A stretch of 64,000 nt of DNA, taken from the NCBI RefSeq assembly GCF_011378715.1, contig NZ_WTKU01000021.1, forward strand, positions 1 through 64,000, written 5' to 3'. This document shows positions 1 to 64,000 of the stretch, one piece after another. A program made the translations under genes and the position numbers. The DNA is from Psychromonas sp. SA13A. Its GTDB lineage: Bacteria > Pseudomonadota > Gammaproteobacteria > Enterobacterales > Psychromonadaceae. Under the pieces are notes generated by a model that was not told the DNA's origin, did not search any database, and saw nothing but the letters and a program-made list of their open reading frames with translations. Each line of letters opens with the position of its first letter. Within the stretch, counting starts at the first letter, position 1.

Positions 1-41
1 GATAACATAAAAAGCTGAGGATAACGTGATGATTTATAATA

Positions 42-68
42 AAAAGCGACCCAAATGGATCGCTTTTA
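42..68 (-). terminator. Rho-independent terminator after the SDR gene
   Basis: Arms aaaagcga (42-49) and tcgctttt (60-67) pair across a 10-nt loop. On the minus strand the hairpin runs into T residues just past the stop of the leftward short-chain dehydrogenase gene. Confidence 0.7.
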
Positions 69-74
69 ACTTAT

Positions 75-680
75 TTAAGCATCAACAACAATGACTTCAC
101 CATTAATGAAACCATCAACTGATCGCTCAAACGCTTTACCAACTAACTTCCCTGGTACGGGTTCAAAGCCAGGCATCATTTCTCCGTAGACATCCCATGC
201 TTCAACTAACACAGTTGGATTGACTACATTGATACGTATATTTCTTGGCATTTCTAAAGAAACAATTTTAACGAAAGTATCGATTGCACCACTCGTTGTA
301 GCATCTGCAATAGCGTAAGGGATAGGTTTTTTATTTAAAATACCACTAATTAAAGTAAATGAGCCTGCATCTGAGATGTATTCTTGTCCAATACGTACTA
401 AGTTAATTTGGCCCATCATTTTACTCATCACGGTGGTCATCCATTGTGCCTCAGTCATCTCTGTGAAATTAGCATATTCACAAAAGCCAACAGTATTAAC
501 AACCGCGTCAAAAGCACCTACTTTTTCATAAAGCGCTCTAATTGATTGTTCATTCGTTATATCTACAATGTGGTCAACATCGCCAGAGCGACCTGCTGTA
601 ATCACATTATGATTGCCTAAACCAGTTAACGCGGCTTGACCCATTTTACCTAGTGCACCAATTAAAATTACTGTTTTCAT
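75..680 (-). CDS. Short-chain dehydrogenase/reductase (SDR) family protein
   Basis: A cytoplasmic NAD(P)-dependent oxidoreductase of the compact SDR group; its substrate cannot be told from sequence. The N-terminus has a Rossmann glycine motif (GALGKMG, residues about 8-14), then NTVG near residue 63 in the place of the classical NAG motif. Around residues 111-138 the usual Ser/Tyr/Lys active site is only partly visible: LISG and PYAIADATTSGA are present but the YxxxK spacing is not kept. At 201 aa it is short for the family. The ATG at 678-680 has a good ribosome site (GGAGAAG). It is divergent from a LysR regulator across a 140-bp gap, the usual layout for a LysR target, so control by that neighbour is inferred. 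Confidence 0.82.
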   Translation of the reverse strand: MKTVILIGALGKMGQAALTGLGNHNVITAGRSGDVDHIVDITNEQSIRALYEKVGAFDAVVNTVGFCEYANFTEMTEAQWMTTVMSKMMGQINLVRIGQEYISDAGSFTLISGILNKKPIPYAIADATTSGAIDTFVKIVSLEMPRNIRINVVNPTVLVEAWDVYGEMMPGFEPVPGKLVGKAFERSVDGFINGEVIVVDA

Positions 681-820
681 TTTCTTCTCCGTTGATTTAT
701 TTTGATGGGATGATATTAAACAAAAAATTAAACAATTAAAAACAAACCTTTTTTGTTAGTGTTACAGGTATTAATGGTTAAGTGTTATCTTATAAATAAC
801 ATAACAAGAGAGAGATAAAT

Positions 821-1708
821 TTGAGTAAATTAGATAGATTAGATATTAAGCAGCTACGTGTGTTTCAAGCGATAATTCGTGAGCAAAGCGCATCGAAAGC
901 AGCAGCTCAATTGGGGCTTACACAGCAAGCTGTGAGCGAGCACTTAAAAAAATTACGTGATGTTTTTGAAGATAGGTTGTTTCTTCGAAAAACCAGTGGA
1001 TTTATTGCTACCCCCTTTGCACAAACGCTATCGTTTAGTGTTGATAAACTCCTTAATGATTTTAATGCTTTATTATCACCTACCCACTTTGACCCTAATA
1101 CTGTAGAAGGGTCATTTGTTATTGCTGCAACCGATTATGCACAGCAAATAGTATTGCCTGCGTTGATTTCAATAATAAGGATACAAGCGCCTAATTTAAA
1201 ATTGATAGTTAGAGATTTTGAAATTGATAAGCTCAATGAATTGATGGAAAGTGGCAACGTTAACTTAGCGATTGCCTTTCCGGATTATATTCCAGATAGT
1301 TATCCTATTTTAAAATTATTTGAAGAACACCATGTTTGTGTCGCTTCACAGGGCGCTTCTATTTTACAAAGTCAGCCCTCGTTAGCTGAGGTTGCTCAAT
1401 ATCCAAGCATTATCGCATCTCCTTCAAGGCCTAACTTTAAAGGCTCTATTGATGATTGGTTCAAAACATTTGGTTTTAAAAGAAATGTAGTGGTTTCTGC
1501 ACCTTGTTTTTCAATAGTGCCAATGTACCTTGAAACAACGGACTCTATTGCTTTTTTGCCCTCGCGTGCAATTAAAGGATTGGATTTAATTGAAATAAAA
1601 CTTGAAGAGTCTCCCGATAAATTCGATGTTATCGCTGCTTGGCATCCGCGCTACACTGAAGATGCGTTGCAACGTTGGGTGATATCTATGCTTCAAGTTG
1701 AGCCATAA
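821..1708 (+). CDS. LysR-family transcriptional regulator
   Basis: A DNA-binding regulator of 295 aa, normal for the family. Residues about 8-65 form the winged helix-turn-helix (LRVFQAI, then ASKAAAQLGLTQQAVSEHLK). The rest is the two-lobed periplasmic-binding-like effector domain. The start codon is TTG at 821: it follows a strong AAGAGAGAG ribosome site, and no ATG or GTG lies nearby in frame. The gene is divergent from the SDR gene, and the 140-bp AT-rich gap presumably holds its operator. The effector is unknown. A RAYT element begins two bases after the stop codon. Confidence 0.9.
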   Translation: MSKLDRLDIKQLRVFQAIIREQSASKAAAQLGLTQQAVSEHLKKLRDVFEDRLFLRKTSGFIATPFAQTLSFSVDKLLNDFNALLSPTHFDPNTVEGSFVIAATDYAQQIVLPALISIIRIQAPNLKLIVRDFEIDKLNELMESGNVNLAIAFPDYIPDSYPILKLFEEHHVCVASQGASILQSQPSLAEVAQYPSIIASPSRPNFKGSIDDWFKTFGFKRNVVVSAPCFSIVPMYLETTDSIAFLPSRAIKGLDLIEIKLEESPDKFDVIAAWHPRYTEDALQRWVISMLQVEP

Positions 1709-1710
1709 AA

Positions 1711-2497
1711 TAAATGGGGTCAGAGTAAACTTTATTTTATTATCTTAAAAGGGCGTCCCATTTTCTTTGGATGCATGATGTTACCCGTTAGTTTTTCTAT
1801 TTGGTCTTTAAATGTGTCGCTGCCGATTACCATGCCTTTATTGGTTGCTTGACGAATATCGTTAATCATTTTTGCATCTAATTGATGTTGAAATAGGGCT
1901 CGGTAAGATGATTGCCTTGCTTGAGAGTCGTTGCTTATTGAAGTAAACCTGATGTGGAGTACAAAGCTGAGAGGTTTTACCTAGGGCGTTGATTTGATAG
2001 CTTGACCATACGTATTCGGCAGGGGCATTAACCATATTGCTCTCACAGGGTTGAGTTCAATATAACGATATAGTTGGATTAAGTATTCTTCGGTTTGCAC
2101 TAAACAAGATTTGAAACGACGTTCCCAAAGTGTTCTGGTACGTTTGTATGTGTAATTAAAATATCTGACATATTGTCTACCAAGTGATTGCATCATAAGG
2201 CTAACAGCATTGGCTTTTTTAAGGAGTAAAAAGCAAATGAACATGATTTGTCATCAATACCCACGCGTGAATTTCAACATTAAATTTACGTGAATGCTCT
2301 TTTAGCCATCTAGCATATGCTTTAAAGTCTTGTTCAGACGTGAAGCAAAGGTGGCGATTATTACCTCGTTGAATAACGTGTTGAGGAATACCGATGGGGC
2401 AAATTCTTTGGGATCTTGGCATGTGCAACTTCCCTGTTAAAATGACTTGAACTAGAGAGTATAGCTGATAAATTTAAGTTTACTCTGACCCCATTTA
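1711..2497. mobile_element. RAYT/IS200-like element bounded by 22-bp inverted repeats, decayed
   Basis: The ends are perfect 22-bp inverted repeats (1711-1732 and 2476-2497) with core ggggtcagagtaaactt. A broken transposase fills the interior on the minus strand. The layout is that of single-domain REP-associated tyrosine transposase elements. It sits immediately behind the LysR gene. A diverged, truncated copy lies at 4781-5230. Confidence 0.8.
1732..2422 (-). pseudogene. Broken RAYT transposase (Y1_Tnp family), three frame breaks
   Basis: The 5' part reads from ATG 2422 with MPRSQR, then the HUH metal-binding motif as NHVHLL. Near 2220 the frame shifts in CCTTAAAAAAG, consistent with one extra T, and continues with LGRQYVRYFNYTYKR and YIELNPVRA. 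A second break near 2035 follows from a missing C: this copy reads gagagcaatatgg where the 4781-5230 copy reads gagagccaatatgg. A third break near 1930 separates this from the C-terminal tail, which ends MGRPFKIIK and stops at 1732-1734. The protein cannot be made intact. The lesions come from comparison within the window and from general knowledge of the family. Confidence 0.82.
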
Positions 2498-2594
2498 TTA
2501 CAACTGACTTAAATTAACAGCTAGCCTCAACGTCAGTCGTATCGGCTGATATTTTTCTTATTGAAGGGAATTAAATAAAGAGTGGGTAGAATTG

Positions 2595-4067
2595 ATGAGA
2601 AATGAAGATGATAACTGGACTATTTGTCCTGAATGTCAGGGATGTGGCACAAAAAGTAAGGGGCTGCGCAAGAAAGTGAGACTCCGCTACCAGAGCGAGT
2701 TAGCGCAATTTGAAAAAACCAACAGCCAAGGGGCAGCACCCGTTCGTCCTAAGAGTCACCGCGATACATGCGTGAACTGTAAAGGATCAGGGTTGATTCA
2801 TTCTGCGACTCTTCCTTTAGCTGATAAAGAAAACTACCCACACCTTGCCATTATTGGCGCGGGAATGGGCGGGGTGGCTCTTGCCGTAGCTTGTTTGCAC
2901 CGTAGAATTCCTTTTACTCTTTATGAACGTGATAGCGCCTTCGATACTCGTTCTCAGGGCTATGGGCTCACGCTGCAACAAGCGGCTAGAGCGATCGATG
3001 GATTGGGAATTTTATCGTTAGAAGAGGGAGTCATTTCAACTCGACATGTGGTTCATACGATAGAAGGCAAAGTGGTCGGTGAATGGGGAAAAAGAAAGTT
3101 GGGGCTGTCAGATGAGAAAACTTCACCGAAGCGCACCAATGTGCATATAGCCAGGCAGTCGTTGCGCTTGGCTCTGCTTGAGCAGTTAGGTGGAGATGAT
3201 GCGGTGCAGTGGGGGCACCATTTGGTGGATTTTACAGAACGTCAAGACGAAGGTGTGGATTTGAGCTTTCAAGTAAATGGGCAGATGAAGCTCGCCAATG
3301 CGGATCTTGTTGTGGGGGCGGATGGCATTCGTAGTTCGGTGCGCAGGTTGTTGATTGGTGAGGAGGTTTCCCCATTATGTTACTTAGGTTGTATTGTGAT
3401 TTTAGGGATTTGTCCTTTGGCTGATATTGAAGGTGCGGGAGAAGGTATTGATAGTGCTTTGCTGGATTCGGCCACGGTATTCCAAACAGCCAATGGTAAT
3501 GAGCGGATCTATATGATGCCTTATACATCAAACTCGGTGATGTGGCAGCTGAGCTTCCCACTGTCAGAAAAAGAGGCTAAGGCGTTGAGTGCTCAAGGAA
3601 CTCAAGCACTCAAGGAAGAAGCATGTCGACGATGTCAGTGGCACGATCCTATTCCCCAGATTTTAACAGCGACGCGGGTAAATCAGATTTCTGGTTATCC
3701 CGTTTATGATCGAGCACCAATCGAGGCTGACTTATTGGCGAAAGGGGATAAGGTGACCTTGATCGGAGATGCGGCTCACCCGATGAGTCCATTCAAAGGG
3801 CAGGGTGCAAATCAAGCTTTGCTGGATGCGCTGGCACTGGCTAGGGGGATCAAAAAAGGGTGTAGACCCTTATCGAAATGGCGAAAAGCAGGCGTGAGGG
3901 AAAGTGTATTGACTGGGTTTGAAGCAGAAATGTTAGAGCGCAGTGCTATTAAAGTTAAGGGTTCTGCAGAGGCTGCACAGTTTCTGCATTCAGAAGTCGT
4001 GCTCCATGAGGGCGACGAACCGAGAGGACGGTGCCTAAAGAGAAAAGGAAAAAATGCAAAAGAATAA
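2595..4067 (+). CDS. FAD-dependent monooxygenase with N-terminal CxxC zinc-ribbon-like module
   Basis: The main domain is a flavin monooxygenase of the PHBH/UbiH fold. It has the dinucleotide motif IIGAGMGG near residue 86, the DG motif (VVGADGIRSSVRR) in the middle and the FAD-ribityl motif GDAAHPMSPFKGQGANQAL near residue 395. In front is a module of about 75 residues with paired cysteines, CPECQGCG and CVNCKGSG, resembling DnaJ-type CxxCxGxG zinc centres. The C-terminal tail is basic. The substrate is unknown. ATG 2595 is preferred over the adjacent TTG 2592. Its base composition is visibly richer in G+C than its neighbours and it sits between transposon relics, so recent acquisition is likely. 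No linked pathway genes are seen. Confidence 0.85.
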   Translation: MRNEDDNWTICPECQGCGTKSKGLRKKVRLRYQSELAQFEKTNSQGAAPVRPKSHRDTCVNCKGSGLIHSATLPLADKENYPHLAIIGAGMGGVALAVACLHRRIPFTLYERDSAFDTRSQGYGLTLQQAARAIDGLGILSLEEGVISTRHVVHTIEGKVVGEWGKRKLGLSDEKTSPKRTNVHIARQSLRLALLEQLGGDDAVQWGHHLVDFTERQDEGVDLSFQVNGQMKLANADLVVGADGIRSSVRRLLIGEEVSPLCYLGCIVILGICPLADIEGAGEGIDSALLDSATVFQTANGNERIYMMPYTSNSVMWQLSFPLSEKEAKALSAQGTQALKEEACRRCQWHDPIPQILTATRVNQISGYPVYDRAPIEADLLAKGDKVTLIGDAAHPMSPFKGQGANQALLDALALARGIKKGCRPLSKWRKAGVRESVLTGFEAEMLERSAIKVKGSAEAAQFLHSEVVLHEGDEPRGRCLKRKGKNAKE

Positions 4068-4461
4068 AGAGCAACATGACGGTGAACCGAAATAATTGCT
4101 ATCAATAGATCATTAAATGAGCATAGTCTTTACCAATAAAAGTGACAATGTTGCTTATTTTCTTGTGTTGTTGGCATGAAATAAAACTAGCTACGGGGGG
4201 GGCGTTAGTGAGTTAGCTTTGTAAGGCGGAGAGGAGAACATTGCTACTTAGAAATTTTGCATTATTTATTTATTGAGATCACCATATTTACGCTCGCTTT
4301 CTCCCAATAGAGAGCGTAAGTAGCAAAAGGCAAGACACGACCCCATTGATTCTCGTTTCTCAAAAAAAATACCAAACTCATCGCGAAGACGCTTCGCTTC
4401 ACTGAGGGCACGAAGAAAAGGACTCGATCTTGGTTGATTCATAATTGTGCATAAGAGACAG

Positions 4462-4536
4462 CGGAGACCATGAGAATGAGAGTATATTCAATTAATGAAT
4501 CGGCAAAAAATTTCCACGGAGACCATGGGAACGAGA
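4462..4536 (+). repeat. Paired 20-bp direct repeat
   Basis: cggagaccatgagaatgaga at 4462-4481 and cggagaccatgggaacgaga at 4517-4536 match at 18 of 20 positions, with start points 55 bp apart. Confidence 0.7.
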
Positions 4537-4602
4537 AAAATAGTTATTTCTGTATTATAGTATCTCAGTTTATTTTTTATTATTTCGTGTAACCAATTAC
4601 TT

Positions 4603-4628
4603 CCTAGATTCGCATAATAAGTGCAATT
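4603..4628 (+). repeat. Interspersed 26-bp repeat, copy 1
   Basis: The core gcataataagtg is part of a 26-bp segment that recurs at 62582-62607 upstream of glyA with three mismatches. Similarity extends weakly on both sides, so this may be the end of a small dispersed element. Confidence 0.6.
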
Positions 4629-4780
4629 TTAGTTTTTTTAATATTTGAAATAATTGAATATATAATTCCATGCAACGCATGATGTTACGCCAAAAATAAG
4701 ACATAAATGGTTTCATTACTTGTTAAAAATCACTTAGGTTTTTCTCGGGTATGTTAGGTTTTATTGGTGAAGAGTGTAAA

Positions 4781-5230
4781 TAAGTAGGGGCAAAGTAAAC
4801 TTTATTCTATTACCTTAAAAGGGCGTCCCATTTTCTTTGAGTGCATACTTTTACCCATTATTTTTTCTATTTAGTCTTTAAATATGTCGCTGCCGATTAC
4901 CATGCCTTTATTGGTTACTTGACGAATATCGTTAATCATTTTTGCATCTAATTGATGTTGAAATAGGGCTCGGTAAGATGATTGCCTTGCTTGAGAGTCG
5001 TTGCTTATTGAAGTAAACCTGATGTGGAGTACAAAGCTGAGAGGTTTTACCTAGGGCGTTGATTTGATAGCTTGACCATACCTATTCGGCAGGGTCATTA
5101 ACCATATTGGCTCTCACAGGGTTGAGTTCAATATAACGATATAGTTGGATTAAATATTCTTCGGTTTGCACTAAGCAAGATTTGAAACGACCTTCCCAAA
5201 GTGTTCCGGTAAGTTTGTATGTGTAATTAA
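4781..5230 (-). pseudogene. Truncated second copy of the 1.7-2.5 kb RAYT element
   Basis: This stretch aligns closely with 1711-2164, including the transposase C-terminal half (MGRPF tail, NPVRA region; stop at 4802-4804). Its terminal repeat is degraded (ggggcaaagtaaac). Homology stops sharply at about 5230 after gtgtaattaa, eight bases before the end of a different RAYT element. The transposase N-terminal half is absent and does not reappear beyond 6191, so the missing part was deleted and not merely displaced. It keeps the C that copy 1 has lost in the NPVRA region. Confidence 0.8.
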
Positions 5231-5237
5231 TGCACAA

Positions 5238-6191
5238 TGGGGTCAGGTCTTTCATTTTGAATTTGTTGATTATTTAGCCTATATTTGCGATGTGACTGTT
5301 AATTTATAGGGGTATTTATGAGTCGTCCTTTACGTTTAGAATTTTCAGGTGCGCTTTATCATGTTACATCGCGTGGTAATGAAAGAAAGGTTATTTACCT
5401 GGAAGGCAGTGATTTCGAGATATTCCTTAATTTATTAAATACCCTTTGTTCACGTTTTAACTGGGTTATTCATGCTTATTGTTTAATGGATAACCACTAC
5501 CACCTACTTGTTGAGACTCCCGATGCTAATTTGAGTAAAGGAATGCGCCAGTTAAAGGGTGTATTTACGCAATCAATTAATAGAAAGCACGGCCGAGTAG
5601 GACACCTTTTTTAAGGGCGCTATAAAGCTATTCTGGTTGATAAGGATGCTTATTTATTAGCACTCTGCCGTTATATTGTTTTAAATCCTGTGCGTGCAAA
5701 AATGGTTGATACGCCTGATGAATGGTTGTGGAGTAGTTGGCATTGTATGGTTGGAAAACAAGCCTCCCCAAACTGGTTAGCAACGGATGCATTGTTAAAT
5801 TATTTTGATAAAAATCGGTCAGTAGCGGTTGCAGAATATATTCACTTTGTAGGAGAGAGGGTGAATAAAACCATCTGGGATGATTTACAGCATCAAATAT
5901 ATTTAGGTGATGATGCCTTTGTAGAAAACATCAATTATTAAAAGAGTTATTTGAAGGGGATGTATCTGAAATCCCGTTTAAACAACGTTCTATGTCGCCA
6001 CTGACGTTAAAAAGTTATCAAGAACAATCAGATACTCGTAATGAAGCGATTATGAAAGCTTACCAGTCAGGTAGATATACAATGGAAGAAATTGGCACTC
6101 ATTTCAAAATACATTATTCATTAGTTAGCCGTATTATATCGGCAGATAAAAAGTGATCGTTAGAAAATTAAAAATGAAAGACCTGACCCCA
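5238..6191. mobile_element. Second RAYT-type element with perfect 21-bp inverted repeats
   Basis: The terminal inverted repeats are 5238-5258 and 6171-6191, perfect over 21 bp, with core ggggtcaggtctttcatttt. The ggggtca start resembles the other element's ends, but the inner sequence and the transposase subgroup differ. One transposase gene with a long C-terminal extension lies inside. Confidence 0.82.
5318..6156 (+). pseudogene. RAYT transposase with C-terminal HTH, inactivated by nonsense and frameshift
   Basis: It starts ATG-SRPLRLEF at 5318. The HUH motif NHYHLL and the preceding catalytic region are intact. Codon 99 is TAA (5612-5614) and the same frame then continues with GRYKAIL, so a single CAA to TAA change is the simplest reading, since family members usually have FQGRYK here. 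The second frame ends at 5941 in NINY. A one-base loss in the preceding A run would restore HQLLKEL and a tail to 6156 containing a helix-turn-helix-like segment (YTMEEIGTHFKIHYSLVSR). Two simple lesions suggest fairly recent decay. Confidence 0.82.
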
Positions 6192-6218
6192 TGTTAAAAC
6201 GTGTCTTTGACCCGTATT

Positions 6219-6232
6219 CGGACTTTAGTCCG
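6219..6232. repeat. Short perfect hairpin
   Basis: cggact and agtccg pair across a 2-nt loop, just outside the second RAYT element. It could be a terminator fragment or part of an old element end; no T tract follows. Confidence 0.35.
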
Positions 6233-6310
6233 TAAAACTAAACCATCTATTTTAGTAGGTGATTATTGATTTTCGTCGCTAGTAGGAACATAAATCTTTC
6301 GAAGTCTTGG

Positions 6311-7324
6311 TTATCTTTTATATTGGGTTGTTTTTCGTTCTATAAGAGTTGCTGGAATCATTAGTTTTACAAGACTCGTTTCTTTTTTTGTGATGTGATC
6401 AATTACAATTTTAACTGACTCTCGTGCTAAACGTTTAAAGTCTTGTTTAAAGGTTGTAAGTTGATAATTAAGCCATTCTGTTTGTGGTACATTATCGAAA
6501 CCAATTACTTGTATATCTTCTGGTATACGTAGCCCAAATTCTAAACGTGCGATATCCATTAAAGCCATTGCTAAATTATCCGTAGCACAAAAGATTCCAT
6601 CAGTGTTTTTATTCTCAGACAAAAATGTACGGATCATCTCTAATGAATCAAGGTAATCGTAATTTGCTTCAATGACACATGTTTTTTGACCAGTCAGATC
6701 TTCGAATTCGCTAGAGAATCCTGCATTTCGTTCATCATTAGTAAACGTTGGCACATTACCTGTCAGATAAGCTGCAGACTTCACTCCGCAATGATAGAAG
6801 TGATTTGCAGCGATTTGTCCTGCTGCATAATTGTCACTAATCACATGGCTACCTTTAGTTCCTTCGACAACACGCGCAAATTGAACAATCGGAATATTAA
6901 ACTCTTCACACTCTTCGTATAACGATTTATTAAGAGTTGCTGACGCCGCTATTACACCATCAACACGGTATTGAAATATATTAGGAATGGAGTGCTGCTC
7001 TTGTTCATTCACCATCCATGGAATCAAAACTGCTGAATATCCAATTTTTTGCAGTTCACTGGAAATTAACTGAAGTGTTTTCATATGAATTGGGTAATCG
7101 GCATCTGGAAAAACTAGGCCAATTAGCTTTGACTCACTAGTCGTTAAACTACGTGCGAAAGCATTCGGACGATAGTTTAAAGTCTTAGCTGCTTCAAAGA
7201 CCTTTTTTTTTGTTTTTTCTGCAACTGAACTACCAGAAATAAAAACACGAGATACAGTAGATTGGGATACACCAGCGAGTTTCGCAACATCTTTTGAAGT
7301 AATAGGAGGTGGAGATATGTTCAT
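6311..7324 (-). CDS. LacI-family transcriptional repressor
   Basis: The N-terminal helix-turn-helix reads TSKDVAKLAGVSQSTVSRVF, with the hinge near YRPNAFARSL. The rest is a type 1 periplasmic-binding-like sensor domain (GVIAA, GFDNVP, TTFKQDF). The ATG at 7322-7324 is chosen because it places the HTH about 10 residues in, as in relatives. The ATG at 7387 would add 21 hydrophobic residues and would overlap the putative promoter described below. It lies downstream of, and in the same direction as, the MFS/SnoaL pair but behind a terminator, so it has its own promoter. The inducer is unknown. The neighbours suggest it controls the transport and catabolic genes at 7.5-13.2 kb. Confidence 0.88.
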   Translation of the reverse strand: MNISPPPITSKDVAKLAGVSQSTVSRVFISGSSVAEKTKKKVFEAAKTLNYRPNAFARSLTTSESKLIGLVFPDADYPIHMKTLQLISSELQKIGYSAVLIPWMVNEQEQHSIPNIFQYRVDGVIAASATLNKSLYEECEEFNIPIVQFARVVEGTKGSHVISDNYAAGQIAANHFYHCGVKSAAYLTGNVPTFTNDERNAGFSSEFEDLTGQKTCVIEANYDYLDSLEMIRTFLSENKNTDGIFCATDNLAMALMDIARLEFGLRIPEDIQVIGFDNVPQTEWLNYQLTTFKQDFKRLARESVKIVIDHITKKETSLVKLMIPATLIERKTTQYKR

Positions 7325-7363
7325 AAATATATTAACTTTAAATAGATAGACGGAGAATAGAAT

Positions 7364-7392
7364 AGCATAAAAAGGGTGCGTATTCATAAAAA
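7364..7392 (-). promoter_or_regulatory. Putative autoregulated lacI promoter with motif tgaatacgcaccc in its spacer
   Basis: On the minus strand a weak -35 (TTTTTA, 7392-7387) and a -10 (TATGCT, 7369-7364) are 17 bp apart. The 13-bp motif TGAATACGCACCC (7386-7374) fills the spacer. The same 13 bases occupy the same place in the promoter at 10061-10090. It is an imperfect palindrome about a central CG, as LacI-family operators are. Function is inferred. Confidence 0.5.
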
Positions 7393-7393
7393 T

Positions 7394-7425
7394 AAAAGCC
7401 CTATTCTTCGTGAAATAAGGCTTTT
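7394..7425 (-). terminator. Terminator after the MFS/SnoaL operon
   Basis: aaaagcc and ggctttt arms extend through tatt/aata with one mismatch, and end in a T run on the minus strand. It separates the SnoaL-type gene (stop 7507) from lacI. Confidence 0.6.
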
Positions 7426-7506
7426 TGGTTGTGACAAATTTCTTTATAAATTTTACCCATAATTAAATCTAAAATGAGTAAAACCCTACATCTAACTTTT
7501 TAGATT

Positions 7507-8523
7507 TTAAAGAGAAGGATTTAAAATTGATGCAGTCCGTTCAAACACATCTAAACCTTGTTGTTGTAACCAGTAGGGGAGATCGATAAGCACCCAATTT
7601 TCAGATAATTTATCGCCGTCACGATAATAAATATCAACTACTTGCATATTCGCTCTAACTTCCCCCCCTGTCATACCTAAGAAACCACCTGTCGGTGTAT
7701 TTGAAAGATTTGGCCAACCGAAGAAACAAGAAAAATTACCTTCAGCAAAACGGCAAACGTGACCATTGAATTTTTTATCTTTTAAGTTATTACGAAAAGG
7801 TAATTGATGCTGTTGTTGATAACGAGGGATGGTATAAGACGCTCCAATACCACATGGGCCATACCAAATCATATCTTCAGACCAGCTTTTGGCGAGAACT
7901 TCAGGCGGGCATCCCATCGCACCACTGTCGTTCAAGGCTGATAAATCATCAACCATTTTATTCACAAGTGCTAGTGTTGCAACGCCTTCTTCAGGTTCTG
8001 CATCCGCAAAAAGTAAACCATCATGATTTCGTGGTCCAGGGTAAATAAAATGCTTACCAGTTGATGGAGGAAGTGGGTAACTCCCTGCTTGATCCATCAT
8101 ACCTAATAGATCTAAGAAAAGACCTGTTTTGGTTATTTTTCCATCTTCTACACAATTAAATTCTGCATAGCGAATATTCATTATCTTACCCGTAGGTCGC
8201 ACCCCTAAAAACTCTCCATCAAAGAGTCCCATAAAGTGCCCCATACTCATTACCCAAGTTTCTCCTTCAGTCACTTCATTTTCTCCAGCAATAAAAATGT
8301 CTTGACGGCGTTGCATACGCGTCATTGATTTCATTAAAGGAGACCAGAAAACATCAGCCGTGGCTTGTGCACCTTCTTGTTCACGAAATGGATAAACACC
8401 ACGCCATAAATAATCTTCAGAAGTATGATTTTTTAATACTTCTCCCACGTTTGCATGATTTGCATTTTCAATAGCATCAAAGTAATGACGTACGATGCGT
8501 TTAGCTTCTTGGAATTTAGACAT
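7507..8523 (-). CDS. Tandem SnoaL-like (NTF2-fold) protein, function unknown
   Basis: A 338-aa soluble protein with two successive SnoaL/NTF2-like cone domains. The first spans about residues 5-150 (HYFDAIENAN, then GKIMNIRYAEF, a polyketide-cyclase-like signature). The second spans about 185-330 (DMIWYGP, GGEVRANMQVVDIYYRDG). Members include ester and polyketide cyclases and isomerases acting on small hydrophobic compounds, so an enzyme acting on the substrate of the upstream carrier is plausible but unproven. It lies 91 bp behind the MFS gene in the same direction, with a terminator after it, so the two form an operon. No signal peptide is seen. Confidence 0.75.
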   Translation of the reverse strand: MSKFQEAKRIVRHYFDAIENANHANVGEVLKNHTSEDYLWRGVYPFREQEGAQATADVFWSPLMKSMTRMQRRQDIFIAGENEVTEGETWVMSMGHFMGLFDGEFLGVRPTGKIMNIRYAEFNCVEDGKITKTGLFLDLLGMMDQAGSYPLPPSTGKHFIYPGPRNHDGLLFADAEPEEGVATLALVNKMVDDLSALNDSGAMGCPPEVLAKSWSEDMIWYGPCGIGASYTIPRYQQQHQLPFRNNLKDKKFNGHVCRFAEGNFSCFFGWPNLSNTPTGGFLGMTGGEVRANMQVVDIYYRDGDKLSENWVLIDLPYWLQQQGLDVFERTASILNPSL

Positions 8524-8614
8524 TGAATTTACTCTAATTGTTTATGAACCATAATTTTGATTCAACTTGAATTTTTTGTGGCAAGCATCATGCTTACCAC
8601 ACCTTTATATTCGA

Positions 8615-9925
8615 TTAATCACTTACTAATTCAGCATTTTTTGCCTTAGAAGACTTTTCTTTATGAAATATGCCACCTTTTAATGTTTCAGGTAATGTCA
8701 GCCATAATAACCCCGCCGCGATCCAAACGATTGGAGAGCCCCACATTGCCGTTTCTAAGTCTGAACGTTCTTTGATAAAGACCAAAACCATTGGTGCCCA
8801 CATTCCTATAATACGTCCACCATGGAATAAAGCTGCGCCATAATTACGCAAGTGCGCAGGGAATAGCTCAGAAAAGTAACCTCCCCAAACTGCTGATGCG
8901 GAAAGACCGAAATTATAAACAAGCCCCAAAATAGCTAACATGTTAAAGCTACCAATCATTACATCACTTGGTGCAACAAAAAATACCGACGCCATAATGC
9001 CGGCAAGAATAAAACCAAAAGCGTTAATTTTACGTCCGTATTTATCGGCAATTGCTCCCCATACCCATGCTCCAAATAATGAGCCAAATGCAGATATAGA
9101 GAAAATGATTCCGATCGTCGCACCATCAAATTGTCGTACGTCTTTTAGGTATGTTGTTACAAACCCACTAAAAAATTGATATCCGTAGAAGTTAAGACCC
9201 GCAAGCAATAAACAAGTGACTGTGATTTTTCGATATGGGCCACTTAACATTTCTCCCCAAGAACCTTTCTTTTGAGTGATACCTGCTTCACTTTGTTTTT
9301 CAGATTCTTCTTCACCATATGCAATTATTTTTTTATCGCTTGGGAGGATAAAAATCATAATAATAGCGGCAACTAAAGGAGGGACACCACCAACCCACAT
9401 CAAACTTTGCCATGGTGCATCGATACTAGTAATAAATGCGGCATAAGCGCCCATTACCATTAATGCAACCGAAAACATACTTGATGCGAAAGCAGTTAAT
9501 TTGCCACGAACACCTGGCGGAAATAGTCCAATCATCATAGACACTGCAACTGTAAAGTACCCTCCTAAGGAAATACCAATAATTAACCGCATTAAGGCCC
9601 ATGTGGCGTAATCAGTGAACATCATATTAATAATTGTTGCACCACCATTTAATGCAGTGATTGCAATTAAAGTCGATTTTTTACCAAAATTAGTTGCGAC
9701 CCATGCACACCCAAACGCCCCGATTAGCGCACCTACAGATTGCCAGGTATAAAACTGAGCAGTATCAGCGAGGGTGATACCTTCGTATGACTCAACAATG
9801 TAAGGGCGTACGTAGTCAATAATTACAAAGTTGTAACAGTAAAAAAAGTAACCTACCAAAATGGCAAAGTAGGCAGTGGCTCGTTGAATTAGTGGAACTT
9901 CACTCATGTGCTTACGTTTAATCAT
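8615..9925 (-). CDS. MFS transporter, metabolite:H+ symporter type
   Basis: A 12-TM inner-membrane carrier of 436 aa. The loop between helices 2 and 3 carries NFGKKSTLIA and the repeat-two equivalent is IADKYGRKINAFG, both MFS signatures. The sequence resembles carriers for aromatic or organic acids and sugars. The start at 9925 is preferred because AAAGG lies about 10 nt upstream; ATG 9907 is the alternative. It is the first gene of a leftward operon with the SnoaL-type protein, and divergent from the SSS symporter across a 328-bp control region with two CRP-like sites. Confidence 0.85.
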   Translation of the reverse strand: MIKRKHMSEVPLIQRATAYFAILVGYFFYCYNFVIIDYVRPYIVESYEGITLADTAQFYTWQSVGALIGAFGCAWVATNFGKKSTLIAITALNGGATIINMMFTDYATWALMRLIIGISLGGYFTVAVSMMIGLFPPGVRGKLTAFASSMFSVALMVMGAYAAFITSIDAPWQSLMWVGGVPPLVAAIIMIFILPSDKKIIAYGEEESEKQSEAGITQKKGSWGEMLSGPYRKITVTCLLLAGLNFYGYQFFSGFVTTYLKDVRQFDGATIGIIFSISAFGSLFGAWVWGAIADKYGRKINAFGFILAGIMASVFFVAPSDVMIGSFNMLAILGLVYNFGLSASAVWGGYFSELFPAHLRNYGAALFHGGRIIGMWAPMVLVFIKERSDLETAMWGSPIVWIAAGLLWLTLPETLKGGIFHKEKSSKAKNAELVSD

Positions 9926-10044
9926 CCTAAATAAACCTTTTAATCAAGTAGTTATTTGTTAGTTTAGAGTTAGATAGGACAGTTTAATTATCCTTTCCCC
10001 TCCCTAGCTTGAACAGATAATAGTTTTTTTTATACTGTGTCGTC

Positions 10045-10060
10045 TGTGATCAATGTCATA
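10045..10060. promoter_or_regulatory. CRP-like site 1
   Basis: TGTGATCAATGTCATA matches the TGTGA-N6-TCACA consensus at 9 of 10 defined positions. Its centre is about 44 bp before the likely start point of the promoter at 10061-10090, near the class II activator position. Confidence 0.6.
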
Positions 10061-10090
10061 TTAAAGTGAATACGCACCCATTTTTATAAT
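10061..10090 (+). promoter_or_regulatory. Promoter of the SSS-sdaA operon with shared spacer motif
   Basis: A poor -35 (TTAAAG, 10061-10066) is followed by an 18-bp spacer holding TGAATACGCACCC (10067-10079) and a perfect -10 TATAAT (10085-10090). A poor -35 next to a CRP-like site fits activation by cAMP-CRP. The spacer motif would be the repressor operator. The leader to the ATG at 10254 would be about 155 nt. Confidence 0.5.
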
Positions 10091-10151
10091 GGAAAGAGGT
10101 AGGTCGCATTATTGATATTATTAAGTATACAGATGCTTTCCACTGATTTTA

Positions 10152-10167
10152 TGAGATTGATGTCACA
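10152..10167. promoter_or_regulatory. CRP-like site 2
   Basis: TGAGATTGATGTCACA also matches 9 of 10 defined CRP positions. It lies within the predicted SSS leader and could serve an additional promoter. Confidence 0.45.
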
Positions 10168-10253
10168 TTTTCTTTGGCTTTACGACCAGTTATTGATGTT
10201 TTATGGGTAAAATAAGCAAGTTACCCAAGAATTAAAAAAACAAGGAAGATTAA

Positions 10254-11795
10254 ATGGTTACGTACTCATCGTTTGTCGTGATAGCGCTTTATATGTTAAT
10301 TACCTTATTGATAAGTTACTTGGTTAACCGTCGAGGAAGTGCTCAGGGAGATTTTTCAACGGGTGGTAGACAATTTAGTTGGCTAACAGCAGGGGTATCG
10401 ATTCTTGCTACTTATATTAGTGCAATGACATTTGTCGGTATGCCTGGTTGGGTTTACAGGTCTGGCTTGGAAGCAATGAGTGTCCACCTTAACTATCCTA
10501 TTGTAATCTTTCTTGCAATAACATTTTTTGTGCCTGTGTTTTACAAACTTAAATTAACATCTATTTATGAATATCTTGAATTACGATTTGGCGTATATGC
10601 GCGCACTATAAATTCAATCGTATTTATTCTTGTCCAATGCATCTCGGCAGGTGTTATTTTATATGCTGTAAGCTTAATTCTAATACAAGCAATATCCATT
10701 TCGATATCAGAAGCAATTATATATATCAGCTTATTTACTGCGATTTATACTTTTGCAGGTGGTATTTCAACTGTCATTTGGACTGATGTATTGCAATCAA
10801 TAGTCCTGGTTATTGGAAGTATTTCAATTTTTACCATACTTATTATGGATATTAATACTGGTCAACACTTATCACGTGAAAACCTAACGATTATTAATAC
10901 TAGTTTTGACCTCGGAGTAGATACCACCCTTTGGGCTGGTTTAGTGGCAGTGAGTTTTTTGCACCTTAGTGTCTACGGAACTAATCAATTGATAATACAA
11001 AGAACTTTGGCAACTAAAAGTGTCGAACATGCACAAAAATCTATGTTGTTGTGTGGGTACGGTGCATTTTTCATTTATCTTTTCTTTTCAGTTATGGGAG
11101 TTTTACTAAGTATCTTTTACCAAGGTACTGCTTTTGCTAATAGCAATGAAGTAATTCTTGATTTTGTTTTTAATCATACTAACCCAATACTTATTGGTAT
11201 TATTATTTCTGCCATACTTGCCGCCGGAATGTCTACATTAGATTCAACATATAACTCAATAGCCACTGTTGCGACCTTTGATATATACAAACGCTTCATT
11301 GATAAAAATAATTCAGATAAACATTATGAAAAAGTCGCTCGACGAATGTGCATCGTTGCTGCAGGGGGGGTAATTATTCCTGCAATATTTGCAATATCTA
11401 ATGAATCAGTATTAAAAACAATTGCTAGCCTAACGTCCATTTTTGTTGGAATTAGATTAGGATCTTTTTTACTCGGACTTTTCTTTCATAAAGCAAATGA
11501 AAAAGGAGTTGTTATCGGTAGTATTTTAAGTGTTGTTGCTGTTTTTACTGCACGTTATATAGACATATCATGGCCATGGTTTGCACCAATTGGTACATTT
11601 ATATTTCTACTCTTTGGAATCCTTACTAGTCACTTCTATGGTGAGAATACACCTGAACAAGAAATTTTCATTTTAAACCAAAAGAAATTATTTTCTAAAC
11701 CTTTAAAGAGCCATTATGGACTGCTCATTTTTGCAATCGTGACTGTTGCAACATGCGAAGTGATACCTGATTGGCTTTATGTTGCTCTTTCATAA
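10254..11795 (+). CDS. Sodium:solute symporter (SSS family)
   Basis: A 513-aa integral membrane protein with about 13 hydrophobic segments. Family signatures include FSTGGRQFSWLTAGVSILAT near residues 34-53, and a later GMSTLDSTYNSIAT segment that corresponds to the Na+-site helix. It would import a small solute (sugar, amino acid or carboxylate) driven by sodium, usual in marine bacteria. Ribosome site AAGGAAG is well spaced from ATG 10254. Its stop is 11 bp before the serine dehydratase start, so the two are cotranscribed. That pairing makes L-serine or a serine-yielding compound a reasonable guess, nothing stronger. Confidence 0.86.
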   Translation: MVTYSSFVVIALYMLITLLISYLVNRRGSAQGDFSTGGRQFSWLTAGVSILATYISAMTFVGMPGWVYRSGLEAMSVHLNYPIVIFLAITFFVPVFYKLKLTSIYEYLELRFGVYARTINSIVFILVQCISAGVILYAVSLILIQAISISISEAIIYISLFTAIYTFAGGISTVIWTDVLQSIVLVIGSISIFTILIMDINTGQHLSRENLTIINTSFDLGVDTTLWAGLVAVSFLHLSVYGTNQLIIQRTLATKSVEHAQKSMLLCGYGAFFIYLFFSVMGVLLSIFYQGTAFANSNEVILDFVFNHTNPILIGIIISAILAAGMSTLDSTYNSIATVATFDIYKRFIDKNNSDKHYEKVARRMCIVAAGGVIIPAIFAISNESVLKTIASLTSIFVGIRLGSFLLGLFFHKANEKGVVIGSILSVVAVFTARYIDISWPWFAPIGTFIFLLFGILTSHFYGENTPEQEIFILNQKKLFSKPLKSHYGLLIFAIVTVATCEVIPDWLYVALS

Positions 11796-11806
11796 CGGAT
11801 ATTATT

Positions 11807-13177
11807 ATGCTTTCTATTTTTGATATATATAAAATTGGTGTGGGACCTTCTAGCTCACACACAAATGGCCCTATGATTGCTGGTTATAAATTTACTCGCA
11901 TCGCTGAGCCGAATCTTTCACTTGTCAAAAGGGTACAAGTCGATCTCTATGGTTCCTTATCATTAACAGGTATTGGCCATCACACTGATCGAGCAAGCAT
12001 TCTTGGGCTACTCGGAAACAAGCCTGACACTATAAAAATAACCAGTGCTAATGAATATTTACATAAGGCGATGACAGATAATAGCCTGCTATTCAATGGT
12101 ACTCATGATATCTCTTTTAATTATAAAACCGATATGTTGTTTCATTCAGAAAACCTACCTTTACATGAAAATGGGATGAAAATTAGTGCGTTTGATATAA
12201 ATGGAAATATACTTAATTCCGAAGTGTTTTATTCCATTGGTGGAGGTTTTATTGTGACTGAGAAGGAATTAACAGAAGGCAATAAAGTATCGGAAGTGCA
12301 GGTGAAATATCCTTTTAAAAGCGCAGATGAGATGCTTGCTTTAGCAGACAAAAATGGAATGAGTCTGGGGGGACTGATAATTACTAATGAGTTGTCTTTT
12401 AATGATATTGAGGTTATTAACGAGAAAGCCGATCAAATATGGCGAGTAATGAATAGGTGTATGGAAAGAGGTTTTGAGACGGAGGGAATCCTTGAAGGTG
12501 GTCTAAATGTAACTCGTAGAGCACCAAATTTGTTAAAAAAATTAGAAGCGAATAGCTCTCACGATCATGATCCTATGGAAATTTTGGATTGGGTTAATTT
12601 ATTTGCCTTTGCAGTTAGTGAAGAGAATGCATCAGGTGGACAAGTTGTTACTTCTCCTACAAATGGTGCAGCGGGAGTTATTCCCGCAGTACTTACTTAC
12701 TATCATCGATTTATAAAAAAGTTAAACACTAAGCAACTCAAAGATTTTTTAGCTGTCTCTGGAGCAATTGGTATTTTATATAAAACAAATGCATCTATTT
12801 CTGGTGCAGAAGTTGGCTGCCAAGGTGAAATTGGAGTTTCGTCATCTATGGCAGCTGCTGGCTTAACTGCCTTAAGAGGTGGTAGTAATGAGCAAATTTG
12901 TATTGCCGCTGAAATTGCAATGGAGCATTCTTTAGGTATGACCTGCGACCCGATGGGGGGATTAGTTCAAGTTCCTTGTATCGAACGAAATGCGATGGGA
13001 GCAATGAAAGCAATTAATGCTTCAAGAATGGCTTTAAAGCGAAACAGTAAATCTTTAATTTCATTAGATAAAGTTATCGAAACTATGTACCGAACAGGTA
13101 AAGATATGAATAGAAAGTATCGCGAAACATCACTTGGTGGATTAGCTTTGATTCATCTTGCACCGCCATGTGAGTAG
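11807..13177 (+). CDS. sdaA: L-serine ammonia-lyase (iron-sulfur, single chain)
   Basis: It converts L-serine to pyruvate and ammonia with a 4Fe-4S cluster. The N-terminal beta domain opens with [14 protein letters not shown]. The alpha domain holds [23 protein letters not shown] and [18 protein letters not shown], whose three cysteines fit the cluster ligands. The chain ends PPCE, so the penultimate cysteine is kept; in type 2 enzymes this tail cysteine enters the active site as the fourth iron ligand. Length 456 aa is typical. ATG 11807 is chosen because longer readings run into the SSS gene and add non-homologous residues. With the symporter it suggests import and deamination of an amino acid for carbon. 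Confidence 0.93.
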
Positions 13178-13296
13178 TAAACCAATTCGTAATACTAGAT
13201 TTGTAATCGCTAAGGCATCGTTAGCATCAGTTTTTGACCTTGGAGGAAACCTTTTAATTTTTTTGGGCTAATTATTCTGACCTCATGGCCAAACTA

Positions 13297-13465
13297 GCTC
13301 ACATCCATAAACTTTGGCCAATATTTATAATCAACCTATCTTTTAGTGATGCGGTTTTACATACTCGGAGGTAGTTGGTTATGACTCAATTTCGACAGTC
13401 CAAAGTATCGCTTGCCGATACGCCTTATTACCATTGTATATCTCGTTGTGTTCGTCGAGCTTATT
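13297..13465 (+). repeat. 169-bp direct repeat, copy A (RAYT 5' end)
   Basis: The sequence from cacatccataaactttggcc to cgtcgagcttatt is repeated at 15782-15950 with scattered substitutions. It contains the upstream region and first codons of a RAYT transposase, including the ribosome site cggaggtag. It ends three bases before the IS6-type element. Confidence 0.8.
13381..13465 (+). pseudogene. RAYT transposase N-terminal fragment, cut by the IS6-type element
   Basis: It reads MTQFRQSKVSLADTPYYH, then CISRCVRRAY, the typical N-terminus of another RAYT subgroup. It stops where the IS element begins at 13469. The missing remainder is not on the other side of the IS, so an adjacent deletion accompanied or followed insertion. 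Confidence 0.8.
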
Positions 13466-13468
13466 AAC

Positions 13469-14274
13469 GGTACTGTCAAGTTAACAACTGCCTCACCAAT
13501 TGTGCGATAATCTGCCGATGAAAAATCCAAATATCTATGCAGGTTATCGTTATCCTGCACAAATCATCAGCCATACCGTTTGGCTTTATCATCGTTTTAC
13601 GCTCAGTTTTCGTGATATTGAAGAATTGCTCGCCGCTAGAGGTATCGTTGTCAGCTATGAAACGATCCGGCAATGGTGTAAAAAATACGGTGCCATCTAT
13701 TGCAACAAACTCAAAAAGAATAGCGGTAAACTGGGTGATACCTGGTATTTGGATGAGGTTTTCATCAAAATAAATGGCGTATTGCATTACCTTTGGCGAG
13801 CTGTTGATCAAGATGGTGACGAGATAGATATTTTGGTTCAGAAACGAAAGAATAAGACTGCTGCGATGCGCTTCTTTAAGCGACTATTGAAAGGGCAGGG
13901 AGGTACGTCGTTAAAGGTTGTGACAGATAAACTCGCAAGTTACTCTGCTGCCAAAAAAGAATTAATACCAAGTGTCGAACACTCAACTGTTCAGTATGAA
14001 AATAATGGTTGTGAACTCTCACACCAGCCTACTCGGCAACAAGAACGACAGATGAGAAAATTTAAATCACAGGGGCGTGCCCAACGGTTTTTAAGTTGCC
14101 ACGGAGTGGTCAATAATTTGTTTCGTTTTGGTCGTCATCTAATGCAAGCAAAACATTATCGAGTATTTCGAGATCGCTCCTTTTCTGAATGGATGGGGGT
14201 TAGTGCGTCCCAAATTTAGATTAAGGCTAATTTAATAGCCTTTAGTCGTCCTAGTTACATAAGTTGACAATACC
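13469..14274 (+). mobile_element. IS6-family insertion sequence, apparently intact (806 bp)
   Basis: The imperfect ends ggtactgtcaagtta (left) and ggtattgtcaactta (right, reversed) agree at 13 of 15 positions. A single full transposase lies between. Size is normal for IS6 elements. The flanking 8-mers ttattaac and tatcgaag differ, so no target duplication remains, as expected after an IS6-mediated adjacent deletion. Confidence 0.82.
13518..14219 (+). CDS. IS6-family DDE transposase
   Basis: It catalyses replicative transposition of the surrounding element. The 233-aa chain has the N-terminal HTH region (RDIEELLAARGIVVSYETIR), then the DDE catalytic core: first Asp in WYLDEVFIKI, second in VVTDKLASY, and Glu in CELSHQPTR. 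The basic HQPTRQQERQMRKFKS block typical of IS6 follows. ATG 13518 gives the usual start MKNPNIYAGYRYPAQII; a TTG at 13500 is less likely. No frameshift or stop is seen, so it should be active, and it may have reshaped this locus. Confidence 0.92.
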   Translation: MKNPNIYAGYRYPAQIISHTVWLYHRFTLSFRDIEELLAARGIVVSYETIRQWCKKYGAIYCNKLKKNSGKLGDTWYLDEVFIKINGVLHYLWRAVDQDGDEIDILVQKRKNKTAAMRFFKRLLKGQGGTSLKVVTDKLASYSAAKKELIPSVEHSTVQYENNGCELSHQPTRQQERQMRKFKSQGRAQRFLSCHGVVNNLFRFGRHLMQAKHYRVFRDRSFSEWMGVSASQI

Positions 14275-14282
14275 TATCGAAG

Positions 14283-14391
14283 ACATAACTTGAGCACTCT
14301 GTGGTCAATATTCTGTTTCGTTTTTGGCGTCATTTAATGCCGGTATAACATTATAGGACGTTGCGAGATTATTCCTTTTTAGAATGAAAGT
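14283..14391 (+). pseudogene. Decayed 3' remnant of a second IS6-family transposase
   Basis: gtggtcaatattctgtttcg (14301-14320) and the following bases to about 14390 align with the 3' end of the intact transposase (14106-14192) with many substitutions, including the segments corresponding to NNLFRFGRHLMQA and FSEW. Reading frame and terminal repeat are lost. It ends a few bases before the diguanylate cyclase stop codon. The divergence shows an older insertion. Confidence 0.72.
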
Positions 14392-14394
14392 GAG

Positions 14395-15651
14395 TTAGGT
14401 TAAACTCGTAATACTTATCGTGTTTTTACCATGACTTTTAGATGAATAAAGCGCTTTATCTGCACAAGTTAATAACTGATTTGCAAGGTCATTTATTTTT
14501 AGATATGTGGCCTTCGATTTTACCATTCCAAAAGAACATGATGCAGTGAATTGATTTGAAGTATTCCCAAAATAGGCTGCGGCGATATTGCTCCTAATGC
14601 TCTCTACAATAGTAATAGCCTCATTATCTTCTTGCAAATCACACAATAACAGAACAAATTCATCTCCGCCTAATCGAGCAAAGCTATCACCAGGTCGAAT
14701 AGTTTCTTTTACAATATCAGAAATACCTTTTAGAAGCTGATCTCCACAAGCATGACCATAGGTATCATTCACTTTTTTAAAGTTATCTATGTCTAAAAGG
14801 CAAACATAAAATCCATTACAAATTCCTTGGCCCATTTCAGTTATCGCAGTGGATAAACGAATTTCAAAATAACTACGGGAGAGGGCTTGTGTAAGATGGT
14901 CATGCATTAGTTGGTTGCTTAACTGACTTCTATCTTTATAAAGGTTATCAATATGAAGAATTAAAATCCAAGAAATGCTACATGTCACCAGTAAAGCTCC
15001 AATCCAAGCCGATGGAGGTAAATCAATCAGTTGTATTCCTGTCAGTGCATCACCTAAACCCGTTATCATCCATATGCTACCCGTTATTAATAATAGCTTT
15101 ATTGTATTAAGAGATTGCTTCTTTTGGTCCTTCTGTCTTATCCGATAAATTTGAATGAGAGTTCCCAAGCAATATAAAGATAATAACAATAACCAGGCGC
15201 CCCAAAGTTGAAATAATGGGCCATAGACTAACCCAGTATAATATTGTGATGTCGGGTAAAACTCTTTCATCAAAAAATATTGATTCGGGAAAATGCATAA
15301 TAATGAAAAAAAAGTGTTAATGGCATAGCACCATTTCAGTGATTTTTTAGCAGGGTAATCAAAGAAAAAAATATAGAAATGCATACTAAGAAGAACCGTA
15401 AACATTGAAGTGATGATGGTGACTCGATTGGCTATATTAAGATATTCAAGGTTTTCGCCTGAATTAATCAGAACAGCAAAAGCGGCCAAAAAAATACCAG
15501 TTATTAATGCAGACATTGAAAAGATAAAGTAAGAGTGCACAGGCTCTTTATGGCGAGTATTAAGTAGCTTATATAATAATAAAAAAAATCCAGCTAAAAA
15601 AACACTAAGACTCGAAGTGATAATAAATGGTAATGATAACAGTTGAACCAT
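14395..15651 (-). CDS. Membrane diguanylate cyclase (GGDEF)
   Basis: It makes cyclic di-GMP from two GTP. Residues about 1-240 form seven or eight transmembrane helices, like 7TM sensor modules of membrane signalling proteins. The GGDEF domain spans about 250-415, with HDHLTQALSR at its start, LLDIDNFKKVNDTYGH and the active loop RLGGDEFVLLL. An RxxD inhibitory site (RPGD) sits five residues before GGDEF, so product inhibition is expected. No EAL domain is present. ATG 15651 follows GGGAAG. It is enclosed by the two 169-bp repeats together with the IS elements, so it may be accessory. Two PilZ proteins elsewhere in the window are possible readers. Confidence 0.9.
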   Translation of the reverse strand: MVQLLSLPFIITSSLSVFLAGFFLLLYKLLNTRHKEPVHSYFIFSMSALITGIFLAAFAVLINSGENLEYLNIANRVTIITSMFTVLLSMHFYIFFFDYPAKKSLKWCYAINTFFSLLCIFPNQYFLMKEFYPTSQYYTGLVYGPLFQLWGAWLLLLSLYCLGTLIQIYRIRQKDQKKQSLNTIKLLLITGSIWMITGLGDALTGIQLIDLPPSAWIGALLVTCSISWILILHIDNLYKDRSQLSNQLMHDHLTQALSRSYFEIRLSTAITEMGQGICNGFYVCLLDIDNFKKVNDTYGHACGDQLLKGISDIVKETIRPGDSFARLGGDEFVLLLCDLQEDNEAITIVESIRSNIAAAYFGNTSNQFTASCSFGMVKSKATYLKINDLANQLLTCADKALYSSKSHGKNTISITSLT

Positions 15652-15781
15652 GTAGTCTTCCCATGCAGAAATACGATCCCTTTTTTTAGAAATCTAAGTT
15701 ATCAAGATTAACAGAAAAATAAAAAATAAGAAGAAGTCCCTTTAAAAAGTAATCACGCAAACTAGCACTAATCACAAATAA

Positions 15782-15950
15782 GCGCACATCCATAAACTTT
15801 GGCCAATATTTATAATCAATCTATTTTTTAGTGGTGCGATTTTACATGCTCGGAGGTAGTTTGTTATGACTGAATTTCGACAATCCAAAGTATCGCTTGC
15901 CGATATGCCTTATTACGATTGTATATCTCGTTGTGTTCGTCGAGCTTATT
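15782..15950 (+). repeat. 169-bp direct repeat, copy B (RAYT 5' end)
   Basis: Second copy of the repeat at 13297-13465, in the same orientation. Here the RAYT sequence continues past the shared segment. Confidence 0.8.
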
Positions 15951-16076
15951 TATGTGGTAAAGGTAAATACACAGAAAAATCATTTGAGCATCGACGCTAG
16001 TGGGTGATTGAACAAATGTATTATCTAGCCTTTACCTTTAATATTAATATTTGTGCTTATGCGATGTTGATAATTT
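15866..16076 (+). pseudogene. RAYT transposase fragment with nonsense codon
   Basis: It starts MTEFRQSKVSLADMPYYD and runs through CRRAYLCGKGKYTEKSFEHRR into TAG in the expected frame. The frame then continues WVIEQMYYLAFTFNIN and ICAYAML before breaking off just ahead of the HUH motif. Relatives have HRRQW here, so CAG to TAG is the likely lesion. The catalytic half is absent. Confidence 0.75.
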
Positions 16077-16097
16077 AAGTTAGATTTACATTGTTTA

Positions 16098-16160
16098 CGC
16101 TTAATTTATAAGATGATGAGTCGTTCGTTATGTTTAGAATTCATTCATTCCACATAGTTA
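16098..16160 (+). pseudogene. Trace of a RAYT N-terminus
   Basis: ttaatttata followed by atgagtcgttcgttatgttt (16116-16135) and agaattca resembles the start of the RAYT gene at 5318 (MSRPLRLEF here reads MSRSLCLEF). Similarity fades after about 45 bases. This is short and could be partly chance. Confidence 0.45.
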
Positions 16161-16265
16161 CTATATTGTTACAAAATTAGAATTTTATTATGATATTTTA
16201 TCGAACGAAAAATTAAGAGACCTCTGTAAATATGCGTCAATTAAATAATAAAGGTGTACATAATT

Positions 16266-17738
16266 ATGATTGATTTTAGTCGACTGGTCTATGTCGATCT
16301 TGAAACTACAGGCGGTAAGCCAACCCGAGATAGTATTACCGAGATTGCCATCGTACAAACCCTAGATGGGTTGGTAACAGATAAGTGGCAATCGCTGGTG
16401 AGCCCTGATACTTATATTCCGTTGATGATTCAAAAACTGACCGGTATTACGCCGGAAATGGTTGCCGATGCACCGACTATAGATGAGCTGATTCCGACCA
16501 TTATTAAGATGTTTGAGGGACATGTTGTTGTCGCGCATAATGCCCGATTTGACGTGAGCTTTTTACGCAATGCCTTCAAACAATATGGGGTTGAATTTAA
16601 GTACCCAATAGTCTGCACTGTTAAGCTCTCTCGGAAAATGTACCCTCAATTTAAAGTACATAACCTTGATAGTATTATTAAGCGATTTGGCTTAACTTGT
16701 GAGGCTCGACATAGAGCAATGGGGGATGCAGAGGCCCTTCCTCAGTTAGTGTCGCGTATGATAGATGATTTTAATGAGAAAAACGTATTCGCTGCGATGC
16801 AATTACAGCAAAAACTATCTAGCATTCCACCTCATTTAAACCCTAAACTATTCGATAAGATGCCAAACGAACCTGGGGTTTATTTATTCTACGGTGAAGG
16901 TGGTGACTTATTATACGTAGGTAAAAGTGTAAAAATTAGAGCCCGTGTTATTTCTCACTTCTCTAGTGATCATCGCCATGATCGAGAAATGCGCATGGCG
17001 CAACAAGTGCATAATATTGAATGGATTGTCACTGCTGGTGAGTTTAGCGCGTTGATTTTAGAGTCAGAATTAGTGAAGTCGCGTTCGCCTTTATTTAACA
17101 GACTGCTACGTAAACAAAAAACCTTGTTTACTCTGTATTGGGAAAATGATTTAAAGGATAATGTTTCAGCCCCCAAGATTATTGATATAAACAGCCTAAG
17201 CACTGAGTCAAAAAAAGCATCATTGAAAAATACCTATGGACTTTATAAAGGGCGAAGAGGAGCAAATGAGTCACTGCGTAAATTGAAAGACGAACATAAT
17301 TTATGCGCGATTCAACTGGGTTTAGAGAAAGGCAAAGGGCCTTGTTTTGCCTACCAACTTAAAAAATGTAAAGGGGTCTGTTGCGGTAAAGAAAATCCAT
17401 TGATTTATCAAATGCGGATGCAGCAGGCCTTAGCACCAATCAAAATTAAAGGTTGGCCATATCGAGGTGCTATTGGCATAAAAGAATACAATGAAGAAAG
17501 CGATATAAGTTGTATTCATATTATTTCACATTGGCTGTATTTAGGTAATGTTAGTAATGAAAGTGAGTTGGCAGGTTTTGATTTTAATACGATGGTTAAA
17601 CTCGATACCGATTTTTATAAAATATGTATCTCTCAACTGCAAAAAAATCATACGCTTATCACCTTAGAAAATATTGATAATACTCTTGATAGTGATAGTG
17701 ATAGTGATAGTGCTATTGCGAATGCTATTAAGAATTAA
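16266..17738 (+). CDS. Exonuclease (DnaQ-like) fused to GIY-YIG nuclease (Cho/UvrC-like)
   Basis: A DNA-repair-type nuclease of 490 aa. Residues about 5-170 form a DEDDh 3'-5' exonuclease: DLETTGGKP, HNARFDVSF and HRAMGDAEAL. Residues about 195-280 form a UvrC/Cho-type GIY-YIG domain: PGVYLFYGEGGDLLYVGKS with the distal glutamate in ALILESELVK. A cysteine-bearing stretch (GKGPCFAYQLKKCKGVCCG) follows, as in Cho-like proteins. It probably incises or trims damaged DNA; the exact substrate is unknown. ATG 16266 lies 11 nt after AAAGG and is preferred to GTG 16254. The C-terminus ends in a DSDSDSDS run encoded by a GATAGT microsatellite. Confidence 0.88.
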   Translation: MIDFSRLVYVDLETTGGKPTRDSITEIAIVQTLDGLVTDKWQSLVSPDTYIPLMIQKLTGITPEMVADAPTIDELIPTIIKMFEGHVVVAHNARFDVSFLRNAFKQYGVEFKYPIVCTVKLSRKMYPQFKVHNLDSIIKRFGLTCEARHRAMGDAEALPQLVSRMIDDFNEKNVFAAMQLQQKLSSIPPHLNPKLFDKMPNEPGVYLFYGEGGDLLYVGKSVKIRARVISHFSSDHRHDREMRMAQQVHNIEWIVTAGEFSALILESELVKSRSPLFNRLLRKQKTLFTLYWENDLKDNVSAPKIIDINSLSTESKKASLKNTYGLYKGRRGANESLRKLKDEHNLCAIQLGLEKGKGPCFAYQLKKCKGVCCGKENPLIYQMRMQQALAPIKIKGWPYRGAIGIKEYNEESDISCIHIISHWLYLGNVSNESELAGFDFNTMVKLDTDFYKICISQLQKNHTLITLENIDNTLDSDSDSDSAIANAIKN

Positions 17739-18156
17739 GTCCGATTAAGTAATATTGATGAAAAAGCACAAGTTTACATTAACCATATTTGCTATGTCGT
17801 TTAGTGTTGCAAAGCATCTTATGACCTGTGGTTAATATTTTAGATTAAACAATCTAGGCATAAAGTAAGTAGGAGGACCTCAATCATTTAAAATTCTATA
17901 AAAATTGCTTTTGCCTTGCATTTTATACTTCTACAATATTTTTAGAACACTTTCTGATTTATGTTTTATTAAATGACTCACTTTTTGATGATTATTTGGC
18001 TGTCAAAGTTCAAGGATGTTTAACACTTCATTTTTTGTGGATGTCAACGCAAAGGCCGTTAAGGCGTTTTGGGGTGTAAGTGAGTTGCTGATCTTTACTT
18101 TCTCTGTTGTTCAGAGAAAGTAAAGTCGCTGACAAGGCGAAAACGATTCTTCTCGA
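17739..18156. other. Intergenic stretch between convergent genes
   Basis: No gene is supported. It holds one strong hairpin (18093-18125) and otherwise AT-rich sequence. Confidence 0.55.
18093..18125. terminator. 14-bp perfect hairpin between convergent genes
   Basis: ctttactttctctg (18093-18106) pairs perfectly with cagagaaagtaaag (18112-18125) across ttgtt. No T tract follows on either strand, so it may act as a transcript-end stabiliser or a weak terminator for dgt. Confidence 0.5.
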
Positions 18157-19590
18157 TTAAAAAGCATGTTCGCCAATCATTGGAGCGGTTTGATTGCTAC
18201 TAAACAAGCTGGCATGTAAACGCAGCGCATGGTTATCCGTTAAGCTAGATATATAATCTGCGATAACTCGTTGTTCACGTGATGTATCGCCATCTTGAGC
18301 TTTCCATAGTTGTTTTGCTCGTTCAGGTAAAAAGCGTAACGGTCCTGCCTTAAATGCTTCAAATAGTTCCATCACAATTTGCTGACCACGATATTCTAAT
18401 ATTTGTAAATCCGGACTTTTAATCACATAGTTTAAAACAAAGCCTTTTAGTATCTCTAATGCTTTAAACATCGCTGGATCTAAGTAGGCGTTGTAGGCTA
18501 ATAAGGGCTCGATAAATTGTTTATTAACACGTTGAATACTGATCGATGTGATCAAAGCATTAACTAAAGCACCAATCGCATCTTTACGTTTGAAATGTTG
18601 CAATGAAAATAGATTATCAGTGATCTCTTGCAGGTTATCGCGCAAACAAAAATCTTCGATGGAGGATAACTGGTTGAGTACCTTTTCTTGCCATAATGGT
18701 TTATTAATAATGCCCATTGCAATTGCATCTTCAAGGTCATGTACGCCATAGGCAATATCATCTGCAATTTCCATTATTGAACAATCTAATGATTTGTACT
18801 TAGATTTATGGTGCTGTTTTGAATCATTAACAGGTGTTCTTTTACTACCAAATAAAAGTCGATCACTATTGCATAAAGGTGCAAGAACAGACTCTAATAG
18901 TGCTTTATCGTGGTCATAAATACCTTTAGCTGGCATCCATTCTTCGGTTTTTAATTGGCGAAAGTTACGGCTATTATCCACTGGATAGGAGGTGCTAATT
19001 TCGCTCAAGCAAACGGGATACTTTAATAAACCTAACAAACTACGACGCGTCAAATTCATGCCGTTATGCTCAGTGTATTGTTCAAGTTGAGTTAATATTC
19101 TAAAGGTTTGACCGTTACCTTCAAACCCACCGTGTTTAATCATCATATAATTAAGTGCGGTTTCTCCGCCATGACCGAATGGTGGGTGCCCAATATCATG
19201 GCTTAAGCATATAGTTTCGATTAAGTTATTGCCGGGTAAAATATCTTCAAACTGTGGTTGAATAATTTTTAAATTAGCAACAATACCAGTGCCTATTTGT
19301 GCGACTTCTAAGGAGTGTGTTAAGCGAGTACGATAAAAATCACTGAGACCATTATTATGAATTTGAGTTTTAGATTGTAAACGACGAAAAGCAGCAGAAT
19401 GTAGCACACGCGCTTTATCTCGTTGAAAGGGAGTGCGTTGGTCTAAACGTCTTTTTTTATTGGGTTCTTCAATTAAGCGTTCAAGCCATTGCTCAGAAAC
19501 GCAAAGCGGTGAAGTTAACTGATGACTGTTAGCATCAACTTTATTTGAAATAGTATTTTTATCTATAGCGGTATTTTTTTCTAAACTCAT
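18157..19590 (-). CDS. dgt: dGTP triphosphohydrolase (dGTPase, HD superfamily)
   Basis: It hydrolyses dGTP to deoxyguanosine and tripolyphosphate and so limits dNTP pools. HD-domain residues are visible: RTRLTHSLEVAQIG, then CLSHDIGHPPFGHGGE and, further on, EIADDIAYGVHDLEDA. The N-terminal RTPFQRDKARVLHSAAFRRL block is the standard dGTPase opening. Length is 477 aa. ATG 19590 (MSLEKN) follows GGTGG at good spacing and is preferred over GTG 19617. It is transcribed alone, converging with the exonuclease gene. The subgroup assignment (Dgt against other dNTPases) is by general similarity. Confidence 0.88.
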   Translation of the reverse strand: MSLEKNTAIDKNTISNKVDANSHQLTSPLCVSEQWLERLIEEPNKKRRLDQRTPFQRDKARVLHSAAFRRLQSKTQIHNNGLSDFYRTRLTHSLEVAQIGTGIVANLKIIQPQFEDILPGNNLIETICLSHDIGHPPFGHGGETALNYMMIKHGGFEGNGQTFRILTQLEQYTEHNGMNLTRRSLLGLLKYPVCLSEISTSYPVDNSRNFRQLKTEEWMPAKGIYDHDKALLESVLAPLCNSDRLLFGSKRTPVNDSKQHHKSKYKSLDCSIMEIADDIAYGVHDLEDAIAMGIINKPLWQEKVLNQLSSIEDFCLRDNLQEITDNLFSLQHFKRKDAIGALVNALITSISIQRVNKQFIEPLLAYNAYLDPAMFKALEILKGFVLNYVIKSPDLQILEYRGQQIVMELFEAFKAGPLRFLPERAKQLWKAQDGDTSREQRVIADYISSLTDNHALRLHASLFSSNQTAPMIGEHAF

Positions 19591-19710
19591 ATTTCCACCG
19601 TTGTTTGCTAAGTACACAAAAAGTGTAACGTGTTTTTATGCTGAAAAATACCACTAAGTTATTGTAACAAGTGGTTGTAACAGAAAATATAAAGGCGCTA
19701 GAAAGGATCA

Positions 19711-19762
19711 AGGTCAAATATTATAGTCAAATTATATAGTCAAATAATATAGTCAAATTATA
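19711..19762. repeat. AT-rich tandem repeat, unit about 13-14 bp
   Basis: The unit tatagtcaaattata recurs three times with small changes upstream of dgt. No function is evident. Confidence 0.6.
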
Positions 19763-19894
19763 TCGTTCAATACCATTGAGTAAGGACAGCGGGAAAGCTG
19801 AAAGTAGCTAAGCATTTATCTGGATAACAGATGTCGCTAATAAACAGTCAATATATTTTTTAGATGTAGAAAGTGGTTATTAAAAAATAATATA

Positions 19895-19932
19895 TAAAAA
19901 GAGCAACAGAAAGCTTTCTGCTGCTCTTTTTA
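19895..19932 (-). terminator. Strong terminator after yceI
   Basis: agagcaacagaaag (19900-19913) pairs with ctttctgctgctct (19914-19927) with one mismatch, flanked by A and T runs. It lies 33 bp past the yceI stop on the minus strand. Confidence 0.8.
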
Positions 19933-19964
19933 TTAACTTATTAAGATTTGAATCTATTGTTATA

Positions 19965-20528
19965 TTACTGACGAATACCTTCTAAAACGATATCCAAATC
20001 AACGTAAGTTGATGCACCTTGTACATTCATACCAAAATCAGTTAATTCTAAGCGTGTTGTTCCTTCTAAACCCGTACGGTAATTGCCCCATGGGTCGTCG
20101 CCTTGCCCGATCACTTTAGCATCAACAACAACCGGTTTAGTCACTCCATGGAAAGTCATATCTCCAGTAATTGTTAAACCGCCATCAGCTGTTTCAGCAA
20201 CGCTTGTACTAACAAATTTTGCCGTAGAGAATTTACCCGCGTTAATGTAGTCATCACTTTTAAGATGCTTATCACGCTCTGCATGGTTTGTATCTAAGCT
20301 AGTTGTATCAAGGTTAATAGAGACTTTAGACGCAGCTACATTTTTGTCATCGTAGCTGAACTGTCCTTCAAATTTATTAAAGCGTCCTTGAATAAAGCTG
20401 TAACCTAAATGACTAACTTTAAAGTTAACGAAAGCATGGGTTGTATCTACTTTATAATCTGCTGCGATTGCGCTCATTGGTAAAGCTATTGCTGCGCTTA
20501 AAGCTGACGCGATGAGTACTTTTTTCAT
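19965..20528 (-). CDS. yceI: YceI-family periplasmic lipocalin-like protein
   Basis: A 187-aa exported protein. The N-terminus is a classical signal peptide (MKKVLIASALSAAIALPMSA, cleavage after AIA near residue 22). The mature part has the YceI pattern: YKVDTTHAFVNFKVSHLGYS, then DLDTTSLDTNHAERDKHLK-like strand pairs and MTFHGVTKPV. The family folds as an isoprenoid-binding lipocalin-like barrel in the periplasm. It follows the cytochrome b561 gene by 49 bp, a very common pairing that suggests a role linked to quinone or electron transfer (inference). Confidence 0.92.
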   Translation of the reverse strand: MKKVLIASALSAAIALPMSAIAADYKVDTTHAFVNFKVSHLGYSFIQGRFNKFEGQFSYDDKNVAASKVSINLDTTSLDTNHAERDKHLKSDDYINAGKFSTAKFVSTSVAETADGGLTITGDMTFHGVTKPVVVDAKVIGQGDDPWGNYRTGLEGTTRLELTDFGMNVQGASTYVDLDIVLEGIRQ

Positions 20529-20577
20529 GGTGTTTTCCTTGTTGAGTAAATTTAACGTAGAACTGGGTTTGAAATAA

Positions 20578-21105
20578 CTAAAGCATTTTTTTCAGTGTAT
20601 TATCTTTATCAATGAAATGGTGTTTCAAAGCAGCAAGCGCATGTAAGCCTGATAAACCGATTAATATATAAGCTGCATATTCATGGACTTGCCCTGCAAG
20701 ATCTTCTTGGTTTTCAATAAATGAGCCTAATCCAGGCACTTCGAACCAATTAAAGACGGCGATACCACGCCCATCTGCTGTAGATATTAAATAGCCAGAT
20801 AAAAACATGGTGAATAACAATATGTATATCAAATAATGTGCGTAGGTTGCGGCTTTTTTTTCAAAAGCTGAACCTTCAATTTTAGGTGCATTTGATATTA
20901 ACTTCCATATCAATCGTCCTAAGGTGATCACCACAAAGCATAAACCAAATGATTTATGCCAATGTGGTGCCTTTTGATACCATTCACTATAATAGCTAAG
21001 GTCTACCATCCAGTAACCTGCTGCAAATAATCCAATGACCATAATGGCTGAAAACCAATGTAATAGCTTGGCTAGTTTATTATATGTTGTGAGTGAGTTG
21101 CTCAT
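20578..21105 (-). CDS. Cytochrome b561-family membrane protein
   Basis: A 175-aa inner-membrane dihaem b-type cytochrome with four transmembrane helices. Conserved histidines are visible as LLHWFSAIM near residue 16, HWHKSFG near 50, and HEYAAYILIGLSGLHALAALKHHF near 140-165. It probably moves electrons between quinone and a periplasmic partner. It is the first gene of an operon with yceI. The nearest gene upstream is a GST in the same direction, 230 bp away. Confidence 0.9.
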   Translation of the reverse strand: MSNSLTTYNKLAKLLHWFSAIMVIGLFAAGYWMVDLSYYSEWYQKAPHWHKSFGLCFVVITLGRLIWKLISNAPKIEGSAFEKKAATYAHYLIYILLFTMFLSGYLISTADGRGIAVFNWFEVPGLGSFIENQEDLAGQVHEYAAYILIGLSGLHALAALKHHFIDKDNTLKKML

Positions 21106-21335
21106 TTTAAAACCTTGTCCATAAAATCAATCATTGAGAGTAGTTAACCTTGGGTTAAAAAAACGTTAAGAAGAATACTATCACCACTAATCGTTTACTT
21201 TTCTTATTACTAAAGAACGGATTGTGGACTTATAAATTTCACAAATAAAACAATAAGTTATTTTAAACTGTGTGGTGTTTTGTTCGCGACACAAAATTTG
21301 TGATACTTAAGCGTTCAAATTAAGTTAAATAATGG

Positions 21336-21968
21336 TTAAGGAAATTCAACTGCTTTACCTGAATCTAACCACGTCGGGTATTTTTTCATGCAAGCATTAA
21401 ATAAATCGCTACCCATTAAACCTGCTAACCATTGTTTGACTTGAGGATACGGACTTTGTTCAAACCAAGTTTTATCAACGCTGGCAAATTGTCTAATAAA
21501 AGGAAAAATAGCTATATCGGCAAGCGTGATATGTTCGGCAAAAAGGTAAGGTTGATGATTTAATCGTAGCTCTAACTCCATTATAAAATCTTCAGCTTGC
21601 TCACGATAATAAGCTTCACTTTGTTCTGGATGTCTATCGGCATATTTATATTTATCTAACCATGGTTTAAATTCATAATCGTTGCTATCGATTAAAGTTA
21701 GCATCTGCGGTAATTGATCCGTTAACCAACGTTCAGGATCATGCTTAGAGAGTGCCCAGACCATTATCTCCAAACTTTCAATCAACACCTGATTTTGATC
21801 AATCTGTAACACAGGAATTGTTTTATTTGGAGAAATAGCCAGTAGAGCTGGTGGCTTATGTTTTAATACGATTTCTCTTAATTGTACCTTTTGCTCACTA
21901 ATCGCAATAGCTAACCTTGCGCGCATGGCATAAGGACAGCGACGAAATGAATATAAAATAGGGATCAT
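21336..21968 (-). CDS. Glutathione S-transferase family protein
   Basis: A 210-aa cytosolic GST. The thioredoxin-like N-terminal domain opens YSFRRCPYAMRARLAI, with a CPYA motif giving a catalytic cysteine as in omega-type or glutaredoxin-2-like GSTs, and NKTIPVLQ with its cis-proline. The helical C-terminal domain carries HITLADIAIFPFIRQ. It likely acts in glutathione-dependent reduction or dehalogenation; the substrate is unknown. ATG 21968 has AAGAGAG upstream and is chosen over the longer reading from 22007, which adds residues not seen in the family. Confidence 0.88.
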   Translation of the reverse strand: MIPILYSFRRCPYAMRARLAIAISEQKVQLREIVLKHKPPALLAISPNKTIPVLQIDQNQVLIESLEIMVWALSKHDPERWLTDQLPQMLTLIDSNDYEFKPWLDKYKYADRHPEQSEAYYREQAEDFIMELELRLNHQPYLFAEHITLADIAIFPFIRQFASVDKTWFEQSPYPQVKQWLAGLMGSDLFNACMKKYPTWLDSGKAVEFP

Positions 21969-22147
21969 AAGTGCTCTCTTCAAAAAAGTGATAATTGATT
22001 GTGGCAAATTACGATCAGAAGTGCATGTTAAATATTTCTGAAGTGGGGGGTAAGTTATTCATTAGTTTAACTATATATTTCCTCATTCAGCTAAAACTGC
22101 TCAATAGTGAATGAGAAAAGTTGGTACATTTTTTATTTTAGAAGCGG

Positions 22148-22783
22148 TTAATGTTGATGATGCTTGGCATCCGCCTGTTGTTTTTTCTCGCTATTAGCTT
22201 GTTGAATGATTTGCTTTGCTGAACTTAAAAATAAAGTCGCTAAAAATGCAGCAACGATTAAGTCTGGTAGCGCACTTTCTGTGACCCATACACCGGAGGC
22301 AGCCACTAATACTACTAAATTACCAATTGCATCGTTACGGCTGCATAACCAAACAGAGCGTATATTGGCATCTCCATCTTTATATTTCATGAGTAATAAA
22401 ACACTGACCACATTCGCGATAAAAGCGAGAATAGCGATGCTGCCCATAATGCTTGCATCGGGGGTTTCTATGAACCAAAATTTATACAATGTGGATGATA
22501 AAACCCATATTGCCATGGCTAATAAGCTAACGCCTTTTAACCATGCAACACGACTACGTAAAGATAATGATTTGCCGATCACCCATAAGCTAATACCGTA
22601 GGTTAGCGTATCACCTAGAAAATCCAAGGCATCAGCCTGTAGTGCTTGAGAGTTTGATTTTACTCCCGCAAACATTTCCACAAAAAACATGATTGCGTTA
22701 ATAAGGATCACAGCCACTAATATTCGTTTATAAGCGGGATCCATACCTGTAAAATCTGCCTTATGATTGCAACATCCTGCCAT
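22148..22783 (-). CDS. Cation diffusion facilitator (CDF)-type heavy-metal transporter
   Basis: A 211-aa membrane protein with six helices. The metal-site helices read ALQADALDFLGD (TM2) and WLCSRNDAIGN (TM5), aspartate-rich equivalents of the CDF zinc site. A CCNH cluster at residues 4-7 and a His-rich C-terminus (DAKHHQH) suggest metal handling. It lacks the usual cytoplasmic C-terminal domain. It is divergent from a MerR-type regulator and has a MerR-style promoter, so metal-induced efflux is likely; zinc, cadmium or lead are candidates. Confidence 0.85.
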   Translation of the reverse strand: MAGCCNHKADFTGMDPAYKRILVAVILINAIMFFVEMFAGVKSNSQALQADALDFLGDTLTYGISLWVIGKSLSLRSRVAWLKGVSLLAMAIWVLSSTLYKFWFIETPDASIMGSIAILAFIANVVSVLLLMKYKDGDANIRSVWLCSRNDAIGNLVVLVAASGVWVTESALPDLIVAAFLATLFLSSAKQIIQQANSEKKQQADAKHHQH

Positions 22784-22823
22784 AAAATAACCCTTTTAGA
22801 TTGTAAAATGATTTTATGAATTT

Positions 22824-22854
22824 AATATATAAGCTCTAGTAACTAGAGGTTCAA
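22824..22854 (-). promoter_or_regulatory. MerR-type promoter with 19-bp spacer and palindromic operator
   Basis: On the minus strand -35 TTGAAC (22854-22849) and -10 TATATT (22829-22824) are 19 bp apart, two more than standard. Between them lies the perfect dyad CTCTAGTTACTAGAG (22848-22834). This long spacer with internal dyad is the hallmark of promoters that MerR proteins activate by DNA untwisting. It faces the CDF transporter. Confidence 0.78.
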
Positions 22855-22892
22855 GCATTTTATTTAGTTATTTTAAAATATATAGGCATCTA

Positions 22893-23300
22893 ATGATTTA
22901 TACGATTGGACAATTAAGTAAAAAAACACAATGTAAAATACCCACCATTCGTTATTACGAAGAGATTGGGTTGTTAGATAAAGCAATGCGCAGTGCTGGT
23001 AATCAACGGCAATATACAAGTTCACAATGCCAACGATTACATTTTATTCGCCACAGCCGTGCATTAGGTTTTAGTCTCGACGAAATTAAACAATTGATCC
23101 ATTTGCAAGACTGTAAACGCCATGACCCTCACCAAGCACATCAAGTCGCGCAACATCACTTAACTGATGTGAGAAAAAGAATTGAGCAGTTAAAGGCGTT
23201 AGAGGAAGAGTTATTAACCATGATTGATAATTGTGCAGGTGAAGATGCTGAAGATTGTTTAGTTTTGAAAAGTTTAAACGATGTGCCTGAGAAAAACTGA
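22893..23300 (+). CDS. MerR-family metal-responsive regulator (CadR/PbrR/ZntR-like)
   Basis: A 135-aa activator. The N-terminal winged helix reads YTIGQLSKKTQCKIPTIRYY, with the wing GNQRQY; a long dimerisation helix follows. Metal-site cysteines are in LQDCKRHDP near residue 73 and in the C-terminal loop DNCAGEDAEDC, the spacing of CadR/PbrR-type sensors of divalent soft metals. It is divergent from the CDF gene and should bind the dyad at 22834-22848. Confidence 0.9.
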   Translation: MIYTIGQLSKKTQCKIPTIRYYEEIGLLDKAMRSAGNQRQYTSSQCQRLHFIRHSRALGFSLDEIKQLIHLQDCKRHDPHQAHQVAQHHLTDVRKRIEQLKALEEELLTMIDNCAGEDAEDCLVLKSLNDVPEKN

Positions 23301-23621
23301 GATTCAAATAATAAGTGATTAACTTAATCTTGTAATCAACAAAAGTGGTGAGTAATTTTTTATCGTGGAAATAATATGTGAAGTTACAAATTTGATGAAT
23401 AAGAAGGGGGCTAAATCGACTATATGAAGTAACTATGTCTTAGTACTTTATTCATCAATTTAAGAATCAATGCCGATTCTACTAATAATCTTCTCTTATG
23501 AGCGAGTCATATTACTAATTATTGATGAATAGCATAATTAATTATTTGCTAACAGGTTATTTAGACGATAAATTCATCTAGACTATAAACTCATTTAACT
23601 TACCCTATTTAGAGAATACCT
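23301..23621. other. Intergenic stretch, nothing recognised
   Basis: AT-rich sequence between the MerR gene and the thioesterase gene. No gene, repeat or clear hairpin is seen. Confidence 0.5.
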
Positions 23622-24098
23622 ATGAAAAAACCGCAACGCGATATTACCCTTCGATTTTTAGCTGAAACACAAGATGTTAACTTTGGAGGCAAAGTTCACG
23701 GTGGTGCTGTTATGAAATGGATCGATTTAGCAGCTTATGCCTGTGCGGCAGGGTGGAGTGGTCGTTATTGTGTTACGGCATACGCGGGTGGTATTCGTTT
23801 TGTTGCACCAATTCATGTTGGCAGCTTGGTAGAAGTACTTGCAAAGGTAATTTATACCGGTAAGTCATCGATGCACATTGCCTTAGAAGTGAATGCTTGT
23901 GATCCAAAATCTCTCAACAAACGAACAACTACACATTGTATTGTGATCATGGTTGCTGTTGATCAGAATGGTCAATCAGAGCAAGTACCACAATGGATAC
24001 CAGAAACAGAAGCTGATATTAAGCAGCATGATACAGCCATGAAACTAATGGATATGCGTAAGCAAATTGGTGAAGAAATGGAAATATTTGTTGATTAA
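23622..24098 (+). CDS. Acyl-CoA thioesterase, hotdog fold (YciA/acyl-CoA hydrolase type)
   Basis: It hydrolyses acyl-CoA to free acid and CoA. The 158-aa chain has the hotdog helix motif FGGKVHGGAVMKWIDLAAY at residues about 20-40, followed by VTAYAGGIRFVAPIHVGSLV, which matches cytosolic acyl-CoA hydrolases. The substrate chain length cannot be told. It stands alone. Confidence 0.88.
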   Translation: MKKPQRDITLRFLAETQDVNFGGKVHGGAVMKWIDLAAYACAAGWSGRYCVTAYAGGIRFVAPIHVGSLVEVLAKVIYTGKSSMHIALEVNACDPKSLNKRTTTHCIVIMVAVDQNGQSEQVPQWIPETEADIKQHDTAMKLMDMRKQIGEEMEIFVD

Positions 24099-24282
24099 TT
24101 AATTGCTTTGAAAATTAGTGAGCCAATTAAAATTATTAGGTTAAATTTAGTTGGCTGATTACTTATTGGAAGCTTTGGTTATACAAAGATTAATAATCAC
24201 TGCCTGTTTAATCATCGATAAATGAGCCTAGATTCAATAAATATGGTTGGTAATCTGAACTATAAAATGATGAGTATAAAAA

Positions 24283-24606
24283 ATGAAATTAGTATTCAGT
24301 AATGAAAACCACTTTATTGTAAATAACGTAAAAAACTTAATTGAAGCTCAATCGATCCAAGTATTTATCAAAAATGAATTTGCACAGGGTGCCTTAGGTG
24401 AGACTGCCGCATTCGATTGTTGGCCTGAAGTTTGGGTGTTTGATGATGCTGATTTTGAACAAGCAGAAGCTATTGCCAATGAATCACAGTCTGAAAAATC
24501 AGGAGCCGATTGGGTTTGTAAAAATTGTAATGAAACCAATGCATCTTCTTTTGATATTTGTTGGCGTTGTCAATGTGATAAAGCCACTAACGTAAATGAT
24601 CAGTAA
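24283..24606 (+). CDS. DUF2007-type protein with C-terminal RanBP2-like zinc finger
   Basis: A 107-aa protein. Residues 1-70 resemble the DUF2007 (putative signal-transducing) fold, with NEFAQGALGETAAFDCWPEV. The C-terminus, WVCKNCNETNASSFDICWRC, is a four-cysteine zinc ribbon of the RanBP2 style (WxCxxC-N-FDxCWxC). The function is unknown. It stands alone between the thioesterase and an acetyltransferase. Confidence 0.72.
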   Translation: MKLVFSNENHFIVNNVKNLIEAQSIQVFIKNEFAQGALGETAAFDCWPEVWVFDDADFEQAEAIANESQSEKSGADWVCKNCNETNASSFDICWRCQCDKATNVNDQ

Positions 24607-24733
24607 GTTTCATTTTACAAGTAACTATTTTACAAGTGATTATTTTATAAAGTATCGGCTTTGAAAGTAATGACTCCGCTAGTAACTAGTCTTTAAGTAA
24701 CTTATTCACAAATAACTATTTCGAAAAATTAAG

Positions 24734-25156
24734 ATGGCAAATATATTCAATCCTCAAGTTATCAAGTTAAGCTGGCAACAAACAATCCCTGTTCGACATC
24801 AGGTGCTATGGCCTAACGAATCACCTGAATTCTGTCAGGTAGAAGGTGATGCAGAAGCATTACATTTTGGCGTGATATTAAATGAGCAGATAATTTGTGT
24901 AGCTTCACTTTACCTTGAAAAAAATAGAGCGAGATTGAGGAAGTTTGCAACGCTTGAATCTTATCAAGGAAGGGGGATCGGTTCATTAATGTTAAATCAC
25001 CTGATTGAATCATTAAAAATGGTGGATATAAACTATTTATGGTTTGACGCAAGAGCCTCTGCATTACCATTTTATCAGCGCTTTGGTTGTACCCAAAGTG
25101 GTGATGTATTCTTTAAAAAAACCGTACCCTATTATAAAATGCACATTGATCTTTAA
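24734..25156 (+). CDS. GNAT-family N-acetyltransferase
   Basis: A 140-aa acyltransferase that uses acetyl-CoA. Motif A is clear: RKFATLESYQGRGIGSLMLN (residues about 75-95), with the pyrophosphate loop QGRGIG. Motif B includes LWFDARASALPFYQRFGC. The acceptor is unknown. Length is usual for single-domain GNATs. Confidence 0.85.
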   Translation: MANIFNPQVIKLSWQQTIPVRHQVLWPNESPEFCQVEGDAEALHFGVILNEQIICVASLYLEKNRARLRKFATLESYQGRGIGSLMLNHLIESLKMVDINYLWFDARASALPFYQRFGCTQSGDVFFKKTVPYYKMHIDL

Positions 25157-25558
25157 AGTATTTTTTCCCGTCGCTTATAAATGTTAACGCACATATCAGG
25201 TGCAATTAAGCTTAATTATCGCTGGTTTTAATGCTTAGTGGGTAATTGGTTGGTAGGTTATAAGGTTATAAGGTTATAAGTTTATAAGTTATTAGTTAGC
25301 GGGTAATAGAGGGCTTACCTATTTCACTTATATAAGTTCCAAACTTTATATATTCCAGCTTTAATTGGCCTATTACTTACTCTCTAATATTAACTTTATA
25401 ATGCAAAATCGATTTAAATAAGTTGAATATTTGACTTCAGTGCTCAATGAAACTATTGATCAAATTATCTGTAGATCAAAGTATACGAAGTTATCAACTT
25501 GCAGCTGGTCTGAAATTGCAAGTTGATATAATAAAGGAATAGCTAAATCTTATAGAAG
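25157..25558. other. Intergenic stretch with a tandem repeat
   Basis: No gene is supported. It contains the 8-bp tandem repeat at 25255-25294. Confidence 0.5.
25255..25294. repeat. 8-bp tandem repeat (aggttata), about five units
   Basis: Three exact aggttata units are followed by agtttata and agttatta. It is non-coding and a possible slippage hotspot. Confidence 0.75.
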
Positions 25559-25870
25559 TTAGTCACTAAAACCTTGGTGGATGAACTGCTTTCTTAATTG
25601 CACAAAATTTTCCTCTGTGCATTGTAAAAATTGCATCGCAAAGTTATATCCCTCTGGTTTAAATTTATCAAGCTTCGCTAATTCATACTCATTCATAATG
25701 ATATGCATTGCTTCCTGTACTAGCTCTGCTTCATCTTCACCAATCAAGGTTTCTGGTGGATCAAAGTGTGTCACCATCCAGTCTTGAAGTTGTTCATTAT
25801 CAATTTTGCTTTGTTCCCATAGGGTCAGGGTATCAATCAGCTGTTTTTTTGTAACAATAGGTTGAGTCAT
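25559..25870 (-). CDS. Small hypothetical acidic protein
   Basis: A 103-aa protein that I do not recognise. It is predicted all-helical and acidic, with TKKQLIDTLTLWEQSKID near the start and EAMHIIMNEYELAKLD in the middle; no signal peptide or membrane helix is seen. ATG 25870 (MTQPIV) has AGAGAG at good spacing and is preferred over the longer reading from 25918. It is transcribed alone. Confidence 0.65.
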   Translation of the reverse strand: MTQPIVTKKQLIDTLTLWEQSKIDNEQLQDWMVTHFDPPETLIGEDEAELVQEAMHIIMNEYELAKLDKFKPEGYNFAMQFLQCTEENFVQLRKQFIHQGFSD

Positions 25871-26253
25871 TTTGTATCTCTCTGCTGGTCTTGAATATTG
25901 GTCATTAAGGTCGATCATAACTGATCATAGGCGTGATAACTAATTGCTGATCATGGCCATGCCATTTAACCAAGTCTAAAAGGAGGGAAATCGATGTTTG
26001 TGTAAGGTAGCTAATAGTTAATATTGCTTTAACGTACTTATTTATGATTTATATCGTATTTAAGCCTCTATTATTCAAGGAACTATTATGCGCAAATGGG
26101 TTTTTTAGGCATAATTAACGACTATCTCTTACTGAAACATCACTTTCACCTTGAATCTCTTTTGTAGAACAAGGTTAATTTGTTCAGTAATGATGATAAG
26201 TGATTGAATAAATTAATTGATGAAGCAGTAACAACAAAAATGAAGGGATGCTA
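25871..26253. other. Intergenic stretch, nothing recognised
   Basis: It lies between divergent genes and presumably holds both promoters. A six-codon ORF with a ribosome site is discussed among the rejected items. Confidence 0.45.
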
Positions 26254-26949
26254 GTGGCTGAAATAGATAATCGGGAGTTTGTTCGCTTAAACCAAGTGAA
26301 TTGTGGTGAGCTTGTACATTTACAAATTATTACCGCCACTAAACCGATACGTTTAAAAACACGTTTAATTGGTGTTGATCCTAATATGTCAGTTATTTTG
26401 GCATTTGGTAACGATGCTACCTGGGAAAAAGCCGCGCCTCATATTAAAGAATCAAAAGACGTTATTGTGCGCTTCATGAATAATGAAGATCAACAAGCCA
26501 GTGTGATTGCATTCCGCTCTTCAATACAAAAAATAATGACCATTGCAGGGCGTTGGTTAGTTTTAGACTACCCTAAAGCTATTGAATCTGCCGAATTACG
26601 CCAACATCTTAGAGTCGCTGTAAAAATAGAAGCTTCTTTACTAGATAGTGATGCTAACTCAGTCCTTGTTACTGGTCTTTTAAGTGATATTTCTATTCAA
26701 GGTTGTGCTTTTATTACTCGTCAAAAAGAAGCATTGGACTTACATAACTTATACCGTCTTTCGATCTCCATTGAAGATGAAAGCGCTAACAGTAGTGCAG
26801 ATAAAAGTGTTCAGCTATCTGTGGCTTTAAAAAATATTCAAACATCAATTGCTAATGGCCATACACAGTATGGACTTGCTTTTATGACCCCAGAAAAAGA
26901 GACCAAAGTAAGCATTCAAAAATTACTTTTACACCATTTACAAAAATAG
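26254..26949 (+). CDS. PilZ-domain protein, YcgR-like
   Basis: A cyclic-di-GMP receptor candidate of 231 aa. Residues about 1-105 resemble the YcgR N-terminal (PilZN) barrel. The PilZ domain follows with RQHLR (the RxxxR ligand motif) and DISIQG (DxSxxG), both intact. GTG 26254 is preferred: AAGGG lies six bases before it, whereas ATG 26248 directly abuts the AAGGG. YcgR proteins brake the flagellar motor; no flagellar genes are nearby, so that role is only suggested. Confidence 0.82.
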   Translation: MAEIDNREFVRLNQVNCGELVHLQIITATKPIRLKTRLIGVDPNMSVILAFGNDATWEKAAPHIKESKDVIVRFMNNEDQQASVIAFRSSIQKIMTIAGRWLVLDYPKAIESAELRQHLRVAVKIEASLLDSDANSVLVTGLLSDISIQGCAFITRQKEALDLHNLYRLSISIEDESANSSADKSVQLSVALKNIQTSIANGHTQYGLAFMTPEKETKVSIQKLLLHHLQK

Positions 26950-27055
26950 CATTAGTTCTCTCAATCATTATTTGAAGCTGTATCGCGATGCTAATACAGC
27001 TTAAATTAAAAATCCTCAAGTTGAAGTTACTCATTATTTTAATACAGGGAAGTCT

Positions 27056-28042
27056 ATGAACTATTTTATTGTATTTATCATCAGTCTATTCACGATGCCG
27101 GTTATTGCTTCAAGCGAGGAACTTGATTATTTTGGTGGTAGCTTTGAAAACGATCTCTTTTTTGATGACGATGGAGGCTATAGTAATGGTTTGATGGTGA
27201 ACTGGGGATATTATGATATCGATGCCCTAGACAATGATAGCTTGCCTAATTGGATCGTATATTTAACGGATAGAACATATTTAAGCTCCCTAGCAAATAG
27301 ACAATACGCAATTCATTACAATCTTGGTCAATTTATTCAAACACCTGTCGATATTAAACAAACCACGCTCATTGAAGAAGATGCTCCCTATGTTGGTCTT
27401 CTAGCTTGGGAAGTCAATATACTTGCTTATAATCAATCTATTATCGATGACCTCAGCTTAACAATTGGCATTGTAGGTCCTGCAGCTGGTGCCAAAGTGG
27501 TACAAAAGTCGGTCCATGAACAACTCAGTGCCAATCAGCCCATGGGCTGGGATAATCAAATAGATAATGAAGTTGTTGTAAGGTTACAACTAAAGCGCTT
27601 ATGGCGTAATGCTAGCATTGACTTTGAAAGTTCTGAGATTGATTTTATTTCTGGCCTTAGTGCAGGAGCAGGGAACTTATTATCCGATGCAAGTGTTGGG
27701 GTTGGGGTTCGCTGGGGACAGCAATTACAATCGAGCTTTGCTTCGAGCACGCCTTTTCCGATACAGCAATTAAAAGGGCAAACGCCTAATGCAGCTGGTT
27801 GGTATATATTTGCTAATTTATCAGGGTCTTATGTATTAAATGACATCTTTATCGATGGTAATACTTTTAACAGTAGTCATCATGTGGATTTAATTCATTG
27901 GCAAACTGCAGCAACGGTGGGGGCGGTGTTTAATATTTCTCACTGGAACTTGATGTATAGTCTGACCTATTCTTCCGACCAATATAAAGATCAGTCGGAA
28001 GATAGTCGTTTTGGCACACTTTCAGCGGCCTATCACTTTTAA
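27056..28042 (+). CDS. lpxR: Lipid A 3'-O-deacylase LpxR-like outer-membrane protein
   Basis: An outer-membrane beta-barrel enzyme that removes the 3' acyloxyacyl chain of lipid A. The signal peptide ends near residue 18. Active-site signatures of LpxR are visible: SFENDLFF (Asn32, Asp33), YSNG (Ser43), DAPYVGLL, GPAAGAKVVQKSVHE with the catalytic histidine, and GWDNQIDNE. The chain ends in a barrel-type C-terminal strand closing in phenylalanine. Length 328 aa is typical. It converges with ggt, the stops being 12 bp apart. It would modify surface lipid A and perhaps immune or antibiotic recognition. Confidence 0.88.
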   Translation: MNYFIVFIISLFTMPVIASSEELDYFGGSFENDLFFDDDGGYSNGLMVNWGYYDIDALDNDSLPNWIVYLTDRTYLSSLANRQYAIHYNLGQFIQTPVDIKQTTLIEEDAPYVGLLAWEVNILAYNQSIIDDLSLTIGIVGPAAGAKVVQKSVHEQLSANQPMGWDNQIDNEVVVRLQLKRLWRNASIDFESSEIDFISGLSAGAGNLLSDASVGVGVRWGQQLQSSFASSTPFPIQQLKGQTPNAAGWYIFANLSGSYVLNDIFIDGNTFNSSHHVDLIHWQTAATVGAVFNISHWNLMYSLTYSSDQYKDQSEDSRFGTLSAAYHF

Positions 28043-28054
28043 TAAACTAATAAA

Positions 28055-29848
28055 CTAATAACCCATACTTAATGAAGAAGGGGTACGGGGATCGGAAGCA
28101 CCAAATAATCCGGTGTCTTTTTTCATGATACTTTGTGTACTACCCATGGTAGATTGAAGTTTTAGTTTATGTCCTTTCGCTTCTAATAGTTTGATTGTAT
28201 CGGCATTTAAACCTGATTCAATACGAATATAATCCGGTAACCATTGATGGTGAATACGTGTTGCTGAGGTTGCCTCTGCGACATTCATACCATAATCGAT
28301 AACGTTAGAGATAACTTGCAATGTGGTGGTAATAATACGAGAACCGCCGGGTGTACCTGTCACCATAAATAACGCGTTATCTTTTAAAATAACCGTTGGA
28401 CTCATTGAGCTAAGTGGGCGCTTACCTGGTGCAATCGCATTTGCTTCTCCACCAATTAAACCATAACCATTAGCATGGCCGGGTTTAGCTGAAAAATCAT
28501 CCATTTCATTATTTAATAAAACACCTGTTCCCTCTGCAACAATACCCGACCCGTAACTATAATTTAACGTATAAGTATTAGTTACTGCATTGCCCCATTT
28601 ATCGACAATACTAAAATGTGTTGTTTGGTCACTTTCATAGGGTAAGTTAGCATCAGGTTGTACATCTTTGCTTAATGTTGCTTGATCTGGATTAATAGCC
28701 GCAACTAACTGTTTTGCATATTTTTTACTGATTAATGTTTTTACTGGTACTTTTACAAAATCACTATCACCTAAGTGTAAACTCCGGTCTGCATAAGCAC
28801 GGCGCATACTTTCGACTAATGTATGTATATGTTGTGCACTATTGTGTCCCATTGCGGTGATATCGTAATTTTCAAGCATATTAAGAATCTGTACAATATG
28901 CACGCCGCCTGAAGAAGGTGGTGGCATAGAGAAAACTTGATAACCACGGTAAGTGCCTTTAATGGCTTCACGCTCTACTATGTTATAATTGGCTAGATCT
29001 TCTTCATTGACCACACCGTCAGCTTCTTTAATACTGTTAGCAATCGCTTTTGCAACAGGACCCTGATAAAACCCTTTTTCACCTTGTTCACTGATTAAAG
29101 TTAATGTTTTTGCTAAATCAGTTTGTTTGAGTAGATCACCCGCTTGATAATTTGAGCCATCTTTTTTATAAAAGATGTTACGCGTGTTTGGCCATTGACT
29201 AAGACGCTGTTGCATTGCTGTCAGCGAGTTAGCTAAGTCTGCAGTTACCTCGATGCCTTGTGCAGCTAGCTTAATCGAAGGTGCCATCAGTTGTTCACGA
29301 GATAAGCTTCCGTAAGTTTTACGGGCATGCTCTAAGCCCATCACTGTGCCCGGAGTACCAATCGCTAGACCATGAAATTTAGAAAGGTCAGGTACCACTT
29401 CACCTTCTGCATCAAGATACATATCACGTGATGCGCTAGCAGGGGCTTTTTCTCGATAATCAATGGCGATCACTTGTTTTTTATCTGCAAGGTAGACCAA
29501 CATAAAACCACCACCGCCTAGGTTACCTGCTCTTGGCAAAGTGACTGCTAATGCATAGCCCACTGCAACGGCTGCATCTACTGCATTACCGCCTTGCTTT
29601 AAAATATCGAGACCTATTTGAGTGGCTACTGCCTCTTGTGTTGCGACCATGCCACTTCTTGCCCACACTGGGTGATGAATAGACATTTGGCTATAAATAG
29701 CGGGTTGCGAAGCAGGAGGCGTAATGATTGGTGTTTCAGTCACCACTGAGGTGACTGCAAATACACTTTGGCTTACGGATAATAACAAACAGGATATGAC
29801 GATATTGTTGAGGGGCTTGCTTACTGTCTTTTTAATCAGAGCTAACAT
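28055..29848 (-). CDS. ggt: Gamma-glutamyltranspeptidase
   Basis: A periplasmic Ntn hydrolase that cleaves or transfers the gamma-glutamyl group of glutathione. A signal peptide covers roughly the first 32 residues. The precursor self-cleaves before the Thr of TTHFSIVDKWGNAV, and the small subunit then carries LLNNEMDDFSAKPG, RPLSSMSPT and GTPGGSRIITT, all family signatures. Length 597 aa fits. It follows nadD by 34 bp in the same direction, an unusual neighbour since nadD is normally followed by rsfS and rlmH. Confidence 0.94.
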   Translation of the reverse strand: MLALIKKTVSKPLNNIVISCLLLSVSQSVFAVTSVVTETPIITPPASQPAIYSQMSIHHPVWARSGMVATQEAVATQIGLDILKQGGNAVDAAVAVGYALAVTLPRAGNLGGGGFMLVYLADKKQVIAIDYREKAPASASRDMYLDAEGEVVPDLSKFHGLAIGTPGTVMGLEHARKTYGSLSREQLMAPSIKLAAQGIEVTADLANSLTAMQQRLSQWPNTRNIFYKKDGSNYQAGDLLKQTDLAKTLTLISEQGEKGFYQGPVAKAIANSIKEADGVVNEEDLANYNIVEREAIKGTYRGYQVFSMPPPSSGGVHIVQILNMLENYDITAMGHNSAQHIHTLVESMRRAYADRSLHLGDSDFVKVPVKTLISKKYAKQLVAAINPDQATLSKDVQPDANLPYESDQTTHFSIVDKWGNAVTNTYTLNYSYGSGIVAEGTGVLLNNEMDDFSAKPGHANGYGLIGGEANAIAPGKRPLSSMSPTVILKDNALFMVTGTPGGSRIITTTLQVISNVIDYGMNVAEATSATRIHHQWLPDYIRIESGLNADTIKLLEAKGHKLKLQSTMGSTQSIMKKDTGLFGASDPRTPSSLSMGY

Positions 29849-29882
29849 AATGTTGTTCCTTATTTGGCAGTGGTGCGATAGG

Positions 29883-30530
29883 TTATTTATAACATCGTTG
29901 TTCTTTTATATAAGCGCATACAGGTTGTGGAGTTAAAAAGTTAATACTTTTATTTGTTGCGAGTAAATCGCGTATTTCAGATGACGATATAGCCAACTGT
30001 GTTGTACTTTGAAAATAAATATGACCCGACAAAAACTGATGTAATGGGGCAGGGTCACTTATTTGATGTTTTCTTAATAATTCACTGATAACACTATTGA
30101 ATTGTGGCTCCCAGCCGGGTCGGTGGCTGACAACTAAATGACAATAGCTCAATATTTCTTGATATCGATACCAAGAATCAAATTGAATCAGTGAATCCAT
30201 TCCCATAATAAAGCACAAAGGAGTCTCGGGATACTGTTGTCTTAGCAGTTTTAAGGTGTCGATCGTATAACTGCGAGAAGGTCGTAAAAGTTCTTGTGTT
30301 GTGAGTTGCAAAGTGGGTGTATCTTGAATAGCTAATTGCACCATATCAATACGTTGTTGTGCACTTGCCAAGCTTTTAGATTTATGGGGAGCGATATAGT
30401 TAGGCATTAAGTACAAAGCTTGTAAATCTAAAGCTTGTTGAATTTCGAGTGCAGGGCGTAGGTGTCCAAAATGAATGGGGTCAAAGGTGCCGCCTAAAAA
30501 ACCTATTGCTGTTTGGTTGCTTTTGTTCAT
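29883..30530 (-). CDS. nadD: Nicotinate-nucleotide adenylyltransferase
   Basis: It transfers AMP to nicotinate mononucleotide in NAD synthesis. The nucleotidyltransferase motif GGTFDPIHFGHLRP is at residues about 14-27, and the C-terminal SSSEIR motif is present. Length 215 aa is normal. It is the fourth gene of the leftward leuS-lptE-holA-nadD run, 24 bp behind holA. Confidence 0.95.
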   Translation of the reverse strand: MNKSNQTAIGFLGGTFDPIHFGHLRPALEIQQALDLQALYLMPNYIAPHKSKSLASAQQRIDMVQLAIQDTPTLQLTTQELLRPSRSYTIDTLKLLRQQYPETPLCFIMGMDSLIQFDSWYRYQEILSYCHLVVSHRPGWEPQFNSVISELLRKHQISDPAPLHQFLSGHIYFQSTTQLAISSSEIRDLLATNKSINFLTPQPVCAYIKEQRCYK

Positions 30531-30554
30531 CGCAAGGTGTCCTTAGGGATGGCT

Positions 30555-31553
30555 TTATTTTAAAAATTGATAACAGATTGCATCTAACTGTAACCAAGTA
30601 TCAGATTTATTTTCAACCTTAACCGAGACCTCTAACTGCGCACATTGAATCAGCATATTTTCTAATTGCTTGGTGTTTAGTCGGGTTAAAGCATTCGTGA
30701 GTAAGGCTTGTTTCGCAGGCCACAGTTTTGGCTTTTGTTGCGCCAATAAAGTTGTTAGTGGCTGTTTTTTGAGTTGATATGCATAGGAAAGTAGTTTTTG
30801 TATTTCACTGCTTATCGTTGCACTGAGTAACAATAACTCAGTGCCTTCAGCATGCAATTGTTTAATGATACGTGCATTACGTGCTTTATCTCCAGCCAAG
30901 AGGCTATCCACCCATTGAAATAAACTAAAGTGATTATGGGTAGTAATACTTTGTTCCACTTGCGCAAGATGTAAATGTTGCTTAGGAAATAAAATAGAGA
31001 GCTTTTCTATTTCTTGTTTGGCGGCTAATAAATTACCTTCAAAATGTAACACTAGAAAATCGATGACTTCCGAATTAGCAGTTAAGCCAACAAATTTAAG
31101 GCGCTGAAATAACCATTGTGGAAAGCGCTGTGGTAATAGGGCATTGGTTGAAATAAATAAACCTTGTTGCTCTAATTTATTAAACCATACACTCTTTAGT
31201 TGCTGACTATTCAGCTTAGGGCCTTTTAACACCAATAGAATATCTGTATTTAATAGCGGAGTGATCTCGCGAATAAAGTCAGTATTTTCTTTTGTTGTTT
31301 TAGACAGGGTGAGTTCAATAATTTGCTTTTCAGAGAACAAAGATAGGGTATTAAACTGGCTAAATATTTGGTCTTTATCAAAGCTGCCATCCAAACTATA
31401 ACTAAAACGTTCTAGAAAGCCTTGATTTTTGGCATGAGATTGAATTTGTTCAAAAGCTTCAATGGACAATAAAGGCTCATCGCCGAAGATTAAACAACAG
31501 CTGGGCAGTTTTTTTTGAATATGGCTGCTTAATTGCTCTGGATAAATGCGCAT
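30555..31553 (-). CDS. holA: DNA polymerase III delta subunit
   Basis: The clamp-loader subunit that opens the beta clamp. The 332-aa chain has the HolA pattern: SCCLIFGDEPLLSIEAFEQI near residues 18-37, FSLFQWVDSLLAGD in the middle and a helical collar domain at the end (LDAICYQFLK). It is five bases behind lptE in the conserved leuS-lptE-holA-nadD order. Confidence 0.92.
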   Translation of the reverse strand: MRIYPEQLSSHIQKKLPSCCLIFGDEPLLSIEAFEQIQSHAKNQGFLERFSYSLDGSFDKDQIFSQFNTLSLFSEKQIIELTLSKTTKENTDFIREITPLLNTDILLVLKGPKLNSQQLKSVWFNKLEQQGLFISTNALLPQRFPQWLFQRLKFVGLTANSEVIDFLVLHFEGNLLAAKQEIEKLSILFPKQHLHLAQVEQSITTHNHFSLFQWVDSLLAGDKARNARIIKQLHAEGTELLLLSATISSEIQKLLSYAYQLKKQPLTTLLAQQKPKLWPAKQALLTNALTRLNTKQLENMLIQCAQLEVSVKVENKSDTWLQLDAICYQFLK

Positions 31554-31558
31554 TGAAA

Positions 31559-32086
31559 TTACTCAGCCGTTGGATCTTGCATGCTTAACATAGTCGAAAT
31601 AACATGATCTGCCGCCACTGCGCGTAGCTCTTTGGTCAACAATTCCGCTTCTCTAGATTTAGCTAAGGCTTGTGTTGAATCGTCAAGAAAATCTCGATAC
31701 AAATTAACGTTAAAATCACGTGGAGTATAATTAGGCAACTTCAAAGAGTACGTCATGACATAACCAATTTCTTTTTCTGCATTCTGAGCATTTGCATATA
31801 AAGAGATGGTACGTTCACTTTGACGTTCTGACTTAAGGTGTAATATTGCAGAACTTGGTGATGATTCAGTTAAAATTTTAATGTTTGCACCACGTAATCG
31901 CAATCTCACTAAGCGAGCTAATTCACCCTTTGGATTATTAGTTTGTAAGTAAATTTCTGGAAACTTTTCAACTAAACCATTGTTGTGCTTAAGGTGGAAT
32001 CCGCAACCACTGAGTAAAAGAGTCATGACTAAGGTTGTTAAAAACAATCTATGACGATACAAAGCTTGAAGGTTAAATGAGTGCAT
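31559..32086 (-). CDS. lptE: LPS-assembly lipoprotein LptE
   Basis: An outer-membrane lipoprotein that plugs LptD and assists LPS insertion. The signal ends in the lipobox LLLSGCGFHL, giving the acylated cysteine near residue 28. The mature region follows the LptE pattern with VRLRLRGANI and ERTISLYANAQNAEKEIGY. Length 175 aa is usual. It lies 211 bp behind leuS and directly ahead of holA. Confidence 0.93.
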   Translation of the reverse strand: MHSFNLQALYRHRLFLTTLVMTLLLSGCGFHLKHNNGLVEKFPEIYLQTNNPKGELARLVRLRLRGANIKILTESSPSSAILHLKSERQSERTISLYANAQNAEKEIGYVMTYSLKLPNYTPRDFNVNLYRDFLDDSTQALAKSREAELLTKELRAVAADHVISTMLSMQDPTAE

Positions 32087-32273
32087 AAACAGCCTTTTGA
32101 TAGCATTTAATTGAGGTTAGAGAACAAACGACGTTTGCTATTCTATTTAAGAACAAACCCCTCAATCTAATTAAATAAAGTGAGAGGTTTGTTAAAATAA
32201 ACGAGTAATGCTCGCTATTAAAGTATTACTTATTAACGTTAATTACTCATTAATTCTACTTACTAACAGCTCG

Positions 32274-34928
<2,655 letters not shown>

Positions 34929-35110
34929 CTAGGATACAGGAGCAGGCGCTTGGCAACAATATTTATGAAGAATGAAGCTGATTTTTTTAAAAAAAATGAA
35001 TTAATGAGAACAAGAACGGTCAAAAATGATAATTAATTGATCATAATATCTGAAAATTGTCGTAAGGTTATATAGTTAAGGATTTCCCCGACTTTAAACA
35101 TGGAGGCCAC

Positions 35111-35749
35111 GTGGCTAAATTACATCAAGAGTTACTAGTAAACGATCAAGAGTTCGAGCTGCTATCTGAAATGTTGCTTGAAACTGAAATCATGAATGGT
35201 AAAGAACATAAGTATGATATCTCAGGTCAATCCGGTGGCAAAGAAGCGCTATTGTTTCAGCTTGGGTTAGCAGATGATTTGCAATTAGTTGCAAATTACG
35301 GCGATCACCACCTTGTTTTTCCAGTACAAATGGAAATGGGTGACTTCAGTAATTTTAGCATGTCATTAAAGTCTCCAAAAATTTATGAAACAGGTGAACA
35401 TTTACGTTCTTGGCGTTTAGCTGCCGACAAAACCATGAGTATTGTTAATGAGGCAGGTGAGCTCTTGCCTTATCATGTTAAAGACTTATCCGCGTCAGGT
35501 ATTTCATTATTAATTGAAGATGATGAGAATGCTGCACTACCCGAAGTCCTTAATAACCTGTATCTACAATTACCAGACCGTGAACGCCTGCCTATTTGTG
35601 GTTCGCAAATTCGACGTATCGATCAGCATACTGTTGCTTATTCATTGGGTAAAGGAACAGACGATGAGGTGTTATCTTCATTAACTGAATACTTATTCGA
35701 ATGCCATGCCGAGCAACATCCTGAAGCGCATATAAGTCGATTTAAGTAA
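35111..35749 (+). CDS. PilZ-domain protein, variant ligand motif
   Basis: A 212-aa protein with a C-terminal PilZ domain: RSWRLAADK is followed by KDLSASGISLLI, whose DxSxxG part is intact. The preceding arginine motif is RxxR and not RxxxR, so cyclic-di-GMP affinity may be reduced. The N-terminal half (residues 1-95) resembles the YcgR-type front barrel only loosely. The start is GTG 35111, fixed by the strong GGAGG at 35102-35106. It is divergent from leuS. Confidence 0.75.
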   Translation: MAKLHQELLVNDQEFELLSEMLLETEIMNGKEHKYDISGQSGGKEALLFQLGLADDLQLVANYGDHHLVFPVQMEMGDFSNFSMSLKSPKIYETGEHLRSWRLAADKTMSIVNEAGELLPYHVKDLSASGISLLIEDDENAALPEVLNNLYLQLPDRERLPICGSQIRRIDQHTVAYSLGKGTDDEVLSSLTEYLFECHAEQHPEAHISRFK

Positions 35750-35880
35750 TTGTTTTGTTTGTAATTTAATCTCAATGTTGTTTATTTAAACTGTTTGTTC
35801 GATTATTCGGCAAACAGTTTTTTTTTGTTAAAATAAACTTTACAAGCAAGCCTTTAAGTCTGTATTATTCGTTCCGTTCC

Positions 35881-35971
35881 GGAGGGGTGGCAGAGCGGCT
35901 GAATGCACTGGTCTTGAAAACCAGCGAGGGTTAATAGCTCTCCGAGAGTTCAAATCTCTCCTCCTCCGCCA
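35881..35971 (+). tRNA. tRNA-Ser (anticodon TGA), copy 1
   Basis: A class II tRNA of 91 nt. The acceptor stem GGAGGGG pairs with CTCCTCC with one G-T; the anticodon loop CTTGAAA gives TGA; there is a long variable arm; the T arm is GAGAG-TTCAAAT-CTCTC; the CCA end is encoded at 35969-35971. It is identical to the gene at 38308-38398. Confidence 0.96.
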
Positions 35972-35975
35972 CATT

Positions 35976-36013
35976 AAAAAAACCACTTGCAGTTTTACTG
36001 CAAGTGGTTTTTT
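35976..36013 (+). terminator. Terminator after tRNA-Ser copy 1
   Basis: ccacttgcag (35983-35992) and ctgcaagtgg (35998-36007) form a 10-bp perfect stem flanked by A and T runs. Confidence 0.85.
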
Positions 36014-36382
36014 GCTTTTTGAATATAAAATTTTAAAACAATTAAAAAATTCAAATCTCTCCAACATCATCTTCTTTAAAATGATCTTCTAGTAATCTTA
36101 GTCTCCTTAATCGTTAAAATATAATTTCTGCATTGTATCCAACCTTAATAATGAACTGTCTACCACTTTAAATATTCATTATTGGCTATTTTATTTACTT
36201 TTGTGTGATTTATTTGTTGCCTTGATATTAAAGTTAAGTAATATATAAATGCTTTTAAATCATCAACTTTTTCCTACTTTTCTTGGTTAAAGTGATGTTT
36301 TATAAGAACAATCAATATTGGGCTTATAATAACTCCACAGCCTGACCTAAATAGACTGGAGTTAATTAAAAAGGATTTACCT
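36014..36382. other. Intergenic stretch with a tRNA T-arm-like 13-mer
   Basis: No gene is supported. ttcaaatctctcc at 36050-36062 repeats the T-loop and 3' T-stem of the adjacent tRNA-Ser. Confidence 0.5.
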
Positions 36383-36643
36383 GTGAAAGATATATTTTTC
36401 TTTGATTCAATGCTAACACCTAAAATAATTACATTTATATATTGGCTACTTTTATTGTCAGCAGTCATCACTGGTTTTATCACTATGTTTAGTGGTTACT
36501 CAGGTTTAACATTTTTTACTTTTCTAATGGGAATGCTATATATGGTTGGCGGGGCTGTTGGCGCACGAATTTGGTGTGAATTACTGATTGTCTTATTTAA
36601 AATTCACGAAAACTTACAGAAAATTGCTAATAAGTCAGAGTAA
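36383..36643 (+). CDS. DUF4282 membrane protein
   Basis: An 86-aa inner-membrane protein with two transmembrane helices (about residues 12-35 and 42-66). FFDSMLTPKIITFIYWL at the start and ARIWCELLIVLFKIHENL at the end are the conserved DUF4282 signatures. The function is unknown. The start is GTG 36383, set by AAGGA at 36370-36374. It lies between the two tRNA-Ser genes and ends at its own terminator. Confidence 0.82.
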   Translation: MKDIFFFDSMLTPKIITFIYWLLLLSAVITGFITMFSGYSGLTFFTFLMGMLYMVGGAVGARIWCELLIVLFKIHENLQKIANKSE

Positions 36644-36661
36644 CTAGTCTCATATCTAAAT

Positions 36662-36686
36662 AGGTGTCGCTTATCGACACCTTTAA
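36662..36686 (+). terminator. Terminator after the DUF4282 gene
   Basis: aggtgtcg and cgacacct (36662-36669, 36675-36682) form an 8-bp stem with a 5-nt loop followed by a short T tract. Confidence 0.6.
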
Positions 36687-37105
36687 ACCTCCTTCTTTAT
36701 TTCGTTAAATTATCAAATGTAGAATACTAATTAGTTGAGCTTAATTGAGTAATAATATTTTTATCATTGTTAAAGCTAATTAGTATTTTTAACAATGAAC
36801 CATATATACTCGATGTGTTATTTTGTTCTTTACTACGATTTCATTTAATATTTTAGCCTTTTAAATTCAGTTATTTATAATATAAAACCGAACGATTAAT
36901 TTTTTAGGTTAATAATGTCTATTTATTTGTTGGTGATCTCATAAAGATAATAAGCATTTATATCCATTTTCGATTTATATTAAATGACTTTTCAGTGTGA
37001 AATTTAAAAAGTAGGCCTAATGTAATTGCGCTTATTCGTTATACTTTTTTAATTATTTCGCTTTAGGTATCTCCTTTTAGTTAATTTACTTTTGTAAGGT
37101 ATTTA
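36687..37105. other. AT-rich intergenic stretch, nothing recognised
   Basis: Strongly AT-rich. It presumably holds the promoter of the gene at 37106. No repeat or hairpin of note is seen. Confidence 0.45.
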
Positions 37106-38092
37106 ATGATAAAAAGATCCATTTATTCAATTGCTTTCGTCAGTATTATTATTATCGTCATACTAGCGTCGATTGCTACTCAGCAACTTTATAGTTCGAA
37201 AGTAGGCACGTTAGATATTTCACTTAAAGAGATATCTGGTATTGAATATGATAAAAATGGCAATTTGTGGGGGATTAATGACGGGGATAATAGTGCGCAA
37301 TTACATCAAATAGAAAAAGATGGTAGCGTCAGTAGAAGTATTACTATTACTAATGCTAAAAATCTAGATTGGGAAGATATGACTCAAGATGATTTTGGCC
37401 ATTTTTTTATCGGCGATTTTGGTAATAATGACAATATACGAAAATGGTTTACTATTTATAAAATTGAAAGCCCTATTGATATTAAAGGCACTGAGACTGA
37501 AGCTGAAATAATTAAGTTTACTTTTCCAAAACAATTACATTACCCCCCTAAAGCCTCAGAGAAAAACTTTGATTTTGAAGCCTTTGTCTTTTACAAAAAA
37601 CATCTTTATATGTTTTCAAAAAATCGCACTAAACCTTTCGATGGTGATACTAATTTATATCGAATAGGGGACCATGCCGATAACTATGAAGCCGAGTTTG
37701 TTAGTAACTTTAATACCTGCACAACTTTAGAAGAGCTTTGCTGGATAACGTCGGCTGCATTGAGCCCTGATAGAACTAAATTAATTTTATTGGATTCAGA
37801 ACGGTTATGGTTATTTGAAAATTGGCAAGGTGATGACTTTTTCTCAGGTGATGCCTATAAAATAAATTTAGGAATCGTTACTCAAAAAGAAGCGGTTACA
37901 TTTTTTGATAATAATACGGTTATTTTTACTGATGAAGAATTCAATGGAATAGGGCGCAACTATTACATGATTCAACTCGATAAAGTAAAGAAAGAGAAAA
38001 TAATTAAGAAGGAAGTAATTGAATCCGATGTGCAAAATAAGCCTTTAAAAGATGAATCTATAAAAAATGAACCTGTAAAAATAGAAGAATGA
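37106..38092 (+). CDS. Membrane-anchored beta-propeller-like protein, unknown function
   Basis: A 328-aa protein with one N-terminal transmembrane anchor (residues about 6-27) and the bulk probably in the periplasm. Short propeller-like blades are seen: EISGIEYDKNGNLWGINDGD, LDWEDMTQDDFGHFFIGDFG and AALSPDRTKLILLDSERL, a pattern like SdiA-regulated or phytase/esterase-type propellers. DWED and GDFGNND recall calcium-binding propeller loops. The tail (about the last 35 residues) is low-complexity Lys/Glu/Pro. I do not assign an activity. It lies between the two identical tRNA-Ser genes. Confidence 0.68.
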   Translation: MIKRSIYSIAFVSIIIIVILASIATQQLYSSKVGTLDISLKEISGIEYDKNGNLWGINDGDNSAQLHQIEKDGSVSRSITITNAKNLDWEDMTQDDFGHFFIGDFGNNDNIRKWFTIYKIESPIDIKGTETEAEIIKFTFPKQLHYPPKASEKNFDFEAFVFYKKHLYMFSKNRTKPFDGDTNLYRIGDHADNYEAEFVSNFNTCTTLEELCWITSAALSPDRTKLILLDSERLWLFENWQGDDFFSGDAYKINLGIVTQKEAVTFFDNNTVIFTDEEFNGIGRNYYMIQLDKVKKEKIIKKEVIESDVQNKPLKDESIKNEPVKIEE

Positions 38093-38307
38093 GTTTAGCA
38101 ATAAATTACAGCCCTAAATCATCTAGTGTGACTTCTATTTTTCGAACTGCATTCTCACAAAAAATATAATGGCTGTTTTTTCTCATGGATAAAAGGCTAA
38201 TAGGGGGTAATTTATTAATGCTGTTGGTTTATCCGACAGTTAGTCTCTTTTAAGGCTCAATTATTTTACACTCAAATTATTTTACTATACTATTCCTTTC
38301 GTTCTGC

Positions 38308-38398
38308 GGAGGGGTGGCAGAGCGGCTGAATGCACTGGTCTTGAAAACCAGCGAGGGTTAATAGCTCTCCGAGAGTTCAAATCTCTCCTCCTCCGCCA
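38308..38398 (+). tRNA. tRNA-Ser (anticodon TGA), copy 2
   Basis: Identical over all 91 nt to the tRNA at 35881-35971, including encoded CCA (38396-38398). Flanking sequences differ. Duplicate copies in the same orientation, 2.4 kb apart, invite recombination. Confidence 0.96.
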
Positions 38399-38612
38399 CA
38401 TTGAGAAGCCTTTTTTCGTTTTAAAAGATTATTACCTACTGCTTTAAAACCAAATTCTCTGCCGTTTAATGTTCATAAATTTATATAATCATCAGCTTTT
38501 TCTTATGTTAAATTAAACGATTTTTTATTTTTTGTCTCCCGTCCACACTTGTATGGTTTGCATTTTGTTTGTGTTATTTTGTTCTCCCTATCTTTTATAC
38601 CAAGGAGTCAAT

Positions 38613-39128
38613 ATGGCGCAGGAACCACAACAGAATAATCGTTATCAATTTCGGTTTCATAAACCCTTTGCACACCTTTTTCCTGTATTTGGAAATGATT
38701 GGTTCTCTCTAAAAGCAGAGCAGTTTGCTCGTTTTTTTGGTACACCAGTTTTTCTAGTATCTCAAACGGTGGTGGTGGCTGCTTGGATTGCATTGAATCT
38801 ACTGGGTGTGTTTTCCTTTGATTTATATCCCTTTATTCTATTAAATCTCGCGTTTAGTTTGCAGGCGGCTTACGCTGCACCGTTGATATTGTTAGCACAA
38901 ACTAGACAAGCGGATAGAGATAAAGCACAAGCGGAAGCTGATGCACTCCATCGAGAAGAGTTATCGTTAGCAAGTGAAAAAAGAGAATTATTATCTAATC
39001 AGCAAACAGAGAAATTGCTTGAGTTGATGGAACAGAATACTATGCTCACGGAAGTGACAAGGGAGTTAAGTGAACGTGTTGAGTTATTAACGCAGGAAAT
39101 TCACAAGCGTATAGTCAAAGATAACTAA
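38613..39128 (+). CDS. DUF1003 membrane protein
   Basis: A 171-aa protein with two transmembrane helices (about residues 45-95) and a C-terminal coiled coil (about 110-165). The DUF1003 core is visible: FARFFGTPVFLVSQ, LYPFILLNLAFSLQAAYAAP and LAQTRQADRDKAQAEAD. The function is unknown. ATG 38613 follows AAGGAG at five bases and is preferred to the longer reading from 38532. Confidence 0.85.
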   Translation: MAQEPQQNNRYQFRFHKPFAHLFPVFGNDWFSLKAEQFARFFGTPVFLVSQTVVVAAWIALNLLGVFSFDLYPFILLNLAFSLQAAYAAPLILLAQTRQADRDKAQAEADALHREELSLASEKRELLSNQQTEKLLELMEQNTMLTEVTRELSERVELLTQEIHKRIVKDN

Positions 39129-39286
39129 CTCAATCACAGTAAATAATTTTATTAGTTTGATGAATCAAACTATTAACGTTTTGTGTTGTAAATTTTGCGA
39201 AAGGCGTTACGAAAAAAGCGACCACGTATCAAGTTGCTTTTTCGTTTCAATTTGTTCCTTTGTGATTGTTTAATAAAGAGATTATT

Positions 39287-39754
39287 ATGGCATCACCCCA
39301 AAAAGGGTTAAAAGCCGTTGCTATTTTAGAGGCAACAAAAGGCATACTGGCATTATTAGTCGGATTGGGGTTACATGTGTTGGCTGGTGAAAACTTACAA
39401 ATGGTAGCCGAAGCGATTGTGGATCACTTACATTTAAACCCGACTAGTGAATTACCAAGCATATTTATTCATGCAGCGAGCACAATAACAGACAGTAACG
39501 TTAAAATTTTTGCCATCGCGGCGGTATTTTATTCGGTTGTTCGTTTTATTGAAGCCTATGGTTTATGGCGTAGTTTTGTATGGATTGAATGGTTTGCATT
39601 TTTAAGTGGCGCCATTTATTTACCCTTCGAAATTTATGAAATAGTGGCTCACCTGAGTTATTTAGCTATTGCTATGTTTTTAATTAATATAGTCGTAGTT
39701 TGGTATATGGCGCGGACATTGTGGCAGGGTTATCGACATCGTAGACCTACTTAG
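39287..39754 (+). CDS. DUF2127 membrane protein
   Basis: A 155-aa inner-membrane protein with four hydrophobic segments. GLKAVAILEATKGILALLVG near the start and RFIEAYGLWR, WIEWFAFLSGAIYLPFEIYE in the middle are DUF2127 signatures. The function is unknown. ATG 39287 is placed by AAAGAG upstream. It sits behind the DUF1003 gene, 158 bp away, and may or may not be cotranscribed. Confidence 0.8.
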   Translation: MASPQKGLKAVAILEATKGILALLVGLGLHVLAGENLQMVAEAIVDHLHLNPTSELPSIFIHAASTITDSNVKIFAIAAVFYSVVRFIEAYGLWRSFVWIEWFAFLSGAIYLPFEIYEIVAHLSYLAIAMFLINIVVVWYMARTLWQGYRHRRPT

Positions 39755-39850
39755 TAAACTATTAGCAATGATATAAAAAATATGTTTGATCTGTAGGTAA
39801 CCTCATTTTTATAATAAAAAATGGTTTTTTTAATAAATAAAGGAATGAGC

Positions 39851-40411
39851 ATGATCCAATTATTTATTGGCGGAGTGCGAAGCGGTAAAAGTGATGCTGC
39901 TGAGAATTTAGTCAATATGCTACTAGAACAAAACCCAATTTTAAAACCAGCCTATATAGCCACAAGTTTAAGTGTAGGGGAGGAAAGCATTGAACGCATA
40001 GAAAGTCATAAAGTAATGCGCCAGAAGCGTTTTCAACAGGCAGTGACAACCTATGAGCTAAATTATTTACAAAAAGATTTATTGTCTGTATTGGCCGAGC
40101 TGAATCATCCTGAAAATATTGTGCTCATCGAATGTCTTTCAACATGGGTTGGTTGGTATTTGACGGTGAGTGATTCTTTGCAAGACAACTTGATAGTTTT
40201 TGGTGTTCAACAGGAAGCTTTTCTCACTTTTCTGAAACAAGCACAATGCCATATAGTGATTGTAACAGGGGAGGTTGGTTGCGGATTAATTGGTGAAACT
40301 ACTTTACAAAGACGCTATGCTGATAAATTAGGTGAATTAAATCAAAGAGTCGCTGCCTTGTCTGAACATGTTTTTTTATTAACCGCGGGTATTCAACAAG
40401 TGCTTAAATAA
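39851..40411 (+). CDS. cobU: Adenosylcobinamide kinase/guanylyltransferase
   Basis: It phosphorylates adenosylcobinamide and transfers GMP to it, in cobalamin synthesis or salvage. The P-loop GGVRSGKS is at residues 6-13. The GMP-histidine region reads ERIESHKVMRQKRF, followed by LIECLSTWVGWYL and VTGEVGCGLIGETTLQRRYA with the final NQRVAAL. At 186 aa it is full length and all motifs look intact. ATG 39851 follows AGGA by six bases. No other canonical cob genes are linked, except a CbiB-like gene 1.1 kb downstream on the other strand. Confidence 0.88.
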   Translation: MIQLFIGGVRSGKSDAAENLVNMLLEQNPILKPAYIATSLSVGEESIERIESHKVMRQKRFQQAVTTYELNYLQKDLLSVLAELNHPENIVLIECLSTWVGWYLTVSDSLQDNLIVFGVQQEAFLTFLKQAQCHIVIVTGEVGCGLIGETTLQRRYADKLGELNQRVAALSEHVFLLTAGIQQVLK

Positions 40412-40578
40412 AAGCGAATAGTCTTATTAAGATTGCTTAATGTCGGGCACATAAATTTAATTATTTTAAAAAAATATAATTTTTTGTGATTTTTCCCTTT
40501 AAATCTTATTTTTGCTCCCCATATTATTAATTAACCTAGATGGGGAAACCCAAAATTCATTAAAAAAAGAGAAATATT

Positions 40579-41193
40579 ATGTCTGAATATACGACTCAAG
40601 AGCAACAAGCAAGTTACGGTATTGGTTTACAAATGGGTGAGCAACTTGCTTCAAATCCTTTTGAAGGCCTAGAGATCTCAGCAGTTTCTGCTGGTATTGC
40701 TGATGCTTTTGCTGGCGCAGAAAGTAAAGTTTCTCAAGAAGATCTACAAGCGGCTTTCCAAGTGATTTCTACACGTATGCAAGCAGCTGCGGCAGAGCAA
40801 GCTAAAGTATTAGGCGCAGCTGGCGAAGCATTCCTAGCTGAAAACGCGAAGAAAGAAGGCGTTGTTGTAACTGAATCTGGTCTTCAATATGAAGTTATTG
40901 CAGAAGGCGAAGGCGAAAAAGCAACAGCTGAATCTACAGTAAGCGTTCATTACCACGGTTCTTTAATCGATGGCACTGTATTTGACAGTTCAGTTGAACG
41001 TGGTCAACCTGCAGAATTCCCAGTTGGCGGTGTTATCGCTGGTTGGACTGAAGCACTACAGTTAATGTCTCCTGGTGGCAAAATGAAATTAGCTATCCCT
41101 GCAGACCTAGCATACGGCGAACGTGGCGCAGGTGCTGCAATCGGTCCACATGCAACATTAGTATTTGAAGTTGAATTATTAGCAATCAAATAA
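40579..41193 (+). CDS. fklB: FKBP-type peptidyl-prolyl isomerase, FklB (FKBP22) type
   Basis: It catalyses prolyl isomerisation in protein folding. Residues 1-90 are the helical dimerisation domain of FKBP22-type proteins. The FKBP domain follows, with VHYHGSLIDGTVFDSSVERG, FPVGGVIAGWTEALQLM and PADLAYGERGAG. No signal peptide is seen, so it is cytosolic. Length 204 aa is usual. Its codons look more biased than its neighbours', suggesting high expression. A clear terminator follows. Confidence 0.93.
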   Translation: MSEYTTQEQQASYGIGLQMGEQLASNPFEGLEISAVSAGIADAFAGAESKVSQEDLQAAFQVISTRMQAAAAEQAKVLGAAGEAFLAENAKKEGVVVTESGLQYEVIAEGEGEKATAESTVSVHYHGSLIDGTVFDSSVERGQPAEFPVGGVIAGWTEALQLMSPGGKMKLAIPADLAYGERGAGAAIGPHATLVFEVELLAIK

Positions 41194-41533
41194 TTGATTG
41201 ATTAAATTAATCTTCTAACATGGTGTGTTAGGCGAATCAAAAAAGCCCTTATTGGTTATCCGCTAAGGGTTTTTTTATAGGTAAATTTAATGGAGGAACG
41301 GTTAAAACCTTTATTGATGTATCTGTTAACTTTTTATCTCTATAACAATGTATCTCGTTAAATATTTCTGTCTTCCTAATCACTTAACGTTACTTTTTAA
41401 ATACTTAAACTGGTAGTCGATACATCTACATTAATACGCTGTTAACTGCCTAAATTAACCTGCTTGAGATTGGTTAAGTTTGGTTATTGTTGATAACCAC
41501 TCATCCATTATTTTGAGTTTACTTTAGTTACTG
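41194..41533. other. Intergenic stretch between convergent genes
   Basis: It contains the fklB terminator; nothing else is recognised. Confidence 0.5.
41239..41276 (+). terminator. Terminator after fklB
   Basis: aaaaaagccctta (41239-41251) pairs with taagggttttttt (41264-41276, one mismatch); the T tract suits the plus strand. Confidence 0.8.
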
Positions 41534-42520
41534 TTAATACCCACCGCTAAAATACTCAAGTAGCTGTGGTAAAAACTCATAGCCGGTTATGCACAGCAGC
41601 CAAAACCACGCACTTAAGCTTAAGCGCTGTGCTGCTAATGATAGCGTCTCTAAATCAGGTGTGTTGTTTTGAGCGCTAGTATTGCCTAGTTTAGTAAACG
41701 TAATTTTATCGGTTTCATAGATCCTTACCCCACCTAATTGCGTTTGAATACTCAATGCAAAACTACTAAGTAGAAGTCCAGAGGAAAAGTGATGCCAATC
41801 TGCGCTTTGCTTAAACTTAGTGACGATTCCGGTTAAGGGTCTGTCGTAGAGTGGAAAAGTAAAACTTAATAATAGGTGTACTGGCATCTGTAGTAGTGTG
41901 GTGATAAAAGAAGCTATTTGCCCAAGAACATTGAATTGAGCTAATTTACAATTCCATTGTTGAGCACATATTGTGAGTAATTGATAAAATAATGCACCGT
42001 AAATGCCGCTCGCCAAGTACCAAAAAATCACACCGAACCAACCATTAGCAAGACGTAATACCAATGATTCAATCATCGCTTTGTAAATGCCTAATAGCGA
42101 AAGTGGTTTGGTATCACGTAAAGTAAGTTGTGCGAGTAATAACTTTGCTTTTGCTAAGTTATTACCTTGTAAGTTATTACTAATGCTTTGATAAATTTGT
42201 ATTTTATCGTGCCAAGATAACAGTACATAGATAACGACAAAGTCGATAATAAAAGGTTTATAAACCACTAAATATAGCTGACTTATGATCAATGCAATGG
42301 GAAAAAAAATGAGAGTAAATGCCAGTAAACTCGCTAAGCGCTTATACCCATCACTGCGTTCCGGCAAGTTCACTTTCTTACCTATTTCTTGAAAAATAAG
42401 TGAAAAAGCCGAAAGTGGGTTAAGGTCGGTAGGCAGTGAAAAGAAAAACGAACACAGCGCAGCAAAAATAAAGCTGAAGTAAATGCTGTGTTGTTCAAAT
42501 AGCGCTAAAGCAGTTTCCAT
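41534..42520 (-). CDS. CobD/CbiB-family membrane protein
   Basis: A 328-aa integral membrane protein related to adenosylcobinamide-phosphate synthase CbiB. The recognisable core is LRDTKPLSLLGIYKAMIESL followed by ANGWFGVIFWYLASGIYGAL, which parallels the RDT-ESxxEN-PLFWY region of CbiB. The usual HPV-GRLI opening is altered (NPLSAFSLIFQEI) and the EN motif is not kept. It may be a divergent CbiB or a relative with another role (AmpE-like). Its ATG overlaps the mtnN stop by one base (TAATG), so translation is coupled. Confidence 0.72.
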   Translation of the reverse strand: METALALFEQHSIYFSFIFAALCSFFFSLPTDLNPLSAFSLIFQEIGKKVNLPERSDGYKRLASLLAFTLIFFPIALIISQLYLVVYKPFIIDFVVIYVLLSWHDKIQIYQSISNNLQGNNLAKAKLLLAQLTLRDTKPLSLLGIYKAMIESLVLRLANGWFGVIFWYLASGIYGALFYQLLTICAQQWNCKLAQFNVLGQIASFITTLLQMPVHLLLSFTFPLYDRPLTGIVTKFKQSADWHHFSSGLLLSSFALSIQTQLGGVRIYETDKITFTKLGNTSAQNNTPDLETLSLAAQRLSLSAWFWLLCITGYEFLPQLLEYFSGGY

Positions 42521-43215
42521 TAATTCAATCTATCTACAATCGCAGCTACTAAAGTAGAAGCATTTTTAGCGGCAACAGGTAAAAACTCTTCAAAAGACAG
42601 TTCTGATTTTTTACCGGCAATGTCAGAGAGAGAACGAATGATCACAAAAGGTACTGAAAATTGGAAACAAACTTGCGCTATCGCTGCGGCCTCCATTTCA
42701 CAGGCTGCCATAGTAGGGAAGTTCTCGCGTGCGATAGCCGCTTTGGTTGGGTCAGCCATAAAAATATCACCGGTACAAATTAACCCTTTAATAATATTCA
42801 ATCCAGGTAATGTGCTAGCAGCCTGCTCTGCTACGTCAATCAAAGCTGGTGTTGCTTCAAAAGCGGCTGGTAATTGTGCCATTTGTCCTATTTCATAACC
42901 AAAAGCAGTTAAATCTACATCGTGAAAACGCACTTCTGTTGAAATTACAATATCACCGACGTTTAAAGCAGGATCAAAACCACCGGCAGAACCTGTATTA
43001 ATAATGGTATCTGGTGCAAATTTTTCTAATAATAGGGTAGTTGCGACTGCAGCTGCTACTTTACCAATCCCCGATTTTGTTAGAATGACTTGTTTTCCGT
43101 TAAGGTCACCTTGGTAAAACTCACAACCCGCCACTTTTGTGGTGATCACGTTATTCATCGCGGATTTAAGGATGCTAACTTCTTCATCCATTGCGCCAAT
43201 AATGCCTATTTTCAT
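42520..43215 (-). CDS. mtnN: 5'-methylthioadenosine/S-adenosylhomocysteine nucleosidase
   Basis: It cleaves adenine from MTA, SAH and 5'-deoxyadenosine, feeding methionine salvage and autoinducer-2 precursor formation. The 231-aa chain starts MKIGIIGAMDEEV and has TGSAGGFDPALNVGDIV, then MEAAAIAQVC with the ribose-binding glutamates and SLSDIAGK with the catalytic Asp. It is translationally coupled to the CbiB-like gene. A MITE-like repeat begins 43 bp before its start codon, within its likely promoter region. Confidence 0.95.
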   Translation of the reverse strand: MKIGIIGAMDEEVSILKSAMNNVITTKVAGCEFYQGDLNGKQVILTKSGIGKVAAAVATTLLLEKFAPDTIINTGSAGGFDPALNVGDIVISTEVRFHDVDLTAFGYEIGQMAQLPAAFEATPALIDVAEQAASTLPGLNIIKGLICTGDIFMADPTKAAIARENFPTMAACEMEAAAIAQVCFQFSVPFVIIRSLSDIAGKKSELSFEEFLPVAAKNASTLVAAIVDRLN

Positions 43216-43257
43216 ATCTTCTTCTCTTTGTTATCTTAATTAAAACGTAATGCTAAC

Positions 43258-43528
43258 ATATACCCGTTACCATTCAATATGCAAAAATCAGCAAGCCGTG
43301 AAGTGGGTGGGTTCTGAGCATAAAGGTGAAAGTCTTGTAGCTTAAATTATGATATTTATAACAGAATCAAATATGTCCACCTCAAAACTTGCCCTGCGGG
43401 TCGCTAACTCGAAAACCAATCCTGTGTTGTAACATTCGACAAGGAATGGCCATTTTCTTCATGTTACGCCTTGTCTTGGTGTCCGAGTTAGTGACTGAAT
43501 AATACATTTTGATTAGTAACGGGTATAT
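43258..43528. repeat. MITE-like element, 271 bp, 13-bp perfect terminal inverted repeats
   Basis: The ends are atatacccgttac (43258-43270) and gtaacgggtatat (43516-43528). There is no ORF inside. An internal near-perfect pair (tcgctaactcg and cgagttagtga, about 43393-43497) and a nested cgacaagg/ccttgtct pair can fold into a long imperfect hairpin. A shorter relative lies at 53472-53558. It separates mtnN from tyrS and may supply promoter or terminator activity. Confidence 0.72.
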
Positions 43529-43636
43529 AGTTTGTTATATCTTCACTCTAAGGTTTTTTTGTGGCAACTAACTGTGTAAAATCTCGCATAATTATTTATA
43601 TTATAAGCAGTAAACTAGCAAACTAGGAAAAAATAA

Positions 43637-44908
43637 ATGAATGCCTTACTCGAAGATTTAAAAGCGCGCGGCCTAATTGCCCAAACAACCGCAGATGAAG
43701 AACTACATGAACATTTATCGAGTGCAAGCCGTACTTTGTATTGTGGCTTTGATCCTACTGCTGATAGCTTACACATTGGTAGCTTAGTGCCTTTATTAAT
43801 CCTTAAACGTTTTCAGGAAGCAGGCCACAAACCTTTAGCTTTAGTGGGCGGTGCAACTGGTTTAATTGGTGACCCAAGCTTTAAAGCGGCAGAGCGTAAA
43901 TTAAACAGTGATGAAATTGTCGGTAACTGGGTGGATTCAATTAAAAAACAAGTTAGTGCTTTTATTGAGTTTGGTGAGCACGATAATGCAGCTGAAGTGG
44001 TGAACAATCTAGATTGGATCGGGAAAATGGATAGCATTTCATTTTTACGTGATGTAGGTAAACACTTCAGTGTTAATGCCATGATCCAAAAAGAATCTGT
44101 AAAACAACGAATTGACCGTGAAGGTGCAGGTATTTCATTTACTGAATTCAGCTACATGTTATTACAATCTTATGATTTTGCTGCATTGAATAAAGAAAAA
44201 GCCTGTACGTTACAAATCGGTGGTTCTGATCAATGGGGTAATATTACCGGCGGTATCGACTTAACTCGTCGTATGAATCAAGAAAAAGTGTTTGGTATTA
44301 CTATGCCATTAGTGACTAAAGCAGATGGCACTAAGTTCGGTAAGACTGAGTCTGGTACTATTTGGTTAGACCCGACTAAAACATCGCCATACGCATTTTT
44401 TCAATTTTGGATCACCACGCTAGATGCTGATGTTTACAAATTTTTACGCTACTTTACCTTCTTATCAATTGAAGAAATTGCAGCAATAGAAGAGACAGAT
44501 AAAACAATCAAAGGGCGTCCACAAGGCCAAGCTATTTTAGCGCGTGAAGTAACACGTTTAGTACATGGTGAAGAAGGGTTAGCATCTGCTGAGCGTATTA
44601 CTGAAGCATTATTCTCTGGGAACTTAAGTAGCTTAAGTGAGTCTGATTTAGCGCAATTAGCACAGGATGGACTACCAGCGACTGAAGTGACGACAGACAG
44701 TGCTTCAATTGTTGAATTATTAACAAGTTGTGAATTAGCGGCATCAAATAAAATGGCCCGCGAATTTGTTAATAACGGTGCTGTAATGGTTAATGGTGAC
44801 AAAGTCACCGATACAGAAGCAACTATCGAAAAAGTAGATGCTTTATTTGCTCGTTACACATTAATAAAACGTGGTAAGCGTTTATTTAACTTATTTATTT
44901 GGAAATAA
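43637..44908 (+). CDS. tyrS: Tyrosyl-tRNA synthetase
   Basis: It charges tRNA-Tyr. A class I synthetase of 423 aa with [16 protein letters not shown] (HIGH-type motif, residues about 35-50), [14 protein letters not shown] for tyrosine binding and KFGKTESG in place of KMSKS. The C-terminal S4-like RNA-binding domain ends [12 protein letters not shown]. The stop overlaps no conserved part of the next gene, which starts within 12 bases. Confidence 0.97.
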
Positions 44909-44919
44909 AAGTGAATAAT

Positions 44920-45600
44920 ATGATTTTAAAAAACTCATTATTAAAAGTATCAATCGGCTCATTAGTTAGTGCATTTTCTTTATCGGCGATCGCTGCTGAT
45001 AATACTGACACTTGGGTTGATATGAGTGACCCGACTGCGGTTTATTCTAATGCGAGTATTGGTGGTGGTAATGAAGGTATTGATTTATCTGCTACCTACG
45101 GTGGTTATTTAAGTGGTGTTTATAAACATAGCTTTACCGTTGCAGCCAAGCAAGATTTTGATTTTTATGAAGTCAATTATCTGTTATTAAATTCAGCCAC
45201 TAAATCAGGTGTCACTTTTGATAGCACATGGGATAAAGATATTCGTATAGATCATACTGATTATGATGATGTGAATGATACCTCTGCCGGTGTATTTGCT
45301 AAGCTTGGTTATTTGAATAACCGTTTAAACTTTTATCCTAAAATAAGTGTTGGTTTTATGTGGGCAAACCACATGGAAGATACAACTTATGTAAAATTTG
45401 ATGCGACAACGCGTTATAGCTTTGACCGTCGTTTTTGGGTTGGTATTACACCAACCTATGCGCATGGTATGAAGGGCGTTAATTTCAACGAGTGGACAGC
45501 AACCATTGATGCCGGTGCACAATTGTCTGATTCATTTGGGGTTAGTTTAAGTGCTAATGACGATGAAGAATTTACCGCTAACGTTACCTTTGCTTTTTAA
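44920..45600 (+). CDS. Outer-membrane beta-barrel-like protein, unknown
   Basis: A 226-aa exported protein. The signal peptide ends SLSAIAAD near residue 22. The mature chain is made of alternating amphipathic strands rich in Tyr, Asp and Gly, and ends ANVTFAF, with the terminal aromatic of outer-membrane barrels. I do not recognise a named family. ATG 44920 and GTG 44911 are both possible starts; GGA at 44901 suits GTG better, while the signal peptide is complete from ATG. It starts just after tyrS, so readthrough from tyrS is likely. Confidence 0.7.
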   Translation: MILKNSLLKVSIGSLVSAFSLSAIAADNTDTWVDMSDPTAVYSNASIGGGNEGIDLSATYGGYLSGVYKHSFTVAAKQDFDFYEVNYLLLNSATKSGVTFDSTWDKDIRIDHTDYDDVNDTSAGVFAKLGYLNNRLNFYPKISVGFMWANHMEDTTYVKFDATTRYSFDRRFWVGITPTYAHGMKGVNFNEWTATIDAGAQLSDSFGVSLSANDDEEFTANVTFAF

Positions 45601-45678
45601 TAGATAGCAGTTCTACTAAGCGGACAATGTTAAATTAAGCCTTGTGTTAATTAAACATTGTACATCCAATACTAAAAG

Positions 45679-45703
45679 CCTGAATCTTATTCAGGTTTTT
45701 TTT
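45679..45703 (+). terminator. Terminator after the barrel protein gene
   Basis: cctgaat (45679-45685) and attcagg (45689-45695) are followed by eight T residues. Confidence 0.8.
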
Positions 45704-45938
45704 GCTTTAAAATAAATAATATTAAGCATCTAATTTTAAATGACCGATTTAAGATTGGTGTCAGTTCAGCGTTAAAACCTGACTAAAGAAAATAGCTAAT
45801 CACTTCAATCGATGTATTGGATTAAACGTGATGCTAAGTCCTACCTAATGTAAAAGCTAATTGAATTAGCTTAAATGCACTTAACTATTATTAATCATTC
45901 ATAAATAATATTAATCATCGATAAAAAATAGGCGTGTA

Positions 45939-45980
45939 TTTACTTGCGCGGTATTGCTAATGATAATCGGAATCGTTATC
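45939..45980 (+). promoter_or_regulatory. Fur box over the promoter of the iron operon
   Basis: GATAATCGGAATCGTTATC (45962-45980) matches the classical 19-bp Fur consensus at 15 of 19 positions, and the surrounding bases extend the dyad. A -35-like TTTACT (45939-45944) and -10 GATAAT (45962-45967) are 17 bp apart, so Fur binding would cover the -10. The first gene starts 79 bp further on. Confidence 0.75.
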
Positions 45981-46058
45981 ATGTTGCTTTGTGAGAGTTC
46001 GGTTTTTATCATCTTACATTATAAACAATTTTTCACTGACAATATTTGGATATTTTTA

Positions 46059-46475
46059 ATGAAGTTTACCCAAACTGTATTTATCGCATTATTTTTTGCA
46101 CTTATTACCACTAAATCATCGGCTGAAACGAGCCAATCCACAACAAGTGTAGAAACAGATAGCAATGGCTTCAGCCAAACCTTTAATGACCCTCGCTATA
46201 CCAAATTAAAAACTTACCTTATTGAAATGAAAGACGGTGAGTTGATCCCTGCACAACTAGTGATCCCAGAGAAAACTAAAATTCGTCTTGTGGTCCGTAA
46301 TATTGGTAATAAACCTGCGGAATTTGAAAGCAATCAATTACGCCAAGAAAAAGTGTTATTCATGGGGGCGGAGACAACCTTAGTGATTATCCCATTAGAT
46401 GCTGGCAGTTATGATTATTTTGATGATTTTGCGCCAGCAACACACGGTAAAATTATTGTTAAAGCAAAAGGGTAA
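46059..46475 (+). CDS. Stand-alone EfeO-type cupredoxin-like periplasmic protein
   Basis: A 138-aa exported protein with a signal peptide to about residue 22. The mature part is a cupredoxin-like sandwich of the kind found at the front of EfeO: ELIPAQLVIPEKTKIRLVV, NKPAEFESNQLRQEKVLFMG and DAGSYDYFDDFAP. The Cys ligand of type 1 copper sites is absent, so if it binds metal it does so differently, perhaps iron or copper through acidic and His/Met residues. ATG 46059 follows TTGGA and is preferred to readings from 45954 that would run through the Fur box. It is first in the operon, 4 bp before FTR1. Confidence 0.8.
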   Translation: MKFTQTVFIALFFALITTKSSAETSQSTTSVETDSNGFSQTFNDPRYTKLKTYLIEMKDGELIPAQLVIPEKTKIRLVVRNIGNKPAEFESNQLRQEKVLFMGAETTLVIIPLDAGSYDYFDDFAPATHGKIIVKAKG

Positions 46476-46479
46476 ATAA

Positions 46480-47352
46480 ATGGGACAAACAATTTTTGTT
46501 GTCTGTAGAGAGAGCATTGAAGCACTCTTAGTGATCGGAATTCTTTATGCTTGGATGGATGGAAGAGCGGACGCTACAACAGGTAAAAAATGGTTGTTTT
46601 CCGGCGTGTTAGCTGGTTTTGGTTTGGCGGCATTATTGACGTTAACACTGATTGGTGTATCAGATTTATTAGGCGGCGAAGGGCGTGCTTGGTTTGAAAT
46701 CGGCATGTTGGCATTTGCCAGTGCCTTGATTGTTCAAATGGTGATGTGGATGCGGGTTCATGGTCGCACCTTGAAAAAAGAGCTGGAAACAGGATTAGAA
46801 AAAAGCCTGCAAGGTAAAAAAAGTTGGTGGGGCGTATTTTTCTTAGCAATGATTGCGGTAGGTCGTGAAGGTTCTGAAACCGTTATGTTCCTTTATGGTT
46901 CTCTTTTACAACTTGGTACGCTTGCTTCTTACATTAGCTTTTTCACTGCGGTGGCAATTGGTCTAGCACTTGCGATGGTGTTGTTCTATGCATTGCAAAT
47001 AGGCGGTCGATTTATTTCTTGGAAATGGTTCTTTCGCGTAACCGAAATTATGTTGCTTTTCCTTGGTTCGGCACTGTTTTTGACTGCATCAGAAAAGTTA
47101 TTAAGCGGCCCTTTAGCGGCGACAGATTTACCGAGTTGGTTATACAGCAACATGTGGGACATGAGCAGTGTATTAAGCGATGGTTCTATTTTTGGGAACT
47201 TACTGGCTTCGTTATTTGCTTATCGTTCACAACCCATTGGTTGGGATGTGGCAGTGCTAGGTACTTATTGGCTGGTGGTCATGGTAATACTGAAGTGGCA
47301 ATCTAAAGACAAAACTATTGCTATTGCTCAAGTGACAGCAGAACAAGTTTAA
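46480..47352 (+). CDS. FTR1-family high-affinity iron permease
   Basis: A seven-helix inner-membrane permease that carries ferric iron, usually after periplasmic oxidation of Fe2+. Both iron-binding RExxE motifs are present: RESIE at residues 10-14 in the first helix and REGSE near residue 128 in the fourth. Length 290 aa matches EfeU-type permeases. It lies 4 bp behind the cupredoxin-like gene and upstream of imelysin and di-haem genes, so it is the membrane channel of the system. Confidence 0.93.
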   Translation: MGQTIFVVCRESIEALLVIGILYAWMDGRADATTGKKWLFSGVLAGFGLAALLTLTLIGVSDLLGGEGRAWFEIGMLAFASALIVQMVMWMRVHGRTLKKELETGLEKSLQGKKSWWGVFFLAMIAVGREGSETVMFLYGSLLQLGTLASYISFFTAVAIGLALAMVLFYALQIGGRFISWKWFFRVTEIMLLFLGSALFLTASEKLLSGPLAATDLPSWLYSNMWDMSSVLSDGSIFGNLLASLFAYRSQPIGWDVAVLGTYWLVVMVILKWQSKDKTIAIAQVTAEQV

Positions 47353-47476
47353 ACAAACTATTTATAACAAATTGCAGAATACGATTAACTAAGTTGCAGG
47401 AAGCAATTAACCCAGTGAGTTTTATTCATCAATTTAAAACTCACTAACGTTTTAATGTACATCAGGAGTAATGAAA

Positions 47477-48808
47477 GTGAAGAAAACAATTTTAAGTACC
47501 ATTATCGCAGGCGCTGTATTAGCTTTTTCTGTACCAAGCCAAGCAGCTGTTTCACAGAGTGATAAATTAGCAACCTTGTCTACCTATGCAAGCATTGCTT
47601 CTGTTAACTATTCAGATGCTGTTAAAGATGCAAAAGCATTACAAGTTGCGATTAGTGCTTTTACTGCAAAACCAACTGCAGAATCATTACAAGCAGCTAA
47701 AGATGCTTGGTTAGTGTCTCGTGAAAGCTACGGTACAACAGAAATTTTCCGCCTTTCAAATGGTCCTATCGATGCTGAAGATGGTTGGGTAGCTGAAACC
47801 TATGGTGGTGTTGAAGGTGAGCTTAACTCTTGGCCGCTAGATGAAAACATGATCGATTACACAATTGATGCTAATAACAAGCGCACTAGTGGCAATATTA
47901 TTGATACTAAAGGTTTATTCACGCCAGGCGGAGAAGATGTTACTGCGGTAGACGTGACAACAATCACACCTGCGGTATTAGGCGACTTAAACACAAATGG
48001 TGGCGATGCAAACGTTGCTGCAGGTTACCACGCCATTGAATTTATGCTCTGGGGACAAGATCAAGATTACAATAACATGATTGAAGATGCTATCAGCAAC
48101 GGTGCAATGACTGCTGGACAACGTCCACTGTCTGACTTCACCACTGATAAATTAGCAAAACGTCGTCTTGATTACCTTAATGCTGTCGCAGCTAAAATGG
48201 TTGATGATTTATCAGTCGTATCTAGCGCTTGGGAAGCCAACGTAAGTGGTGATAAAGGGCTATACCGTGCTGCTTTATTAGATAAATTAACAGGCGAGCA
48301 AAAATCTAAAAATATTGAACCTGCTACTTCTTTAAAACAAATTTTTGCCGGTGTTGGTGTTTTCTCTAAATCAGAATTAGCTAACGAACGTATTGCCGTT
48401 GCAGTATTAACGCCAAGTGAAGAAGACGAGCATTCATGTTTCTCTGATAATACACACCGTGATATCGCATTAAACTATCAAGGTATTAAAAACGTATTAT
48501 TAGGTGAATACAAAGGTAAAAAAGTAGGTCCTGCTTTTATCGATAATGTATCAGATGAAGAGCAAGCTGAAATTGCTAAACTGATGGCTGATATTGAAAT
48601 GCGTATTGCTAAAATTAATACATTAGCAACAACGACTATGCATTTTGATTACCAGATTCGTCCAGAAAATGAAGAAAGTGTACAAAACATTGTTACGCTT
48701 AAAAACCAACTACGTCGTCTAGGTGATCAAATGGTGATTGTTTCTAAAGCCTATGGTATTTCGTTAACAACAAATGATGTTACCGATGCAGAAGAAACAC
48801 AACTATAA
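47477..48808 (+). CDS. Imelysin-family (IrpA/EfeO-like) periplasmic protein
   Basis: An exported protein of 443 aa with a clean signal peptide (MKKTILSTIIAG start, cleavage near SQA). It belongs to the M75/imelysin family, whose GxHxxE motif is present as GYHAIEFMLWGQD near residues 183-195. Members bind iron in the periplasm and pair with FTR1-type permeases. GTG 47477 is preferred: AGGAG lies eight bases before it, but only two before ATG 47471. DEHSCFSDNTHRDI and MHFDYQIRPEN further on are conserved in the IrpA branch. The peptidase activity once proposed for the family is doubtful. Confidence 0.9.
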   Translation: MKKTILSTIIAGAVLAFSVPSQAAVSQSDKLATLSTYASIASVNYSDAVKDAKALQVAISAFTAKPTAESLQAAKDAWLVSRESYGTTEIFRLSNGPIDAEDGWVAETYGGVEGELNSWPLDENMIDYTIDANNKRTSGNIIDTKGLFTPGGEDVTAVDVTTITPAVLGDLNTNGGDANVAAGYHAIEFMLWGQDQDYNNMIEDAISNGAMTAGQRPLSDFTTDKLAKRRLDYLNAVAAKMVDDLSVVSSAWEANVSGDKGLYRAALLDKLTGEQKSKNIEPATSLKQIFAGVGVFSKSELANERIAVAVLTPSEEDEHSCFSDNTHRDIALNYQGIKNVLLGEYKGKKVGPAFIDNVSDEEQAEIAKLMADIEMRIAKINTLATTTMHFDYQIRPENEESVQNIVTLKNQLRRLGDQMVIVSKAYGISLTTNDVTDAEETQL

Positions 48809-48878
48809 AGCGATGAACTGATAGCTGTTGTTATTGAAGTTAATGACCTTCTAGCATTAATTAGAAGGGCATTATGAT

Positions 48879-48912
48879 AAACGCCACTAGCCGAAATCGG
48901 TCGGTGGCGTTT
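48879..48912 (+). terminator. Intra-operon hairpin
   Basis: aaacgccac (48879-48887) and gtggcgttt (48904-48912) enclose a smaller ccga/tcgg stem. Few T residues follow, so it may attenuate transcription or stabilise the upstream transcript. Confidence 0.55.
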
Positions 48913-48944
48913 CTCGTCCCAGTCATTTATTTTGAAAGTGATGT

Positions 48945-50345
48945 ATGAAAATTAATGGTAGTAAGGTCTCGGAGTATCTGCTTCGAAGTGTATTTTTGTT
49001 TTTAGCATGCAGCCATTTTGCCCATAGTGAAGCGAGCAATGTCAATATAGAACAATTTACTAATGCGGCCGGTAGTAAACCTTTTTCTGTTCCTATGAAA
49101 ATGACAGATACAGAGTTTGACCAGTATATTCTGGGGCGTTCTTTTTTCACTATCCCATGGGTTGAAGCACCGAGTGCAACTACTGCACGAGACGGGTTAG
49201 GTCCTCATTTTAGCGCCAATACCTGCGCCAGTTGTCACATCAATAACGGTAGTGCGCCGACGCTCAGTGATACAAACCAACCCTTACGCAGTTTAGTCTT
49301 CAAGTTAACTCAGCCAAGTAAACATTCATTACGTTGGTTAGTAAATAATATAGATACCCCTATGCATGATAATGTGCCGGATCCCATTTATGGTGTGCAG
49401 GTATCAATAAGAGGCAACGGTAAAGTAAAACCAGAAGCGCAAACAAGATTAAAAATCGAATCAATACCTTTTACATATCCTGATGGTGAATCACTTATGT
49501 TAACTAAGTTTATTCCTTATTTAGATAAGTTAGGTTATGGGCCATTAGCTGAAGAAACAACTATTTCGCTAAGGCAACCTCCTGTTTTGGCTGGTTTACG
49601 ATTAATAGAGCAAGTTTCAAATGAAGATATCCTTGCGTGGGAAGACCCATCAGATGATAATGCTGACGGAATTAGTGGCCGTGCGAATTGGTTAAACTCC
49701 CCACAGCAAGATGAAAAAATATTAGGGCGAATGAATTGGAAAGCTAGTGCTGCCAATATTATTGCGCAAACGGCAAACGCTGCAGCACATGATCTTGGTT
49801 TAACTAACCCTTCTTTTCCTGATGAGCTTTGCCAACCTGCACAAGCTGACTGTATAGCGGCACCTAAAGGAGACAATACAAGGTTAGGAAGTTTAGACTT
49901 ACCTATGTTGCGTTTACAAGCGATTACCTCTTTTATTAGAGACCATAAAGCACCTAAAACCGTCAGGTTAGATGCGCAAGGTCAGCAAGGTAAAAAACTA
50001 TTTACAGAAATTGGCTGTGCTAGTTGTCATCGTTCGACATTAAGCACAACGAAAGGCGTTAAATTCCATCCTTATTCTGATTTACTGTTGCATGATATGG
50101 GGGAACTGTTAAAAGATGGGCGTCCAGAATTCCTTGCCACTGAGCGTGAGTACCGCACTGCGCCTTTATGGGGAGTAGGTGAACGGGTTCGAGCACAACA
50201 TCGTTTTTTACATGATGCACGCGCGAAAACACCGGAAGAGGCAATTCTTTGGCACGGTGGAGAAGCTGAAAAGGCAAAATCAACATTTATACAATTAGAC
50301 CAAGCACAGCGCTTGGCCTTGTTACACTTTTTGGAGCAATTATGA
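48945..50345 (+). CDS. Di-haem oxidoreductase (DHOR/DUF1111, 'thiol oxidoreductase') c-type cytochrome
   Basis: A periplasmic c-type cytochrome of 466 aa. The signal peptide ends near residue 28. Two haem-attachment motifs are seen: CASCH at residues 94-98 and CASCH again near 344. Between them are RQPPVLAGLRLIEQ and DGISGRANW, typical of this peroxidase-like family. It is annotated in related genomes as a thiol oxidoreductase beside imelysins, without firm biochemistry. In this context oxidation of Fe2+ or electron removal for FTR1 is a reasonable inference. The next gene overlaps its stop by four bases (ATGA). Confidence 0.9.
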   Translation: MKINGSKVSEYLLRSVFLFLACSHFAHSEASNVNIEQFTNAAGSKPFSVPMKMTDTEFDQYILGRSFFTIPWVEAPSATTARDGLGPHFSANTCASCHINNGSAPTLSDTNQPLRSLVFKLTQPSKHSLRWLVNNIDTPMHDNVPDPIYGVQVSIRGNGKVKPEAQTRLKIESIPFTYPDGESLMLTKFIPYLDKLGYGPLAEETTISLRQPPVLAGLRLIEQVSNEDILAWEDPSDDNADGISGRANWLNSPQQDEKILGRMNWKASAANIIAQTANAAAHDLGLTNPSFPDELCQPAQADCIAAPKGDNTRLGSLDLPMLRLQAITSFIRDHKAPKTVRLDAQGQQGKKLFTEIGCASCHRSTLSTTKGVKFHPYSDLLLHDMGELLKDGRPEFLATEREYRTAPLWGVGERVRAQHRFLHDARAKTPEEAILWHGGEAEKAKSTFIQLDQAQRLALLHFLEQL

Positions 50346-51373
50346 AAATTTTTACCCCCCTGTCAATTCTGTGTTTACTGAGTGTGCCAGCGCTAAGTCA
50401 TGCTGAGCAGACTAATACGGTGGTCAATGATGCAGAGGTCAATAATGAAGTGGTGAAAGACCCTTATGCTTCTATTTACGACAATGTGCTGCAGCATAAT
50501 GCCGATAACGCAGTGCTATATTGCGCAGAGTTACAAACTTCGTTAGAAAGCAAATCAAGTGATGTGCGTCACCAAGCATTTGTGCAACTTGCGGAAGGGT
50601 GGGGACGAGTACAAGCTAGTTATATTCTTGGTGACTACGACATGAATGCAATGGATTACCCATTAATGGTGGATTACTTCCATAGTGGTAATGAAGATAT
50701 TCATGAAAGCATTGAACGTCTAGTGGGGCGTGACTCAAAACCGTCAACCGCATTATATAAAAATTCATATAAAACCATGGGCGCAATCGACTCTGTTATG
50801 TTCAGCGGTGAATGGTCTGAACGCAGAAAAGCCTTTGCTGAAGTAATGGTCGCGAACGTTTGTAAGCGATTTATACAAATTAGTGATGGCTATAAAGCCA
50901 ATCGTGATGAATTTCTTTTTGATGTAGATAGAGGTTTGTCTTTAGTTGTGAATGCTGAGATTGAGCATATTTATAAAACAAGAGATTGGCGTATTGCTCA
51001 AGTCAGTGGGTTAACAAAAGCTAATCTTGGTGAGACTAAACCAGAGCATCAACAATACCCTTACAGCGAAGCATCTTGGGCATTTATCGGTGGGGTTTTA
51101 GAAACTAATAGACAATTGTTAGCGGAAGACCAGCAACCTAACGTGGCAACTATTGCCTATGAAAAACATGGTAAAGAGGGGATTAATGCAGTGCAAGCCG
51201 CGTTAGAAAACTCATTACTTGCTTATAAAAACACACCTGCAGACCATAATTTTAATTTAAACGACATGATCCCAATTTTCCAGGGATTGTTAGATGTTCA
51301 AAAAGCCTTTTATAGACATTTAGTGAGTCAGATTGGCGTATCGGCGAATTTAATCGATGCAGATGGCGATTGA
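50342..51373 (+). CDS. Second imelysin-family protein with degenerate metal motif
   Basis: An exported protein of 343 aa with a signal peptide to about residue 21. Overall pattern and place match the small imelysin paralogue found behind di-haem oxidoreductases. Where the family has GxHxxE, this protein appears to read MGAIDSVMF, so the metal-binding His is missing and Glu is replaced by Asp. It may serve as a structural or cytochrome-docking partner of the first imelysin. It overlaps the di-haem gene by 4 bp and the hydroxylase gene by about 17 bp, so all three are translationally coupled. Confidence 0.78.
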   Translation: MKIFTPLSILCLLSVPALSHAEQTNTVVNDAEVNNEVVKDPYASIYDNVLQHNADNAVLYCAELQTSLESKSSDVRHQAFVQLAEGWGRVQASYILGDYDMNAMDYPLMVDYFHSGNEDIHESIERLVGRDSKPSTALYKNSYKTMGAIDSVMFSGEWSERRKAFAEVMVANVCKRFIQISDGYKANRDEFLFDVDRGLSLVVNAEIEHIYKTRDWRIAQVSGLTKANLGETKPEHQQYPYSEASWAFIGGVLETNRQLLAEDQQPNVATIAYEKHGKEGINAVQAALENSLLAYKNTPADHNFNLNDMIPIFQGLLDVQKAFYRHLVSQIGVSANLIDADGD

Positions 51374-52271
51374 TACACCTTTAGCGGCATTTATGAATGG
51401 TAGTGACCGCATATTCTGGGGCTACCTTGTTGTTAGCGGGATCATTGCCATTGTTTGGTATGTCTTCAAAGTGGGGGCTATTTCAGCACCCCAATTAAAG
51501 GCTTATTGGTTTAATGCTGACTCAAAATTAGATTATCGTTATTTTGTATTTAATTGGGTATTCAAGGCACTGTTTATTGTGCCTGTTTTACTGTCAGCGA
51601 ACACGGTTGCGCTGTCGACGCTGAATTGGTTGAACTCGATATCGGATCCCTTGTTTTTGTCCTGGTATTATCGCGATATTATTGTCGCGTACACTTTCAG
51701 TTTATTTGTACTTGGCGATTTTAGTCGCTATTGGTTGCATCGTTGGTTACATACTAATCGATGGTTATGGAAGTTTCATCAGGTACATCATAGTGCTGAA
51801 TCATTGAACCCATTGACATTTTATCGCTTACATCCTGTGGAAATCATGTTGTTTGCACTACGTAATGCATTGGTTGCTGGTGTTGTTACAGGCATTTTTG
51901 TTTTTTGTTTTGGCGCGCGTATTAATCTTTATTCGGTATTAGGTGGCAATGCCTTTGTTGTGATCCTATTTTCTTTTACTGGCAACCTGAGACATAGCCA
52001 TATTCGCTTGAGTTATGGGCGTTGGTTAGAGCGTTTATTAATATCGCCAGCACAACATCAGGTGCACCATCAACAGAAATATATACACAAAAATTTAGGC
52101 AGCATCTTAGCCTTGTGGGATTGGCTCTTTGGTACATTAAGGCTATCAAAAGACGTTCCTTTAGATCAAAAATTTGGTTTAGGGCGCGGTAAAAGAGAAA
52201 AATTTGATGGCATTATAAAAATTATTATTCAGCCATTTTTTGATATTTACAGAAGTATTAGACGGAATTGA
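51357..52271 (+). CDS. Membrane fatty-acid hydroxylase / sterol desaturase-family di-iron protein
   Basis: A 304-aa integral membrane protein with about five helices. The histidine clusters of the family are present: HRWLH, HQVHH and a later HQVHHQQKYIHKN, with NPLTFYRLHP between. These ligate a non-haem di-iron centre that hydroxylates or desaturates lipids using O2. ATG 51357 and ATG 51363 are both possible; either overlaps the preceding gene. The next gene starts one base after its stop. A lipid-modifying oxygenase inside an iron-uptake operon is unusual. Confidence 0.86.
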   Translation: MQMAIDTPLAAFMNGSDRIFWGYLVVSGIIAIVWYVFKVGAISAPQLKAYWFNADSKLDYRYFVFNWVFKALFIVPVLLSANTVALSTLNWLNSISDPLFLSWYYRDIIVAYTFSLFVLGDFSRYWLHRWLHTNRWLWKFHQVHHSAESLNPLTFYRLHPVEIMLFALRNALVAGVVTGIFVFCFGARINLYSVLGGNAFVVILFSFTGNLRHSHIRLSYGRWLERLLISPAQHQVHHQQKYIHKNLGSILALWDWLFGTLRLSKDVPLDQKFGLGRGKREKFDGIIKIIIQPFFDIYRSIRRN

Positions 52272-52272
52272 A

Positions 52273-53433
52273 ATGAAAAAAATATTTTATTGTTTACTCG
52301 CATTAATCGCTTGCACAAACGTAGCTAACGCCGCTGGTCAATTGACTGAAGCACAATTAGGACAAATCTTGTTTCTTGACTCTAACTTTTCTGTTAATCG
52401 TACTATGTCTTGCGCAACTTGCCATGATCCTTCGAAAAGTTTTAGTGACCACCGTGAAAATGTAGGACTTGGTATGGTTTCATTAGGAGACGACACTAAA
52501 TCTCTCGGTACGCGTAATACTCCCATGGCAACATACGCCAACACATCACCATCATTTCATTTTGATGAAGTATTAAAAGAGTATGTTGGAGGGCAATTTT
52601 TAGATGGTCGTGCTAACACATTATCTGACCAGGCAATGGGGCCGCCACTTAACCCTGTTGAAATGGCCTTACCCGATGCCGAAACGCTCGTTAAACGCTT
52701 ACAAGAAAACCCTTTCTACGTGTCTACTTTTAAGCGCTTATACGGTGAAACCGTATTTGACTCAAAGCAATCAGATACAGTTTTGCCTGCTTTTGATGGT
52801 TTTTCACGTGCACTACAAGCATTTGAAAAAACAGATGCCTTCTCTAGTTATGACAGTAAATATGATCGCTTCCTAAAAGGCGAGTACGACCTGACAGTCT
52901 TAGAAGATCTTGGGCGTACTTTATTCTTCTCGAATAACAATGTTAACTGTAATAGTTGCCACATGTTAAAAACTGAAGACAGCCCAAAAGAACCATTTAC
53001 GAATCATCAGTATCGTAATATAGGTGTGCCTTCTAATGATCAATTATTAGCATTAGGTCATATAAAAGAAGACTTTATTGACCACGGTTTATTAGAGAAC
53101 CCAGCAGTTGATGACCCAAAATATGATGGTAAGTTTAAAAACCCGTCGTTACGTAATGTCGCAGTGACAGCACCTTACATGCATAATGGTGTGTTTAAAG
53201 AGTTGCGAACGGTGATGGAGTTTTATGATCATTACAATAATACAGAACGCACTATTAATCCTGAAACTGGTAAACCTTGGCGTTCACCAGAAGTGCCTAC
53301 GACCGTTGATAAAGAAGATCTTACCGCTCATGCTTTAACAGATCGGAAAATAGATGCCTTAGTTGCCTTTATGAAAACGTTAACGGATAAACGCTTCGAA
53401 CCTTTATTGATGCTTGATAAGAAGTCGAAATAA
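52273..53433 (+). CDS. Di-haem cytochrome c peroxidase family protein (MauG/CcpA type)
   Basis: A periplasmic di-haem cytochrome of 386 aa. The signal peptide ends VANAA near residue 21. Haem motifs are CATCH (47-51) and CNSCH near 221. The family segments DPSKSFSDHRENVGLG, RGNTP-like RNTPMATYAN and APYMHNGVFKEL with its candidate axial Met are present. It reduces peroxide or performs MauG-like long-range oxidations. ATG 52273 is one base after the hydroxylase stop. It is the last gene of the iron operon and may remove peroxide formed during Fe2+ oxidation or serve as the oxidant. Confidence 0.88.
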   Translation: MKKIFYCLLALIACTNVANAAGQLTEAQLGQILFLDSNFSVNRTMSCATCHDPSKSFSDHRENVGLGMVSLGDDTKSLGTRNTPMATYANTSPSFHFDEVLKEYVGGQFLDGRANTLSDQAMGPPLNPVEMALPDAETLVKRLQENPFYVSTFKRLYGETVFDSKQSDTVLPAFDGFSRALQAFEKTDAFSSYDSKYDRFLKGEYDLTVLEDLGRTLFFSNNNVNCNSCHMLKTEDSPKEPFTNHQYRNIGVPSNDQLLALGHIKEDFIDHGLLENPAVDDPKYDGKFKNPSLRNVAVTAPYMHNGVFKELRTVMEFYDHYNNTERTINPETGKPWRSPEVPTTVDKEDLTAHALTDRKIDALVAFMKTLTDKRFEPLLMLDKKSK

Positions 53434-53738
53434 AATTAACTCAGTAATTATTGTTATGATAATTAATACTTTTATACCCGTTACTATTCAAACTACAACA
53501 ATCAGCAAGTCTGAAGTGAAGCTATTTTAGGCGTCAAGCTTAAGAGTTAACGGGTTACATCATAGTGATAGCACACATTAAAATAGTTGATTTAGGCCAC
53601 AAAAATATTATTGCTGCAATGCGGTGTTTTTCAAGAGAGTGTCAGTCATAGTGCTTTACCTTTATTTCTTGGCATGATTAGTGCTTTTAATCCTTTGTAG
53701 GTAGATATCTGCTTATTTAATTTAAAAGGAATGTATTA
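53434..53738. other. Intergenic stretch with a MITE relative
   Basis: It holds the short repeat at 53472-53558 and the promoter region of the next gene. No operon terminator is obvious. Confidence 0.5.
53472..53558. repeat. Short relative of the MITE-like element
   Basis: The left end ttatacccgttactattcaa and the following caatcagcaagt match the left end of the element at 43258 (about 40 of 50 bases). It ends near ttaacgggtta, a degraded terminal repeat. It looks like an internally deleted copy. Confidence 0.6.
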
Positions 53739-54335
53739 ATGAGAAGAATAATCTTAATTTTGGTGCCGTTATTATTTTCAGTAACTGCCCAAGCAACATT
53801 GATGAGTGCTGAAACCATTGGTGCTGTAACTACTAATAATGGTAGTTTTATTATAGATTCAAGCAATGGCAAAAATAAAAATAAAGTAGCGCAATTGACC
53901 GGCGTAGAAAAGAACGCTTTTAATAGTATTGCGACGGGCAACGTAACATCTGGCTCAGCTTATAAAAATACCGTTGCAGTTGATGCAGGTTCAACTTTTT
54001 CATTTGATTGGAAATGGTTGAGTAATGAGGGTTCAAACTCTTGGTACAACGATTTTGCATTTGTTAACTTGAGCTTAGGTAGTCTAGATTGGCTTGCTGA
54101 TACGTCGACGCCTGACTATACAACAGGCAGCTTTGCTTGGACCGCAGCAGAATCTGGTTGGTTAACTTATACCATTGGTGTATTTAACGTTAAAGATTCT
54201 TTTGCTAATTCAACATTAACAGTGAACAATATTTCAGTGTCCAATCCTGTATCTGTACCAAGTCCTGCTTCATTCGGTATATTGGCAGTGGCATTAGTTG
54301 GATTGATGGTTAGTCGCCGTAGAAAACAGGTATAA
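53739..54335 (+). CDS. PEP-CTERM-like exported protein
   Basis: A 198-aa secreted protein. A signal peptide runs to about residue 20 (TAQA). The middle is a Ser/Asn/Gly-rich beta domain. The C-terminus has the sorting-signal layout: VPSPASFG, a hydrophobic helix, then SRRRKQV, a PSP variant of PEP-CTERM. Such proteins are cleaved by an exosortase and exported with exopolysaccharide. No exosortase gene is in this window. The function of the mature domain is unknown. A bidirectional terminator separates it from ettA. Confidence 0.75.
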   Translation: MRRIILILVPLLFSVTAQATLMSAETIGAVTTNNGSFIIDSSNGKNKNKVAQLTGVEKNAFNSIATGNVTSGSAYKNTVAVDAGSTFSFDWKWLSNEGSNSWYNDFAFVNLSLGSLDWLADTSTPDYTTGSFAWTAAESGWLTYTIGVFNVKDSFANSTLTVNNISVSNPVSVPSPASFGILAVALVGLMVSRRRKQV

Positions 54336-54372
54336 TTACAACTGTTAGTAACTTGCATGATAACGGATATAC

Positions 54373-54404
54373 AAAAAAACCATTCAATATTGAATGGTTT
54401 TTTT
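54373..54404. terminator. Bidirectional terminator between convergent genes
   Basis: A continuous 32-bp perfect palindrome centred on caatattg, with A7 and T7 ends. It serves both the PEP-CTERM-like gene and ettA. Confidence 0.88.
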
Positions 54405-54420
54405 ATGTTTTCAGTTTATT

Positions 54421-56100
54421 TTAACTAATACGTTTGTATTTAATACGATGAGGTTCAACCGCTGCTGCACCAAAGGTTTTCTTCAACCACGCTTCATAAT
54501 CACTGTAGTTACCCTCGTAGAAGTTAACTTGACCTTCATCGCGGTAATCAATAATGTGTGTTGCAATTCTATCTAAGAACCAACGGTCATGTGAAATAAC
54601 CATGGCACAACCAGCAAAGCCTAATAGGGCATCTTCTAGTGCACGTAAGGTTTCGATATCTAAGTCATTGGTTGGCTCATCCAGTAGTAACAAGTTACCG
54701 CCAGATTTAAGCAGTTTAGCTAAATGCAAACGGCCACGCTCACCACCGGATAAATCGCCTACTATTTTAGATTGGTCAGAACCTTTAAAGTTAAAACGTC
54801 CTAAATAAGCACGGCTAGGAATTTCAATATTACCAACTTGAATAATATCGCTACCGCCAGACACTTCTTCAAATACTGTCAACTTGTCATCCATGTGGTC
54901 ACGGAACTGGTCAACACTGGCCATTTGAACCGATTCACCAATGATGATTTCACCTGAATCTGGTTTTTCTGTGCCGTCCAACATTTTAAACAGCGTTGAT
55001 TTACCCGCACCATTGGCACCGATAATACCGACGATAGCACCTTTAGGAATACTAAAGCTTAAATCGTCAATCAATACACGCCCATCAAAGGATTTAGTCA
55101 AGTTATTGACATCAATTACTTGATCACCTAAACGTTGCCCAGTTGGAATAAATAATTCGTTGGTTTCATTACGTTTTTGGAAGTCTTGATTATTAAGCTC
55201 CTCAAAACGTGATAAACGTGCTTTGCTTTTAGATTGACGACCCTTAGCATTTGAACGAACCCATTCCAGCTCTTGTTCAATTTGGCGTTGGCGTGCTTTC
55301 TCTTGTCCGGCTTCTTGTTTTAAACGCTCATCTTTCTGTTCAAGCCAAGACGAGTAGTTACCTTCCCATGGAATACCGTAACCACGGTCTAATTCCAAGA
55401 TCCAGCCTGCTACATTATCAAGGAAATAACGGTCATGGGTAATCGCCACAACAGTTCCTTCATAATCATGTAAGAAACGTTCTAACCAAGCAACAGACTC
55501 TGCATCCAAGTGGTTAGTTGGTTCGTCTAGTAACAGCATGTCAGGTTTTTCAAGTAATAAACGACATAATGCAACACGGCGACGTTCACCACCAGATAGG
55601 ACTTTGACAGGTTGATCCCAAGCCGGTAGACGTAGTGCATCGGCAGCACGCTCTAATTGGTTATCTAAGTTATGACCATCGTGGGCTTGAATAATATCTT
55701 CAAGTTGACCTTGGCGTTTTGCTAAGGCATCAAAGTCTGCATCTTCTTCTGCGTATGCAGCATAAACCGCATCTAACTCTGTTAACGCAGATTTAACTTC
55801 AAAAACTGCTTCTTCGACGACTTCACGGACATTCTTTTCAAGATCTAATACAGGCTCTTGCGGTAAGTAACCAATTTTAGTACCGGTTAATGCGCGTGCT
55901 TCACCATCAAATTCTTGGTCGATACCGGCCATGATACGTAACAGGGTCGATTTACCTGAACCATTCAGACCTAAAACACCGATTTTAGCGCCAGGGAAAA
56001 AGCTTAATGAGATATCTTTTAAAATAGTGCGCTTAGGTGGCACTATTTTAGAAACGCGAGACATAGAATAAATGAACTTATCAGGCAATGGTTGAGCCAT
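54421..56100 (-). CDS. ettA: Energy-dependent translational throttle protein EttA (ABC-F)
   Basis: A ribosome-binding ABC-F ATPase that gates the first elongation step according to ATP/ADP. Two ABC domains: Walker A GLNGSGKS near residue 40 and GANGAGKS near 345; signatures LSGGERRRVALCRLL and LSGGERGRLHLAKLL; Walker B LLLDEPTNHLDAES and LLLDEPTNDLDIET. The charged linker between them is rich in Lys/Arg/Glu. ATG 56100 gives the standard MAQ start with AAAGGAT upstream, and 559 aa, near the E. coli length. The 56163 reading is too long. Confidence 0.96.
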   Translation of the reverse strand: MAQPLPDKFIYSMSRVSKIVPPKRTILKDISLSFFPGAKIGVLGLNGSGKSTLLRIMAGIDQEFDGEARALTGTKIGYLPQEPVLDLEKNVREVVEEAVFEVKSALTELDAVYAAYAEEDADFDALAKRQGQLEDIIQAHDGHNLDNQLERAADALRLPAWDQPVKVLSGGERRRVALCRLLLEKPDMLLLDEPTNHLDAESVAWLERFLHDYEGTVVAITHDRYFLDNVAGWILELDRGYGIPWEGNYSSWLEQKDERLKQEAGQEKARQRQIEQELEWVRSNAKGRQSKSKARLSRFEELNNQDFQKRNETNELFIPTGQRLGDQVIDVNNLTKSFDGRVLIDDLSFSIPKGAIVGIIGANGAGKSTLFKMLDGTEKPDSGEIIIGESVQMASVDQFRDHMDDKLTVFEEVSGGSDIIQVGNIEIPSRAYLGRFNFKGSDQSKIVGDLSGGERGRLHLAKLLKSGGNLLLLDEPTNDLDIETLRALEDALLGFAGCAMVISHDRWFLDRIATHIIDYRDEGQVNFYEGNYSDYEAWLKKTFGAAAVEPHRIKYKRIS

Positions 56101-56568
56101 GGTGGATCCTTTATAATGAATAAAATAATTGAGAGCTATTGTAGAGTATCTACTAATCAACAAGCAACAGATGGTAATGTCTTAGGTCATCAAAAATAAC
56201 CAAAGCATACTAATGAGTAAAAAAATGAGCGCTTAATAGTTAACTGCTTACCTTGTTTAGCCATCTAAGCTTTGTACTAAGTTGAGTAGTAGGATATTTA
56301 GCAGTGTGACAAATAAGAACCCTAATAAGCATGGTGTTAACCCTATTTGATAAGTGAAATATAATCGTATTATTTATAGGGGGCTATTGGATAGAGTATT
56401 AGATAGATTGTTAACCGAGCTGGTTCAGTCTACATTTACAGGGTCTTACAGTGATAGATGAATAAAGTGCTAGATGAAATTCCCTTATCTATTTAGATTA
56501 GATAATAAATACGACAGAGTCCTGTCCTAAAGGGGTTCATAGGAACTTTTAAGTGCAAAAAATATGGC
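56101..56568. other. Intergenic stretch, nothing recognised
   Basis: AT-rich. It presumably includes the ettA promoter and the end of the gene at 56569. No repeats or strong hairpins are seen. Confidence 0.45.
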
Positions 56569-57258
56569 CTATTTTTCTATTTTTGCTTTAAGTTGAAGTA
56601 CATCCAAAATTAGATTGCTTTTAAACAAGTCATAATAGAGATATTCCCAGATAGTGAATTCATCAGTTCTTATGTATTCATTTAAATCATTTGACGTCAT
56701 ATCAATTTGGCTAATATATTGCTCTATTTCTTCTCGTTGCTTATCCCAATCAAGTTCTACTTTATGTTTGTTTTTCTCCCAATTACGTTCATCAACGGTT
56801 GCTTGCACTGCATCTTTAAGCTCTTTTTTATTATAGAAAAACTTGGTTAGTTCGGTTATATCAAAGGACTCAAATGCTTCAGATAATGGTCCATGTTGCT
56901 TATCATTTGGGGTTCGACTTACTGTTGTCGCTAAATCGACTATTTCCTGATGGTCTAATGTTGGCCATCGGTCGACAATAATAGTTTGAATAAATGTCCA
57001 ATAATTTCTACAAATGGCAACTTGCCATCCGAGTTCATTCATTGCTTCTATTAAAGCCCAACGTTCCGTTGCTGAAAAAATACTGCCTGATATCGAGGCT
57101 ATCTGTGTTTCTAGCATTTTAAACTTGCTGTATGCATCGTTATTGGTGGTTTTAGCTATTTTTTTGTTATTTTTTAAAATTAATATAGCTGTTTGGTGAG
57201 GGGTTAAAATACGTCGTCCCATTGTTGGTGGAGTGTAATAGCTTCTAAAGGTCATCAT
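56569..57258 (-). CDS. Hypothetical protein, unrecognised
   Basis: A 229-aa soluble protein that I do not recognise. It is predicted mostly helical. Visible features are PPTMGRRILTPHQTAILILK near the N-terminus, a Trp-rich middle (RWALIEAMNELGWQVAICRN, YWTFIQTIIVDRWP) and a charged stretch likely to be a coiled coil (residues about 150-195). No signal peptide or membrane helix is seen. ATG 57258 or 57255 both fit the AAGGA ribosome site. It stands alone between ettA and a 610-bp gap with a tandem repeat, so it may be accessory. Confidence 0.6.
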   Translation of the reverse strand: MMTFRSYYTPPTMGRRILTPHQTAILILKNNKKIAKTTNNDAYSKFKMLETQIASISGSIFSATERWALIEAMNELGWQVAICRNYWTFIQTIIVDRWPTLDHQEIVDLATTVSRTPNDKQHGPLSEAFESFDITELTKFFYNKKELKDAVQATVDERNWEKNKHKVELDWDKQREEIEQYISQIDMTSNDLNEYIRTDEFTIWEYLYYDLFKSNLILDVLQLKAKIEK

Positions 57259-57366
57259 TTTTCCTTAATGTTGAATACATTCAAAGACTAATTCCTTAGA
57301 TTAGGTATTGTTTAGGTATAAAAAGAAGGTTTTCAATGAATGTAAATTACTTGTGTAGTGTTTTGT

Positions 57367-57412
57367 GTGTAGTTGTGTAGTTGTGTAGTTGTGTAGTTGT
57401 GTAGTTGTGTAG
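57367..57412. repeat. 8-bp tandem repeat (gtgtagtt), 5.75 units
   Basis: Five exact gtgtagtt units plus gtgtag lie about 110-155 bp upstream of the start codon of the unrecognised gene. Copy number may vary by slippage. Confidence 0.85.
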
Positions 57413-57740
57413 ATCTATAAATAGAGGATTTTGTTGAACAATCAAACTACCGGTTTTAAATACCAATATCAAGGCTCAAACGTACAATTTAACTTACAAC
57501 TTTCTATTAGTTCGATTATGCATGCGATGATCTATTAATAAGGGGAGCTAAGGTAAAGCATCGCTGTTATAAAAATGTCTAATAATAGTGATTTATTAGT
57601 AACATCGGCATGTCACTTAATAATTGGGATAACGCGCCAACAGTTATAACCCTATTGCAACATAGTTATTTCACTACTTAAAAGAACTAGTTGGTTTATC
57701 AATTTGCTACATAATTGAGTCATTGTTGAGCATTAAAAAA

Positions 57741-57772
57741 TGATTCCGTAATTTAACTAATATACGGAATCA
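57741..57772 (-). terminator. Terminator after the BASS transporter
   Basis: tgattccgta (57741-57750) and tacggaatca (57763-57772) form a 10-bp perfect stem. On the minus strand it is followed by TTTTTT. Confidence 0.8.
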
Positions 57773-57868
57773 TATTCTTTCTATTTTGCTTTAACACCTA
57801 ACCTAACATCTAAACAAACTATTGATTACGGCAGCATTGTGAATGGTAACGAGTACATATCGAATTTC

Positions 57869-58819
57869 TTAAGACTCTGTTACCGGTGCAGCCGTTATTT
57901 TTTCTTCTGTTTCTAGGCCTTTCTGAGCCCAATATCCAGATAGAATAGACCCTGAAATATTGTGCCATAGCGAGAATACTGTGCCAGGGATTGCGGCAGC
58001 AGGCGAGAAGAACTTCATTGCTAAAACAGCTGCAAGACCTGAGTTTTGTAAACCTACTTCAAAGGCAATGGTACGGCTGGTTTTTTCATCAAACCCTAAT
58101 AACTTGGTAATGAAATAGCCAGAAAACAGGCCGATGCTGTTATGGATAATCACTGCCAACATCACAATCGGACCGACATCTGTTAATTTACCCGCGTTTA
58201 GTGCAACCACAATAGCAATAATTATCACGATTGATAGCATTGAAATAAGCGGTAATAGAGAAGAGATAGCTTTTACTTGTTTATTTAAAAATGAATTAAT
58301 TAAGATACCAATAGCAATCGGTAACACCACTATTTTAAGTAAACTAATAAAGATGGGTAACATCGGGAAGTCAACGCTTTGACCCACTAATAAACCACTG
58401 ATGACGGGAGTTAATACCACGCCAACTAATGTTGATAACGCAGTCATGGTGATTGATAATGCAACATCACCCTTTGCTAGGTAACACATTACGTTTGATG
58501 ATGTACCACCTGCAACACTACCCACTAAAATCATACCAACGGTTAATTCTGTGTCTAATTGCAAAAAATAACACACTAAAAAAGCCGTAATTGGCATAAT
58601 GGTAAATTGTAATAACATGCCAACACCGATTGCTGATTTCTTATTAATGACATTTTTAAAATCTTGCAGCGTTAATGTCAGGCCCATACTCAACATGATC
58701 AGCATCAGTAATGGAACAATATAGCTTTTTATCCCAACGAATAGTTGTGGAGAAAGAAAAGCGACGCCAGCAAAAAGAATGGCCCAAACGGGAAATAGCT
58801 TGATTAGTTTATTCAACAT
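57869..58819 (-). CDS. Bile acid:sodium symporter (BASS) family transporter
   Basis: A 316-aa membrane protein with about ten helices. The family segments are clear: LLMLIMLSMGLTLTLQDF, VGSVAGGTSSNVMCYLAKGD (Na+-site crossover) and FEVGLQNSGLAAVLA. Bacterial members carry organic anions such as pantoate, 2-keto acids or bile-type acids with sodium; the substrate here is unknown. It is transcribed alone, divergent from fdhD across 361 bp. Confidence 0.88.
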   Translation of the reverse strand: MLNKLIKLFPVWAILFAGVAFLSPQLFVGIKSYIVPLLMLIMLSMGLTLTLQDFKNVINKKSAIGVGMLLQFTIMPITAFLVCYFLQLDTELTVGMILVGSVAGGTSSNVMCYLAKGDVALSITMTALSTLVGVVLTPVISGLLVGQSVDFPMLPIFISLLKIVVLPIAIGILINSFLNKQVKAISSLLPLISMLSIVIIIAIVVALNAGKLTDVGPIVMLAVIIHNSIGLFSGYFITKLLGFDEKTSRTIAFEVGLQNSGLAAVLAMKFFSPAAAIPGTVFSLWHNISGSILSGYWAQKGLETEEKITAAPVTES

Positions 58820-59180
58820 TTAAATCCTTTTATAATTATTTAATTTTTATTAATGAGATAGGGAAGATGAATTTATCATAAAATTAAAAAACGTATATAT
58901 TTAGTTGTGCATCAACAGAATTTAAAATGTATTTAGTGGCTAAATTAAATGTTAAAAAGTAAATTTGGTTAGTGCTTTTTCAATGCCATAAATATTTTTA
59001 ATAAAATAAATTTTATTGCTGAAATCCTTATAAAAAATATGTTATAAAGACCTCCTCTGAATCGTTATTCACTTTTAAACTTGTAAAATATTTTACTTTT
59101 TAATGAGTTAGACATCCGTCTCAACGTTTTCAATTATCAGCATATCAATTAATAAAAACAGCAATCGCTAAGGTGAAGCA
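58820..59180. other. Divergent control region between the BASS gene and fdhD
   Basis: AT-rich. I see no clear operator or riboswitch. Confidence 0.4.
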
Positions 59181-60026
59181 ATGAGCACAAAACCATACCA
59201 AACTGTTAATCGGCAACGTTATCGATTAGCAGAGGATGGTTCCTTTGAGATGCGTTTGAGTCAAGATTTGGTGATCAGTGAAGAGCCTCTCAACATCGTA
59301 TTGCATTGGACATGCCAAGAAACGGGTGAACTGCTTGAAAAAACCTTGATGGTCACCATGAGAACCCCCGGAGATGATGCTTCGTTAGTGACTGGATTAT
59401 TACTATCGCATGCAGTTATCGAACATGCAGATCAAATACAATCAATTATTAGTTCTGAACTTAATCAATGTGACATTACCTTAGCAACATCGGTTGTGTT
59501 AGATTGGGAATCCTTAACGCGTCATTTTATTAGCCATTCAGGCTGTGGTATTTGTGGCACCAGTAATGTGAAGAAACTAGCGCATACTTTTAATGTCACT
59601 ATCGATGAAACGCCACAGTGGTTGCCAGTCTCTGCTTTACTTACATTCTCAACGCAATTACGGCAACAACAGTCTTTATTTTCTTTAACGGGTGGTGTTC
59701 ATAGTGCAGGCATATTCTCTTTGCAAGCCTGCTTGTCAGCGAGAGAGGATGTGGGCAGACATAATGCAGTTGATAAAGTGGTTGGCGATTTATTGACACA
59801 GGGCAAGCTGGATAATCAATCTATCTTAATGCTCAGTGGACGTATCAGTTTCGAACTCATGCAAAAAGCTGTTGCAGCAAAGATACCAGTGGTCGTTGCG
59901 ATAGGCGCGCCATCAAGTTTAGCGATAGCAGTAGCAAAACAATTTAACATCACTTTAATAGGCTTTGTCAGTGAGCATACTTTTAATGTCTACCACGGTG
60001 ACTTTCGTTTACAAAAACAACATTAA
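59181..60026 (+). CDS. fdhD: Formate dehydrogenase accessory sulfurtransferase FdhD
   Basis: It passes sulfur from IscS to the molybdenum cofactor of formate-dehydrogenase-type enzymes. The 281-aa chain has the key loop HSGCGICG (Cys122 and Cys125), preceded by MRTPGDDASLVTGLLLSHA and followed by TGGVHSAGIFS, REDVGRHNAVDKVVG and LMLSGRISFELMQKA. It lies 28 bp ahead of the YdeP-type molybdoenzyme gene, so the two form a maturase-enzyme operon. Confidence 0.95.
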   Translation: MSTKPYQTVNRQRYRLAEDGSFEMRLSQDLVISEEPLNIVLHWTCQETGELLEKTLMVTMRTPGDDASLVTGLLLSHAVIEHADQIQSIISSELNQCDITLATSVVLDWESLTRHFISHSGCGICGTSNVKKLAHTFNVTIDETPQWLPVSALLTFSTQLRQQQSLFSLTGGVHSAGIFSLQACLSAREDVGRHNAVDKVVGDLLTQGKLDNQSILMLSGRISFELMQKAVAAKIPVVVAIGAPSSLAIAVAKQFNITLIGFVSEHTFNVYHGDFRLQKQH

Positions 60027-60054
60027 TAACCATTACAAATGATAGGTAGGCATT

Positions 60055-62358
60055 ATGAGTGTTAAAAAATATACAGCAGCAGCTGGTGGTTGGGGTTCAC
60101 TTGCAAGTACAGCCAAACATTTATTACACAGTGAGAACGTAGCAAAAAACGTTTTGAATTTACTCAAAACCAATCAAGATCATGGTTTCGATTGTCCTGG
60201 GTGCGCTTGGGGTGAAGAAGGTAAAAAAGAACGTTTTCGCTTTTGTGAAAATGGCGCAAAAGCCGTTAACTGGGAAGCAACTTCTCGCCGTTTAACACCT
60301 GAATTCTTTGCGAATAATAGTGTGTCTGCCTTACGTAAACAAAGTGATTATTATTTAGAAGATCAAGGGCGTCTTTCAGACCCTATGCTGTACCAATCAG
60401 AAACAGATTGCTATGTACCCATTAGCTGGGATGATGCTTTTTCATTGATTGCACAGCACCTAAATGGCTTAGAAAACCCTAATCAAGCAGAGTTTTATAC
60501 CTCTGGCAGAGCAAGTAACGAAGCTGCCTTTTTATACCAGTTAATGGTAAGAAAGTTTGGTACTAATAACTTTCCTGATTGCTCAAATATGTGCCACGAA
60601 GCCAGTGGTTATGCATTAAAACAAGGTATTGGTGTTGGTAAAGGTACAGTAACGCTAGAAGACTTTGACCATGCCGATGCCATTTTTGTGTTCGGTCAAA
60701 ACCCAGGGACCAACCATCCTCGTATGCTACATACATTAAGCCATGCTGCACAACGTGGCGCAAGTATTGTGACCTTTAATACATTAAGAGAGCGTGGTTT
60801 AGAACGCTTTGCTAATCCTCAATCACCAGCGCATATGGTGCTTGGTGGTGAAACTAAGCTGACCAGTCAATATTATACGCCTAATTTAGGCGGTGATATG
60901 GCTGCCTTGCGCGGCATAGTTAAAGTCTTGTTAAAACGTCATAACCAAGCACTTGAAAATGGTGACCATGTATTCAATGTTAAATTTATTGAACAGCACA
61001 CTAGCGGTTTAGATGCCTACTTAGAACAAGTAGATGCAACGCCTTGGTCATTAATTACTGAGCAATCAGGTTTATCTAAAAAGCAGATAAAATCAGCGGC
61101 AGATATTTACCAACAATCAAAACGTGTTATTTTTACTTGGGCAATGGGAATTACTCAACATAAGCACTCAGTGCCTACGATCTATGAAATGACCAACCTA
61201 CAATTGTTGTTTGGCAACATTGGTAAAAAAGGCGCGGGTTTATGTCCTGTACGTGGTCACTCTAATGTGCAAGGTGATCGCACCATGGGCATCGATGAAA
61301 AACCTAATGCCACACTGCTTAATAACATAGAAAAAACCTTTAACTTTACGCCTCCTGCAGAGCATGGGCACAATGCCGTACAAGCCGTGGAAGCGATGTT
61401 ACGTGGCGACAGCAAAGTGTTTATCGGGTTAGGTGGGAACTTTGTGGCGGCAATGCCGGATTCTGAGATCACGCGCCAAGCAATGAGTCGCTGTGATTTA
61501 ACCGTTAATATTGCGACTAAACTTAATCGAACTCATTTATACCCAGGCAAGTCAGCGTTGATTTTACCTTGTTTAGGCCGAACAGATATCGATTTACAGG
61601 CGGGGGAATCTCAAAAAATCACAGTGGAAGATTCATTTTCCATGGTGCACAGTTCGCAAGGTGTAATAAAAAGTGATACCAGACAAATGCGTTCTGAGCC
61701 TGCGATTATTGCCGGCATAGCGCAAGCCACATTAGGTAGCTCTCCAATCAATTGGTTAGATACGGTTCAAAACTATGATCTTATTCGTGATTATATTAGC
61801 CAAACTATTCCTGGCTTTAGCGACATGAACCAACGTTTGCAAGCACCAGGTGGGTTCTATTTAGGTAATGCTGCAGGGCGAAGAGAATGGAATACGAGCG
61901 ATCAAAAAGCACAATTTCATAGTGCACCTTTACCCGATGCAATTATTTCAGCCTCGCAACGAGCGTTAACTAAAAACCGTATTTTTGTTTTACAAACACT
62001 GCGTTCTCACGACCAATACAACACAACTATTTATGGTTTTACAGATAGATACCGTGGTTTAAGTGGTGATCGTAATATTATTCTTCTTAACGAAAATGAC
62101 ATAACCGCATTAGGGTTAAAAACCGGTGATAAAGTCGATATTGAAGCGCTATGGGGAGATGAAGTCGTGAGAGAAGTGACTAATTTTACTTTGCTTGCCT
62201 ATGATATTCCGACGGGTAACGCTGCCGCTTATTATCCAGAAGCAAATCCTTTAGTGGCGCTGGCTAACTATGGTGATTTTACCTTCACACCTAACTCAAA
62301 ATCGATTGCGATAGTGATCACCGCAGCTAAAAATCCGTTACCAGAGCGTATTGTATAA
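60055..62358 (+). CDS. ydeP: YdeP/FdhF-like molybdopterin oxidoreductase
   Basis: A cytosolic bis-MGD molybdoenzyme of 767 aa, close in length to E. coli YdeP. Family signatures: DHGFDCPGCAWG near residue 47, instead of a full 4Fe-4S cysteine set; SGRASNEAAFLYQ; DCSNMCHEASG with the Mo-ligand Cys near 179; GQNPGTNHPRMLH and CPVRGHSNVQGDRTMGI. The C-terminal MopB domain includes NILLNENDITALG-like strands. No Tat or Sec signal is seen. The substrate is unknown; YdeP is associated with acid resistance in enterobacteria. It is cotranscribed with fdhD. Confidence 0.9.
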   Translation: MSVKKYTAAAGGWGSLASTAKHLLHSENVAKNVLNLLKTNQDHGFDCPGCAWGEEGKKERFRFCENGAKAVNWEATSRRLTPEFFANNSVSALRKQSDYYLEDQGRLSDPMLYQSETDCYVPISWDDAFSLIAQHLNGLENPNQAEFYTSGRASNEAAFLYQLMVRKFGTNNFPDCSNMCHEASGYALKQGIGVGKGTVTLEDFDHADAIFVFGQNPGTNHPRMLHTLSHAAQRGASIVTFNTLRERGLERFANPQSPAHMVLGGETKLTSQYYTPNLGGDMAALRGIVKVLLKRHNQALENGDHVFNVKFIEQHTSGLDAYLEQVDATPWSLITEQSGLSKKQIKSAADIYQQSKRVIFTWAMGITQHKHSVPTIYEMTNLQLLFGNIGKKGAGLCPVRGHSNVQGDRTMGIDEKPNATLLNNIEKTFNFTPPAEHGHNAVQAVEAMLRGDSKVFIGLGGNFVAAMPDSEITRQAMSRCDLTVNIATKLNRTHLYPGKSALILPCLGRTDIDLQAGESQKITVEDSFSMVHSSQGVIKSDTRQMRSEPAIIAGIAQATLGSSPINWLDTVQNYDLIRDYISQTIPGFSDMNQRLQAPGGFYLGNAAGRREWNTSDQKAQFHSAPLPDAIISASQRALTKNRIFVLQTLRSHDQYNTTIYGFTDRYRGLSGDRNIILLNENDITALGLKTGDKVDIEALWGDEVVREVTNFTLLAYDIPTGNAAAYYPEANPLVALANYGDFTFTPNSKSIAIVITAAKNPLPERIV

Positions 62359-62395
62359 ACTGTTTTTCCCCGTATTGAGAGGGTGATAAAACAAC

Positions 62396-62430
62396 AAAAG
62401 GTTATTAGCAATACGTTAATAACCTTTTTA
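62396..62430 (+). terminator. Terminator after ydeP
   Basis: aaaaggttatta (62396-62407) and taataacctttt (62417-62428) form a 12-bp perfect stem with a T tail. Confidence 0.82.
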
Positions 62431-62581
62431 GTACTAACTTATCTATTAGTCCTAGTACTTAGCATTCATCTATTAGCCCTAGCATTTGACGCTTAAACAT
62501 AACCTTGACGCTTTCATTCGTGTAATGCTTACTTTACCCTTTGTCCTAATTAAGAGAGAGTATTGTGCGCAATTGTTTATT

Positions 62582-62607
62582 TCTAGATCCGCATAATAAG
62601 TGTAATT
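62582..62607 (+). repeat. Interspersed 26-bp repeat, copy 2
   Basis: tctagatccgcataataagt (62582-62601) and the next six bases match 4603-4628 except at three positions. Confidence 0.6.
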
Positions 62608-62761
62608 ATTATCTTTATTCAACATAAATTAATTAGCATTACTTTTATTCAAGTTCATGTTCGCTATATTTCACACTATTTGCTCTATGCAATAGCGCAA
62701 AGATTGCGTAAAATGCGCATCATAAATTGACTTACACTATAATTCCTACCAGGAGATGCAC

Positions 62762-64000
62762 ATGTTTAACCGAGATATGAATATTGCTGATTACGATCCA
62801 GAACTATGGAAATCAATGACTGATGAAGTTCAGCGCCAAGAAGATCACATCGAGCTTATTGCGTCTGAAAACTACACTAGTCCACGTGTTATGGAAGCAC
62901 AAGGTAGTCAATTAACAAATAAATACGCAGAAGGTTACCCTGGTAAGCGTTACTACGGTGGTTGTGAATATGTTGACGTTGCTGAATCTTTAGCAATTGA
63001 ACGTGCTAAATCTTTATTTGGTGCAGACTACGCAAACGTACAACCACATGCTGGTTCTCAAGCAAACAGTGCCGTTTACGCTGCATTATGTGCTCCTGGT
63101 GATACGGTTTTAGGTATGAGCCTTGCTCACGGTGGTCACTTAACACACGGTGCATCAGTTAGCTTCTCTGGTAAAGTTTACAACGCTGTTCAATACGGTA
63201 TCAACCCAGACACAGGTGTTTTAGATTACGCTGAAGTTGAGCGTCTAGCAATTGAGCACAAACCAACAATGATTGTTGCTGGTTTCTCTGCATACTCAGG
63301 TATCGTAGATTGGGCTAAATTCCGTGAAATCGCTGACAAAGTAGGTGCTTACCTGTTTGTTGATATGGCACACGTTGCTGGTTTAGTGGCTGCGGGTCTT
63401 TACCCTAACCCTGTACCATTTGCTGACGTTGTAACAACGACTACACATAAAACATTAGGCGGTCCACGTGGCGGTCTTATCCTTGCTAAAGCGAACCCAG
63501 CACTTGAGAAAAAATTAAACTCAGCTGTATTCCCTGGCGGTCAAGGTGGTCCATTAATGCACGTTATTGCTGCTAAAGCAGTAGCATTTAAAGAATGTGC
63601 TGAACCTGCGTTTAAAGAATACCAACAAAACGTATTAGACAACGCTAAAGCAATGGTTAAAGTATTCCAAGAACGCGGTTACAAAATCGTTTCTAACGGC
63701 ACTGAAAACCACCTTTTCCTAGTTGACTTGATTGCTCAAGACATCACAGGTAAAGAAGCTGATGCAGCGCTAGGTCTTGCTCACATCACAGTGAACATGA
63801 ACTCAGTACCAAACGATCCACGTTCTCCATTTGTTACATCTGGCCTTCGTATCGGTACTCCTGCATTCACTCGTCGTGGTGCAAACACTGCTGACGCTGC
63901 TGAATTAGCGGCTTGGATTTGTGACGTACTTGATGCGATTAAAGATGAAGAAAAACTAGCAGCAACAATCGAAGCTGTTAAAGTGAAAGTCGCTAAATTC
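62762..64000 (+). CDS. glyA: Serine hydroxymethyltransferase (3' end cut by window)
   Basis: It interconverts serine and glycine with tetrahydrofolate, supplying one-carbon units; PLP-dependent. 413 codons are present, so only a few residues and the stop lie outside. Visible: [31 protein letters not shown], the PLP-lysine segment [14 protein letters not shown] near residue 228 and [23 protein letters not shown] 62762 follows CAGGAGATGCAC. Codon use looks biased, as for a highly expressed gene. Confidence 0.97.

Follow-up and report, generated by a model that had tools for sequence, protein, structure and literature searches.

Gene 7 of a seven-gene iron cluster in Psychromonas sp. SA13A encodes a MauG-family enzyme at a position that is occupied by a multicopper oxidase in relatives. 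The cluster consists of seven co-directional genes (46059-53433) with a Fur-like site ahead, and lies in a window of 64,000 nucleotides, by which we mean the whole stretch of DNA analysed (Table 1). We consider it somewhat probable that the seven genes together import iron by coupling uptake to oxidation, with gene 7 oxidising periplasmic Fe(II) ahead of FTR1; the copper oxidase found at the same place in related clusters makes it likely that gene 7 oxidises iron before uptake. The broader proposal, that a MauG-family c-type di-haem enzyme serves as a periplasmic ferroxidase, a haem counterpart of Fet3 that would feed FTR1 or ferric ABC importers and be swapped one-for-one with a multicopper oxidase, has nearly an even chance of being right. 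What the sequences themselves establish is which parts are present and that their order is conserved, that the host has neither DyP nor multicopper oxidase, and that exchanges have taken place at slot 7 and at the importer.

Table 1 Features of the seven-gene unit and its upstream region in the window
Feature	Position	Strand	Pfam match or remark
Candidate promoter TTTACT-17-GATAAT	45939..45967	+	9/12 matches; not established
Fur-box-like site	45956..45980	+	two overlapping 15/19 matches to 19-bp consensus
Gene 1, exported FtrB/EfeO-type cupredoxin without Cys	46059..46475	+	PF13473 1e-24
Gene 2, FTR1 iron permease	46480..47352	+	PF03239 3.7e-30
Gene 3, imelysin (ICMP type, GxHxxE)	47471..48808	+	PF09375 2.6e-63
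Gene 4, DHOR/DUF1111 di-haem protein	48945..50345	+	
Gene 5, second, IPPA-type imelysin-like protein	50342..51373	+	
Gene 6, membrane di-iron hydroxylase family	51357..52271	+	PF04116 3.8e-26
Gene 7, MauG-family di-haem enzyme; slot filled by multicopper oxidase in relatives	52273..53433	+	PF03150 2.3e-44

All seven families could be assigned, which confirms the original prediction of seven co-directional genes behind a Fur-like site. Within the cluster there are gaps of 118 and 136 bp. The Fur-box match it described also holds: scored against the 19-bp Fur consensus, the site has the highest score in the window, and only 8 of 2000 Markov 450-mers scored at least 15. Aligned Fur-like sites (14-15/19) lie upstream in Psychromonas loci L035, L037, L038 and L039 and in the FTR1-less L079; none was found in L034 or L036, and the Rhodobacteraceae copies have no Fur-like site (best 10-11/19). 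The 17-bp-spaced promoter fared worse, being no better than chance, and promoter-like sites of this quality are rarer here than chance expects. The host genome contains a single FTR1 and, as had been predicted, neither EfeB nor a multicopper oxidase: DyP/EfeB (PF04261) had no match in it and was present in 1 of 24 genomes of the genus, and multicopper oxidase was absent genome-wide.

The exchange at slot 7 was observed in one family of small Gammaproteobacteria, where gene 5 led to 15 loci among 83 genomes. The slot holds a multicopper oxidase in eight of them (L101, L121, L123, L124, L126, L127, L129, L130) and a MauG-like enzyme in seven (L100, L118, L119, L120, L122, L125, L128), and in none of the 15 both. 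Two more loci with an oxidase, L136 and L137, came to light by way of the oxidase itself and are thus a biased sample; with them, copper motifs are complete in 10/10 slot-7 oxidases, and the L101 oxidase, the single one searched, resembles CueO. In a tree of the 41 loci having imelysin, DHOR and hydroxylase (leaving out L059, L087, L088, L136 and L137), the eight oxidase loci are nested inside MauG-bearing loci with a support of 0.967, indicating that MauG is the older slot occupant; the swap appears on the tree as one single replacement. DHOR stays next to imelysin in all 10 oxidase loci. The original prediction had cast both di-haem cytochromes as the ferroxidase or its electron sink. Because the swap hits gene 7 while DHOR persists, it is the MauG-like protein, not DHOR, that appears to be the exchangeable oxidase, and we retain the predicted role for gene 7 and reject DHOR as the EfeB-replacing oxidase in the main reading. 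A genome-wide mutual exclusion of MauG and multicopper oxidase was tested and not found; the exclusion holds at the slot only, with a multicopper oxidase elsewhere in two of the eight seven-gene Psychromonas genomes (G003, G009) and in five of the seven MauG-slot genomes of the small-Gammaproteobacteria family.

The importer, too, is exchanged. FbpC-A-B-type genes follow slot 7 in 13/13 loci of this family with a continuing contig, and the best PDB match of the Fbp-type binding protein is an Fe(3+) ABC transporter binding protein (5.6e-105); the L100 transporter is not named ferric by NCBIfam (ferric ATPase model 189 bits, cut-off 496). Judged by gene neighbourhood, FTR1 is therefore an exchangeable importer, the cupredoxin-FTR1 pair being replaced in relatives by a ferric-binding-protein-type ABC transporter. 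A minus-strand "FbpC" label downstream of the Psychromonas operons was false and belongs to a neighbouring ABC-F gene, likewise in L083 and L084.

Among the 28 FTR1 relatives compared, all kept in the count, 15 have the complete seven-gene order (Psychromonas, Marinomonas, a gamma MAG, Rhodobacteraceae), so that, our own locus included, the module lies behind cupredoxin-FTR1 in 16 cases. Psychromonas arctica DSM 14288 (L038) is among the carriers. The unit had been thought undescribed. We indeed found no paper on it in the open-licence literature, among the matches listed, but it is not confined to this genome. The supposed tie of imelysin-DHOR to FTR1 did not hold, as the pair also occurs with FbpABC-type importers and without FTR1, both at the same chromosomal site in Psychromonas G007 and in other layouts within the genus. 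Imelysin-DHOR-IPPA-hydroxylase-MauG is likewise found without FTR1, and seven Psychromonas genomes have imelysin-DHOR with a divergent hydroxylase and no adjoining MauG, oxidase or FTR1. Two Psychrobacter loci (L047, L050) have P19-cupredoxin-FTR1 followed by a MauG-like gene, without imelysin or DHOR. Slot 7 is not always needed, since imelysin-DHOR-cupredoxin-FTR1 of Bdellovibrio L059 has no adjoining MauG or multicopper oxidase, and neither a di-haem nor a copper oxidase accompanies cupredoxin-FTR1 in the stretch examined of Marinobacter L054 and L056 and MAG L061.

The unit shares parts with several known systems. It resembles EfeUOB in its FTR1-family permease and its cupredoxin and M75 domains. 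However, EfeO fuses these two domains, which are separate genes (1 and 3) in the window, the DyP EfeB has no counterpart in the host genome, and gene 2, although it carries RESIE and REGSE motifs, falls below the TIGR00145 cut-off and that of the EfeU equivalog model (117.7 bits, cut-off 255). In EfeM-type systems, the M75 protein also stands alone (PMC9174327). With FtrABCD of Bordetella and Brucella the unit shares an FtrB-type cupredoxin beside FTR1 (FtrC, REXXE) with the iron Glu pair kept; gene 1 matched FtrB (PDB 8vuk) at 1.5e-24 with a profile of nine homologues. In place of P19/FtrA and the FtrD ferredoxin, the operon has imelysins and di-haem proteins: neither P19/FtrA (PF10634) nor FtrD (Fer4) had a match among the seven proteins and two flanking ones, and the FtrD ferredoxin was found in L055 and L057. 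If gene 7 is an oxidase, the unit is like yeast Fet3-Ftr1 in pairing an oxidase with a REXXE permease, except that a c-type di-haem enzyme would do the oxidising; where relatives have a multicopper oxidase in the slot, it stands beside an ABC importer. Closest to the core are the Fur-linked PA4370-PA4373 and VC1264-VC1266 operons with imelysin, DUF1111 and IPPA-type genes (PMC3143127). This imelysin-DUF1111-IPPA core under Fur control is already published there. Compared with these operons, the window carries extra genes on both sides, cupredoxin-FTR1 upstream and hydroxylase-MauG downstream, and lacks the DUF1513 of Psychromonas copies of that type (L087, L088). Xu et al. 2011 (PMC3143127) also show EfeU/Ftr1 among imelysin contexts in the Figure 8 legend, and equate EfeB with DUF1111, which blurs the originally drawn contrast between EfeB and cytochromes.

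We propose that periplasmic Fe(II) would be the substrate of gene 7, whose oxidant is probably H2O2, acting by way of a high-valent di-haem state like that of MauG. Iron may be held and passed on by the imelysin-DHOR pair and the cupredoxin, with DHOR partnering imelysin either as an electron carrier or as an enzyme loading it; FTR1 would then move Fe(III) across the inner membrane, and Fur presumably represses the unit. DHOR adjoins imelysin in 45 of the 46 loci having both, GxHxxE is kept in 45/45 imelysin homologues, and gene 3 matched the ICMP structure 7xrx at 5.8e-58. In favour of the role proposed for gene 7, equivalents of the MauG catalytic residues Q103, E113 and Y294 are present in 29/29 homologues; against it, the equivalent of W93 is Trp in just 11/29.

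It is unlikely that gene 7 is instead a MauG/MbnH-type modifier, which would create a metal site in imelysin, DHOR, gene 5 or cupredoxin by oxidising a Trp or Tyr there and have no action on iron. Its family does point that way: MauG is the nearest solved relative (1.2e-112, profile of eight homologues), the top NCBIfam model is MbnH-like, though below cut-off (150.7 vs 362.85 bits), and two CxxCH haems with the axial Tyr are found in 29/29 homologues, the Tyr ligand, Gln and Glu being shared with the MauG/MbnH/BthA family. Unlike those enzymes, gene 7 sits among iron-uptake genes and has no equivalent of the electron-hopping W199 of MauG (0/29 homologues). Moreover, in a comparison covering imelysin, DHOR, gene 5 and hydroxylase, the Trp residues of imelysin, DHOR and gene 5 that are conserved in 27 MauG-slot loci are all conserved in oxidase-slot loci too (8, 8 and 6 loci, respectively), imelysin Y336 to Phe being the sole difference in these three proteins. 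Hydroxylase Trp 87 and 256 do differ, and Trp is absent from the window's mature cupredoxin. A little less probable is that gene 7 and DHOR, both members of the di-haem peroxidase superfamily, scavenge periplasmic peroxide as cytochrome c peroxidases (CCPs) against Fenton damage, with the permease working independently of an oxidase. Multicopper oxidases as a class reduce O2, not H2O2, and it is this class that replaces gene 7 in 10 loci, which argues against scavenging. So does the axial ligand of gene 7, which is Tyr as in MauG, where CCPs have Met or His; the Tyr/Met contrast is stated in PMC7567364. On the other hand, H2O2 induces a Leptospira cytochrome c-like gene that probably shares an operon with two imelysin genes (PMC7567364), and a fungal FTR1 reportedly functions in the absence of a ferroxidase (PMC11836134).

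The architecture could also be that of passengers, in which imelysin-DHOR or the cupredoxin alone oxidises or binds iron and gene 7, hydroxylase and FTR1 travel uncoupled. The occurrence of imelysin-DHOR without these three in the genus, and beside FTR1 without MauG in L059, is compatible with this, as is the suggestion that EfeO-like proteins act like Fet3 (PMC3577903). We nevertheless regard it as improbable, because Gamma- and Alphaproteobacteria alike keep the seven genes in this order, mostly touching, and loci with gene 5 or hydroxylase beside an importer always have MauG or multicopper oxidase at slot 7. It is more doubtful still that the module handles copper or haem, even though MbnH-like enzymes and CueO are linked to copper (title of 6e1c) and, through FepAB of Staphylococcus aureus, an imelysin-family protein has been connected with the use of haem iron (PMC3577903). 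Next to the module or its parts stand FTR1, transporters of the ferric-binding-protein type, P19, ferritins and, in L119, FeoB; most Psychromonas copies have Fur-like sites, and the cupredoxin has no Cys beyond residue 25 in 19/20 homologues and keeps the iron Glu pair of FtrB, EFE(x6)E, in 20/20.

The oxidation-coupled importer bears on the question of what oxidises iron in EfeB-less bacterial FTR1 systems, for which the MauG-like family is put forward as a specific candidate, the slot swap being a natural replacement experiment done by evolution. In the FtrB paper (PMC11966278), none of FtrA, FtrB and FtrD is placed in a known redox family, and one in vitro study is cited in which copper-loaded FtrA oxidised Fe(II). 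If our proposal is true, metal oxidation would join the roles of MauG-like enzymes, and the company that DUF1111 and imelysins keep with very different iron importers would be explained. No paper on MauG paired with FTR1 iron uptake, on imelysin and multicopper oxidase in one operon, or on the MauG/multicopper oxidase swap was found in the open-licence literature, among the matches listed. One listed paper mentions both MauG and ferroxidase and treats them apart.

We predict an accessory role for gene 5 and the hydroxylase, since in shrinking genomes one or both are broken or gone (4/10 oxidase loci) while imelysin, DHOR, oxidase and FbpCAB stay. The His boxes of gene 6 are invariant in eight Psychromonas homologues, and a simple His-box pattern fits 35/42 wider homologues, missing L048, L081, L082, L085, L086, L099 and L129. 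Pfam confirmed as ferritin-like five genes that had been singled out by eye in the vicinity of the module.

The seven co-directional genes described in the original prediction were all found on the + strand of the 4.57-Mb host genome, at 46059-53433. Gene 5 has no Pfam match and was identified as imelysin-like through its homologues and fold, the nearest fold being IPPA, with ICMP tied. Inspection by eye revealed putative signal peptides at the starts of genes 1, 3, 4, 5 and 7. Between tyrS and the operon (44899-45600) lies a gene for a conserved exported protein of unassigned family, with a weak PagL hint (E 0.24). Downstream, a PEP-CTERM-like protein gene occupies 53739-54335, as it does in 6/7 genus relatives, the exception being L023.

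Genes of the predicted iron operon in the Psychromonas sp. SA13A window
Gene	Product	Position	Strand	Assigned by
1	Cupredoxin	46059-46475	+	
2	FTR1	46480-47352	+	
3	Imelysin	47471-48808	+	
4	DHOR	48945-50345	+	
5	IPPA-type imelysin	50342-51373	+	homologues and fold
6	Membrane hydroxylase	51357-52271	+	
7	MauG-family enzyme	52273-53433	+	

Gene-neighbourhood comparison showed that the unit also occurs in other genomes: all seven genes stand in order in 15 of 28 FTR1 relatives from named genomes (six Psychromonas, three Marinomonas, one gammaproteobacterial MAG and five Rhodobacteraceae, counting the rhodobacteraceal L049, where the contig stops within gene 7). This FTR1 type is present in 8 of 24 Psychromonas genomes, the host included, and the seven Psychromonas relatives all carry the same genes at the same site, between tyrS and an ABC-F gene. 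The other 13 FTR1 relatives comprise two Psychrobacter loci (P19-cupredoxin-FTR1-MauG), one from Bdellovibrio (imelysin-DHOR-cupredoxin-FTR1), six FtrABCD-like loci with P19 upstream (the FtrD-type ferredoxin was tested in L055 and L057), three in which cupredoxin-FTR1 stands by itself, and a short contig carrying just FTR1. Because the alphaproteobacterial copies group on a protein tree with those of Psychromonas, Marinomonas and the gammaproteobacterial MAG, against other gammaproteobacterial copies, the comparison suggests that the unit was transferred between lineages. Some hydroxylases of the gene 6 family use tetrahydrobiopterin. A divergent GTP cyclohydrolase I gene lies just upstream of the Psychromonas operon at L035:8292-8864 (by Pfam) and at L037:8362-8934 (by a start matching L035).

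The host genome contains a single FTR1 gene and one Pfam-visible imelysin, and the predicted lack of both EfeB and a multicopper oxidase was borne out, with neither DyP/EfeB nor Cu-oxidase_3 detected in it. Among loci carrying the module imelysin-DHOR-gene 5-hydroxylase-slot 7, the last position holds a MauG-like enzyme in 27 (the host, the 15 seven-gene relatives, L079, L080, L099, L131 and seven from one family of small Gammaproteobacteria) and a multicopper oxidase in 10, never both. Eight of these ten were found through gene 5 and two, L136 and L137, through the oxidase itself; all retain the copper-binding motifs. Since a 41-locus tree places the oxidase-bearing loci as one clade within MauG-bearing ones (support 0.967), this pattern fits one replacement of MauG by a multicopper oxidase. 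Gene 5 and/or the hydroxylase is lost or broken in four of the ten, including that of G461, with imelysin, DHOR, oxidase and FbpCAB kept; in G460, only oxidase fragments are left in the stretch seen.

We mapped MauG residues onto gene 7 through alignment. In 29/29 sequences the two haem His are invariant, as are the positions matching Q103, E113 and axial Y294; W199 is matched in 0/29, and the W93 equivalent is Trp in 11/29. Gene 7 therefore has the MauG ligand set but not W199, which MauG uses to modify its protein substrate. Whether slot 7 holds MauG or the oxidase makes no difference to the Trp conserved in imelysin, DHOR and gene 5.

Comparison of gene layouts indicates that FTR1 is exchangeable as the module's importer. 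In the Psychromonas genome G007, the same site carries imelysin-DHOR-gene 5-hydroxylase-MauG without cupredoxin and FTR1, below a matching Fur-like region; cupredoxin-FTR1 was likely lost there, because the locus nests inside Psychromonas on the tree, with weak deciding nodes (0.93, 0.86, 0.40). In G012 (51% complete) the five module genes run to the edge of a contig. The hydroxylase is divergent from imelysin-DHOR in seven other Psychromonas (split over two contigs in G005), and a further two carry imelysin-DHOR-IPPA-DUF1513 and, divergent to it, a multicopper oxidase. DHOR is absent from five of the 24 Psychromonas genomes. None of the 24, of which three are <90% complete, was seen to combine two of these layouts. 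In L081-L086 and L089, from seven Psychromonas genomes, a Fur-like site separates the divergent membrane hydroxylase from imelysin(-DHOR), a layout that therefore links them without MauG or FTR1.

Gene 5 is rare (3/368 other sampled Gammaproteobacteria; 2/396 genomes in a phylum sample, two Psychromonas aside), and occurs in 15/83 genomes of the small-genome family. In that family, FbpC-A-B-type genes lie 3' of slot 7 in 13/13 loci whose contig continues, with FeoB intervening in L119. The best solved relatives of the binding protein are Fe(3+)-binding proteins (5.6e-105); NCBIfam labels none of the three FbpC-A-B-type proteins ferric. L131 has an ABC operon upstream of the module, with an ATPase passing the curated ferric cut-off (631 versus 496) and aminoethylphosphonate-like binding proteins below cut-off, and a separate FTR1 convergent to it. 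No importer adjoins the module in L099. A porin-like outer-membrane gene (L100:6175-7122) precedes imelysin in seven small-genome-family loci, one fragmentary, and may be the route by which iron crosses the outer membrane. At L120:7742-8194, imelysin and DHOR are separated by an inserted ferritin-like gene; L046, L048, L101 and L122 also have such genes close to the operon.

Parts, order, swaps and residues are read from the sequences; we infer that gene 7 would oxidise Fe(II), most likely with H2O2 as the oxidant. The imelysin-DHOR pair, adjacent in 45/46 loci, would bind and load iron, and the cupredoxin may hand it to FTR1. The cupredoxin has the FtrB Glu pair in 20/20 sequences and no Cys beyond residue 25 in 19/20, and FTR1 has at least two RE..E motifs in 21/21. 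The hydroxylase and gene 5 are predicted to be accessory. Several observations count against the oxidase role: L059 has imelysin-DHOR-cupredoxin-FTR1 without a slot-7 oxidase, no oxidase adjoins the seven divergent-hydroxylase Psychromonas loci, genome-wide mutual exclusion of oxidases failed when tested, the slot-7 swap is one replacement event only, the DHOR model is moderate, and one fungal FTR1 reportedly does without a ferroxidase (PMC11836134).

Contexts of imelysin, DUF1111 and EfeU, together with Fur control, are described by Xu et al. 2011 (PMC3143127), who take EfeB to be DUF1111. FtrB is described in PMC11966278, and a cytochrome or hypothetical protein beside the FTR1/P19 cluster in some Proteobacteria is mentioned in PMC6083913; PMC3577903 reports a suggested Fet3-like role for EfeO-like proteins. 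Within the open-licence literature searched, we found neither MauG paired with FTR1 uptake nor a name for the seven-gene unit. The host has a second DHOR directly after an RCC1-repeat lipoprotein-like gene (C5, L091:4761-7579), and in G003 and G009 a similar gene lies upstream of DHOR; an RCC1 and di-haem pair in Leptospira is peroxide-induced (PMC7567364).

Two overlapping Fur-like matches of 15/19, at 45956 and 45962, score highest within the 64-kb window, in agreement with the predicted Fur box; among 2000 random 450-bp sequences, 8 scored at least as high and 71 reached 14. An aligned site (14-15/19) is present in L035, L037, L038, L039 and L079 and missing at that place in L034 and L036. 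Sites of 14-16/19 occur in 9/9 divergent regions of other Psychromonas imelysin-DHOR layouts, and best scores are 13 for Marinomonas copies and 10-11 for Rhodobacteraceae copies. The claimed 17-bp-spaced promoter is unproven, promoter-like sites in the window being no commoner than chance. By eye, a TTGATT-17-TATGAT or TATACT pair lies 3' of the Fur-like site in L039 and L079.
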